DNA of 37,508 nucleotides, from positions 1-37,508 of the IMG/VR virus record IMGVR_UViG_3300010354_000012; one strand, written 5' to 3'. This DNA is from a virus. The first letter of the stretch is position 1; each line of letters begins with the position of its first letter. The notes under the pieces were generated by a model. That model was not told where the DNA came from. It was given only the letters and a program-made list of their open reading frames with translations, and made no database searches. The position numbers and the translations under genes are program-made. Below, in pieces: positions 1 to 37,508 of this stretch.

Positions 1-123
1 AACTGGGGGGTTGGCCCTCGCTCTTGCGATGAATACCTCAAACTCGCACGTGAACAGCTCAAGGCCGACTGGGACATTGAACGCCCTCAAATGATTGCCG
101 ACCTGCTCTCGCAGTGCTCCACC
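1..123. repeat. terminal direct repeat, left copy
   Basis: Identical to bases 37386-37508. The terS reading frame continues across the junction, so the two ends join in phase. It is either the overlap left by an assembler on a circular or permuted genome, or a true short terminal repeat. The unit genome is then about 37,385 bp. Confidence 0.95.
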
Positions 124-213
124 CTGCAGCTTGAAGCACGCCGCGCTGGTCAATATCACATCGCACTTGGTGCCATCAACACCGCTGCCAAGCTTGCGCA
201 GCTCTGCTCATGA
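1..213 (+). CDS. terS: terminase small subunit, C-terminal part
   Basis: This is the 3' part of a gene that starts at 37275 and is cut by the linearisation point; base 1 falls exactly on a codon boundary. Joined, it makes a 107-residue protein, of which residues 38-107 are encoded here. It has helical, charged composition (EYLKLAREQLKADW, then LEARRAGQYHIALGAINTAAKLA), as expected of a small DNA-recognition subunit that would load TerL onto phage DNA. Its stop codon overlaps the terL start as ATGA, indicating translational coupling. The assignment rests mainly on position directly before TerL and on size, because small terminase subunits diverge strongly. Confidence 0.75.
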   Translation, partial: NWGVGPRSCDEYLKLAREQLKADWDIERPQMIADLLSQCSTLQLEARRAGQYHIALGAINTAAKLAQLCS

Positions 214-1604
214 GCATCCTGGCCGCTGCTCCAGTTGGCAACGTCCTCGGCCCTAGGTGCTCACCAGTTGCTGTCGCCAAGCAGCACACCTTCTTGGACT
301 GGCTCACCGAAGTTTCACCCACAGACAACTGGGATTGGCCGCACCTGGCCTACATCCGCCGCTACCTCGATGCCATCACCGCTGGCACCCTCAAGCGGCT
401 GATCGTCACCGTGCCGCCCCGCCACGGCAAATCCCACCAAGGCACCATCCGCTATCCCGTCTACCGCCTGGAGCAAGACCCCACCCAGCGGGTCGTGATC
501 GCTGCCTACTCCCAAACCCTCGCCAACACCTTCAGCCGCCAGGCGCGTCGCATCGCCGCCCAGCGGATGGAGATCTCCTCTGATCGCAAAGCGGTGGAGC
601 AATGGGAAACACCCGCCGGTGGTGGCTTTCGTGCGGTGGGTGTCGGCGCTGGCATCACCGGCCTAGGCGCCACCTTGGTCTGCATTGATGACCCGGTGAA
701 ATCCCGCGAGGAGGCCGAATCGGAGGCCTACCGCGAACGGGTCTGGAACTGGTATCGCGATGACCTCTACACCCGCTTGGAGCCCGGTGCAGCGGTGGTG
801 CTCACCATGACCCGCTGGCATGAAGACGACCTGGCCGGCCGCATCCTTCACTCCGATGACGCCAGCAGCTGGACCGTCGTCAACCTGCCGGCCCTGGCGG
901 AAGACGATGACCCCCTGGGCCGTGCCCCCGGTGAACCGCTCTGCCCGCAGCGCTACGACCTCCAAGCTTTAGAAGATCGCCGCCGCGTGCTGGGTGAGTA
1001 CGGCTTCAATGCCCTGTTCCAGCAGCGCCCCTCCCCGCCTGCCGGTGGTCTGTTCAAACGCTCCTGGTGGAAGACCTACCGCGAGCTGCCGCAGCTGGAG
1101 CGGATCATCACCAGCTGGGATCTGACCTTCAAAGACGGGCCTAACACCGACTTTGTGGTGGGCCTGGTGATCGGGCAGCTCGGCGCCAGCTTCTACCTGC
1201 TCGATTGCATCCGCGACCGCCTAGACATCACCGAAACGATCCCGGCCATCGTCAACGCCTTCAACCGCTACAAGCCCGTCGCCACGGTGGTGGAAGACAA
1301 GGCCAACGGTCCGGCGGTGATCGCCATGCTGCGCACCAAAGTGCCCGGCCTGATTGCGGTCAACCCGCAAGGGGGCAAGTTCTCTCGCGCTGCGGCCATC
1401 TCGCCCCTGATTGAAGCGGGCAACGTCTTTCTGCCGGAGCGCAGCAGCTGGGCCTCGGCGCTGGTGGAGGAGGCCGCCGCCTTCCCCAACGCCGCCCACG
1501 ACGATCAGGTGGATGCGCTCAGCCAAGGGCTCTCATGGCTGCGCAGCCGCCCGGCGATCAGCACCGCCGCCGCAGTGTCCTACGGGCAGGCCGCCGCATG
1601 GTGA
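210..1604 (+). CDS. terL: terminase large subunit (ATPase-nuclease)
   Basis: TerL pumps DNA into the prohead and cuts it at packaging initiation and termination. The 464-residue protein has both expected halves. The N-terminal ATPase shows a Walker A-like loop PPRHGKS (residues 69-75) and a Walker B strand TLVCIDDP (about 155-162). The C-terminal RNase H-like nuclease shows acidic positions in SWDLTFK (D304), VEDKANG (E362/D363) and HDDQVDAL (D431/D432/D435). Length is normal for the family. The ATG overlaps the terS stop, and the gene overlaps the following sigma gene by 7 nt, so all three appear cotranslated. High confidence. Confidence 0.95.
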   Translation: MSILAAAPVGNVLGPRCSPVAVAKQHTFLDWLTEVSPTDNWDWPHLAYIRRYLDAITAGTLKRLIVTVPPRHGKSHQGTIRYPVYRLEQDPTQRVVIAAYSQTLANTFSRQARRIAAQRMEISSDRKAVEQWETPAGGGFRAVGVGAGITGLGATLVCIDDPVKSREEAESEAYRERVWNWYRDDLYTRLEPGAAVVLTMTRWHEDDLAGRILHSDDASSWTVVNLPALAEDDDPLGRAPGEPLCPQRYDLQALEDRRRVLGEYGFNALFQQRPSPPAGGLFKRSWWKTYRELPQLERIITSWDLTFKDGPNTDFVVGLVIGQLGASFYLLDCIRDRLDITETIPAIVNAFNRYKPVATVVEDKANGPAVIAMLRTKVPGLIAVNPQGGKFSRAAAISPLIEAGNVFLPERSSWASALVEEAAAFPNAAHDDQVDALSQGLSWLRSRPAISTAAAVSYGQAAAW

Positions 1605-2227
1605 CGATGCCTAGCCCTAGCAAGCGCAAGCAGTGTGACGGGCAGCTGAGCTTCGCCCTGGAGCTGTTGCCCGTGGCCCCGTGGCAGCCGGCGCCGCTGC
1701 CCACCGCTGCGCTGCCGCCGCGCAAGCCCAAGAGCACCCGCCCCAAGACCCTCCTCTATCAAGAGACCTGTCCGCGCAAACGCCGGCAGGAGGAGCGCAT
1801 GGTGCAGCAGCACATCCCACTGCTCAAGCTGATCATCAAGCAGCAGCACCACAAATACAAATGCATTGAGGTGGAAGATCTGTACAGCCTCGGCTTGATC
1901 GGCCTGCTCAAAGCGGTGCGCAAGTACGACCCCGCCACCGGCTACAAGTTCTCCACCATCGCCCTGCCGTTCATCCTGGGCGAATGGCGCCACTACATCC
2001 GCGACCACAACTTCTGGCTCAAGGCACCGGGGTCCGTGCGTCAGCGCGGCATGCATGCCCGGCGGCTGCTGGAGCGTGGCGACACGCCCGCTGAGGTTTG
2101 CAGCAAGCTCGGCATCACCCCGGAGGAGCTGAAGCTGGATCTGCGCGCCACCGCTGGCATGGGGCATGAGCTGGGCGGCTTTGAGCTGCACGATGCCGAC
2201 GATCAAATGGACGCCGGCTGGTTGTAG
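1598..2227 (+). CDS. short sigma factor with regions 2-3, no region 4
   Basis: The 209-residue protein has a basic, proline-rich N-terminus and then sigma region 2: EDLYSLGLIGLLKAVRKYDP (core binding, 2.1-2.2) and YKFSTIALPFILGEWRHYIR (-10 recognition, 2.3-2.4), resembling the SigB/SigF group. A region-3-like helical segment follows (RGDTPAEVCSKLGITPEELK). The protein ends without a recognisable region 4, the domain that reads the -35 element. The start at 1598 overlaps terL; GTG 1601 and ATG 1607 are alternatives. A sigma gene between terL and portal is unusual. By analogy with T4 gp55, also a reduced sigma, I infer late-promoter recognition. That it is a sigma-family protein is fairly sure; the late role is inference. 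Confidence 0.85.
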   Translation: MVTMPSPSKRKQCDGQLSFALELLPVAPWQPAPLPTAALPPRKPKSTRPKTLLYQETCPRKRRQEERMVQQHIPLLKLIIKQQHHKYKCIEVEDLYSLGLIGLLKAVRKYDPATGYKFSTIALPFILGEWRHYIRDHNFWLKAPGSVRQRGMHARRLLERGDTPAEVCSKLGITPEELKLDLRATAGMGHELGGFELHDADDQMDAGWL

Positions 2228-2233
2228 TTATCA

Positions 2234-2245
2234 CCGGCAATTTCA
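2234..2245 (+). promoter_or_regulatory. late junction motif (CCGGCAATTTCA)
   Basis: Variant copy of the recurring 12-bp motif (consensus near GGGGCAACTTCA), just after the sigma gene stop and 22 nt before the portal ATG. A purine-rich ribosome-binding sequence (GGAAGAAAAG) lies between motif and start. Confidence 0.5.
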
Positions 2246-2267
2246 GGCACGGAAGAAAAGCACATGG

Positions 2268-3743
2268 ATGGACGGCAGGCCTGCGATTGACGGCGATCTG
2301 TTCGATGCGCCCAACCTGCCGACCTGGAAGCATCCGGTGCTGCGGGACGTGGAGCCTGATCTGCAGCTGCTGGCGGATTGCTGGCTAGGCCTGCGCGGAG
2401 CCGAAAGCACCTACCTGCCGCAGGAGAGCAAAGAGCCAGATCACGCCTACCGCAACCGCCTGTCGCGGGCCACCTACGTGCCGAGCTTCCGCAAGGCAAT
2501 TGAGGCGATGAGCGGCATCCTGTCGCAGTTCACGCTCAGCGATCTGCCGGCCTCGCTGGAGCAGCAGCTGCAGGACATCGATCAGCTGGGCAACAACCTG
2601 ACGGCCTTCATGGCCATGGCCGACAGCTTGGCGATGCGCGATGGCGGCTGCGCCGTGATGGTGGAGATGCCGCAGCAGGTGGCGGTGCCCTCGGAGGCAG
2701 ATCGCCTGGCGCTGGGCCGTCAGCCCTATCTGGTGCTGCTGGAGCGGCGCAACATCCTCAACTGGAAGACCGAATATGTGGCCGGCCAGGAGCAGTTGGT
2801 GCAGGCCACGCTGCTGGAGTGGCGGGAGGTGGAGGCCGGGGACTTTGGCTTCTCGGTGGAGCCGTTCTTCCGCGTGCTCACCCCTGGCGCGTTTCAGGTC
2901 TACACGTTGAACAAACAGCTGGGGGCCACCACGGCGCTGCAGCTGGTGGAGGAGGGCTTCACCAGCTTGAGCGAGGTGCCGCTGGTGTGGTACAGCCCGC
3001 AGCCGCAGCGGTGGGGGCATGGGCTGCCGCCGTTCCGGGAGCTGGCGCTGCTCACCTTGCAGCATTACCGCAGCAGAAGTGACCTCAATGAACTGCTGCA
3101 TCGCTGCGCGCTGCCGGTGCCCGTGCGGCGCGGCGCCCTGTTGCTCGATGGCCAAACCCCACCGCCGTTGGTGATCGGTCCCAACAGCGTCGTTGATGTG
3201 CCGGTCGATGGCGACTTCCGCTTTGCCGAACCCTCCGGCAGCAGCCTGCAGCAGCAGCAGGAGCACCTGCGCCACATCGAGCAGCTGATCAACAACGAGA
3301 CGCTGGCGTTCATGAGCGGCCAGGAGGCCGTCACCGCCACCCAAGCGCGGCTGCAGGCCGGCCAGGTGCAAAGCGGTCTGGCGCTGGCGGGGATGCAAAA
3401 GGCCAGCCTGTTTGAGCAGCTGCAACTGCTGTGGTGCGCCTACAGCGAGGAGGAGCCCACCGGTGTGCTGCAGATCGCTTCTCAAGCGCTCGAATCGAAG
3501 CTGGAGCCGCAGCAGGTGGCGCAGATCAAGAGCCTGGCCGATGGCGGTTACCTGCGCAAAGAAACCACCCTGGAGCTGCTGCAGCGCGGCGGCATCCTGC
3601 CCACCGACTTTGACATCGAAGCGGAGGTGCTGGGCCTGACGGGCCTGGAGGAGCAACAGCTCAGCAGCCAACTGGAGCGGGACCGGCAGCTGCTGGAGCA
3701 GAACGTGATGGTGCCGCCGCAAGCCCTGCAGCCGGGTAGCTGA
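2268..3743 (+). CDS. portal protein (DUF4055-like)
   Basis: The 491-residue protein sits where a portal is expected, after terminase and before a MuF-like protein. Its sequence (LGLRGAESTYLPQESKEPD, then YRNRLSRATYVPSFRKAIEA) resembles the DUF4055 family found at the portal position of many siphoviruses. The portal forms the dodecameric ring at the capsid vertex through which DNA passes and on which the tail is built. Residues 330-400 are Gln/Glu-rich and helical, compatible with the stem and crown. ATG 2268 is preferred over further-upstream starts because the GGAAG sequence precedes it and it clears the sigma gene. Its stop overlaps the next ATG. Confidence 0.8.
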   Translation: MDGRPAIDGDLFDAPNLPTWKHPVLRDVEPDLQLLADCWLGLRGAESTYLPQESKEPDHAYRNRLSRATYVPSFRKAIEAMSGILSQFTLSDLPASLEQQLQDIDQLGNNLTAFMAMADSLAMRDGGCAVMVEMPQQVAVPSEADRLALGRQPYLVLLERRNILNWKTEYVAGQEQLVQATLLEWREVEAGDFGFSVEPFFRVLTPGAFQVYTLNKQLGATTALQLVEEGFTSLSEVPLVWYSPQPQRWGHGLPPFRELALLTLQHYRSRSDLNELLHRCALPVPVRRGALLLDGQTPPPLVIGPNSVVDVPVDGDFRFAEPSGSSLQQQQEHLRHIEQLINNETLAFMSGQEAVTATQARLQAGQVQSGLALAGMQKASLFEQLQLLWCAYSEEEPTGVLQIASQALESKLEPQQVAQIKSLADGGYLRKETTLELLQRGGILPTDFDIEAEVLGLTGLEEQQLSSQLERDRQLLEQNVMVPPQALQPGS

Positions 3744-4780
3744 TGGAGGCGGCCGAGAGCTGGGAGAAGCTCAGCGATGCCCTGCTCGGGCCGTTTGAGC
3801 AGCAGATCGTTGATGGCCTCACCGGCGCCTACCGCGCCTTGGAGGGCCGCATTGAAACGGCCTACAAGCAAGCCCTGGAAGGGGCTGGTGATTTTCCGTT
3901 GCAGCGGCTGCTGGTGTTGCGGCAGCAGCTGGAGCAGCAGCTCAAAGGGCTGCAACTGCCCCCGGCGCTGCAGCAAAGCGTTGATGCGGCGCTGCTCAAT
4001 GGCCAGCGGTCGGCCTACTTCTGGGCCATGGCGGAGCTGAACAAGGTCAAAGAGCAGGCCAGCACGCTCAGCTCCGATCAAGCCGCTGCGCTGTTTGCCG
4101 ATGCGATCACCGATCCGACCACCCTGCTCTCGCCAGGGATGGTGCAGCAGAACCCAGCCGCGTTGATTGCCGCCGCTCAGCGGCAGAACGCCTTGGCCTC
4201 CTATGCAGTGGGCGGCAAAGGAGCACAGGTGTTTGCCAACTTGAACCGCCTGGTGGAGGTGGACCTGCGCGGCCGCATCATCGGCAGCGTGGAGTTTCAC
4301 CTGGCGCAGGGCGACAGCTGGCGGCAGCTGCGGCGCACCTTGCAGAACAGCTTGGCGCTAAGCACTAGCCGCGCTCAAACCGTGGCGCGCACGGAGATGG
4401 CCGCTGCGATGGTGGAGGGGAGCAAGCTGCGCTACGAAGCCGACGGCATTCAGCAGGTGCAGTGGCAGGCGGTGGGCAGCAGCCGCACCTGCGGCTATTG
4501 CGCCCCACGGCACGGCAAGGTGTATCGCCTCAGGGAGGTGGTGGCCCCGGCCCATCCGAATTGCCGTTGCACGGTGACGCCCTGGGATCCGCAATGGGTG
4601 GAGCTGGGGCTGGTGGATCCTGAAGAAGAGGCCAAAAGCCGAGCAGCGGTGCTGGCGGATTTGGAGGCCGCCGGCAAGCAACCGATCAGCGGGCCGACCC
4701 CGTTTGAGCGGGCGCTGGGGCAAGAGCAGGCGCCTGAGCCGCTGTGGGCCCCGCCCCGTCTGCCAGCAGGGGCAACCTAA
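3743..4780 (+). CDS. MuF-like head morphogenesis protein
   Basis: The 345-residue protein has a helical N-terminal half. Its C-terminal part contains the conserved Mu gpF/SPP1 gp7 core: ARTEMAAAMVEGSK, then a Cys/His cluster (TCGYCAPRHGKVY) and HPNCRCTVTPW. These residues probably bind metal. Members are minor capsid proteins that associate with the portal and enter the prohead. The ATG overlaps the portal stop by one base, implying tight coupling. The last codons and stop form a copy of the 12-bp junction motif. Confidence 0.85.
   Translation: MEAAESWEKLSDALLGPFEQQIVDGLTGAYRALEGRIETAYKQALEGAGDFPLQRLLVLRQQLEQQLKGLQLPPALQQSVDAALLNGQRSAYFWAMAELNKVKEQASTLSSDQAAALFADAITDPTTLLSPGMVQQNPAALIAAAQRQNALASYAVGGKGAQVFANLNRLVEVDLRGRIIGSVEFHLAQGDSWRQLRRTLQNSLALSTSRAQTVARTEMAAAMVEGSKLRYEADGIQQVQWQAVGSSRTCGYCAPRHGKVYRLREVVAPAHPNCRCTVTPWDPQWVELGLVDPEEEAKSRAAVLADLEAAGKQPISGPTPFERALGQEQAPEPLWAPPRLPAGAT
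4769..4780 (+). promoter_or_regulatory. late junction motif (GGGGCAACCTAA)
   Basis: The motif ends with the stop codon of the MuF-like gene and lies 15 nt before the next ATG (4796). No Shine-Dalgarno sequence is visible in the gap. Confidence 0.55.
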
Positions 4781-4795
4781 GCAAAAGCGCAAGCC

Positions 4796-5167
4796 ATGGC
4801 CTGGGTTTCCACTGACCGCGAAGCAATCCGCCGGCATCTCGCCATCCCGGCCACCACCATTGCCCTTGATCACCTCGACATCCTGATGGCCGAGGCCTCT
4901 GCCGCCTCGATCACCACCAGCCAAACCGCCATCGGCAAGCTCAACACCCTGGAGGCCAGCTTTGAGAGCAAGGCCTCAGAAGATCTGGGCCTCGTCCGTG
5001 CCGACGTGTTGGAGTGGCAGCCGGGCAACCCCGAGGCCAAGCTCGCAGGCATCCGCAGCCAGCAGGCCTATTGGCGTGAGCAGCTGTCGCTGGCCATTGG
5101 CTACGACGGTCGCTTCTCCCATGCCTACAGCAGCCAAGCGGGGCAGGCCGAACTGCTGCGCTCCTGA
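4796..5167 (+). CDS. probable head-tail connector protein
   Basis: The 123-residue protein has no motif I recognise with certainty. It is mostly helical and acidic (VSTDREAIRRHLAI at the start; LEASFESKASEDLGLVRAD in the middle) and contains an EWQPGNPEAKLAGI segment typical of small structural proteins. It lies between the MuF-like protein and the tail tube, where siphoviruses encode adaptor and stopper proteins that join portal to tail. The 12-bp junction motif lies before it and another after it. The function is inferred from position only. Confidence 0.6.
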   Translation: MAWVSTDREAIRRHLAIPATTIALDHLDILMAEASAASITTSQTAIGKLNTLEASFESKASEDLGLVRADVLEWQPGNPEAKLAGIRSQQAYWREQLSLAIGYDGRFSHAYSSQAGQAELLRS

Positions 5168-5179
5168 ACGGCAAGTTCA
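5168..5179 (+). promoter_or_regulatory. late junction motif (ACGGCAAGTTCA)
   Basis: Directly follows the stop codon of the connector-like gene (TGA at 5165-5167), 26 nt before the TTG start of the tail tube gene. Confidence 0.5.
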
Positions 5180-5205
5180 GGCAGACCGCTTTAGGAGCGC
5201 CCACC

Positions 5206-5688
5206 TTGGCCTTTATGTCCGCCATCGGGTATCGGCTCTGGATGGCCGACGCCACCTCTGCTGATGACACTCACCCCACCTCCAGCACCGGCCTGACCGA
5301 GATCCTCAATCTCACCAACGCCGGTATTGAAGGCACCACCGAAACCCAAACGGTGACCGATTACGGCACCACCGGTGGCTTCCAAAAGGCGGTGGCCACC
5401 AGCCAGAGCTACAGCATCCCGATGACCATGAACCTGGACACGGTGGATGCGGGCTACAAGCTGCTCAAAGACGCGGCCCTCGATGCCCCCACCGGGCAAT
5501 ACGTGAAGTGGTATCGCGAATCCCCGGACCCCGGCGCCTCGGTGGCGACCGTGGAGAAGCACGCAGGCATCGGCATCATCACCGACTTCTCCGAGTCGAT
5601 TGAAGCCGGAGGCATCGCCACCGTGTCCTTCACCCTCCAGGGCTACGGCAGCTACAGCTACACCGAGGCCACCGCTCCTAGCCCCTGA
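5206..5688 (+). CDS. major tail tube protein
   Basis: The 160-residue protein is beta-rich and Thr/Gly/Ser-rich, with the layout of siphovirus tube proteins: an N-terminal assembly segment, the TETQTVTDYGTTGG stretch, a central GYKLLKDAALDAPTGQYVKW segment, and a C-terminal sheet (GIATVSFTLQGYGSYSYTE). Tube proteins stack as hexamers around the tape measure. I prefer TTG 5206 because an AGGAG sequence (5191-5195) lies 10 nt upstream; ATG 5215 is the alternative. Position before the tape measure supports the call. Confidence 0.7.
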   Translation: MAFMSAIGYRLWMADATSADDTHPTSSTGLTEILNLTNAGIEGTTETQTVTDYGTTGGFQKAVATSQSYSIPMTMNLDTVDAGYKLLKDAALDAPTGQYVKWYRESPDPGASVATVEKHAGIGIITDFSESIEAGGIATVSFTLQGYGSYSYTEATAPSP

Positions 5689-5696
5689 GGTCGTTG

Positions 5697-6092
5697 ATGG
5701 CTAGCCCGCTGGATGCCTACAGCAACGGGGAGCTGACCGTTCAGCTCCCTGCAGCGGGCACCACCACCGATCCCTACACCGGCAACGTGGTCGCCAACAC
5801 CACGGCGACCAGTTACCGCGTCTTCCTCAAGGAGATTGGCGCCACCATTGGCCAGAACTTTGCTGGCGTGGATGTGCGCTCCTCGCGCTTTGAGGGCTAT
5901 GTCACCGATCCGCAGCTGCTCGATGACGCCATCCTTGAAGGGATGAGCGGCACGCTGGAGATCGACGACGGCAGCACCTACAGCGTCACGCTGGTGGCCC
6001 TGCGCAGCGCCTACGGCCGTGGCGGCATCGGCAGGATCTTGGAGCAGGCCCTGGGCCATGTGGTGGTGCTCGATGCGGTGCGGCAGGAATGA
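5697..6092 (+). CDS. head-tail joining or stopper-like protein
   Basis: The 131-residue beta-rich protein contains ATSYRVFLKEIGATIGQNFAG and a repeated ...GTLEIDDGSTYSVTLV strand pattern. This resembles small head-closure (stopper) proteins of siphoviruses, but I cannot name the family securely. ATG 5697 is chosen over TTG 5694. It lies 8 nt after the tube gene and 3 nt before the gp10-like gene, so the three form one cistron cluster without a junction motif between them. Confidence 0.55.
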   Translation: MASPLDAYSNGELTVQLPAAGTTTDPYTGNVVANTTATSYRVFLKEIGATIGQNFAGVDVRSSRFEGYVTDPQLLDDAILEGMSGTLEIDDGSTYSVTLVALRSAYGRGGIGRILEQALGHVVVLDAVRQE

Positions 6093-6095
6093 GCG

Positions 6096-6503
6096 ATGCG
6101 GATTGAGATCAATCCGAACCTGATCGAAGATCGCCTGGAGCGCGCATGGGAGCGCTACAGCCAACGGCTGGAGGCGCAGTTCACCAAGGAGATCGGCACC
6201 AAGCAGTTCAGCTGGCCGACGCAATACAAGACCACGCGAGGCAGCTACAACCGCAAGGGCAAAGGCCGCGAAAGCGTCGGCAGCCCTCGCGACATCATCG
6301 ATAGCGGTGCCCTGCGCCAGAGCATTCAGCGCACACAGACTGGGCGGTTTGCCTACCGCTTCAGCTGGAACGTCGATTACTCGCTGTATGTGCTCAAGGG
6401 GTATCGCACCAGCAGCGGCAACCAGATGCCCCCGCGTGACTGGATCACCCCAGCGCTGTTCAAGCTGCCGCCGTTGAGCACGCTGCAAAAGCTGCTGCGC
6501 TAG
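6096..6503 (+). CDS. HK97 gp10-like tail completion/connector protein
   Basis: The 135-residue basic protein matches the HK97-gp10-like pattern: an N-terminal helix (IEDRLERAWERYSQRLEAQF), a central RDIIDSGALRQSI segment, a strand pair around FSWNVDYSLYVLKGY, and a C-terminal PPRDWITPAL. Proteins of this family join head and tail or cap the tail before joining. The TAG stop forms the beginning of the next junction motif. Confidence 0.75.
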   Translation: MRIEINPNLIEDRLERAWERYSQRLEAQFTKEIGTKQFSWPTQYKTTRGSYNRKGKGRESVGSPRDIIDSGALRQSIQRTQTGRFAYRFSWNVDYSLYVLKGYRTSSGNQMPPRDWITPALFKLPPLSTLQKLLR

Positions 6504-6514
6504 GGGCAACTTCA
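6503..6514 (+). promoter_or_regulatory. late junction motif (GGGGCAACTTCA)
   Basis: Perfect copy of the consensus. It overlaps the stop codon of the gp10-like gene (TAG at 6501-6503) and lies 19 nt before the GTG start of the tape measure gene. Confidence 0.6.
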
Positions 6515-6533
6515 CGGCACAGAGGCAAAACGT

Positions 6534-8840
6534 GTGGCGGAATCGCTGGGGCGGGCGACGTTTGATGTCCTGTTGGACACAACGGCATTCCGCGCTGGCA
6601 TTGAGCAGGTGCGCGGCCTGGCGCAACGGGCCGGCAAAAGCATTGAGGACGCCTTAGGCAGCAAGGCCAGCAAGGGATCGCTGGCGGCCCTGGACATTCG
6701 GATCAACAGCCTGCGGGAAGAGATCCGGCTGGTGGAGATCGGATCAGCCAAATACAAGCAGCTGCAGGCGGCAATCCGCAAGGCCACCCAGGAGCGTCAA
6801 CAGGCTGAGCGCGGCACTGAAGGCGGGTTGGGCACAGCCTTGAGTGGCGGCTTGGCCAATGTCGCTGGTGCTCTTGGCATTGGCATCGGTCTGGCTGGCG
6901 TCGCCACCGCGATCAAAGATGCGGTGTCAGCAGCGGTGGAGTTTGAATCCATCACACGCAAGCTGCAAAACACCCTTGGCCCTCAAGGTGCTGCAGGTGC
7001 GCTGCAGTTCACCAAGGGATTGGCAGATCAGCTGGGCCTTTCCTACAAGCAGCTGGCCAGTGACTTTGGCAGCTTCACCGCCGCTGCTAGCGCTGCAGGC
7101 ATTCCGCTGGAGCAGCAGCAGGCTGTATTTCAAGCCGTTGCCAAGGCGGGTCAATCGCTGGGCCTCAGCGGTGATGCGGTCACCGGCAGTTTGTTGGCGC
7201 TGCAACAGATCGCGTCCAAGGGCGTGGTGTCAATGGAGGAGCTGCGGCAGCAGTTGGGTGAGCGCCTGCCGATTGCGTTCTCCGCCGCAGCGCAAGGTTT
7301 GGGGGTCACCCAGCAAGAGCTGAACAAGCTGGTGGAATCGGGGCAGCTGACGGCTCAAGAGTTTTTCCCGGCCTTGGCCAAGGGCCTCAACCAACTGACC
7401 GCAGGCGCTGGCGGGGTGGAGACCAGTGCCCAGCAATTCCAAAAGCTGGGCAATGCCTGGGAGGAGCTGCAGGTTGCCTTTGGCTCAAGCCTGCTGCCCA
7501 CCATTATTGATCAGATCAAGACGCTCACGGAGGTGCTCAAGGGCATCAAGATTGTGATGGATGCCAACAAGTTGGGCCTAGGTGGCGGCTTGTTTGGCAA
7601 TGCGCTGGGAATCATCCCGGAGCAAGGCGTCGAAGCGGTGGCGGCGCTGGAGAACCTGCAAAAGCAGTACGGGTTGACCAGCAAGCAGGCCAGGGCCCTG
7701 TTCACCGATGCGGTCAAACTGCAGGGCATCAACAACATTGCCTTTGCCAAGCCAGCTGAGTTTGAAAAGGTCTTGGCGCGCCTGCCTGGATTGGCAGAAA
7801 AGTTTCGCGCCCGTTACCGCGATGTCACCAGCGAGCTGCAGGCTGCCAATGCCGCTGCCGCACAGGGCTTAGCGGCGCAGCTGCAGAGTGAGGCCAAGCT
7901 CCGTACCGCCAAGCTGGCCAGCCTGAGCGCTGAGCAAAGCAATCTCAAGGCCCAAGAGGCGCGTCTGGGCTTCTACAGCCAAGAAGTTCAACTGATCGGT
8001 CAGATCAATAAGGTGCGCAGCGATGCGGCCATTGGACGCTCTGACACGATCAAGAGCCTGTTGGATCAAGAGCTGTCGCAGGCGCAGGCCTTGGCCAGCA
8101 GCGATGCCCAGCGGCGGGCCTTAGAGCTTCAGTTTGGCCAAGCCAAGTTCAACCAGACCGTGGCTGAGTTTGACCTCAAGGCCCGTGCCTTGGTGGCCGA
8201 GCAGCAGGGGCAGCAGGCCAGCTTGGCGTTTGAGCAGCAGAAGGCCGCCGCCGCTGCCAAGCGCGCTGAGATTGAAGCAGAAATCGCCTTGATCCAAGCC
8301 CAGGCCGCCAATGCCGAGAAGGGTTCAGCAGAGACGCAACGCCAGGTGACGCTGGCGCAGCAAAACCTCGATTTGATCCGCCAATCCAACAGCGAGGAGC
8401 AAGCGCTGGGCAGCCTGCGAACGCAGCTGCTGCGCGATCAACAAGCAGCAGCGCGTGAGCGCTTATCGCAAGAGCGCTTGCTTGCCCTCAACGGCCAAGC
8501 GCAATACGCCAGCCTGGATCAGCAGGCGCAGCTGCAGGCCGATGTCAACGCCGAGCTGAGCCGTCAGGCGGGCTACGCCAGCGCCGCTGCGGTCTCGGCC
8601 CAGAACTTCAAGAACCAGCTGCAGGGGGCCTCTGATGCCCGTGGCGAGCTGTCCAGTGCCTTCCAAGCCCAAGTCAACACGGTGATTGATGGCAGCCAGC
8701 AGTTCTCGCAGATGAACAGCTACCTCTCCACGATTGCCACCAACACCAGCAAGCAACCGGTGGTCAACGTCACCGTCAACAACAGCGGCAGCGGTAGCGG
8801 CAACTCAAGCGGGGCAGCACTACGTGGGTCAAGCGGCTGA
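6534..8840 (+). CDS. tail tape measure protein
   Basis: At 768 residues this is among the longest proteins of the phage. The N-terminal part has the tape-measure domain (about residues 150-300: FTKGLADQLGLSYKQLASDF, then GVVSMEELRQQLGERLPIAF and SGQLTAQEFFPALAKGL). A Gly/Ala hydrophobic stretch (about 95-135) may be a membrane-active segment. Residues 430-720 are long Gln/Ala/Glu-rich helices typical of the measuring rod, and the end is low-complexity Gly/Ser. At about 0.15 nm per residue this predicts a tail near 115 nm. The start is GTG. The stop TGA overlaps the next ATG. Confidence 0.92.
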   Translation: MAESLGRATFDVLLDTTAFRAGIEQVRGLAQRAGKSIEDALGSKASKGSLAALDIRINSLREEIRLVEIGSAKYKQLQAAIRKATQERQQAERGTEGGLGTALSGGLANVAGALGIGIGLAGVATAIKDAVSAAVEFESITRKLQNTLGPQGAAGALQFTKGLADQLGLSYKQLASDFGSFTAAASAAGIPLEQQQAVFQAVAKAGQSLGLSGDAVTGSLLALQQIASKGVVSMEELRQQLGERLPIAFSAAAQGLGVTQQELNKLVESGQLTAQEFFPALAKGLNQLTAGAGGVETSAQQFQKLGNAWEELQVAFGSSLLPTIIDQIKTLTEVLKGIKIVMDANKLGLGGGLFGNALGIIPEQGVEAVAALENLQKQYGLTSKQARALFTDAVKLQGINNIAFAKPAEFEKVLARLPGLAEKFRARYRDVTSELQAANAAAAQGLAAQLQSEAKLRTAKLASLSAEQSNLKAQEARLGFYSQEVQLIGQINKVRSDAAIGRSDTIKSLLDQELSQAQALASSDAQRRALELQFGQAKFNQTVAEFDLKARALVAEQQGQQASLAFEQQKAAAAAKRAEIEAEIALIQAQAANAEKGSAETQRQVTLAQQNLDLIRQSNSEEQALGSLRTQLLRDQQAAARERLSQERLLALNGQAQYASLDQQAQLQADVNAELSRQAGYASAAAVSAQNFKNQLQGASDARGELSSAFQAQVNTVIDGSQQFSQMNSYLSTIATNTSKQPVVNVTVNNSGSGSGNSSGAALRGSSG

Positions 8841-9589
8841 TGAGCGTCACCATCAACGGCCTGACCATCAGCAAGCTGACCGCTCAACCGTTCGGCTACA
8901 CCAGTGAGGACGTGAGCCTGGGGTTGGCGGCTCGCAGCTGGACCGTCAGCGGCCTGCTGAACAGCAACGAGCTGGGGCAGTTCATCAGCATTTTTGAGAC
9001 CTGGCTGGCGGCACGTCGCGCCGATGCCGACTCCATTGCCACCAACAGCGTCGGCAGCACCGTTGCCCTCAGTTATGCCGCCAATGGCCTCAGCGCTAGC
9101 GGTGTCGCCTGTTGGTTCACCGATGCCCCCGCCATTGAGCAGGTGGGTGCCTATGTGCAGCTGAGCGCCACGTTGGTGGATGCCAACCAAGCGCTGACGG
9201 TCGCCAAGAAGTCGCTGGAGAAAAGCGCCGCCTCCAATGATGCGCTGCTGCCCAGCCTCGGCACGGTGACCTTGGGCGGGGTGACGATCACCCTGACCGA
9301 GCCGATGGAAACGCTCGATGACCTGCCCACGCTGGAGCGCACCGCCGGCGGCTTCGCGTACATCCAAGGACCGTTGCGGGCCTCGGCCGTGCGGCAGATC
9401 ACCGGCACCGTGGCCAATGAGGCGGCCTACGTGAGCCTGCGCAACTGGGTGGCGACCACCGTGCAAAGCACACCCACCACCGGTGACTGGTGGCCCACCA
9501 GTGCACCGACCGCCAACGTCGAAGCCAAGATCATCAACGGGCTCAAAACCAACGTCTGGACAGTGAGCCTGACGGTGGAGGAAGTCTGA
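8840..9589 (+). CDS. distal tail (Dit)-like protein
   Basis: The 249-residue protein follows the tape measure directly, where Dit proteins are encoded. It is predicted to be all beta and shows an internal repeat-like layout: a first half with SVTINGLTISKLTAQPFGYT and WTVSGLL, and a second half with TVTLGGVTITLTEPMETLDD and VRQITGTVANEAAYVSLRNW. Dit forms the hexameric ring between tail tube and tip. The call rests on position and fold-like composition, not on a signature motif. It overlaps its neighbours on both sides by single bases. Confidence 0.6.
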   Translation: MSVTINGLTISKLTAQPFGYTSEDVSLGLAARSWTVSGLLNSNELGQFISIFETWLAARRADADSIATNSVGSTVALSYAANGLSASGVACWFTDAPAIEQVGAYVQLSATLVDANQALTVAKKSLEKSAASNDALLPSLGTVTLGGVTITLTEPMETLDDLPTLERTAGGFAYIQGPLRASAVRQITGTVANEAAYVSLRNWVATTVQSTPTTGDWWPTSAPTANVEAKIINGLKTNVWTVSLTVEEV

Positions 9590-12003
9590 TGGTGCTGGAC
9601 GTTCGCGCCAAGATCCTCTGCAATCTGGGCCCCGTCATCTCCGGCAGCGTCAAAGATGACCATGTACAAGGCCAAGGTCTGGTGTTGACCACGGGCGATT
9701 TGGTGCTGGCCGGGCTGATCACGCCGGCGCATGGCGATGAAGTGAAGCTGGCCTACATCACCCCGGATGACAGCACGGTGGCGCTGTTTCCGCGTGGTCC
9801 TTTCTATGTGACCAAGGCGTTTGCCGATCCGCTGCGCAACCAAACGCAGATCAGCATCGCCAACAAGCTGGCGTTTCAGAAAAACAAAGGCGGCGGTGTG
9901 GTCAGCAGCGCCCTGGTCGATGGGCTCAATGGCCGCATTCCCAAAACGGCCAAGGCCATGGATCTGCGCGAATCCTTTGAGGTGATTGCCAGCCGGCTGG
10001 GTGTGGAGATTGAGCAGGGGGGCAGCTGGAGCATCAACAAGCAGCTGGCGGCACTCAACAGTGCGGATTACGTGGAGACGCTTTCGGACATGCTGGCCAG
10101 CGCCACGCACTTTGGCTATCTCAATGCCCAGGGCAAGCTGGTGGCTCAGTCCTATGCCGATCTGCCCACGGCCGGGCCGGTGTTTGGCTTTGATCGCGTC
10201 GTTGATGTCGCGGGCAACCAAGGCGGGCTGGACTTCACCGAAAACCCAGCGGGCAGCGGCACTGCCCAAACGGTGGATGACGAGGTGGACGATCAGCCAT
10301 CGACGATTTGGTTGGCCGGTGGTTTGGTGCAAGAGGCCAGCTACGGCGAGTTTGAAGGCAGCTGGGATCAATCGGCCACCAGCACCCAGACCGACATCAA
10401 GGTCACCCTGCGCAATGGCAGCACCCGTAGCTATGCGATCACAGAAAGCGTTGAAACAGCGGAGTTAAAGGCCGAGCCGGACAACCGCACGGTGGAGCGC
10501 ACCTCGGTGACCAGCACCGCATTGGTCAAGGTCAACAGCCAAGTCATCCAAGATTTCCTCAACGCCGGTGGCGGCGGCCCCAGTCCGGCCACACCGATCA
10601 CCAGCCGCAAGAGCGACCGCTACACCTACGAGGAAATTCAACCGGAGCCGTTGACAGAGCAAGAGCAAGAGCAGGTGCAGCAGGAGATCACAGCGGCGCA
10701 GCAAGCGATTGCCCAGAACAATCCAGGATCAAGCCATTCGGTGCTGAGTCCCTCAGGCAGCATCGTGTTGCTGCCCAAACTGCCCACCTACCGGGTGGTG
10801 CTGGAGGAGACCAGCGAAACGATGTCCTACGTGGAGGCGTTGGGGCGGATTGGCGTCAAGGACTACTCCAAGATGGAATCAATCCCGAGTGGTGAGGGCA
10901 TCAAAGAGAGCATTATCACCGAGATTCTCTACAGCGAAACCAAGCAAAAGCGCATAGAGCGCACCTATGTGGCCTATGGCCTGACGCAAATGGGTCAGCA
11001 AGCGATCAGCGCCGCTGCGCTGCGAGCCCCGGCCAACTCCAGCCTGGCGCCCTACATCGACCAGTTCTTCAGTTTGGTGCTGGAGGATGTGAAGGTGGTC
11101 ACCTCCGACCTGAATCTGAGCGAGGAGGACAAGCCGGTGCCGGATTATTTGGCGCCCTACAAAACCGCCAACGCGGTGATTCAAGGCAGCAGCCGCATTC
11201 AGGTGGGGGCCCAGCCGGAGCAGCGCGCCAACAAAGCGATTTCCTTTGCCGTGCCTTACCTGCCCGACGATGTGGTCAACGACGACGGCAGCGTCAGCAA
11301 GGGCAATGCCGAGGCATCGGCTGCCTCCTACGCCGAGGAGCAGAACCGCCTGCTGCTGGGCCATCGCCTAGGCCTGCAGGTCACGACCGCTTTGGGGGTG
11401 CTGCCCTCACAGCCGCTGGGAGCCTTTCACCTGCGCAACGACGGCATCACCGCCACCTACCGCACCAACGGCACCGCCTGGAGCTTTGATGCCAACAGCT
11501 GCTTGGTCTCCACCGATGCGCTGTATTGGGGCATGGCCGGTGGCGACATCAATGGCCCGCGTTGGACGCCTGTGGCCCCTGGCACCACGGCCCTGCCCAC
11601 CCCACCGGCGGATGTGAACCATGGGCCGCAAAGCCCGGCCAACAGCTTGCCGTTGGAGGAGCCGCTGGATGTCAGTGACATCGCGGCGGTCAGCCAGTTG
11701 ATTGATTCGCTGCCCGATGACGAAGCGGAGGTGTTTGAGACAGAGCTGGTGCCGTTGGCGCTGGCGCTGCCATACAAGAGCATCAGCCCGGCGGTGTTTG
11801 AACTGCGGCTGCAGGCTGAGACGCTGTTGGTGCCGCTAGGGATCAACCGCAGCATGGGTGATGCGACGCTGCAAACCACACTGCAAGTGAATGCGCAGCA
11901 TTTGTTTGCCGAGCATGTGGTGCTACAGCTGGAAAGTGCTGAACGCGTGGTGTTGGACCCTCCACTGACAGCTGGGCTGGGTCTGGGCGGCAACCTTAGC
12001 TAA
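9589..12003 (+). CDS. tail tip / baseplate hub-like protein
   Basis: The 804-residue protein follows the Dit-like gene. Residues 1-220 resemble the gpD/gp27-like hub fold used in tail-associated proteins (RGPFYVTKAFADPLRNQTQI; RESFEVIASRLGVEIEQGG; YVETLSDMLASATHFGYL). A Glu/Gln-rich linker (about 360-380) separates this from C-terminal beta-rich domains. It would form the tip that contacts the cell surface and directs DNA ejection. ATG 9589 overlaps the previous stop. The gene end contains a junction motif. Confidence 0.7.
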   Translation: MVLDVRAKILCNLGPVISGSVKDDHVQGQGLVLTTGDLVLAGLITPAHGDEVKLAYITPDDSTVALFPRGPFYVTKAFADPLRNQTQISIANKLAFQKNKGGGVVSSALVDGLNGRIPKTAKAMDLRESFEVIASRLGVEIEQGGSWSINKQLAALNSADYVETLSDMLASATHFGYLNAQGKLVAQSYADLPTAGPVFGFDRVVDVAGNQGGLDFTENPAGSGTAQTVDDEVDDQPSTIWLAGGLVQEASYGEFEGSWDQSATSTQTDIKVTLRNGSTRSYAITESVETAELKAEPDNRTVERTSVTSTALVKVNSQVIQDFLNAGGGGPSPATPITSRKSDRYTYEEIQPEPLTEQEQEQVQQEITAAQQAIAQNNPGSSHSVLSPSGSIVLLPKLPTYRVVLEETSETMSYVEALGRIGVKDYSKMESIPSGEGIKESIITEILYSETKQKRIERTYVAYGLTQMGQQAISAAALRAPANSSLAPYIDQFFSLVLEDVKVVTSDLNLSEEDKPVPDYLAPYKTANAVIQGSSRIQVGAQPEQRANKAISFAVPYLPDDVVNDDGSVSKGNAEASAASYAEEQNRLLLGHRLGLQVTTALGVLPSQPLGAFHLRNDGITATYRTNGTAWSFDANSCLVSTDALYWGMAGGDINGPRWTPVAPGTTALPTPPADVNHGPQSPANSLPLEEPLDVSDIAAVSQLIDSLPDDEAEVFETELVPLALALPYKSISPAVFELRLQAETLLVPLGINRSMGDATLQTTLQVNAQHLFAEHVVLQLESAERVVLDPPLTAGLGLGGNLS
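11987..11998 (+). promoter_or_regulatory. late junction motif (GCGGCAACCTTA)
   Basis: Lies in the last codons of the tip gene (stop at 12001-12003), 19 nt before the next ATG at 12018. Confidence 0.5.
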
Positions 12004-12017
12004 GGAATCGGGCCGCC

Positions 12018-12461
12018 ATGACCGCCAGTTTGACGCCAAATCGTGACACGGCCAAGGCGGCGCTGTGGTGGTTGTTTGAAGGAGCCACAATTATTTGCAT
12101 CTTTGCCAATACAACGGGTGCCGCTTCGCCGCCATCTCTAAATGGCCCTGTTGAGGCATGGAATGACTACTCTTTAAGCAGCAGTTATGACATTTATCTG
12201 ACTGGTGGGACGGTTAATTTTGACGCTGTTGATACTGATCGCGCTGAGTTGCCGCAGCTTGAAATTGTCGTTGATTTTGCAAGCAGCATCACTTACACAG
12301 ACATTCTTCTACTTGCCTTAACAGCCATTGACCCAGGCCCCAGTGCACCAATTTATGCCGCCATTCCTTTTGTTGGTGTGATTCACGAATCATCGGCCGT
12401 CACGGTGGGAGCCAATGAAACCAAAACCTACCGCGTTGATTTGTTTAGCGAGTGGCTGTAA
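12018..12461 (+). CDS. tail accessory protein, paralogue of the next gene
   Basis: The 147-residue protein is of unknown function. It is visibly related to the next gene: SSITYTDILLLAL here against GSLTYTHVLLLIA there, and HESSAVTVGANETKTYRVDL against TESSAVTISNGQTVGYSVKV. Its base composition is clearly more AT-rich than the flanking genes (codons such as TTT, ATT and GAT dominate), which suggests recent acquisition or exchange. Position after the tip gene makes it a likely tail-tip or fibre accessory protein. Confidence 0.65.
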   Translation: MTASLTPNRDTAKAALWWLFEGATIICIFANTTGAASPPSLNGPVEAWNDYSLSSSYDIYLTGGTVNFDAVDTDRAELPQLEIVVDFASSITYTDILLLALTAIDPGPSAPIYAAIPFVGVIHESSAVTVGANETKTYRVDLFSEWL

Positions 12462-12473
12462 GGGGCAAGTTCA
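12462..12473 (+). promoter_or_regulatory. late junction motif (GGGGCAAGTTCA)
   Basis: Starts immediately after the TAA of the preceding gene, 17 nt before ATG 12491. A GTTT tetramer lies about 15 nt upstream, but this is not conserved at the other copies. Confidence 0.58.
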
Positions 12474-12490
12474 ACTAGCACCGCAGATCC

Positions 12491-13186
12491 ATGGCAGTTA
12501 CCACCGCACTGACGCAGGCTGAGCTAGCCCGCGTGATGTCTGAGGCCTACAGCGGCCAAGTGCTGACCGCTGCCTTGATCAATGCCGCCAGCGCTCCGGC
12601 CCTGGATGCCGGCATCGCCAGCTGGTTGCAGTACGAGCTAACTGAAGGCGTCAACGGCTACGCCCGCTTTCAAAGCGCTGCCCTGACCGGCGGCAGCTAC
12701 AGCGCCCCCAACACCCGCTATGAGCAAGAAGCGGTCAGTGTGGAGTTCAGCGCCACCGGCGGCAGCCTGACCTACACGCATGTGTTGCTGCTGATTGCTG
12801 CAGCGGCTGATGGCCAAGCCGGAGCGGGGCTAACAGCCTCAACGGCCGTGGATCCAGCCACTGATGTGATCACGGTGGCCAGCCATGGCCTCAGCGATGG
12901 CAATCCGGTCACCGTCACCGTGGACAGCGGCGGCACCCTGCCTGGCGGCTTGAGCGCCGGCACCCTCTACTACGTCGATAGCGTCACCAGCTCGACGATC
13001 ACCCTGCACACCAGCGCAGCGGTGGCGGCTGGCAATCGCGTCAACATCACCTCCACCGGCAGTGGCACGCTGCGCATTCGCAAGTGCGCTGGCAGCGTCT
13101 ACGGCCTGCTCACTGAATCCAGCGCGGTGACGATCAGCAACGGCCAGACCGTGGGCTACAGCGTCAAGGTGGCGGTCAACGACTAA
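12491..13186 (+). CDS. tail accessory protein with inserted beta domain
   Basis: The 231-residue paralogue of the preceding protein carries an extra domain of about 80 residues (roughly 110-195: DVITVASHGLSDGNPVTVTV, then GTLYYVDSVTSSTITLHTS) inserted before the shared C-terminal strand. That insert resembles a beta module widespread in phage fibre and baseplate proteins. The pair probably arose by duplication followed by domain gain. High GC, unlike its upstream paralogue. The stop overlaps the next ATG. Confidence 0.7.
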   Translation: MAVTTALTQAELARVMSEAYSGQVLTAALINAASAPALDAGIASWLQYELTEGVNGYARFQSAALTGGSYSAPNTRYEQEAVSVEFSATGGSLTYTHVLLLIAAAADGQAGAGLTASTAVDPATDVITVASHGLSDGNPVTVTVDSGGTLPGGLSAGTLYYVDSVTSSTITLHTSAAVAAGNRVNITSTGSGTLRIRKCAGSVYGLLTESSAVTISNGQTVGYSVKVAVND

Positions 13187-13338
13187 TGGCTGAGCCGCAG
13201 GTCAACGTGCAGGTTTCCGGCAGCAGCGATAGCAATGCGCTGCGTCAAAGCCTGCAGGAGGTGGTGGATGCCAACCGCATCGCCATGAACCTGCGCATGC
13301 AAGCCAAGATCACGGAGATCAAGGCCAAGCGTGGTTAG
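13186..13338 (+). CDS. small conserved-looking protein, 50 residues
   Basis: Begins at the ATG overlapping the previous stop (TAATG) and ends in TAG inside the next gene, an 8-nt overlap. The product has a beta start (AEPQVNVQVSGSSDSNALRQ) and a helical basic tail (ANRIAMNLRMQAKITEIKAK). Tight packing and late-gene codon use support it being real. Possibly a tail-tip accessory peptide; the function is unknown. Confidence 0.6.
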   Translation: MAEPQVNVQVSGSSDSNALRQSLQEVVDANRIAMNLRMQAKITEIKAKRG

Positions 13339-14506
13339 GCCTGCTGCGCGGTATCGCCCTGGTGCCCGCCGGTTTGGGGCTCAGTTGACGCCCATCTTTG
13401 CGGTGCGCAAGAACGGTGGGGAGCTGTATGAGATCTGGTCAGCCGCGACGGGCTTGCTGGCGTCGGTGCGGCCGTGGGAAGACGTGGCGCCGCCCTCGGT
13501 CTCCAGCAGCCCCATTGGCCTGGATGGCTTGATGGTGAGCGGCCTTGGAGGCTCCAGTATTGCGGTGGTCAGCCAATCGGAAACCCCGCAGCAATCCAGC
13601 AATCTGCTGCTTGTGACCAGCCAGCTGGTGGACGGGGTGCTGTATTTGGTGTTTCAACGCGCCAAGTGGGTGATCCACTCCATGCAAGTGCGTTGGCGAG
13701 CGACATTTAATGGCGTTCCCATAGGTTCAACATCTACTGAAACAACCAACATTCCTGTCTCAGCGGCCTATGACGTGGTTACGTTTGCCATTGCGCTGGA
13801 CTCGGGAGAGGTGAGCGCCAGCACCGGAACGCATTACGCCTTTTCAGCTGCGGCCACGCGCTACTACCCATTCGGTAAACGTTGGGATTGGACCGCCACC
13901 GAAACCTTGGCGCCGTTGCCGCTGGCACTGGTTGAATCGCTGCCCAGCACGCATCCGTTCAAGGATTGCGGGCAGGCCATTTGGTCGGATGTGAGCTTTA
14001 CCCAGCAAACTCAAAACTATGCCAGCACCGCAACCGATACGCCCTACGCCGCTTTCAAGTTCTTTAACGACTTGGATGTGATTCCTGGGATGCGGTCGAG
14101 CTGGATCTTGGGGCTGAACACCAACTCCGCGTTGCGGGTGATTGAGGCCGGTTCGGATGTGCTGCAACTGTCGGGCTACCAGCCGGCTGAAGACACCGCA
14201 GACTGCAGCCTCTACCGCGTGATCAATGCGGCCTGGCTGGACAGCTTCAATGATTACAGCGCGGCCAGCATCACAGAGCGTGATCAGGTTTTTCTGGACC
14301 TGGATGCCATGACCACAGAGGATCGCGAGCTGTTTTTGACCTCCGAATTGGATCCCCCGGCGACATTGACGGCCGGCAGCAGCACATTGGCCACCACGAC
14401 AGATCCGACCTATTTCATGGAGGCCGATGTGATGCTTGCTGCGGTGGGAAGTTTTGAATTTGATGCGGGCTTCCCGCGTTATCTCTATTACCAGATTCCT
14501 GACTAA
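13331..14506 (+). CDS. putative tail structural protein, unknown
   Basis: The 391-residue protein starts at GTG 13331, overlapping the preceding small gene. It is beta-rich with many Ser/Thr/Ala, has a short basic N-terminus (VRPAARYRPGARRFG), aromatic segments (KRWDWTATETL; YLYYQIPD at the end), and no motif I recognise. Position between tip accessory proteins and the scaffold suggests a receptor-contact or upper tail-tip protein. Parts near 13700-14060 are somewhat less GC-rich than neighbours. Confidence 0.6.
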   Translation: MVRPAARYRPGARRFGAQLTPIFAVRKNGGELYEIWSAATGLLASVRPWEDVAPPSVSSSPIGLDGLMVSGLGGSSIAVVSQSETPQQSSNLLLVTSQLVDGVLYLVFQRAKWVIHSMQVRWRATFNGVPIGSTSTETTNIPVSAAYDVVTFAIALDSGEVSASTGTHYAFSAAATRYYPFGKRWDWTATETLAPLPLALVESLPSTHPFKDCGQAIWSDVSFTQQTQNYASTATDTPYAAFKFFNDLDVIPGMRSSWILGLNTNSALRVIEAGSDVLQLSGYQPAEDTADCSLYRVINAAWLDSFNDYSAASITERDQVFLDLDAMTTEDRELFLTSELDPPATLTAGSSTLATTTDPTYFMEADVMLAAVGSFEFDAGFPRYLYYQIPD

Positions 14507-14538
14507 CTGTTGCTAGCCTTGGCGGTAGTGTCATCTTT

Positions 14539-15240
14539 ATGGCCGAAGAGATTCAGCAACCGGTCACTCCAGAGCCTCCCTTGCCTGTAGCTGTTGCACC
14601 CGAACCCTTGGGTGAAGCCGGTTTGGCTGCGTTGCAAGAAGAGCGCGAGGCACGCAAAGCCGCTGAGCGTCGCCTCAAGTTGATTGAACAGCAACTGCAA
14701 GGCTTGGATCCTGATCAACTGCGCAGCATTAAGGAGGCGCAAGAGCGCGAAGAGCGGCTGCGCTCGGAGATGGAAGATCGCATCAAACAGGCTGCAGAAG
14801 CAGCCAAGGCCGAGGCGCTGCAGCAGGTCAAGGTCAAGGATCAAAAGCTGGCAGAGGCGCTGGCAGAAAAATCAGAGCTGTACCGCCAACAGGCCCTCGC
14901 CAATGCCTTCCAGGTCGCTGGCGGCCGCAGCGGTGGCGCCGACGATGGCACCACCTACTTCGATGCCTTGATGGGAGCCGTGGGCAGCCGCTTCAAGGTC
15001 AATGAAGCCGGCGATGTGATGGTGATCAACGCCAACGGTGAGCCGATGCTGAGCGACAACGGCGATCCGGTTAGCCCGGCGGCTTACCTGGAGCAGCTCA
15101 AGACCCACCCGGTCTACGGCCACTTCTTTACCCCCAGCAGCAACGGCCATGGCGGTGGCATGCGCGGCAGCGGCAACCTGATCGCAGGCAGCCTGCAGGG
15201 CATGAGCGCCCTGGAGAAAATCGGCTACGGGTTGGGCTGA
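14539..15240 (+). CDS. capsid scaffolding protein
   Basis: The 233-residue protein has the typical scaffold layout. It has a proline-rich acidic N-terminus, a long charged coiled coil (about residues 33-115: EEREARKAAERRLKLIEQQL and KAEALQQVKVKDQKLAEALA), then a Gly-rich C-terminal part (GGRSGGADDGTTYFDALMGA; FTPSSNGHGGGMRGSGN). Scaffolds shape the prohead and leave before maturation. It is unusual that it lies after the tail genes and 5 kb before the capsid gene. The stop overlaps the next ATG. Confidence 0.8.
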   Translation: MAEEIQQPVTPEPPLPVAVAPEPLGEAGLAALQEEREARKAAERRLKLIEQQLQGLDPDQLRSIKEAQEREERLRSEMEDRIKQAAEAAKAEALQQVKVKDQKLAEALAEKSELYRQQALANAFQVAGGRSGGADDGTTYFDALMGAVGSRFKVNEAGDVMVINANGEPMLSDNGDPVSPAAYLEQLKTHPVYGHFFTPSSNGHGGGMRGSGNLIAGSLQGMSALEKIGYGLG

Positions 15241-15803
15241 TGAGCGTTGATTTGCCCTTTGTGGTGGCGCCGGCCAAACGCAGCAAGCGGCGCATCGGCA
15301 CCAAAGCCACCGGCATCCTGGAGCTGCCCGTGCATGGCTCCCTGCAGGTGGGCGAGGTGATCGCGATCAGCGACCTGACCGCTGAAAACGATTCGGCTGT
15401 GGTGGTGGCGGCCAAATTGGCGCAGAGGATCAGCGCCGAGCAGGAGATCACGATCCTGGAGGCGTTTGCGCTGGTGGAGGCCTCGGCGGTGGGCAGCAGC
15501 CTCTCGGCTGAGCAAGAGGCCATCCGTCTGCAATACCTGCCGGAGATTGCGGAGTTGACCCGCATCTATGTGCAGCGCGGCCGCGAGCGCATGCTGGCCA
15601 GCGTCACCGCCTTGATCCGTCACCGCTTGGAGCGGCCCGAGTGGAGCATGGCGGACACCAGCCGCTTGGATCAGCCGTTGATGGATGCCCTGTTCGCCTT
15701 CTTTGAAGAGGAGCGTCAGGCCGGCCAAGAGGACACCGCTGCACCACCGTCTGAGCAGGAGATAAAAAAGCAGCCGCCGGGGACTGGAAACCAAGCCGCA
15801 TAG
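15240..15803 (+). CDS. tail assembly chaperone, upstream (G-like) product
   Basis: The 187-residue protein is helical in its second half (SLSAEQEAIRLQYLPEIAEL; RLDQPLMDALFAFFEEERQA) and ends shortly after a slippery A AAA AAG heptamer (15764-15770). In lambda and most siphoviruses, the gene near the tape measure makes two proteins, G and the frameshifted GT, which coat the tape measure during tail assembly. A long open frame in -1 phase follows directly, as in that pair. What is odd is the location: nearly 9 kb downstream of the tape measure start, next to the scaffold gene. Confidence 0.75.
   Translation: MSVDLPFVVAPAKRSKRRIGTKATGILELPVHGSLQVGEVIAISDLTAENDSAVVVAAKLAQRISAEQEITILEAFALVEASAVGSSLSAEQEAIRLQYLPEIAELTRIYVQRGRERMLASVTALIRHRLERPEWSMADTSRLDQPLMDALFAFFEEERQAGQEDTAAPPSEQEIKKQPPGTGNQAA
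15764..15770 (+). promoter_or_regulatory. -1 ribosomal frameshift site A_AAA_AAG
   Basis: In the zero frame the codons are ATA AAA AAG, so the heptamer is in the correct phase for tandem -1 slippage. The zero frame stops at 15801-15803, while the -1 frame stays open to 16453. A CCAA/TTGG pairing around 15791-15809 could form a weak downstream stem, but I see no strong pseudoknot by eye. Confidence 0.75.
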
Positions 15804-16453
15804 ATTGGACGGCCCTGTTCTGGGCGCTGGTCAAGGCCTTCCCCGGCCAGTTCAACCGCACCACGTTTGCCTGTGAAAAGGTGACGGTGGTGCTGGCGGC
15901 GCACCGGCAGCTGCAGGAGTTGCAGCGCCAAGAGCTGCAGTTGCAGGAACTCCAAGGCGCGCAGCTCTGCAGTCTCCTTTACAACATCAACCGCGACGCC
16001 AAGAAGGGCAAGGCGACCACGCATCAAGACTGGCTGTTCTTCCGCCAAGAGCAGCGGCAAGAAGAAGACCAGCTGCCCGCTGCGGTCGCGCACATCTGTG
16101 TGGCGCTGCGCCATGAGCAGCAGCTGCCGCCGCTGTTGATCGGCATTTGGCGTGATGTGCTGAAGCGAGCCGCCGTACCTGCGGAGCAGCCAGAGATCCG
16201 GGCCTTGGTCAGCAGCGACCGCAACCTGGTGATCGTGGCCCCCAGTTGGGAGGGCCAGCACATCCGTGGCTTTATGGCGGCCAAGGGCCAAACACCCGGC
16301 AGCACGGTGGAGCTAAGCGACATTGATCGCCCGCTGCTGCGCTATCAGCTCAAGCTGCCGAATCACCTGCAGCCCATTCACTACGAAGCCGGTGTGCTGC
16401 TGCTCAATGAACAAAGCCCTGCCGGCAGCCTGTTAGGGGCAACTTCACCGTAA
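15770..16453 (+). CDS. tail assembly chaperone, -1 frameshift (GT-like) extension
   Basis: After slippage the reading continues as ...KKAAGDWKPSRIDWTALFWA and on through LVKAFPGQFNRTTFACEKV, a protein-like sequence with no good start codon at its head; this is why translation by frameshift is favoured over an independent gene. An internal ATG at 15881 is the first conventional start but would remove this conserved-looking segment. The extension is about 227 residues, Gln/Leu-rich at 15890-15960, and ends in LLGATSP, whose codons form a junction motif. Such T domains contact the tail tube protein. Confidence 0.7.
   Translation, partial: AAAGDWKPSRIDWTALFWALVKAFPGQFNRTTFACEKVTVVLAAHRQLQELQRQELQLQELQGAQLCSLLYNINRDAKKGKATTHQDWLFFRQEQRQEEDQLPAAVAHICVALRHEQQLPPLLIGIWRDVLKRAAVPAEQPEIRALVSSDRNLVIVAPSWEGQHIRGFMAAKGQTPGSTVELSDIDRPLLRYQLKLPNHLQPIHYEAGVLLLNEQSPAGSLLGATSP
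16436..16447 (+). promoter_or_regulatory. late junction motif (GGGGCAACTTCA)
   Basis: Perfect copy in the last codons of the chaperone extension (stop 16451-16453), 15 nt before GTG 16463. Confidence 0.6.
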
Positions 16454-16462
16454 AGCTCAGGC

Positions 16463-17056
16463 GTGGACATCCTTGCGCTACGGGGAGCCCTAGCCACGGC
16501 TCTCGTTGATCACCTCGGCACCTACACGCTCGCCAATGGCAGCACCACTCCGGCAATGGTGGTGCGCGATCCCGGTGAAGGCATGGGGGCCAGCACAACC
16601 GTGAGCGGTTTGGAGGTGGTGATCAGCAGCGTGCCGGAGCTGGAGCAGCAGGCCCAATACACCGGCAGCCCGTTCATCCAAACCTGGAACGTGTTTCTGC
16701 TCGATTGGGGCGGCGCGGATTTAGAAGGCGCTGCGGCGCTGGTGCAGGCGGGCTTTCCGGGCACCACGGCTCAGATCCTGGCGGTCATTGAGGATGTGGG
16801 CCCCAAGCGGCAGACGCAACTGCGCATTCCGCTCAGCCGTGAGGGCGGCAGCTATGCCTTTCAGGTGCCGCCGACGCTGCAGGTGCAGAGCGTCAACGGC
16901 CAGACCGGGCACGTCAGCTTGGACTTGGCTGATCTGGCGGATGTCGATGACACGGGCCTGGTTGACGATGCCGTGTTGGTGTGGGATGCCACCAGCAACA
17001 GCTGGAAGACCAACCTCCACACCACGCTCACGTTGACCGATGGCGGCCATTGGTAG
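16463..17056 (+). CDS. tail terminator-like protein fused to a fibre-type segment
   Basis: The 197-residue protein starts with GTG. Residues 1-135 (LRGALATALVDHLGTYTLAN; LEVVISSVPELEQQAQYTG; RQTQLRIPLS) look like small tail-terminator or completion proteins. Residues 145-197 (QSVNGQTGHVSLDLADLADV; DDAVLVWDATSNSWK) match a module usual in phage tail fibres. The junction implies a fusion, perhaps letting a collar or tail-end protein carry a fibre attachment segment. The N-terminal call is tentative, the fibre-like C-terminus fairly clear. The TAG stop starts the next junction motif. Confidence 0.6.
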   Translation: MDILALRGALATALVDHLGTYTLANGSTTPAMVVRDPGEGMGASTTVSGLEVVISSVPELEQQAQYTGSPFIQTWNVFLLDWGGADLEGAAALVQAGFPGTTAQILAVIEDVGPKRQTQLRIPLSREGGSYAFQVPPTLQVQSVNGQTGHVSLDLADLADVDDTGLVDDAVLVWDATSNSWKTNLHTTLTLTDGGHW

Positions 17057-17067
17057 GGGCAACTTCA
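17056..17067 (+). promoter_or_regulatory. late junction motif (GGGGCAACTTCA)
   Basis: Perfect copy overlapping the preceding TAG stop, 24 nt before GTG 17092. A CAAAGC hexamer follows a few bases downstream, and similar sequences follow the copies at 4769 and 16436. Confidence 0.6.
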
Positions 17068-17091
17068 GCGCAAAGCCCTAGCAGCTAACCC

Positions 17092-17925
17092 GTGGCCAAC
17101 ACGATCCGAATCAAGCGGCGCGCCATTGGCGGCGGTGCTGGCGCCCCCAGCAGCCTGGCCAATGCCGAGCTGGCCTTCAACGAAGACAGCCAAGTTCTCT
17201 ATTACGGCCTCGGCACCGGCGGTGCTGGCGGTACGGCAACCAGCGCGTTGGCGATTGGGGGCCCCGGTGCCTACATCAGCTCAGCCACCACCCGCAATGC
17301 CAACTTGGTGCTGGCGGGTCCGGCCAGCGGTTCAGCGGCAGCACCGACTTTCCGCAGCCTGGTTGCCAATGACATCCCGGATCTGAGCAGCGTCTATCTA
17401 GCGCTGGCCGGCGGCACGGTGTCAGGGAACTTGACGGTTTCAGGCAACCTGACGGTCAACGGCACCACCACCACGATCAACTCCACCGTGGTGTCGGTGG
17501 ACGACAAGACCTTTGAGCTGGGGGCGGTCAGCAGCCCGGATGATTCCACCGCCGATGGCGGCGGCTTGGTGCTCAAAGGGGCGACCGATAAGACCTGGCT
17601 GTGGGTGGATGCCACCGATGCGTGGACCTCCAGCGAGCACATCAACCTCGCCAGCGGCAAGGCCTACTACATCAACGGCAGCTCGGTGCTCAGCGGCAGC
17701 ACGCTGGGCAGCGGCGTGACGGCCAGCTCGCTCACCAGCGTCGGCACCTTGACCAGCGGCGAGCTGGGCACTGGCTTCACCACCGTGGCGGTGGCCCAGG
17801 GCGGCACCGGCGCCACCACGATCACCGGCCTGGTGAAAGGCAACGGCACCAGCGCTTTCAGCGCCGCAGTGGACGGAACCGATTACCTGAGCCCCAGCAC
17901 CACCATTGACGGGGGCACGTTCTAA
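17092..17925 (+). CDS. tail fibre protein
   Basis: The 277-residue protein begins at GTG with ANTIRIKRRAIGGGAGAPSS, the phage-fibre N-terminal pattern also present in the gene at 17974. It continues with a Gly/Ser/Thr-rich shaft (LTVSGNLTVNGTTTTINS; VAQGGTGATTITGLVKGNG) of the beta-helical trimeric type. The FELGAVSSPDDSTADGGGLV and ATDKTWLWVDATDAWTS segments recur in cyanophage fibres. It is expected to be a virion tail fibre that positions receptor-binding domains. High confidence for fibre, none for receptor. Confidence 0.85.
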   Translation: MANTIRIKRRAIGGGAGAPSSLANAELAFNEDSQVLYYGLGTGGAGGTATSALAIGGPGAYISSATTRNANLVLAGPASGSAAAPTFRSLVANDIPDLSSVYLALAGGTVSGNLTVSGNLTVNGTTTTINSTVVSVDDKTFELGAVSSPDDSTADGGGLVLKGATDKTWLWVDATDAWTSSEHINLASGKAYYINGSSVLSGSTLGSGVTASSLTSVGTLTSGELGTGFTTVAVAQGGTGATTITGLVKGNGTSAFSAAVDGTDYLSPSTTIDGGTF

Positions 17926-17926
17926 C

Positions 17927-17938
17927 TCGGCAACCTAA
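17927..17938 (+). promoter_or_regulatory. late junction motif (TCGGCAACCTAA)
   Basis: Two bases after the fibre stop (TAA at 17923-17925), 35 nt before ATG 17974. Here the following gene also has an AAGGA ribosome-binding sequence. Confidence 0.55.
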
Positions 17939-17973
17939 ACAGTCAGCCTACATAGGCACGCAAGGACAGCCAC

Positions 17974-18300
17974 ATGGCCAACACAATCAAGCTCAAACGC
18001 TCAGCGGTGTCGGGTAAGGCCCCAGCTGTGGGTGACCTTCAGTTGGGCGAACTGGCGCTCAACACCTACGACGGCAAGCTCTACACCAAGAAGGACAACG
18101 GCACCGCATCGATTGTGGAAATCGGCGCTGGCGGTGGTGGTGGTGGTGCTAGCGGCCCCATCCTGCAGGCCGCGTATGTGATCAGCGAAAACGTGACGTT
18201 GGCCACGAACTACAACGGCCTGTCGCTCACCAGCGTTGAAGTGAGCAGCGGCTACGCGGTTGAGGTGCCGAGCGGCGCCACTTGGACCATCCTCGCCTAA
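17974..18300 (+). CDS. short tail fibre N-terminal protein
   Basis: The 108-residue protein starts ANTIKLKRSAVSGKAPAVGD, followed by LQLGELALNTYDGKLYTKKD, the characteristic N-terminal attachment domain of phage fibres and Mtd-like proteins. A polyglycine hinge (18130-18150) leads to a small beta C-terminus. It is much shorter than full fibres, so it probably acts as an adaptor for the next two proteins. The sequence is related to the start of the preceding fibre, implying duplication of the attachment domain. Confidence 0.8.
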   Translation: MANTIKLKRSAVSGKAPAVGDLQLGELALNTYDGKLYTKKDNGTASIVEIGAGGGGGGASGPILQAAYVISENVTLATNYNGLSLTSVEVSSGYAVEVPSGATWTILA

Positions 18301-18306
18301 ATAGTC

Positions 18307-18678
18307 ATGCCTTACGGATCCGTCAAAGTTGATTCGATTGTCACCAGCACCCAAACAATAACTGTCGATAATTTAACTAAATTACCTCAAAATAGCCAAA
18401 CATCTGCCTATACTCTAGTTCTAAGTGATAGCAGTAAACATATAAGTATTACAACTGGTGGTGTAACTGTGCCTGCATCTGTGTTCAGCGCTGGCGATGT
18501 TGTAACTATTTACAATAACAGCACCAGCAATCAGACAATCACTCAAGGCGCATCCGTCACTCTTCGCCAGGCTGGTACAGCCAACACTGGCAATCGAACA
18601 CTTGCTCAATACGGAGTCGCCACGGTACTTTGCGTGGCAAGCAATACGTTCGTTATTTCTGGTTCGGGGCTCACCTAA
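18307..18678 (+). CDS. fibre-associated beta-rich protein
   Basis: The 123-residue protein has alternating Ser/Thr/Val strands (SVKVDSIVTSTQTITVDNL; HISITTGGVTVPASVFSAGD; VTIYNNSTSNQTITQGASVT) as in fibre tips or small virion beta proteins. Its DNA is markedly AT-richer than the genome average, with TTA, AAT and ATA codons rare elsewhere. This points to acquisition with the downstream adhesin. The stop overlaps the next ATG. Confidence 0.7.
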   Translation: MPYGSVKVDSIVTSTQTITVDNLTKLPQNSQTSAYTLVLSDSSKHISITTGGVTVPASVFSAGDVVTIYNNSTSNQTITQGASVTLRQAGTANTGNRTLAQYGVATVLCVASNTFVISGSGLT

Positions 18679-19523
18679 TGGCTACCTGCGCCCAAGCACT
18701 TTTGCTGTCTTACGGAGCAGCGGCAAAAATCAATGTCGGCTACTTAGTCGTTGCTGGGGGTGGTGGAACAGGACTAACTACCGATACCACTTTTGGCCTT
18801 TACTCCGGCGGCGGTGGTGCTGGCGGCATGCTGGATACCAGCGGCAGTCCCGTAGAACTTACTTCGGGCACAACGTATACGATCACTGTTGGTGGCGGCG
18901 GAACCGGAGGCACATCTAAAACAAACGGTGGCAACAGTGTTATTACGGACTCCGCTGCTTTTACGGTTACGGCAACCGGGGGCGGAAAAGGCGGGGATGT
19001 TGTAGACAACGGCAGCGGTACATATATCCCGGAAAATGGTGCCAATGGTGGCTCCGGTGGTGGTGGTGCTGTGCTTGACACATCAACTACTGGTGGCACG
19101 GGAACTTCTGGCCAGGGCAATGCCGGTGCCGGTAGCAGCGGAACGATTCTTTATGCCTGCAGCAATCCGATCAACGTAAACGCAGGGCCCTGTACGGCTC
19201 AACAGGGTGGCGGTGGCGGCGGTGCTGGCGGTGCTGGTGTCAACAATGTCGTCAACAACGGCGGCGCTGGTTTAAGTAGCAGCATCACAGGCTCTGCAGT
19301 GACCTATGCAGAAGGAGGAAACTGCGGTAGGGGAACACAAAACACAGGCGGCGCGAATACTGGCGATGGCGGCTCAAGAAGTGCTGGGGCGTCTGGCGTG
19401 GTTGTGGTTCGCTATGCCGATACGTTTGGCACGGCTACAACCACCGGGAGCCCCACCTATACAACAAGTGGCGGTTACCGGATTTATACCTTTACTGGTT
19501 CCGGCAGCATCACCCTACCCTGA
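18678..19523 (+). CDS. glycine-rich tail adhesin
   Basis: The 281-residue protein contains many glycine runs (VVAGGGGTGL, GGGGAGGMLD, GGSGGGGAVLD, QQGGGGGGAGGAG), a composition like polyglycine-sandwich receptor-binding proteins such as the gp38 adhesins of T-even phages. N- and C-terminal beta segments (YLVVAG; VVVVRYADTFGTATTTGS; YRIYTFTGSGSITLP) frame the Gly-rich loops. It likely sits at the fibre tip and determines host range. GC at third positions is lower than in neighbouring structural genes. The stop overlaps the next ATG. Confidence 0.75.
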   Translation: MATCAQALLLSYGAAAKINVGYLVVAGGGGTGLTTDTTFGLYSGGGGAGGMLDTSGSPVELTSGTTYTITVGGGGTGGTSKTNGGNSVITDSAAFTVTATGGGKGGDVVDNGSGTYIPENGANGGSGGGGAVLDTSTTGGTGTSGQGNAGAGSSGTILYACSNPINVNAGPCTAQQGGGGGGAGGAGVNNVVNNGGAGLSSSITGSAVTYAEGGNCGRGTQNTGGANTGDGGSRSAGASGVVVVRYADTFGTATTTGSPTYTTSGGYRIYTFTGSGSITLP

Positions 19524-19909
19524 TGGCACACTTCGCTCAGCTTGATTCCCAAGGGCTTGTTCTGCAAGTCATTGTTGTCAACAACGCTGTCATTACAAAC
19601 CCTGACGGCACTGAATCCGAGGCGCTTGGCATCGCTTTCTGCAAGGACTTGTTTGGTGCTGACACTCTATGGGCACAGACAAGTTACAACGCACGTTTTA
19701 GAAAAAATTACGCAGGTGTCGGCTACACGTTTGACGCAACTCGAGACGCATTTATCCAACCCAAGCCATTTGCTAGCTGGGTCTTAAATGAATCCACTTG
19801 TCAATGGGAAGCCCCAATTCCCTATCCGAATGACGGCCAGTTTTATTGCTGGGATGAAAAGACGCATAGTTGGGTTTTGGTTAACATGCCTCCGTTGTCA
19901 TCGCTGTAG
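19523..19909 (+). CDS. cyanophage-type fibre/structural protein
   Basis: The 128-residue protein matches a pattern I recognise from many cyanophage genomes: AHFAQLDSQGLVLQVIVVNN at the start, GIAFCKDLFG, SYNARFRKNYAGVGYTFD, PFASWVLNESTCQWEAPIPY, and CWDEKTHSWV at the end. In those phages it lies among fibre genes. Its precise role is not established; a virion component at fibre or baseplate is likely. It is the strongest single pointer to a cyanobacterial host. Moderately AT-rich like its two upstream neighbours. Confidence 0.8.
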   Translation: MAHFAQLDSQGLVLQVIVVNNAVITNPDGTESEALGIAFCKDLFGADTLWAQTSYNARFRKNYAGVGYTFDATRDAFIQPKPFASWVLNESTCQWEAPIPYPNDGQFYCWDEKTHSWVLVNMPPLSSL

Positions 19910-19924
19910 TAGGAATAAAAACTG

Positions 19925-20182
19925 ATGCCCGTTTGGCTCTGGCGCTCTGTTGTCGGAACCTCAGCGGCGATTGTGCTGCTGTCGATCCTGCAATGGGGCT
20001 CCTGCCGCTTTTATGTCCTCCCTAAAGTGTGGCCGTGGTACGCCAAATGGGTGGGCACACCCCAGGGCAAAGCGATTGACCCGGCCCCGATGGGCTGCAG
20101 CGACACCGACGCCCGCACCATCACCGTGATGATGGGCGTGTTGACGACCTTGATCAGCCTCAGCCGCAAAGCTGATCACTAA
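19925..20182 (+). CDS. small membrane protein, holin candidate
   Basis: The 85-residue protein has an N-terminal hydrophobic segment (WRSVVGTSAAIVLLSILQW), an aromatic and basic middle (RFYVLPKVWPWYAKWVG), and a second shorter hydrophobic segment (ARTITVMMGVLTTLISLS) with a charged tail. Two-segment small membrane proteins in phage late regions are often holins. An AGGAATAAAA ribosome-binding sequence precedes the ATG. It lies before the capsid gene, 2 kb from the endolysin, so the call is tentative. Confidence 0.55.
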   Translation: MPVWLWRSVVGTSAAIVLLSILQWGSCRFYVLPKVWPWYAKWVGTPQGKAIDPAPMGCSDTDARTITVMMGVLTTLISLSRKADH

Positions 20183-20196
20183 CAGCCGCCAACAGG

Positions 20197-20208
20197 GCCG
20201 GCAGCTTA
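20197..20208 (+). promoter_or_regulatory. weak late junction motif (GCCGGCAGCTTA)
   Basis: Imperfect copy of the 12-bp motif, 12 nt before the ATG at 20221. Less certain than the other sites. Confidence 0.3.
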
Positions 20209-20220
20209 TGGCCAAACAGC

Positions 20221-20355
20221 ATGGCCAAAGCCAAGAGCGGCGCTAGCGGCACCCTGCGCAAAGAGCCCAAGCCGAAAACCACCAGCATCGGCCTAGGGCA
20301 ACAGTCACGCCCACAGCGACGCGGCCGCAAAAAGCTGCGCGGCCAAGGCCGTTAA
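20221..20355 (+). CDS. small basic RGQGR-tail protein, 44 residues
   Basis: The product reads AKAKSGASGTLRKEPKPKTT, then SIGLGQQSRPQRRGRKKLRG and ends QGR. The pattern of a short protein with TTSIG, a SRP segment and a C-terminal RGQG(R/K) is widespread in marine podo- and siphoviruses just before the capsid or tail genes. It is strongly basic, so it may bind nucleic acid, but no role is established to my knowledge. It lies alone between the holin candidate and the capsid gene. Confidence 0.75.
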   Translation: MAKAKSGASGTLRKEPKPKTTSIGLGQQSRPQRRGRKKLRGQGR

Positions 20356-20357
20356 AT

Positions 20358-20369
20358 CTGGCAACTCAA
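20358..20369 (+). promoter_or_regulatory. late junction motif variant (CTGGCAACTCAA) before capsid
   Basis: Lies 2 nt after the stop of the basic protein and 81 nt before the GTG start of the capsid gene. This is the longest leader among the copies, which may matter for the most abundant virion protein. Confidence 0.4.
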
Positions 20370-20450
20370 ATCACGGCTCTCACGCGATGTGCGGCCTGTC
20401 TTGGGGTGCGATGCCATCAGGACACCAACCACACCCACCCACCTTGAACC

Positions 20451-21380
20451 GTGGCACTTACCACCATTGAGGCCGGCAAACTGGGCCGGCAGGATTCCCT
20501 TAAGCAAGGGATCGTTGAAATCTTCCGCGAGGGCAAGCTCTACGCGGCCATGCCTCAACTGTCGGTTTCTGGCACCGGCATTCACTACAACCAAGAGCAG
20601 ACCCTGCCTGGGATCGGCTTCCGTGGTGTGAACGAGGCCTACTCCGAGTCCACCGGCATCATCAACCCCCAATCCGAAGCCCTCAAGATCTTTGGTGGTG
20701 ATGTGGACATTGACCTGGCCCTGGAGGCCATGCAGGGCCCCGAGATCCGCACCGCCCAAGTGGCGATGAAGGTCAAGGCCGCTCGCCTCAAGCTGGAGAA
20801 GACCCTGATCAAGGGCGATTCCACCAGCAACGTCAACGAGTTTGACGGCCTGCAGGCTCGCATCCCCTCCGGATCCTCGCAGCTCATCACCAATGCCGCC
20901 AACGGCGGTGGCCTGAGCCTTGCTGCTCTCGATGAGCTGATCGATGCGGTGGACGAAACCGTGGGCAGCCCGGTGCTGATCATGAACCGCGCCCTGCGTC
21001 GCCGCCTGTCGGCTGCCGCTCGCGTGGCTGCCGCTGTGGGCAACCTCTCCTACAGCCAGGACGCCCTGGGCCGTCAGCAGATGTCCTACAACGGCATCCC
21101 GATCATCGACATCGACCACGACGAAGCCGGCACTGAAATCCTGGCCTTTAACGAGACCCAGGGTTCCAGCAGCGCCTGCAGCTCCGTCTATTGCGTGGCC
21201 GCTGGTGTCAATGGCGCAACCCTGATCACCAACGGTGGCATCGGTGTGCGCGATCTGGGCGAAATCCCCACCAAGCCGGTGCGTCGCATTCGTGTTGAGG
21301 CCTACCTCGGCATGGCTGTGTTCCATCCTCGGGCCATCGCTCGCCTGGCTGGCATCACCAATGCCGCTGTGGCCGCCTGA
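20451..21380 (+). CDS. major capsid protein (HK97 fold type)
   Basis: The 309-residue protein starts at GTG with ALTTIEAGKLGRQDSLKQGI. It has capsid-like features: an N-arm, an E-loop region (QTLPGIGFRGVNEAYSESTG), a spine helix (QVAMKVKAARLKLEKTLIKG), FDGLQARIPSGSSQL, a P-domain segment (SPVLIMNRALRRRLSAAARV) and YNGIPIIDIDHDE, which is characteristic of HK97-fold capsids. It has no protease domain, and no separate protease was seen. It is downstream of the fibres and far from portal and scaffold, an unusual order. Confidence 0.85.
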   Translation: MALTTIEAGKLGRQDSLKQGIVEIFREGKLYAAMPQLSVSGTGIHYNQEQTLPGIGFRGVNEAYSESTGIINPQSEALKIFGGDVDIDLALEAMQGPEIRTAQVAMKVKAARLKLEKTLIKGDSTSNVNEFDGLQARIPSGSSQLITNAANGGGLSLAALDELIDAVDETVGSPVLIMNRALRRRLSAAARVAAAVGNLSYSQDALGRQQMSYNGIPIIDIDHDEAGTEILAFNETQGSSSACSSVYCVAAGVNGATLITNGGIGVRDLGEIPTKPVRRIRVEAYLGMAVFHPRAIARLAGITNAAVAA

Positions 21381-21412
21381 TTCCTACCCCTACTCACACT
21401 GAGGATTGACCC

Positions 21413-21820
21413 ATGCCTGTCGCCACTGGAATGAATGATCGCCGGGCTTACCTGCGCGATTCCGCCCTGGAGCTGCTGAGCGTTAGCGCCGTCAGCTCCA
21501 CCCAAACCGGTTCGGAAGTGACTTTTGACGCTTCCTCCCTCAACGTCGGCAAGGTTGTGATCGCTTCTGGCGGTTACAGCTCCTACACCGCCGGCACCGC
21601 TGAGTGGACCGTGGAGTTCAAAGCAGCAACCGCTGCTGGTGGCACCTTTGTCACCGTTGAATCCATCGTGCTGCCTGCCACGGCCAAAACCGTGGAAGTG
21701 CCGTTCAGCGGCCCGGAAGTCACCCAGCGCCTTGGCGGTCGTGCCGCCGTGGTCAAGGGTGTGCTGACCAAGACCGGCAGCCCCGGCACCGCTACGGCGG
21801 TGGTGTATCTGGCTGAGTGA
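21413..21820 (+). CDS. probable head decoration protein
   Basis: The 135-residue beta-rich protein follows the capsid gene after 32 nt, with a GAGGAT ribosome-binding sequence. It contains alternating strands (SEVTFDASSLNVGKVVIASG; GTAEWTVEFKAATAAGGTF; VVKGVLTKTGSPGTATAVV) like small Ig-like or jelly-roll virion proteins. Its expression may match the capsid because the two are cotranscribed. It could instead be a head fibre or a head-tail protein. Position is the main evidence. Confidence 0.6.
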   Translation: MPVATGMNDRRAYLRDSALELLSVSAVSSTQTGSEVTFDASSLNVGKVVIASGGYSSYTAGTAEWTVEFKAATAAGGTFVTVESIVLPATAKTVEVPFSGPEVTQRLGGRAAVVKGVLTKTGSPGTATAVVYLAE

Positions 21821-22011
21821 TGTCGGCCTATCCGCTGACCCTCACCCACCCGGAGACGGGGGCCACCTATGTGGCCTCCACCCGGCTGGAGATGCTGGAT
21901 GCGCTGCGCAATGGTTGGACCTTGAGCGCAGAAGAACGCCAAGCGGCCGTCGCTAAAACCAGCGGCCGCAAAAAGACAAGTTCCCAGCAAGCAGCATCCA
22001 GTGAGAGCTGA
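21820..22011 (+). CDS. small late protein, 63 residues
   Basis: The ATG overlaps the previous stop region (TGATG). The product starts SAYPLTLTHPETGATYVAST, continues with RLEMLDALRNGWTLS, and has a basic Lys/Ser/Gln tail. The first part resembles short phage proteins with a conserved T.P..G....V pattern. It is the last gene before a strong terminator and so closes the capsid transcript. The function is unknown. Confidence 0.65.
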   Translation: MSAYPLTLTHPETGATYVASTRLEMLDALRNGWTLSAEERQAAVAKTSGRKKTSSQQAASSES

Positions 22012-22031
22012 GCTGCTCGGAGGACTGGGGG

Positions 22032-22060
22032 GCCCTCGCCTTGTGCGGGGGCTTTTTTTT
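22032..22060 (+). terminator. rho-independent terminator after capsid genes
   Basis: The eight-base stem GCCCTCGC / GCGGGGGC (22032-22039 and 22045-22052, one G-U pair) with a five-base loop is followed by eight T (22053-22060). It ends the capsid unit; a junction motif follows 5 nt later and would restart transcription for the lysis genes. Confidence 0.9.
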
Positions 22061-22064
22061 GAGC

Positions 22065-22076
22065 GGGGCAAGTTAG
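22065..22076 (+). promoter_or_regulatory. late junction motif (GGGGCAAGTTAG)
   Basis: Directly downstream of a strong terminator and 18 nt before ATG 22095. Because the terminator would end upstream transcripts, a promoter is needed here, which is the best positional argument that the motif is a promoter. Confidence 0.6.
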
Positions 22077-22094
22077 GCCAACAGCTCGGCTCTG

Positions 22095-22262
22095 ATGACC
22101 CCAGAGGAACTAGCAGGACTGGCCATTGCACTGCTGGCCGGCTCTGAACTGCTCAGCTACATCCCTGGCGTCAAAGCCAACGGTTGGGTGCAGCTGATCC
22201 TCTCTGCGTTGCGCGGCATTGCGATGGCGGCGCAAGAGGACCGCAAGCGCAAGCACCGCTGA
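22095..22262 (+). CDS. small protein of lysis region, 55 residues
   Basis: The product begins TPEELAGLAIALLAGSELLS and continues YIPGVKANGWVQLILSALRG before a basic tail (EDRKRKHR). The KANGWVQL segment with flanking hydrophobic helices recurs in cyanophage small proteins near lysis genes. The amphipathic, moderately hydrophobic helices are compatible with membrane association. It is the first gene after the terminator and motif. The function is unknown. Confidence 0.65.
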   Translation: MTPEELAGLAIALLAGSELLSYIPGVKANGWVQLILSALRGIAMAAQEDRKRKHR

Positions 22263-22265
22263 ACC

Positions 22266-22508
22266 ATGGTTGAAGTGGTTGCCGCCTTGGCTGGGGCTGT
22301 GCTCGCCATTGGCGCTGGCGGCATCGGCTCAATCATCAAGAAAGACGAGGAGGCCTCCAAGGCCGTGATCCGCCTCACCGCTGCAGTGGAGCACATTGCC
22401 GGGGAGGTGAGCTTGCTGCGCACGGAAATCAAAGAGGACCGCCAAGAGCTGTACCCCCGGCTCAATGCGATTGAGCAACGCCTGGCCAAATTGGAAGTGA
22501 AGGTATGA
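22266..22508 (+). CDS. membrane-anchored coiled-coil protein (holin/spanin candidate)
   Basis: The 80-residue protein has one N-terminal hydrophobic segment (VVAALAGAVLAIGAGGIGSI) and a charged coiled coil (VEHIAGEVSLLRTEIKEDRQ; ELYPRLNAIEQRLAKLE). This layout fits a phage holin-like or spanin-like accessory. The stop overlaps the endolysin ATG (ATGA), a strong contextual link to lysis. Confidence 0.65.
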   Translation: MVEVVAALAGAVLAIGAGGIGSIIKKDEEASKAVIRLTAAVEHIAGEVSLLRTEIKEDRQELYPRLNAIEQRLAKLEVKV

Positions 22509-23689
22509 GCGGCATTCAGCTGCGTCAGGCCGCCAAGCATTTCAAAGAGCTGCCGCATCAGCTGGCCGCTTGGGATTGGCTGCAAGAGCGCATCGACAAG
22601 CAGGCGTTGGAGGAGTTTGCGGAGCTGTACCGCGCTGATCCGCTGCCGAAATCCACACCGCCTCCCACGTGGCTGGCGCCGGCCTTAAAGATCATTCGCG
22701 AATTTGAAGGCTGCCGCCTGCAGGCCTACAAAGACGCCACCGGCATTCCCACCATCGGCTGGGGCAGCACGCGCCTTGCCAAGGCACCAGTGCGCATGGG
22801 CGACACGATCACCCAGCAGCAAGCCGATCAGCTGCTCAGCGATGAAGTGCTGCACCTGTTTGGCCCTGGTGTGCAGCAGCTGCTGCCGCTCTCCAAAACC
22901 TGGCGGCCTGAGCAGATCGCGGCGCTGGTGAGCTTTGCCTACAATCTCGGCCTTGGCGCCTTGGAGGAGAGCACGCTGCGCAAGCGGCTGCTGGCTGGTG
23001 AGGAGCCCTGCCAGGTGGTGCGCGAGGAGCTGCCCAAATGGGTGCATGCCGGCGAGGCCGTGCTGCCTGGCTTGGAGCGGCGCCGGGCCGCTGAGGTGGC
23101 GTTGTTTTGTGCCACGCCAAGGCTGGCGACACCACCGCAACAGAGCGGTCCAGCCAACCCGCTCAAGGTGCCCTACTACAGCCAGCGCGACAGCCAAGTG
23201 GCCGGTCAAGCGCATCGCATGTGCTTTAGCAGCAGCTGCGCCATGCTCACCGCCTTCCTCAAGCCCGGCAGCATCAGCGGCGCCAATGCCGATGATCAAT
23301 ACCTGCAGCGGGTGCGCCAATACGGCGACAGCACCGACGCGCAAGCGCAACTCAAGGCGCTCGCCAGCTACGGCATCAGCGCCCGCTTTGTGCAAAACGC
23401 CAGCTGGTCAGACTTGGAGCAGCAGCTGGCCAAAGGGGTGCCGGTGCCCTGTGGCTTTCTGCACCACGGCAGCAGCAGCCACCCTGTCGGTGGTGGCCAT
23501 TGGCTGATCGTCATCGGCTTGACCGCTGGTCACGTGCTGGTCAATGACCCCTATGGCGAGCTGGATGTCGTCAATGGCACCTACCTCAACAGCAAAGGGG
23601 CTGGGCTGGCCTACAGCCGCAAGAACTGGGGCCCGCGTTGGCTTGTGGAAGGGCCGCGCTCTGGCTGGGCGATCCTGGCTCAACCATGA
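22505..23689 (+). CDS. bifunctional endolysin: GH24 lysozyme plus C39-like peptidase
   Basis: The 394-residue protein degrades peptidoglycan at lysis. Residues 60-200 form a T4-type lysozyme with catalytic E68 (EFEGC), D77 (YKDATG) and T83 (PTIGWG), spaced 9 and 6 residues as in T4. Residues 220-380 form a papain-like peptidase resembling C39, with candidate Cys240 (HRMCFSSSC), His332 (GGGHWLIV) and Asp348 (VNDPYG). A helical 55-residue N-terminal extension precedes the lysozyme. It would cut both glycan and peptide. The stop overlaps the next ATG. Confidence 0.88.
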   Translation: MSGIQLRQAAKHFKELPHQLAAWDWLQERIDKQALEEFAELYRADPLPKSTPPPTWLAPALKIIREFEGCRLQAYKDATGIPTIGWGSTRLAKAPVRMGDTITQQQADQLLSDEVLHLFGPGVQQLLPLSKTWRPEQIAALVSFAYNLGLGALEESTLRKRLLAGEEPCQVVREELPKWVHAGEAVLPGLERRRAAEVALFCATPRLATPPQQSGPANPLKVPYYSQRDSQVAGQAHRMCFSSSCAMLTAFLKPGSISGANADDQYLQRVRQYGDSTDAQAQLKALASYGISARFVQNASWSDLEQQLAKGVPVPCGFLHHGSSSHPVGGGHWLIVIGLTAGHVLVNDPYGELDVVNGTYLNSKGAGLAYSRKNWGPRWLVEGPRSGWAILAQP

Positions 23690-23871
23690 AGGAGCCAAGC
23701 ATCAGCCAGCGCATTCAGCCTGGCCTGTGGAAGGTGCATCGCCGCAACCCGGAGCAGGTGGTGTGGATGGCCACCGCCCATGGCATCACCTACCTGAGCT
23801 ACAGCGAGGAGAAAGCTCGGTTGTGGTTGAGCCGTGAGCTGGATGATCCAGAACCGCTGGATGCGGCATAA
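23686..23871 (+). CDS. small late protein, 61 residues
   Basis: Its ATG overlaps the endolysin stop. The product contains SISQRIQPGLWKVHRRNPEQ and TYLSYSEEKARLWLSREL. No family is recognised. It is the last rightward gene of the late block before the leftward unit; its stop is followed within a few bases by an A tract and a hairpin that would terminate leftward transcription. Confidence 0.6.
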   Translation: MKEPSISQRIQPGLWKVHRRNPEQVVWMATAHGITYLSYSEEKARLWLSRELDDPEPLDAA

Positions 23872-23893
23872 AAAAGCCCCCAAAGCAGGGGGC
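23870..23893 (-). terminator. leftward rho-independent terminator
   Basis: The stem GCCCCC / GGGGGC (23876-23881, 23888-23893) has a six-base loop. On the minus strand it is followed by six T. It ends transcription of the small minus-strand gene at 23920-24084 and possibly of the early leftward operon. Confidence 0.85.
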
Positions 23894-23910
23894 TCATCGA
23901 ACCATTCGCT

Positions 23911-23922
23911 TGAACTTGCCTA
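23911..23922 (-). promoter_or_regulatory. junction motif copy at a gene end (TAGGCAAGTTCA)
   Basis: Minus-strand copy starting at the stop codon of the 23920-24084 gene. No gene follows before the terminator, so this copy does not fit a simple promoter role and is a test case for other explanations. Confidence 0.35.
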
Positions 23923-24084
23923 GCGTTTGCCCTCGTCGCCTGGCAGCCCCTTGGCGACCAGCAGGCATTGGTAGAGCACCTCAGCCTGCCAACGCTGCGC
24001 ATGCTCGGTGCAGTAGCCCAATCCGCACACACGCCAACGCGGACCGTCTGATGTGTGCACCAACTCCACCGTTGGTACAACCAT
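23920..24084 (-). CDS. small minus-strand protein, 54 residues
   Basis: The product reads VVPTVELVHTSDGPRWRVCG, then LGYCTEHAQRWQAEVLYQCL, and ends with a charged tail. It has three Cys and one His (VCGLGYC...H...QC), a possible small zinc site, although spacing is irregular. It has its own upstream junction motif (24107-24118) and a strong terminator after its stop, so it looks like a single-gene unit on the strand opposite to the rest of the late block. The function is unknown. Confidence 0.6.
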   Translation of the reverse strand: MVVPTVELVHTSDGPRWRVCGLGYCTEHAQRWQAEVLYQCLLVAKGLPGDEGKR

Positions 24085-24106
24085 CGGGCAGCTTTAGCTT
24101 GACCTC

Positions 24107-24118
24107 TTAGGTTGCCGC
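24107..24118 (-). promoter_or_regulatory. late junction motif on minus strand (GCGGCAACCTAA)
   Basis: Copy of the 12-bp motif in front of the small leftward gene, 22 nt before its ATG (24084). Orientation follows the gene, which argues for a directional signal rather than a random repeat. Confidence 0.55.
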
Positions 24119-24119
24119 C

Positions 24120-24353
24120 ATGGCCTGGGGCGAGTGGATGGTGCCTCAACCAGGCCCTGAGCATTGGTTGACCTTGGAGCGTCAACGCAGGGCCGTGGCT
24201 GATTATTCCGAGACCCAAGCCAAGGAGATGCTGGTCAAACTCTGCCAGCTCTCAATGCATCAAGACCTGATCATTCGCGGTGCTACGCGGCGGATTGCCG
24301 AGCTGGAGTGCCTTCAGGCTTTGGAGAAGGCCGCAGATACTGCTGAAGCCTGA
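24120..24353 (+). CDS. possible NblA-like small helical protein
   Basis: The 77-residue protein contains HWLTLERQRRAVADYSETQA followed by KEMLVKLCQLSMHQDLIIRG. The order of LTLE, then a short gap, then S..QAKE(M/F)LVKL and a second helix resembles NblA (SLEQQF...S.DQAKDFLVKLYEQ), the small cyanobacterial protein that targets phycobilisomes for degradation; some freshwater cyanophages carry nblA. The gap before the QAK helix is shorter than in NblA and the C-terminus diverges, so this may be only a related helical-hairpin family. It converges on and overlaps the sigma gene by about 70 nt. Confidence 0.45.
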   Translation: MAWGEWMVPQPGPEHWLTLERQRRAVADYSETQAKEMLVKLCQLSMHQDLIIRGATRRIAELECLQALEKAADTAEA

Positions 24354-25200
24354 TCAACGCACTCTTGTGGTGAATCTGCACCATCTGACGGGTGGTGCCC
24401 ACTTCTTGAGCAATCGATTCAAACGACGGCGGGCTTTTCAACGTGTGGAAGTAGCGCGAGAGAATCACATGCCGCTGTTTATCGCTCAGGTGTTGCACGG
24501 CGTCCTGCAACGGCTCGCTCATCAGCCCGCATTCGTTGTAGCTGTCCTCCACCTCTGACAGATCAGCCAGCAAATCCAGATAGGTGCTGCTCTCGTAGCC
24601 CTCTTTGACCGTCTCATCCAAGCTCAAGATGCTGGCGTTGTGGTTGAGGTAATGCTGCAGGCTTAGCTCTGAGACGTTGCAGTGCTCGGCCACCAAGGAC
24701 AACGCCGGCAGGCGCCCCGTTTGGCGGTGGTGCTCCCGCATGAAATCCATCGCGGCCTTGATCGTTTGATTGACGCCATGGGGCAGGCGGATGGTGCGGC
24801 CGTGCCGTTCAATGCTGCGGATGATGCCCTGCTTGATCCACCAGTAGGCGTAGGTGGAGAACTTGTAGCCCCGCGTCGGATCAAAGCGCAGGATGCCGCT
24901 CTGCAGACCGAGCAACCCCTCTTGGATCAGATCCTCTAAGGACTGGGTGCCACCGACCCGCACGTATTTCTTGGCGACATTGACCGCCAGGCGGATGTTC
25001 GATTGAAAAAAGCGGTCGTAGGCCCGTTTGCCGCGCCGCATCACCATTTTCTGTTTGGGCGTTGGCCGCTCGATGTCTTTGATCTCCTGCCAGGCCTGGA
25101 CGTGGCGGGCAAAGATGATCTCCTCTTTGGCGGTCAGCAGCGGATAGCGATGCGATGCCTGAATCAGCCAGTCCACCGTGTCGGTGTTTGAAATCAGCAC
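24283..25200 (-). CDS. sigma-70 family RNA polymerase sigma factor (group-2-like)
   Basis: The 305-residue protein has full sigma architecture: region 1.2 (WLIQASHRYPLLTAKEEIIF), region 2 (NIRLAVNVAKKYVR; LEDLIQEGLLGLQSGILRFD; YKFSTYAYWWIKQGIIRSIE; RTIRLPHGVN), region 3, and a region 4.2 HTH (SFESIAQEVGTTRQMVQIHH). It closely resembles cyanobacterial group 2 sigma factors, which supports the host inference. It starts at GTG. It is the last gene of the leftward early operon, so it is made after the recombination genes and could redirect host polymerase to middle or late promoters. Confidence 0.93.
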   Translation of the reverse strand: MLISNTDTVDWLIQASHRYPLLTAKEEIIFARHVQAWQEIKDIERPTPKQKMVMRRGKRAYDRFFQSNIRLAVNVAKKYVRVGGTQSLEDLIQEGLLGLQSGILRFDPTRGYKFSTYAYWWIKQGIIRSIERHGRTIRLPHGVNQTIKAAMDFMREHHRQTGRLPALSLVAEHCNVSELSLQHYLNHNASILSLDETVKEGYESSTYLDLLADLSEVEDSYNECGLMSEPLQDAVQHLSDKQRHVILSRYFHTLKSPPSFESIAQEVGTTRQMVQIHHKSALIRLQQYLRPSPKPEGTPARQSAA

Positions 25201-25241
25201 AGCAAGGGAGGCAAAGGTGGTGGAGGTAGCGCTGCTCGGGT

Positions 25242-25823
25242 TTAGACCGTGGCCAAGGTCACCTCATGCTCTTGGTCTTGGTATTTGCCCGCTCGATCCT
25301 GGTAGCTGGTGGAGCAGGGGTCGCCCTCAAAGAACAGCAGCTGACAGATGCCCTCGTTGGCATAGAGCCGGCAGTCAGCGCCGGAGCTGTTGCTGAACTC
25401 CAAGGTGAGGTGACCGCGCCAACCCGCTTCCGCTGGAGTCATGTTGGCAATCACCCCCATCCGGGCATAGGTGGACTTGCCCAGGCAGATCACCGTGACA
25501 TTGGGGGGCACGCTCAGGTGCTCCAACGCCACGCCCAGCCCATAGCTGTGGGCCGGCAGGACAAAAAAGCGCCCCTTCTCGTCGCCTTGCAGGTCGACGT
25601 TGCGCAGGTTGTCGGGGTTGAACGCCTTGGGGTCCATGATCGTGCCCGGCACATGCTGGAACACGCGGAAATCCGCTGGCGACAGGCGGATGTCGTAGCC
25701 GTAGGAGCTGCAGCCGTAGCTGAGCACCTTGTGCGACGCCACCTGGCGAATCAAGGTGGGTTCAAACGGGCGGATCATGCCGGCTTCAGCCCGCACGCGA
25801 ATCCAGTGGTCCGCTTTGATCAC
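25242..25823 (-). CDS. dcd: dCTP deaminase
   Basis: The 193-residue enzyme converts dCTP to dUTP, feeding thymidylate synthesis for phage DNA. It shows family motifs: SYGCSSYGYDIRLS, the phosphate-binding GKSTYARMG, the catalytic glutamate in WRGHLTLEFSN, and the C-terminal QDRAGKYQDQ. Length is normal. GTG 25823 is chosen because a GGGAG sequence lies upstream and the family usually starts near IKADHWI; a TTG at 25859 would add 12 residues. Its start overlaps the stop of the upstream small gene (GTGA). Confidence 0.95.
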   Translation of the reverse strand: MIKADHWIRVRAEAGMIRPFEPTLIRQVASHKVLSYGCSSYGYDIRLSPADFRVFQHVPGTIMDPKAFNPDNLRNVDLQGDEKGRFFVLPAHSYGLGVALEHLSVPPNVTVICLGKSTYARMGVIANMTPAEAGWRGHLTLEFSNSSGADCRLYANEGICQLLFFEGDPCSTSYQDRAGKYQDQEHEVTLATV

Positions 25824-25975
25824 GACTCGATCTCCCTGGATTTGAAGGCCAACAGCCAAGCCGCAAATTGCGTCATCAGCGCAGCGGTCTGGTTGTTGAT
25901 CGGAGCGGCGTGGGGGTAGCTGTCACGCCACCACTCAGCAAGCAAATCCTCAAGCGTCTTGGTCGGGGCTGTCAT
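25820..25975 (-). CDS. small early protein, 51 residues
   Basis: The product reads TAPTKTLEDLLAEWWRDSYP, then HAAPINNQTAALMTQFAAWL. The EWW..S.P....N.QT...M..FA pattern is familiar from small cyanophage early proteins of unknown role. It overlaps the upstream gene by 26 nt and the dcd start by 4 nt, so it is embedded in the leftward early operon. Confidence 0.7.
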   Translation of the reverse strand: MTAPTKTLEDLLAEWWRDSYPHAAPINNQTAALMTQFAAWLLAFKSREIES

Positions 25976-26117
25976 TGGTGGATTCGGCCAGCAAGCCGGT
26001 GTAGGTGGATTTATGGGGGTGGCCGTCAGGCAGCTGATCGCGGCCGGAGGCGAGGTAGGCCGCCTCCAGGCGGTCCTGCCGGGCCTGCTGCTCGATGGGG
26101 TGGCAGTCGGGGTTCAT
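25950..26117 (-). CDS. small early protein, 55 residues
   Basis: The product contains PDCHPIEQQARQDRLEAAYL and a LPDGHPHKSTYTGLLAE segment. Its ATG overlaps the stop of the upstream gene (TGATG) and its end overlaps the next gene. No family is recognised. Tight operon packing supports that it is real. Confidence 0.65.
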   Translation of the reverse strand: MNPDCHPIEQQARQDRLEAAYLASGRDQLPDGHPHKSTYTGLLAESTNDSPDQDA

Positions 26118-26404
26118 CAGAAGGGCATCCGAGCGGGGCTGTCGGCCTTGGGCTTTTGATCGCTCACTGCCAGCAGCAGGTAGTCATTGCCGCTTTTGCT
26201 GACGCGAGGCCGCAGGTTGGCGCGCAGCTGCACGCAGGGTTGGCCTTTGTCATTGGCCACCGGGTTTTGGTGCAGTGCCCAGTTGTAGAGCTTTTCGATC
26301 TCTTCAACGGGCACCTCCGAGGAAGCCCAATAAGCGCCTTGTGTGTTGCGGTCTTGGTTGCAGGTGAACCAGAGGGTGAAGGCGTCGGGTGCGAAGTCAG
26401 GCAT
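26117..26404 (-). CDS. small early protein, possible ssDNA-binding partner
   Basis: The 95-residue protein has an aromatic N-terminal part (FTLWFTCNQDRNTQGAYW), a helix (VEEIEKLYNWALHQ) and a beta C-terminal part (CVQLRANLRPRVSKSGNDYL). The latter resembles strands of small OB-type or beta proteins encoded next to phage annealing recombinases, hence a tentative ssDNA-binding idea. I cannot assign a family. It is the fifth gene downstream of the annealing protein. Confidence 0.6.
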   Translation of the reverse strand: MPDFAPDAFTLWFTCNQDRNTQGAYWASSEVPVEEIEKLYNWALHQNPVANDKGQPCVQLRANLRPRVSKSGNDYLLLAVSDQKPKADSPARMPF

Positions 26405-26407
26405 GAA

Positions 26408-26608
26408 TCACTCGATGATGGGAAGGTTGAAATAACGGCGCAGGGCGTCATGGACCGCGCCGCTTTGGGTGAGCTGGTGCTGCTCGGCGTGCTGCCGAAT
26501 CAGCTGCATCACGTCGGGCCAAAGGTGCGCACAAACCGCAACGCTCTTGGTGCTGCGGGCGTAGCGCCGCCGAGGGATGACGGCTTGACGCTTGCTAGTG
26601 CTAGTCAT
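26408..26608 (-). CDS. small RHH-like DNA-binding protein
   Basis: The 66-residue protein begins TSTSKRQAVIPRRRYARSTK and ends LTQSGAVHDALRRYFNLPII. The basic beta-like start followed by two helices, the second with SGAVHDALRRYF, fits ribbon-helix-helix regulators. ATG 26608 overlaps the upstream stop. The first codons contain two CTAG tetramers, and the same codon pattern opens the gene at 34292. Possibly an early-operon autoregulator. Confidence 0.6.
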   Translation of the reverse strand: MTSTSKRQAVIPRRRYARSTKSVAVCAHLWPDVMQLIRQHAEQHQLTQSGAVHDALRRYFNLPIIE

Positions 26609-26882
26609 CGCAGGCGCACCAGAGGTGAGGCGTGGACTTGTGGGCATAGAAATCAACAGGTCTGATCGCTAGGCCATCTGTAGCTATGCCGTGCACATTT
26701 TTTAAGGCAATCCACCGAGTCATTGCATTTTCATGTGAAATGCCGCGCAGCTCGGGCTCGATGTCATTGGGCGACTGGGCCCAGTGGAGCACGTTGCCGC
26801 GTATTGCAGCAAGGTATAAGCCCTCACTGTTCGTCAGCGCCCAATAGACCCGGTGCAGATACGGATCGATTGAGTAGCGCAA
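26601..26882 (-). CDS. early protein of unknown function
   Basis: From TTG 26882 the 93-residue product reads LRYSIDPYLHRVYWALTNSE, then GLYLAAIRGNVLHWAQSPND, and ends FYAHKSTPHLWCACDD, which looks protein-like. Further upstream this frame becomes Thr/Ser/Ala-rich shadow sequence over the gene at 26824-27060, so the first plausible start is TTG 26882. The 59-nt overlap with the upstream gene is large for this operon; a frameshift joining the two is possible. Confidence 0.55.
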   Translation of the reverse strand: MRYSIDPYLHRVYWALTNSEGLYLAAIRGNVLHWAQSPNDIEPELRGISHENAMTRWIALKNVHGIATDGLAIRPVDFYAHKSTPHLWCACDD

Positions 26883-27060
26883 GGTCGTGCTTGATGCGCT
26901 GGAGCAGCACGCGCTTGGCGCAGTGGTTGCCGTAGTTGATGAGCCGGGCGTTGTATGCAGCTTCCGCATAAGCGTCTGATGCTGCGCTCTCATAGCTCTC
27001 GATGGCTCGGCATACATGGCCGAGAGCAATTCGGATGTGGTCATCAGCTGGCTGCGGCAT
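26824..27060 (-). CDS. early helical protein, 78 residues
   Basis: The product begins PQPADDHIRIALGHVCRAIE, then SYESAASDAYAEAAYNARLI. It is helical with a later basic segment (KRVLLQRIKHDLALL). ATG 27060 overlaps the end of the annealing-protein gene by 17 nt. Its last 20 residues look less natural than the overlapping frame, so it may really continue into the 26601-26882 frame. The function is unknown. Confidence 0.55.
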   Translation of the reverse strand: MPQPADDHIRIALGHVCRAIESYESAASDAYAEAAYNARLINYGNHCAKRVLLQRIKHDLALLNRSVSAPGLLGADEQ

Positions 27061-27736
27061 GGATCTGGGCCATCAAGAAGTCCCGGTGGGCGGCGGTTTT
27101 GATGTAGTCAGCGGCCTTTTTGTCTGGCGGCAGGCTGAACCGCTCTTGAAAAGCGGTCACGATCTGCAGCCGCTGCTGCTCGTTGACTTGGCAGACAGCT
27201 GCCACCAGCTCCTTGATCTCGTCCTGGCTGAGCCGCTCAGGGTTGAGGGAGCTGGGGCGCTTGGCCACGGCGGTTTTTGTAGGTGCCTTGTTAGGGCTAG
27301 CCGCTGAGGCCGCAGCGTCCTCCTCGCGCATCGGGTTCTCCACCTCCACCCGTGCCCACAGCTCATAGCCCAAGCCAAAGGCAAAGGCCGCAGCGGTGCA
27401 CAGGCAGCGGCGGTGCGTGTCGGTTAAGGTCCGCGCCGTGATCCGCTCCTGCGGGATCGGGTTGTTGCGGTTGTCCATGCAAGCCTGCGGGAAGTCAGGC
27501 GTGGTGGCCTCGCCATTGGCGAAGTAGCCCACGACATAGCCGGTGCCATCCGGGGCGCGCCAGACGTGGCCTTGATCGGGAGCCGGCCGCAAGGCGAATT
27601 GCCAGCCGGGGGCATGGACGTGAAGAAGGTGGGCGATCTTGGCCCAGTTCACATAATCAGCGGCATAGGAGCCGCTGCCCTTGGTGGAGATGTCATCAGG
27701 CGTGATGACCCCACCAAGCTGCGGGAAATCGGTCAT
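27044..27736 (-). CDS. ssDNA-annealing recombinase (DUF1071/Sak3-like)
   Basis: The 230-residue protein shows the N-terminal core of the DUF1071-type annealing family: YAADYVNWAKIAHLLHVHAP, a glycine-rich beta region (GTGYVVGYFANGE), then TARTLTDTHRRCLCTAAAFA and FGLGYELWARVEVENP. The C-terminal third is a charged linker and helices. Such proteins anneal complementary single strands during phage recombination and replication. ATG 27736 leaves a leader of about 36 nt after the predicted promoter; ATG 27772 would make a leaderless mRNA. It is the first gene of the leftward early operon. Confidence 0.8.
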   Translation of the reverse strand: MTDFPQLGGVITPDDISTKGSGSYAADYVNWAKIAHLLHVHAPGWQFALRPAPDQGHVWRAPDGTGYVVGYFANGEATTPDFPQACMDNRNNPIPQERITARTLTDTHRRCLCTAAAFAFGLGYELWARVEVENPMREEDAAASAASPNKAPTKTAVAKRPSSLNPERLSQDEIKELVAAVCQVNEQQRLQIVTAFQERFSLPPDKKAADYIKTAAHRDFLMAQIHAAAS

Positions 27737-27778
27737 GGATGCGGTGTATCGGATGCCGCGTTGCTGCGGCATGCCGGC

Positions 27779-27807
27779 ACCATAGGCTAGCCTCCGCTAG
27801 CGGTCAA
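27779..27807 (-). promoter_or_regulatory. early leftward promoter with CTAG operator
   Basis: On the minus strand: TTGACC (27807-27802), 17-bp spacer, TATGGT (27784-27779). The spacer contains CTAGCG and the near-palindrome TAGGCTAGCCTC (27783-27794 on the plus strand). The -35 lies in the last codons of the HTH regulator gene. It would drive the annealing gene through to the sigma gene. Confidence 0.75.
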
Positions 27808-28465
27808 CCGATTTTTCCCAACGCGCTAGCGCCTCCTCCACCGGGTCGATGCCGTTCTGGCAGAGGGCCTCCCATTCGCCCGGTGTCCACTGGTGCCAGC
27901 CGCTCAGCACGTTGCGCAGCAGATCCCGCTGGCCGGCGCTCAAGCCGGGGCAGTGCTGCTCCAGCTGCTTCCACGCCACCGCTGGGCTTTGCATCTTGGA
28001 TTTGGCAATGCCCTCAAAGCGTTGCTGCTGCTCGCGGCTCAGGCGCTGCGCTTCCTCCTCGCTGAGCTGCTTGGGCAGCTGCAGCCACTCCGGTGCCTCC
28101 CGCTCGCCTACAAAGTGAGAGAAGAACTCGGTGGCCCCCCACGGCTTGCCGCTCTCATCGCAGATCGGCTGCGAGTCAGCCAAGCGATCCTTGAGCCGCC
28201 GGTCGATCACGCCGCTGTAGTCGCCGGCTGCCACCCGCGCATTGGCTAGTGCTAATTGAATGAAGGTCAAGGGCTGGGGCTGCTCGGTCTTGGCGTTCTG
28301 CAGCTTGTTGAAGCTCGAATCGCGCACCGCCGGAAAACCGGCCTGCTCGCCCCATTCGTGCAGGGTGCTGTGGATCCAACCATTGCGGTTGCACCACGCC
28401 GTGAGGGTGCGGCCAAAGCGCTGGCGGGCGGCCAGGGGCGGGTGCTGGTAGCGGTCGTGATCCAA
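27797..28465 (-). CDS. putative HTH regulator (repressor candidate)
   Basis: The 222-residue protein has an N-terminal segment (RQRFGRTLTAWCNRNGWIHS; TLHEWGEQAGFPAVRDSSFN; KLQNAKTEQPQPLTFIQLAL) that looks like an XRE-type HTH with a following helix. The C-terminal half is helical and acidic (LSEEEAQRLSREQQQRFEGI). The start is TTG 28465; no ATG fits. It lies between integrase and early operon, where phage repressors sit, and palindromic GGCTAGCC sites flank both ends of the gene. A repressor role is inference; it could also be a recombination directionality protein. Confidence 0.55.
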   Translation of the reverse strand: MDHDRYQHPPLAARQRFGRTLTAWCNRNGWIHSTLHEWGEQAGFPAVRDSSFNKLQNAKTEQPQPLTFIQLALANARVAAGDYSGVIDRRLKDRLADSQPICDESGKPWGATEFFSHFVGEREAPEWLQLPKQLSEEEAQRLSREQQQRFEGIAKSKMQSPAVAWKQLEQHCPGLSAGQRDLLRNVLSGWHQWTPGEWEALCQNGIDPVEEALARWEKSVDR

Positions 28466-28478
28466 GGGAGAGGCTTCG

Positions 28479-28493
28479 CTAGCGGCTAGCCTA
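28479..28493. promoter_or_regulatory. palindromic operator near regulator start
   Basis: CTAGCGGCTAGCC followed by TA, containing the palindrome GGCTAGCC (28484-28491), spans the integrase stop codon and lies 14-28 bp upstream of the regulator's TTG start. Same half-sites as at 27783 and 33986-34003. Confidence 0.5.
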
Positions 28494-29913
28494 ACCCTAA
28501 TGAGCGCATGGCGCCGCAGGCATCCTGCTGCAGCACCACCGCCTCCACCGCCCGATCCCGCACCAGCACCTTCTCCACAAAGGTCACAAACAACGCTCGG
28601 CTCGCCACCGGATCCGCCGCCACCAGCCCCCAGCCCTCGTCCTTGGCCAGCAGCTCCCGCATCTCCACCACGCTGGTGTCCAGGTCCAGCCGGTGCCCAT
28701 GCATCTGCAGCACGCTCTCCAGCTTCATCCGTTTCCGCAGAATCGCCTCCTGCAGATCTGGATCCTGCCTGGACTCCAGCTCTCGGATCTGCGCCTCCAA
28801 TTCCACCGCCTCATCAAGCTGCCCGTTTTTGACCCCGTTGTGGGCCATCGCATAGGCCAGCAGCTGCTCGCGCTGGCCTTTGATCTTCTCCCAAATCGCC
28901 GTCTTCACCGTCTGCACCTTGATCCGATTGCTGCGCGGCGCCGGGCATTGGAAATACATGCAGCGCAAATACACCGGCCCCAGCCGCACATGGTGCTGAT
29001 ACGCCATGTGCCGCCCGCAGTGGCTGCAGAGCACCAGCTTGGTTAGCTCCCGCACGTAGCCAGGCAACAGGCCGCTGCGTTTGCGGTCGGCATGCTGCAG
29101 CAGCAGCGCACGCACCTTGGCGTGTTGCAGTGGGGTGATCAATGGCTCATGGGCCTCGGCAACCACCTCCCGGTATTCGCCGTTTTTGAGACGACGCTTT
29201 TTCAACAACCCATTGGCATCGCGGTAGGGCTGGTCATGGCCATAGACGCGAAAACCGGCCAGCGTCGGATTCATCAACCAACCGCGCATCCCCGCCACGC
29301 TTGTCCACGGCCGGCCCGGTAGGTGTTGCGCTCGCCTTAGCAACGGCCGCAACTGACCGTCCTTCAAAAACTCCTCCACCAGCGCCCGCGCCGCCTCACA
29401 CGTTTCCGGGTTCAGCTCGTAGTTGGTGCGCTCGGCGTTGAAGCGGTAGCCATAGGGCGCCACAGGCCCCAAGGGGATCAGGTGTTTGCGCTGATAGGCC
29501 CGCCCATGGATCACACGCTCGCTGAGGCGCTCGCTTTCGGCCTGGGCCAGGTTGATCAGCATCCGCGCCACCAGGCGCCCTCCAATGGTCGCCAGATCCA
29601 GGGCGTCATCCAGCGCCAGCAGGCTGGGCGTGTCTTCGGCGCTGAAATAGGTCAGCAGTTCTGCCCCGTGGGCCATCGAGCGGCTGAGCCGATCCAGCCG
29701 CGTGCAGATCACCCGATCCAGCTGACCGGCACGGCAAGCGCGCAGCAGTTCCTTGAGCTTGGGCCGGTCATCCCGTGTGCCTGAGGCCACGTCGATGAAC
29801 TCCACCGTTTTGTGGCCAGCGCCAGCCGCCCGCAGCCGATCCAGCTGCTGCTCCAGCGCCACCTCCTGCTCACCGGAGGCGGTGGAGACCCTGGCGTAGA
29901 GGCCAACCCGCAT
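28486..29913 (-). CDS. large serine recombinase / integrase
   Basis: The 475-residue protein has a resolvase-type catalytic domain (VGLYARVSTASGEQEVALEQ, nucleophile Ser10; RLDRLSRSMAHGAELLTYF), a recombinase domain (GYRFNAERTNYELNPETCEA; GMRGWLMNPTLAGFRVYG), a zinc ribbon (CSHCGRH...CMYFQCPAPR) and a C-terminal coiled coil (GQLDEAVELEAQIRELESRQ). It resembles integrases and the XisF-type element excisases of cyanobacteria. It would integrate the circular genome at attP into a host attB. Length is typical, no motif is missing, and it looks functional. Confidence 0.92.
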   Translation of the reverse strand: MRVGLYARVSTASGEQEVALEQQLDRLRAAGAGHKTVEFIDVASGTRDDRPKLKELLRACRAGQLDRVICTRLDRLSRSMAHGAELLTYFSAEDTPSLLALDDALDLATIGGRLVARMLINLAQAESERLSERVIHGRAYQRKHLIPLGPVAPYGYRFNAERTNYELNPETCEAARALVEEFLKDGQLRPLLRRAQHLPGRPWTSVAGMRGWLMNPTLAGFRVYGHDQPYRDANGLLKKRRLKNGEYREVVAEAHEPLITPLQHAKVRALLLQHADRKRSGLLPGYVRELTKLVLCSHCGRHMAYQHHVRLGPVYLRCMYFQCPAPRSNRIKVQTVKTAIWEKIKGQREQLLAYAMAHNGVKNGQLDEAVELEAQIRELESRQDPDLQEAILRKRMKLESVLQMHGHRLDLDTSVVEMRELLAKDEGWGLVAADPVASRALFVTFVEKVLVRDRAVEAVVLQQDACGAMRSLGLG

Positions 29914-29923
29914 GGTTGCTGGG

Positions 29924-29951
29924 TTCTTAGGCTACGGTAGTGGCTAGTCAA
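29924..29951 (-). promoter_or_regulatory. candidate integrase promoter
   Basis: On the minus strand: TTGACT (29951-29946), 16-bp spacer, TAAGAA (29929-29924), 11 nt before the integrase ATG (29913). A CTAG overlaps the -35. The surrounding GGGTT...AACCC imperfect inverted repeat (29921-29954) could alternatively be part of attP. Confidence 0.45.
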
Positions 29952-29996
29952 CCCTGTCTGGATGGGGTTGGCGACCTGCTACCCGCGAAAAGCCGC

Positions 29997-30245
29997 ATGA
30001 CCACTGCATCGTTGCCGCCACAGGCTCGACCGATCAGCCGTGAGACCCTGATCGAGCTGCTTAGCAGCCAGGGCCAGTGCCACGAAAACCTGGGCTCAGG
30101 GGTCCGTGAAGCCCTCGTCTGTTTGAACGACGCTCGGCACTATTACGACCTGCCGGCGGTGCTGGCGGAGCCCTTGGACCGGTTTGCCAATCACCTGCGC
30201 GAGGCCATTGGGGCGCTGGAGGAGGCGCGAGAGGTGCTGCACTAA
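29997..30245 (+). CDS. unknown helical protein next to integrase
   Basis: The 82-residue protein reads PISRETLIELLSSQGQCHEN, then REALVCLNDARHYYDLPAVL and a helical C-terminus (DRFANHLREAIGALEEAREV). No family is recognised. It is divergently transcribed from the integrase, a place where excision factors or lysogeny modulators are often found. ATG 29997 is preferred over the upstream alternative at 29940, which would overlap the integrase promoter. Confidence 0.6.
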   Translation: MTTASLPPQARPISRETLIELLSSQGQCHENLGSGVREALVCLNDARHYYDLPAVLAEPLDRFANHLREAIGALEEAREVLH

Positions 30246-30268
30246 GACGCAGATTTGCGGCAAACGGA

Positions 30269-30310
30269 TTGCTTCGCGCTAGCGCAGCCTATGCTGCTGC
30301 TTCGCGCTAG
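30269..30310 (+). promoter_or_regulatory. putative promoter/operator with repeated GCTTCGCGCTAG
   Basis: Two copies of GCTTCGCGCTAG (30271-30282 and 30299-30310) bracket a TATGCT hexamer (30290-30295), upstream of the RHH gene at 30350. The -35 is poor (TTGCTT with a 15-bp spacer). The spaced repeats could bind the RHH product for autoregulation. Confidence 0.4.
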
Positions 30311-30349
30311 TCCCGCATTGCGACGACTGGCCACCGAACCACTCCAGCC

Positions 30350-30556
30350 ATGACCGCATCCCTGCATTTGGTGACGCGCCGGCCCAAGCGGCTGACGATC
30401 ACCGTCTCTCACTCCGTCAGCCAGCACCTGCTCAGCCTCAGCGATGAGCAAGGGCGCAGCACCAGCAACTTGGCCGCCCACCTGCTGGAGGTGGCGCTGG
30501 ACGCCTTGGATGGCAAGCCACCCATCCCCAAACGCTGGCCCGGCCAAGCCTCCTAA
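30350..30556 (+). CDS. ribbon-helix-helix (CopG-like) regulator
   Basis: The 68-residue protein has an N-terminal beta strand (KRLTITVSHSVSQHLLSLSD) and the typical RHH second helix segment (EQGRSTSNLAAHLLEVALDA). This pattern is common in small cyanobacterial CopG-like proteins. It probably dimerises and binds paired sites; the repeated GCTTCGCGCTAG upstream is a candidate target. It is a single-gene unit closed by a strong terminator at 30559-30583. Confidence 0.75.
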   Translation: MTASLHLVTRRPKRLTITVSHSVSQHLLSLSDEQGRSTSNLAAHLLEVALDALDGKPPIPKRWPGQAS

Positions 30557-30558
30557 AC

Positions 30559-30583
30559 GCCCCGGCCCCCACCGGGGCTTTTT
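30559..30583 (+). terminator. rho-independent terminator
   Basis: The perfect seven-base stem GCCCCGG / CCGGGGC (30559-30565, 30572-30578) with a six-base loop is followed by five T. It closes the RHH gene and isolates the iteron region. Confidence 0.9.
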
Positions 30584-30670
30584 ACTGGCGTCACGGGCTG
30601 GGTCGCAAGGGACACGGTGACTAGCGCAGGTAGACCTTGCTCGGCTGGCTTCCTGCCGCTAGTTTCTCCG

Positions 30671-30742
30671 GTAGCCGAGGGCTACTGCAGCACTACCGCA
30701 GCAGGGCTCAGGGCTACCGCAGCACTACCGCAGCACTACCGC
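30671..30742. repeat. iteron-like repeat cluster, candidate replication origin
   Basis: Contains three exact copies of GCAGCACTACC (30687, 30719, 30730; the last two tandem), set within an imperfect 32-bp direct repeat beginning GGGCTAC (30679 and 30711), and a perfect inverted repeat GTAGCC-GAG-GGCTAC (30671-30685). It lies directly before the Rep-like gene. Together with the AT-rich tract at 30907 it resembles a lambda- or plasmid-type origin. Confidence 0.65.
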
Positions 30743-30744
30743 TC

Positions 30745-31317
30745 GTGCCACAGCTCAACTTCACGATCCCGGCCGACCTGCTGGACAGGATCGATGCCGC
30801 CAAGCCCGACTATCTAGACAGGAAGGGCTTTGTCTGCCTGTTGCTCGCCCAGCAGCTTGACAAGGCCATTACCCTGGGAGCACCGAGCGCAGCCGGGGCT
30901 CCCTCTAAATCTTCTTCTATACAAGAAGAATTAACCAATAAAACCAATAAAACCAAGACGCGTGTGCGCGCACGCGAGGCCGACCCGTACAAGGGCAAGG
31001 CGATCAGCGCGGAGTTGGTGCCCGATGACCTGCTCGATTGCCAGCAGCTGCTGCCCGAGTTTTGGGCCGTCAAAAAAGGGGTCCGCTCAGAAGGCGTCTG
31101 GAGGCGCGTCTGCGCCAAGCTGCGTGGGTGGACCCCTGAGCAGCGCCGCGAGGCCCTTACAAGGGCCATAGCGAGCGGCTGGGGCGATGTTTTCGAGCCA
31201 CCTGCCGCTAGGGCTAACTCGGGGCAACCTGGTGGCTACGTCGATTCGATCTCCCGCGACCGCCAGGTGCGCGACAGCTTCCTCGCCATGTTCAGCACCG
31301 AACAGGAGGCCGCATGA
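30745..31317 (+). CDS. replication-initiator-like protein (lambda O position)
   Basis: From GTG 30745 the 190-residue protein has an RHH-like N-terminus (LNFTIPADLLDRIDAAKPDY; LDRKGFVCLLLAQQLDKAI), a low-complexity Lys/Thr linker encoded by an AT-rich tract, and a C-terminal domain (AELVPDDLLDCQQLLPEFWA; VRSEGVWRRVCAKLRGWTPE) resembling domains of cyanophage and cyanobacterial replication proteins. Iterons precede it and an AT-rich tract lies inside it, as in lambda O. A longer frame runs upstream from ATG 30637 but would translate the iterons. An initiator role is inference. Confidence 0.6.
   Translation: MPQLNFTIPADLLDRIDAAKPDYLDRKGFVCLLLAQQLDKAITLGAPSAAGAPSKSSSIQEELTNKTNKTKTRVRAREADPYKGKAISAELVPDDLLDCQQLLPEFWAVKKGVRSEGVWRRVCAKLRGWTPEQRREALTRAIASGWGDVFEPPAARANSGQPGGYVDSISRDRQVRDSFLAMFSTEQEAA
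30907..30976. other. AT-rich unwinding element plus alternating purine-pyrimidine tract
   Basis: About 50 bp of AT-rich DNA in a GC-rich gene: an inverted repeat TTCTTCT / AGAAGAA (30912-30918, 30924-30930), then AACCAATAA in 2.7 tandem copies (30933-30956), then 19 bp of strictly alternating purine-pyrimidine (30958-30976). All three are typical of sites where duplex DNA opens. Confidence 0.6.
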
Positions 31318-31709
31318 TCAGCCAGCAGGACTTCTGCAACGTGCTGCAAGCCCTCAGCCGCACACTGCCGCGCTTCAAGCCTTGGGATGAAACCGCCATG
31401 GCCTTGGCCTGGATGACCTTCCCAGAGCGCGCCAAGCACGAGTTGACCCGAGAGATCTGGCTTTACTGCGCCGGTCAGCGGCGCCTCGACCCCAACCCAG
31501 CAGACGACAAGCCGCTGGACCTGCAGCTGCTCGATTACTGCTACCGCAACCGCGATGGCTGCGCCTGCGTGGAGTGGGGCCTCAAGGCCGACTTGCCGCA
31601 ACGCATGAGCCGCGCCCACGTCTTCAACCCACAACCGGTGCCAGGGCAGGCGGTGCTGCCCCCTGAGCCGCCGATCACCAACCCCGTCTTGCAGGAGGCC
31701 CAATCATGA
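31314..31709 (+). CDS. replication-region protein, unknown
   Basis: The 131-residue protein starts at the ATG overlapping the Rep-like stop. It contains QQDFCNVLQALSRTLPRFKP, an ETAMALAWMTFPERAKHELT helix pair, and a Cys-containing YCYRNRDGCACVEWG segment before a Pro-rich tail. Position directly after a lambda-O-like gene corresponds to lambda P (helicase loader), but no such motif is seen and it is much shorter. The function is unknown. Confidence 0.6.
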   Translation: MISQQDFCNVLQALSRTLPRFKPWDETAMALAWMTFPERAKHELTREIWLYCAGQRRLDPNPADDKPLDLQLLDYCYRNRDGCACVEWGLKADLPQRMSRAHVFNPQPVPGQAVLPPEPPITNPVLQEAQS

Positions 31710-32038
31710 GCCTTGGCCCTTTGTTTGACTTTTCGGCTAGTGCTAGCAAGGCTGCCAAAGACCATGCCCTTGCCAGCGTCGGCGCCCATGCCGGCAGCGA
31801 CTTCATGGAGCAGGCCAAAGCCGTGATCGTGCAGCGCCTCTCCGGCAGCGAATGCTTGGCCGAGGAGTTTCGCCGCGTCTGCGAAGAGGCCGGCATCCGC
31901 CCGCATCACCACAACGCCTGGGGCAGCTTGACCAACCAGCTGGTCAAAGCCGGGATCCTGATCGACACCGGCCGCTTGGGCAAAAGCACCAGCGTCCGCA
32001 GCCATGCCCGCCGCCAGCCGATCTGGAGGGTGCGCTGA
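31706..32038 (+). CDS. winged-helix-like small protein
   Basis: The 110-residue protein has helices HAGSDFMEQAKAVIVQRLSG and CLAEEFRRVCEEAGIRPHHH, followed by WGSLTNQLVKAGILIDTGRL and a basic end (RSHARRQPIWRVR). This order resembles small phage winged-helix proteins whose homologues lie in replication regions. ATGA overlap with the upstream gene and TGATG with the downstream one indicate coupling. Its early codons include a GCTAGTGCTAGC element. Confidence 0.65.
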   Translation: MSLGPLFDFSASASKAAKDHALASVGAHAGSDFMEQAKAVIVQRLSGSECLAEEFRRVCEEAGIRPHHHNAWGSLTNQLVKAGILIDTGRLGKSTSVRSHARRQPIWRVR

Positions 32039-32535
32039 TGCGACCGGCCTTTGATCGCTCAGCGGTGCAAGCGCTGCTGCAACGCGGCATCAATGCGGGC
32101 TATTGGACCCTGGAGCAGCTGGACCAGCCTTCCCCCGATTACCAACGCAACCTCAGCGATGCCCGCCGCTCCAAGTTCTTCGGCCCCACCTACCAGCCCC
32201 CTATCCCCTATGCCAACCCGCTGCGATCTGCCAACACCGGCGAAGCCATCCAGCCCATCAGCCCCCGAGACTTTGACGTGGCTGCAGCCACTAGGCCTAA
32301 CGAGGGACGAAAACACCTGGACTTACCGCCTCTCCAATGGCCACCAGTTCCCGGTGAGCGTCACGGGGTTGATCTCGGCGGTGACCAAGACCCCCCAGCA
32401 GATCGAAGCGATCATGGCCACCAAGGACACGTGGCAGCCCCGAGGGAACACCATCCACAGCGCCCTGGAGGTGATGGCACACCAGCGGTGGAATCCCCAG
32501 CCCCCGCCGAACCTGTCTCCACCGCCCCCTGGTGA
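32038..32535 (+). CDS. N-terminal part of nuclease gene, in a different frame
   Basis: From the ATG overlapping the previous stop this frame reads RPAFDRSAVQALLQRGINAG, YWTLEQLDQPSPDYQRNLSD, FGPTYQPPIPYANPLRSANT and IQPISP, which looks genuine. After about 32266 it becomes Pro/Gly/His-rich shadow sequence until the stop at 32535. Skipping one base in the CCCCC run (32262-32266) continues the protein as ...SPETLTWLQPLGLTRDENTW into the nuclease frame. So bases 32038-32266 are probably the true 5' end of the nuclease gene, separated by a +1 shift that is programmed, mutational or a sequencing error. Confidence 0.5.
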   Translation: MRPAFDRSAVQALLQRGINAGYWTLEQLDQPSPDYQRNLSDARRSKFFGPTYQPPIPYANPLRSANTGEAIQPISPRDFDVAAATRPNEGRKHLDLPPLQWPPVPGERHGVDLGGDQDPPADRSDHGHQGHVAAPREHHPQRPGGDGTPAVESPAPAEPVSTAPW

Positions 32536-32917
32536 CTACAGCGCCTGGATCGATCCGCTGCTTACCGCCGACCTCTGGGAGCAGGTGAGCGTCATCGGCA
32601 GCGAGGTGATGGCCTACAGCCTGCGCCGTAACGTCGCCGGCACCGCTGATCTGGTGCTGCGCTTTGCCGATGGCACCTACGGCATCGCGGACCTCAAAAC
32701 CCAAGCCAGCCCTTCCTCTAGGCCCTATGACACCCGCCCTCAACTGGGCGCTGGCGTGGAAATGATTGGCGATCACTACCGCCTGCTGATCAGCCGCTGC
32801 CTCACCCTCTGGTCCCGCCCAGGCAGCCTCAGCATCCAGACCCACAGCGCCGATGAGTGCCTGCAGGCCTGGCTGAACGTCTGCGAGCAGTACGAGATGC
32901 GCTTCCGGCCGTGGTGA
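32210..32917 (+). CDS. PD-(D/E)XK nuclease-like protein
   Basis: The protein contains GLTRDENTWTYRLSNGHQFP, VTGLISAVTKTPQQIEAIMA, GNTIHSALEVMAHQRW, and a nuclease core: EVMAYSLRRNVAGTADLVLR, then GIADLKTQ (the D-L-K of the motif), followed by helices ending CEQYEMRFRPW. The family (RecB/Cas4-like) cuts DNA ends and accompanies phage recombination systems. The first ATG in this frame is 32210 (235 residues), TTG 32273 is another option, but fusion to the upstream frame by a +1 shift near 32266 gives the most natural protein (about 292 residues). Confidence 0.7.
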   Translation: MPTRCDLPTPAKPSSPSAPETLTWLQPLGLTRDENTWTYRLSNGHQFPVSVTGLISAVTKTPQQIEAIMATKDTWQPRGNTIHSALEVMAHQRWNPQPPPNLSPPPPGDYSAWIDPLLTADLWEQVSVIGSEVMAYSLRRNVAGTADLVLRFADGTYGIADLKTQASPSSRPYDTRPQLGAGVEMIGDHYRLLISRCLTLWSRPGSLSIQTHSADECLQAWLNVCEQYEMRFRPW

Positions 32918-32933
32918 CAACAGGTGATAAGCC

Positions 32934-33533
32934 ATGCGTGTATTAGTCGCTTGCGAATACAGCGGTCGTGTGCGTGATGCCTTCCGCCGTCATGGCCATG
33001 ACGCATGGAGCTGCGACCTGTTGCCCACTGAGGTACCTGGTCCACATTTCATGGCCCCCGTAGAGCACGTCCTCGACTTGGGCTGGGATTTGATGGTTGC
33101 TCACCCACCCTGCACGCATCTGGCCGTAAGTGGCTCACGCCATTTCCACCGTAAACAGCGCCAGCAGGCCGAGGCTTTGGACTTTGTGCGGCTACTCATG
33201 GCGGCACCAGTTCCCCGCTGGTGCATTGAAAACCCAGTGAGCGTGATCAGCTCAGCAATCCGTCCACCTGATCAAATCATCCAGCCTTGGCAATACGGCC
33301 ACGGCGAAGTCAAGACCACGTGTCTCTGGCTGCAGAACCTCCCAAAGCTTCGTCCTACTCAATGCGTCGATGGCCGAGAAGCACGGGTGCATCGCATGCC
33401 CCCAGGGCCTGATCGCTGGAAAGATCGCAGCCGTACCTTCCAAGGTGTTGCCGATGCCATGGGGATTCAATGGGGAGCTGTAACCCTGCCTCCGATTGCG
33501 GAGCAGCTTCCATTGCTTGTTACGTCTTGCTAA
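32934..33533 (+). CDS. cytosine-C5 methyltransferase-like protein
   Basis: The 199-residue protein shows a degenerate motif I (VLVACEYSGRVRDAFRRHGH), the catalytic-type loop HPPCTHLAVSGSRHF (PPC motif, Cys about residue 61), CIENPVSV (motif VI-like ENP) and a C-terminal QGVADAMGIQWGA like motif X. It lacks a recognisable target-recognition domain, so it is shorter than full enzymes. Such small Dcm-fold proteins are frequent in phages; they may protect phage DNA or modify bases. It follows the nuclease by 16 nt. Confidence 0.75.
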   Translation: MRVLVACEYSGRVRDAFRRHGHDAWSCDLLPTEVPGPHFMAPVEHVLDLGWDLMVAHPPCTHLAVSGSRHFHRKQRQQAEALDFVRLLMAAPVPRWCIENPVSVISSAIRPPDQIIQPWQYGHGEVKTTCLWLQNLPKLRPTQCVDGREARVHRMPPGPDRWKDRSRTFQGVADAMGIQWGAVTLPPIAEQLPLLVTSC

Positions 33534-33548
33534 GGCTCTCTAGCCCTC

Positions 33549-33577
33549 TTGCCGTAGGCTAGCCTAAGTGCTATATT
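33549..33577 (+). promoter_or_regulatory. sigma70-like promoter with perfect CTAG palindrome
   Basis: TTGCCG (33549-33554), 17-bp spacer, TATATT (33572-33577). The spacer begins with the perfect 12-bp palindrome TAGGCTAGCCTA (33555-33566). It drives the small gene at 33615. Confidence 0.75.
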
Positions 33578-33587
33578 GAACAGGTCA

Positions 33588-33599
33588 GGGGGCGACCCC
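33588..33599 (+). promoter_or_regulatory. leader hairpin GGGG-GCGA-CCCC
   Basis: Four G-C pairs closed by a GCGA (GNRA) tetraloop in the 5' leader, about 4 nt after the predicted transcription start and 15 nt before ATG 33615. The same hairpin with similar flanks (CCGCATC follows) occurs at 34017-34028. Confidence 0.65.
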
Positions 33600-33614
33600 A
33601 TCCGCATCCTTCCC

Positions 33615-33776
33615 ATGTACTACATCGCTCGCAACACCCTCGCCGTAACCGGCCCCATGTCCAAGAAAGCTGCGCTGGCCCTTTGGAGCGCGAACAAAGC
33701 CACGGACGGCGCCAGCTACCAACTCTGCAAGGAAACTGGCAGCGTCAATCCCGTCGTTGTCATGAATCTGACCTGA
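33615..33776 (+). CDS. small orphan protein, 53 residues
   Basis: The product reads YYIARNTLAVTGPMSKKAAL, then ALWSANKATDGASYQLCKET and ends VNPVVVMNLT. No family is recognised. It forms a complete single-gene unit: strong promoter with an operator, a structured leader and a terminator. Such isolated small genes in phages often code for host-takeover or immunity peptides, but that is only inference. Confidence 0.7.
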   Translation: MYYIARNTLAVTGPMSKKAALALWSANKATDGASYQLCKETGSVNPVVVMNLT

Positions 33777-33795
33777 ACGCCCTGCCAGACCTCAG

Positions 33796-33817
33796 GCCCC
33801 CGCAAGGGGGCTTTTTT
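33796..33817 (+). terminator. rho-independent terminator
   Basis: The six-base stem GCCCCC / GGGGGC (33796-33801, 33806-33811) with a GCAA tetraloop is followed by six T. It ends the 33615 gene. Confidence 0.92.
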
Positions 33818-33886
33818 AATGCTTGCCTGCTGCTGATCAGCGGCCGCTAGTCCACCAGCGGCCTATCTCGTGGCACTCTTAAGCCG

Positions 33887-33957
33887 CCGGGATGGCCCGA
33901 ATACAACACCCGCAAGGGGAATCAGGGCGGGCGCATGCGGCGCCATCGGAATCCCGG
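33887..33957 (+). ncRNA. candidate structured RNA
   Basis: The ends CCGGGAT (33887-33893) and ATCCCGG (33951-33957) pair perfectly over 7 bp. Inside, a GCCC/GGGC pairing, a CCC-GCAA-GGG hairpin (33909-33918) and a GCGC/GCGC hairpin (33931-33943) can form together. The outline is multibranched and tRNA-like in size, but lacks a T-loop and a proper CCA. It lies in a 267-nt gap with no convincing gene, upstream of the promoter at 33979. Confidence 0.35.
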
Positions 33958-33978
33958 TACACCATTGCTAGTCACTGC

Positions 33979-34007
33979 TTGACGCCTAGCGTTGGCTAGC
34001 CTATGGT
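33979..34007 (+). promoter_or_regulatory. sigma70-like promoter with CTAG operator
   Basis: TTGACG (33979-33984), 17-bp spacer, TATGGT (34002-34007). The spacer holds CCTAGCG and TTGGCTAGCC, so the layout is almost identical to the early leftward promoter at 27779-27807. It drives the gene cluster from 34044. Confidence 0.78.
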
Positions 34008-34016
34008 TTGCGGTAC

Positions 34017-34028
34017 GGGGGCGACCCC
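34017..34028 (+). promoter_or_regulatory. leader hairpin GGGG-GCGA-CCCC, second copy
   Basis: Same stem and GNRA loop as at 33588, with similar spacing from the -10 and from the ATG (34044), followed by ACCGCATC. The two leaders are clearly homologous although the genes they serve are not. Confidence 0.65.
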
Positions 34029-34043
34029 ACCGCATCTCAAGCC

Positions 34044-34295
34044 ATGAACCCGCTCTGCACGGTTCTCCCAGACCTTCCCCCTTCCGGCTGGGCTGAGCGC
34101 TACATCTTCAACAGCGCCCTGCTCTCCGACTGGTGTCACGAGGAAGACCTCGATGACATGCATGCCACCTTCATCGCCGCAGGCCTCCCCTACACCCTGC
34201 AGCTCAGCCCCGCTGAACCCAGCTCCGAGCCCTACGACTGGGCCGATGAGCCCCGCTCCCCGGAGTCCCGCAACCCTTCGCTGTGCTCCCGATGA
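34044..34295 (+). CDS. small early protein, 83 residues
   Basis: The product starts NPLCTVLPDLPPSGWAERYI, then FNSALLSDWCHEEDLDDMHA and TFIAAGLPYTLQLSPAEPSS, with an acidic Pro/Ser-rich end. No family is recognised. It is the first gene of a rightward cluster of small genes leading to RusA and the methyltransferase. It shares an F(I/L)..(A/H).(L/I)PY.T pattern with the next gene (34292), so the two may be related. Confidence 0.65.
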   Translation: MNPLCTVLPDLPPSGWAERYIFNSALLSDWCHEEDLDDMHATFIAAGLPYTLQLSPAEPSSEPYDWADEPRSPESRNPSLCSR

Positions 34296-34459
34296 CTAGC
34301 ACTAACAAGCTCTCGGATTTGCTGGAGCAGGCCGTCACCAACGACATCCACGAGGAGGACGCCATCGACTTCCTCGAAGACCACCAAATCCCTTACGCCA
34401 CCCACAACCGCCTGTTCCTGCTGGAACTGGCATGGCGCAACGGCTGGAGGCCCGCGTGA
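34292..34459 (+). CDS. small early protein, 55 residues
   Basis: The ATGA overlap couples it to the upstream gene. The product reads TSTNKLSDLLEQAVTNDIHE, then EDAIDFLEDHQIPYATHNRL. It is acidic and helical. The opening codons (ATGACTAGCACTAACAAG) closely match those of the leftward RHH-like gene at 26608. The function is unknown. Confidence 0.65.
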   Translation: MTSTNKLSDLLEQAVTNDIHEEDAIDFLEDHQIPYATHNRLFLLELAWRNGWRPA

Positions 34460-34653
34460 TCTACCGCCTCCTCTACTACTCCGCCCTCGACAACGCCCTG
34501 CGTCAGCGCGGCATCGAGCTTCACCCCCAGACCTCTGACCTCATCGCACCCACCGATTGGTGCACCTCGCAGGTGCAACAGGCCTGGCTCAAACACCACC
34601 CCGGCGCCTCCCTCGTCTCCTGCAAACCCCTCCCAAAATCCATCGCCGCATGA
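34432..34653 (+). CDS. small early protein, 73 residues
   Basis: The product includes VIYRLLYYSALDNALRQRGI, then ELHPQTSDLIAPTDWCTSQV and QQAWLKHHPGAS. ATG 34432 gives 73 residues; GTG 34456, overlapping the previous stop as GTGA, would give 65 and fits the coupling pattern of this cluster. The function is unknown. Confidence 0.6.
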   Translation: MAQRLEARVIYRLLYYSALDNALRQRGIELHPQTSDLIAPTDWCTSQVQQAWLKHHPGASLVSCKPLPKSIAA

Positions 34654-34832
34654 ACACCCCATCGCTGCCCCCTTTCTCAGCTGCATCCGTTCATCAACGC
34701 CGCACCCACCGTCATCGCCTGCGTTCACAGCAGCAACAACGCCTGCGCCGTCAACAGCAGCTCTCCGATGCCGGTCTCTTTCTCTTCACCTGCGGCCTCA
34801 TCGCTTACCTCGTCCATCTCGCCTTCTCTTGA
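34650..34832 (+). CDS. small single-pass membrane protein
   Basis: The 60-residue protein has a very basic, Gln/Arg/His-rich N-terminal half (HQRRTHRHRLRSQQQQRLRR) and one C-terminal hydrophobic segment (AGLFLFTCGLIAYLVHLAF). The positive-inside rule predicts the N-terminus in the cytoplasm. The ATG overlaps the previous stop. Possibly a superinfection-exclusion or host-membrane protein by analogy with similar phage peptides; unproven. Confidence 0.6.
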   Translation: MNTPSLPPFSAASVHQRRTHRHRLRSQQQQRLRRQQQLSDAGLFLFTCGLIAYLVHLAFS

Positions 34833-35008
34833 GCGCCGCCAACCGTGACTATCACCTCTGTCACCTGGTCACCATCACCGGCACCTACCTCACCATCAAC
34901 GGCACCTTTTCCGAAGACCCCAACTCAGCCATGAAAGCCGAACGCTGGTGGCTTAAACGCGAGCAGCAACTCATCAATGTCCCCACCATCATCATCCGAG
35001 CTGCTTAA
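34829..35008 (+). CDS. small early protein from TTG start, 59 residues
   Basis: Starts at TTG overlapping the previous TGA (TTGA), the same coupling style as its neighbours. The product reads SAANRDYHLCHLVTITGTYL, then TINGTFSEDPNSAMKAERWW and LKREQQLINVPTIIIRAA, a plausible small beta-plus-helix fold. It fills an otherwise empty gap. The only ATG (34931) would remove half of it. The function is unknown. Confidence 0.5.
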   Translation: MSAANRDYHLCHLVTITGTYLTINGTFSEDPNSAMKAERWWLKREQQLINVPTIIIRAA

Positions 35009-35017
35009 CCTCCATCC

Positions 35018-35272
35018 ATGAAGCGCGAACCGGTCAAAATCTGGCTCACCGATGACGAACGCCTTGCCCTTGATCATCAAGCCGCCACCCTTCACACCAC
35101 ACGCGGCCAATTAATTCGCGAACGGGCCCTCGGCACCCTTCCGCCATCACCCGTCACCCTCTCCACCTATCAGCAAGCCATTGACCATGCCGCCCGCACC
35201 GTCTCTGGCATCCCCCGCTGTCAACTCGAAGCCATCGTCGCCTCCGTCATCACCACCGTCGCCGCAGCCTGA
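35018..35272 (+). CDS. RHH-like DNA-binding protein (MobC/CopG type)
   Basis: The 84-residue protein begins KREPVKIWLTDDERLALDHQ, then AATLHTTRGQLIRERALGTL, a typical beta strand plus two helices of RHH proteins, close to the pattern in plasmid MobC-like and CopG-like regulators. The C-terminal half is helical (IPRCQLEAIVASVITTVAAA). It may regulate this cluster or act on DNA near the origin. It overlaps the RusA frame. Confidence 0.65.
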   Translation: MKREPVKIWLTDDERLALDHQAATLHTTRGQLIRERALGTLPPSPVTLSTYQQAIDHAARTVSGIPRCQLEAIVASVITTVAAA

Positions 35273-35699
35273 AGCCATCACCTTTGATGCCATCGGCATG
35301 GACCCCGCCACGCAGGGCTCCAAGCGTCACGTCGGCAACGGCATCATGCGCGAAACCAATCAGCGCCTGCCAGCTTGGCGATCCACCGTCGCCCACTGCG
35401 CCCTCGCCACCAACCAGCCCCTGATCAGCGCACCGGTCTCCATCGCCATCACCTTTCGCTTCCTGCGGCCCCAATCCCACTACCGCAAAAGCGGCTTAGC
35501 TCCCTCCGCTCCGCTACTCCTAACCTCCAAACAAAAAGGCGACATCGACAAACTCTCCCGTGCTGTCCTTGATGCCCTCACTGGCACTCTTCTGCTTGAT
35601 GATTCGCAGGTGGTTCAGCTCTCGGCCCACAAGCGCTGGGCTACAACCGGTGAACGCCCCGGTGCCCTCATCACCATCATTCCCCTCGCGGCAACCTAA
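35187..35699 (+). CDS. rusA: RusA-type Holliday junction resolvase
   Basis: The protein shows the RusA core: QGSKRHVGNGIMRETNQRLP near the start, WRSTVAHCALA, SIAITFRFLRP, and the metal-binding segment KGDIDKLSRAVLDALTGTLL followed by LDDSQVVQL (conserved Asp residues). It cuts four-way junctions made by recombination and replication, freeing DNA for packaging. The family usually begins a few residues before ITFDAIG; the nearest ATG is 35187, giving a Pro/Ser-rich extension that overlaps the RHH gene. ATG 35298 would cut into the fold. The stop forms part of a junction motif. Confidence 0.88.
   Translation: MPPAPSLASPAVNSKPSSPPSSPPSPQPEAITFDAIGMDPATQGSKRHVGNGIMRETNQRLPAWRSTVAHCALATNQPLISAPVSIAITFRFLRPQSHYRKSGLAPSAPLLLTSKQKGDIDKLSRAVLDALTGTLLLDDSQVVQLSAHKRWATTGERPGALITIIPLAAT
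35688..35699 (+). promoter_or_regulatory. late junction motif (GCGGCAACCTAA) before packaging block
   Basis: Ends with the RusA stop codon, 19 nt before ATG 35719. It is the only clear copy in this half of the genome and would place the methyltransferase, terminase and short sigma genes under the same control as the virion genes. Confidence 0.5.
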
Positions 35700-35718
35700 A
35701 CCAGCCAGCCCTGGCGCC

Positions 35719-36033
35719 ATGGAGCCCTGGTCCGTCGTCGCTGAATACCCCTACACCGGCGAACCATTCGGCTTGGTCTTTAACGACGACAGCACCTTCT
35801 CAGAAGCCGAATACCTCGCTCGCCAACTGCTCGCCACCTATCGCGTCACCGGCCTGTACTTCCCCACCTCCTGCCAACACAACACACAAGGCGTCTACCT
35901 CTTCACCTTTACCGTCTCACCAGAAACCCTCCCACGCATGGGCACCATCTGGGCCTACAGCTTTGATGATGCCAACCTTCGCCTTGATGTCTTAGCCTCA
36001 GAAGGAACACTCTTCATGCCTGCCTCCGGTTAA
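35719..36033 (+). CDS. unknown protein, 104 residues
   Basis: The product reads EPWSVVAEYPYTGEPFGLVF, then SEAEYLARQLLATYRVTGLY and FPTSCQHNTQGVYLFTFTVS. It has beta-alpha-beta character without a known motif. It lies 9 nt before the methyltransferase gene. By location it could be an early or a packaging-related protein; the upstream junction motif favours late expression. Confidence 0.6.
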   Translation: MEPWSVVAEYPYTGEPFGLVFNDDSTFSEAEYLARQLLATYRVTGLYFPTSCQHNTQGVYLFTFTVSPETLPRMGTIWAYSFDDANLRLDVLASEGTLFMPASG

Positions 36034-36042
36034 AATTCGGGC

Positions 36043-37275
36043 ATGGCAAACATCTCTGATCTCAAGTTCGACCATAAGAACGCACGCAAGCGTACAGATA
36101 GCTCAGCGCGCCTCATTCAAGAATCTCTCCAGCGCTATGGAGCAGCTCGCTCCATCGTCATTGACGAAGACAATCGGATCCTTGCAGGCAATGGCACGAT
36201 TGAAGGCGCCAAGGCGCTAGGGCTAACGAAGCTCAAGGTGGTCGAAGCGGCTGGAGACGAGATCATTGCCGTCCGCCGCTCTGGCCTGTCCGAGGACGAC
36301 AAGGTTGGCCTGGCCCTGGCCGACAACCGCGCCGCTGAACTCTCGGACTGGGATGCCGAGATGCTGCAACAGCTCAGCGAAGAACACGACATCGCTCCTT
36401 GGTTTGAGCAGGAAGACCTAGACGCCCTGCTGCAGGAAGCCGAGCGGCTTGAACCTGTCGAAGGCAACACCGACCCTGACGACGTTCCTGAGCCACCAGC
36501 TGAACCCACCACTAAGCCCGGCGACCTCTGGATCCTTGGCAACCACCGCCTCCTCTGCGGTGACTCCACTGATCCAATCGCTATGGAGCGCTTGATGGAA
36601 AACAAGCCAGCTGATCTCTGGCTTACAGACCCTCCCTATAACGTCTCTTACGAAGGCAAAACCAAAGACGCTCTCACCATTAAAAATGACTCAATGTCGG
36701 ATGCTGCATTCAGGCAGTTCCTCATTGATGTCTACACCACTGCCAATTGCTTCCTTCGGCCTGGTGCTGCTTTCTACATTTGGCACGCTGATTCTGAAGG
36801 CTATAACTTCAGGGGTGCAGCTCACGAAATAGGCTGGAAAATTCGTCAATGTCTTGTTTGGGTAAAATCAGTTCTTGTGATGGGCAGGCAAGATTATCAA
36901 TGGAAGCATGAGCCATGCCTCTACGGATGGACAGAAGGTGCTGCTCACATCTGGTGTTCTGACCGCAAGCAAACCACTGTTCTTGAATTTGATAAGCCCC
37001 GCCGTAATGGCGAGCATCCAACAATGAAGCCTGTTGACCTGTTTCAATACCAGATGGCCAACAGCAGCAAACCAGGCGACACTGTTCTCGACTCCTTTGG
37101 TGGTTCAGGAACAACCCTCATCGCAGCCGAGCGCATCAATCGCAAAGCTCGCCTGATGGAGCTTGACCCCGCTTACTGCGACGTGATCGTCAAGCGCTGG
37201 GAAGACTTCACCGGTAACTCCGCTGTCTGTATCCCCTCTGACTTCCACTTTGCGGAGCACCAGGAGGCAGCCTGA
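36043..37275 (+). CDS. ParB-domain DNA methyltransferase (N4/N6, beta class)
   Basis: The 410-residue protein fuses a ParB/Srx-like domain (residues 1-110: DHKNARKRTDSSARLIQESL; DEDNRILAGNGTIEGAKAL; LADNRAAELSDWD) to an amino-methyltransferase with DPPY (196-199), HPTMKPV (325-331) and the SAM-binding FGGSGTT (352-358). Motif IV before motif I indicates the beta class. Such fusions are common in phages and usually precede terminase genes; they methylate adenine or cytosine amino groups. The region 36600-37100 is less GC-rich than the rest, suggesting separate origin. Its stop overlaps the terS start. Confidence 0.93.
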   Translation: MANISDLKFDHKNARKRTDSSARLIQESLQRYGAARSIVIDEDNRILAGNGTIEGAKALGLTKLKVVEAAGDEIIAVRRSGLSEDDKVGLALADNRAAELSDWDAEMLQQLSEEHDIAPWFEQEDLDALLQEAERLEPVEGNTDPDDVPEPPAEPTTKPGDLWILGNHRLLCGDSTDPIAMERLMENKPADLWLTDPPYNVSYEGKTKDALTIKNDSMSDAAFRQFLIDVYTTANCFLRPGAAFYIWHADSEGYNFRGAAHEIGWKIRQCLVWVKSVLVMGRQDYQWKHEPCLYGWTEGAAHIWCSDRKQTTVLEFDKPRRNGEHPTMKPVDLFQYQMANSSKPGDTVLDSFGGSGTTLIAAERINRKARLMELDPAYCDVIVKRWEDFTGNSAVCIPSDFHFAEHQEAA

Positions 37276-37508
37276 TGGCATCCCCTCGGGGCACTAAACA
37301 AGAAACAATCGACCGCGCCAACCGCTTTGCTCGCATCATCGCAACCGGTGGTCGCAGGTCGGACTGCATTCGATATGCCGCAGAAAACTGGGGGGTTGGC
37401 CCTCGCTCTTGCGATGAATACCTCAAACTCGCACGTGAACAGCTCAAGGCCGACTGGGACATTGAACGCCCTCAAATGATTGCCGACCTGCTCTCGCAGT
37501 GCTCCACC
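37275..37508 (+). CDS. terS: terminase small subunit, N-terminal part
   Basis: The ATG overlaps the methyltransferase stop (TGATG). Residues 1-78 are encoded here: ASPRGTKQETIDRANRFARI, then IATGGRRSDCIRYAAENWGV, an HTH-like pattern expected for recognition of the packaging site. The frame runs off the window and continues exactly at base 124 after the shared repeat, for a total of 107 residues. Confidence 0.75.
   Translation, partial: MASPRGTKQETIDRANRFARIIATGGRRSDCIRYAAENWGVGPRSCDEYLKLAREQLKADWDIERPQMIADLLSQCST
37386..37508. repeat. terminal direct repeat, right copy
   Basis: Identical over 123 bases to positions 1-123; see the left copy. It lies wholly within terS coding sequence. Confidence 0.95.

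Follow-up and report, generated by a model that had tools for sequence, protein, structure and literature searches.

In phage T4, late transcription is directed by gp55, a reduced sigma factor that has a sigma2 domain but no region 4, that acts on late promoters made up of a -10 element without upstream consensus and that binds the clamp through a short epitope in a flexible tail (PMC2988020, PMC7892883). The clamp motif of its partner gp33 is essential and that of gp55 is contributory (PMC7892883). Late promoters with a -10 element and without a -35 have also been reported for Staphylococcus phage K (PMC11598898). In Synechocystis, the group 3 sigma factor SigF uses TAGGC at -32 and GGTAA at -12 (PMC2758279), and the type III, or SigF-like, sigma factor of cyanosiphoviruses has been published as a group 3 sigma only (PMC2784084). 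In the open-access literature we found no mapped late promoters for cyanosiphoviruses, and no prior report of a missing region 4, a -10-only promoter class or a clamp motif for these sigma factors.

The window analysed here is a viral record of 37,508 nucleotides (IMG/VR IMGVR_UViG_3300010354_000012). Its ends form a 123-nt direct repeat (1-123 = 37386-37508), as in a circularly closed assembly, and its gene content is that of a temperate tailed phage, with a serine integrase, a Sak-like annealing protein, RusA and a ParB-methyltransferase, together with terminase, portal, tape measure, scaffold, capsid and endolysin genes. Between terL (210-1604) and the portal gene, the true start of which is at 2268 (MDGRP...), lies the gene of a short sigma factor, which begins at 1598, overlapping the terL stop at 1604, and stops at 2227; the initial annotation had correctly placed it at the terminase-portal junction. 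The sigma features of the window are as follows.

1598-2227, plus strand: region-4-less SigB/F/G-type sigma factor of 209 residues, referred to below as the short sigma (Pfam Sigma70_r2 and SigBFG profile, no r4)

1799-2011, plus strand: residues 68-138, forming sigma region 2, with the 2.3-2.4 helix FSTIALPFILGEWRHYIRD that reads the -10 (Pfam PF04542; strong conservation in the A1 alignment)

2030-2155, plus strand: region-3-like three-helix unit (residues 145-186; AlphaFold2 helices 145-159, 164-171 and 175-185; SigF alignment to residue 182)

24283-25200, minus strand: second sigma factor of 305 residues, full-length and of the cyanobacterial RpoD/group-2 type with regions 1.2, 2, 3 and 4 (Pfam r1_2, r2 and r4; Sig70-cyanoRpoD, E 3e-59)

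The second sigma contains the only region 4 in the genome and was not mentioned in the initial annotation; it probably serves earlier genes. A second sigma is also encoded by S-CBS2, S-CRES1 and P-SS2 (for P-SS2, PMC2784084). The second sigma gene of the window is adjoined on the plus strand (24120-24353) by an NblA-like ORF (phycobilisome degradation), a weak match under the family cut-off. This ORF, along with relatives among cyanophages, suggests that the host is a cyanobacterium.

The closest sequence family of the short sigma in regions 2 and 3 is that of cyanobacterial SigF (group 3) and SigB/SigF/SigG. Pfam Sigma70_r2 matches residues 68-138 (E 2e-9), the NCBIfam SigBFG profile (TIGR02980, E 2e-20) is covered at positions 2-121 of 227, so that the match ends before region 4, and the best relative of solved structure is SigF of PDB entry 1l0o (E 1e-13). 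The protein shares the region 2 and region 3 homology of these sigma-70 group 3 factors, and their C-terminal, -35-reading region 4 is absent from it by profile, six-frame and structure tests. Pfam found no region 4 in the short sigma at E<=1; both Pfam region-4 models, run against the whole record in six frames, matched solely the second sigma, and 37 further ORFs of the window contain no sigma domain. The missing region 4 is not a problem of sensitivity, since the full-length control phage sigmas of S-CBS3, MA01 and S-B68 score region 4 with E values of 1e-8 to 1e-10. An AlphaFold2 model of modest confidence (17-sequence alignment, mean pLDDT 66.7; an earlier run with close relatives alone was poor, with pLDDT 58) contains the sigma2 helices and the region-3-like unit up to about residue 186, no region 4, and unstructured tails at residues 1-50 and 188-209. 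The initial annotation had described a region 2 most like that of SigB/SigF, followed by region-3-like helices and no region 4, and had proposed structure prediction as a check; the profiles, the 1l0o match, the six-frame search and the model all agree with that description. It had also called the protein gp55-like, which holds as an analogy, with the absent region 4 and the -10-only elements described below, and does not hold as sequence or profile similarity: BLASTP found none, hhalign gave a probability of 0.1% and gp55 belongs to a different PHROG (phrog_234). In a Foldseek search with the model the matches were ordinary sigma factors, gp55 not being among the 50 best listed.

In the window, a 12-nt element, [GC][GC]GGCAAnYTnA, is repeated before late genes only. 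Its strict form, G[GC]GGCAA[CG][CT]TnA, occurs eight times on the plus strand (expected 0.17; maximum of 2 in 200 dinucleotide shuffles) and once on the minus strand, and seven of the eight plus-strand copies end 15-24 nt upstream of a start codon. We regard as coincidence both the minus-strand copy at 24118 and the sites within terL (1372). The elements are listed below with the gap to the following start.

2234-2245, plus strand: -10-only element CCGGCAATTTCA before the portal gene (start 2268, gap 22), directly past the sigma stop; kept before the portal gene in relatives

4769-4780, plus strand: -10-only element GGGGCAACCTAA before gene 4796, gap 15 (strict motif scan; upstream flanks unrelated in relatives)

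6503-6514, plus strand: -10-only element GGGGCAACTTCA before the tape-measure gene 6534, gap 19 (strict motif scan)

8797-8808, plus strand: variant element GCGGCAACTCAA before gene 8840, gap 31; kept in relatives

11987-11998, plus strand: -10-only element GCGGCAACCTTA before gene 12018, gap 19 (strict motif scan)

12462-12473, plus strand: -10-only element GGGGCAAGTTCA before gene 12491, gap 17 (strict motif scan)

16436-16447, plus strand: -10-only element GGGGCAACTTCA before gene 16463, gap 15 (strict motif scan)

17056-17067, plus strand: -10-only element GGGGCAACTTCA before gene 17092, gap 24 (strict motif scan)

17927-17938, plus strand: weaker element TCGGCAACCTAA before gene 17974, gap 35 (PWM score 12.8)

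20360-20369, plus strand: what may be a variant element, GGCAACTCAA, lying 81 nt upstream of the major capsid gene (from sequence only)

35688-35699, plus strand: -10-only element GCGGCAACCTAA before gene 35719, heading ParB-MTase, TerS, TerL and the short sigma across the end repeat (strict motif scan)

A PWM trained on the late sites found no site before early genes on either strand; the unbiased motif discovery described below carries more weight. The information content is strong in the 12-nt core and essentially nil from -60 to -4 upstream in 37 contexts with dissimilar upstream sequence, and no -35 information was found in these 37 independent contexts or in 62 exact sites from cultured isolates. 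The initial annotation had noted a -10-only-looking motif before the late genes, and the counts and contexts given here bear this out; the motif is real and goes beyond the copies noted there, with a further one at 2234 before the portal gene and variants at 8797 and 20360. Sigma-70-type -10 elements have a flipped A at -11 and a T at -7, and the A and T of the shared core GG[CA]AnnYT have this same spacing. The motif was also considered as a Shine-Dalgarno site, which its position and sequence rule out. On sequence, the 37 and 62 contexts point to late elements of the -10-only kind read by gp55, and a -10 without a -35 is, as a parallel only, also what is reported for phage K; unlike the AT-rich late element of T4, the element of the phages with the short sigma is GGMAnnYT. 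Its GG had been said to recall the -10 elements of the SigB/SigF group, and the GGTAA of Synechocystis SigF indeed resembles the GGCAA of the motif. SigF, however, keeps region 4 and needs the TAGGC element at -32 (PMC2758279), whereas the short sigma has no region 4 and the motif no -32 partner, a combination that fits a SigF-derived factor in which the -12 reader would have been kept and the -32 reader lost.

The element at 35688, to which the initial annotation had drawn attention, is present, and some form of it precedes the same gene in every relative where that gene was located. The short sigma gene lies about 3.3 kb downstream, and because the end repeat indicates circular closure, a transcript from this element could run on into terL and the short sigma gene. 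From the position of this putative promoter, positive feedback of the short sigma on its own transcript is possible.

Close relatives of the short sigma were found on 27 viral contigs, and a more distant pair (L034 and L250) has the same gene order. A region-4-less sigma adjacent to terL is encoded in 28 metagenomic relatives (L001-L027 and L250) and in the cultured phages S-CBS2, S-CRES1, S-CRES3 and P-SS2, the homologues of which (gp077, gp20, gp21 and ORF003, respectively) all lie directly after terL and share the promoter core; in the A2 alignment the identity is 27-32% for their clades. Pfam found no region 4 in S-CRES1 gp20, in P-SS2 ORF003 or in the metagenomic relatives tested. The short sigma belongs with these cyanosiphovirus sigmas in a PHROG 36098-like group, having its position directly after terL, its SigF-like sequence, its lack of region 4 and GGMAnnYT before late genes. 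No prophage copies of it were found in a genome scan, and a terL search in genomes gave distant relatives only. In the loci of the relatives the motif occurs 64 times on the plus strand and never on the minus strand, in contigs that are redundant; the metagenomic relatives are mostly close to each other, so that the independent evidence amounts to three to four sigma clades.

A home-made EM procedure was applied, unseeded, to 90-nt upstream regions with shuffled-sequence controls. It returned GGCAACtTcA from the late genes of the window, TaGGcA..CTA from S-CBS2 and S-CRES3, ttGGaA..CTAg from S-CRES1 and aGGAA..CTAg from P-SS2, with log-likelihoods of 82-123 in the sigma-positive genomes versus 38-46 after shuffling, and an unrelated pattern (log-likelihood 46) from S-CBS3, which has the full-length sigma only. 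By this unbiased discovery the core GG[CA]AnnYT precedes structural genes in all four sigma-positive isolates, the 62 exact sites of which lie mostly 18-28 nt upstream of late-gene starts. Plus- and minus-strand counts of GGMAnnCTA are 29/2 in S-CBS2, 22/2 in S-CRES1, 25/3 in S-CRES3 and 14/1 in P-SS2, and in isolates without the short sigma they are 3/6 in S-CBS4 (50 kb read), 1/0 in S-CBS1 and 0/0 in S-CBS3. The early-gene upstream regions of S-CRES1 gave nothing clearly above control; a weak a.tGGTA.aCT pattern (L142), near the host SigF GGTAA, scored slightly above the shuffled sequences. The sigma and the motif thus occur together in the 28 relatives and the four isolates, and neither was found in S-CBS1 and S-CBS3, which have the full-length sigma only, or in the 50 kb read of S-CBS4; no relative with the motif set but without the region-4-less sigma was found. 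The initial annotation had inferred a link between sigma and motif and named their co-occurrence as a check, and the observed covariation supports that link at the level of sequence. Because the two covary, the element is best read as a -10-only late promoter.

The best overall explanation, to which we give a probability of about 0.8, is that the short sigma is a SigB/SigF-derived late sigma without region 4 that acts on -10-only promoters, with a tail tether as a candidate addition. An ancestral sigma of the SigB/SigF group would have lost region 4 and become a phage late sigma, which, with the host core RNA polymerase, would recognise GG[CA]A(-11)nnYT(-7) about 15-24 nt before late-gene starts and switch transcription to the virion genes. 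That the short sigma is the late sigma reading this motif appears highly probable. Its binding to RNA polymerase, promoter and clamp is something that we infer, as are the timing and the feedback.

A sigma factor that lacks region 4 must be anchored to the beta flap in some way. Since the absence of region 4 removes both the -35 contact and the flap anchor, the short sigma probably needs another tether, for which the best candidate would be a short linear motif in its disordered tail: in the window this is GQLS[FL]x[LF] at the N terminus, and the S-CBS2/S-CRES clade has Q[GP]SLF at the C terminus.

1640-1660, plus strand: codons for residues 15-21, GQLSFAL, a candidate sliding-clamp motif within the N-terminal tail, which is disordered (conservation, synonymous codon change)

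Among 16 relatives, G15, Q16 and L17 are the sole invariant residues of the first 47. The codons of the motif vary synonymously among relatives, and its variants are QLSFAL, QLSFQL, QLSLPL, QLSLQL, QLSFAF, QLAFNL, QLSFGL, QLALNL and QLAWDL, with QLSLWD as an outlier. In the collected loci (3361 ORFs of at least 120 residues) no non-sigma ORF has QL[SA][LF]x[LF] in its first 45 residues. Every intact member of the S-CBS2/S-CRES clade ends in Q[GP]SLF, and among the same 3361 ORFs the C-terminal clamp-like pattern is found only in this sigma clade and in one Lysinibacillus ORF, an unrelated ORF of 169 residues on a genome contig (L124) that ends in KYEQLSLF, a canonical clamp motif. In the S-CBS2 record (NC_015463; L141 10160-10330) the annotated sigma stops early, with the residues LQGSLF in a shifted frame just downstream, which suggests either a frameshift mutant or a sequencing error. 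The conserved acidic C-terminal tail ADDQMDAGWL of the window's clade was rejected as a clamp motif, being absent from the divergent L250, which keeps the N-terminal GQL. In L250 (1900-2500) this terL-adjacent relative retains GQLAWDL at the N terminus, and its C-terminal tail is wholly different (GQLDSMDGQFSCDALG).

The bacterial clamp-binding consensus is QL[SD]LF, and Escherichia coli Pol II uses GQLGLF (PMC3716654). The N-terminal motif fits this consensus fully in the first positions only, some members ending otherwise (QLSLWD). Like gp55, the short sigma would carry a candidate clamp epitope on a flexible tail; unlike that of gp55, this candidate matches the consensus for the bacterial beta clamp and, in the window's clade, lies at the N terminus. 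The window also differs from T4 in having no phage DnaN-type clamp and no recognised gp33-like co-activator, a protein that clamp activation requires in T4. Because the bacterial-type clamp profile DNA_pol3_beta has no match in the record, the partner clamp would be that of the host, and docking of the tail motif on the host sliding clamp (DnaN) would couple late transcription to replication, as gp55, gp33 and gp45 do in T4. We regard the chance that the tail motif is a clamp tether as evenly balanced. It might instead have a different binding partner, such as an anti-sigma or the flap of RNA polymerase, or its resemblance might be fortuitous; this alternative concerns the tether part only and deserves serious attention at rather less than even odds. 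It draws on the P-SS2 relatives, in which no clamp-like motif was found, and on the deviation of the N-terminal version at its last position in some members, but the motif is kept, through synonymous codon changes, in a tail that is not conserved elsewhere, and a different clade has a better form of it at the other terminus. In the P-SS2 clade region 4 is missing and the promoter is present, so the tether either is not universal or takes another form there, and we therefore infer clamp coupling rather than assert it.

Turning to the promoter itself, it is distinctly improbable that the motif is read by the full-length group-2 sigma or by host SigA or SigF, with the short sigma serving, for example, as a decoy that displaces the host sigma. 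The second sigma does co-occur with the motif in the window, S-CBS2, S-CRES1 and P-SS2, and the -12 element of SigF is similar, but S-CBS1 and S-CBS3 have a full-length sigma and no motif, the motif has neither a TAGGC partner at -32 nor any -35, and region 2.3-2.4 shows strong conservation in the short sigma. Slightly less probable again is an RNA-level signal, such as a 5' leader, translation or mRNA-processing element, with which the strand specificity and the narrow spacing to the start codon would agree (15-24 nt in the window, mostly 18-24 nt in the isolates); against it, the motif stands at too great a distance from the start codon for a Shine-Dalgarno site and differs from one in sequence, is limited to late genes, is absent from cyanosiphoviruses without the short sigma, has the A and T spacing of -11 and -7 and has a GG resembling that of SigF promoters. 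Least probable is a split sigma like Bacillus SigO-RsoA, in which a separate protein contributes region 4 in trans; this would meet the need for a flap anchor but is opposed by the searches of the whole record and of the remaining window ORFs, where region-4 and r4_2 matches fall only within the full-length sigma, and by the lack of a conserved -35 for a region-4 partner to read.

In conclusion, the late sigma reading of the short sigma, extended by the tail motif, leads to the tentative proposal, at odds just short of even, that small cyanosiphoviruses, which lie outside the T4 group, independently evolved replication-coupled late transcription from a SigF-derived sigma tethered to host DnaN, the motif having arisen at opposite protein ends in two clades. 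If true, this would be a second, unrelated instance of replication-transcription coupling, one that uses the host clamp, and would illustrate how an ordinary sigma factor, on losing region 4 and acquiring a motif of five or six residues, can bring such coupling about. A further product of the analysis is a late-promoter consensus for cyanosiphoviruses, cultured isolates included, that is open to testing.
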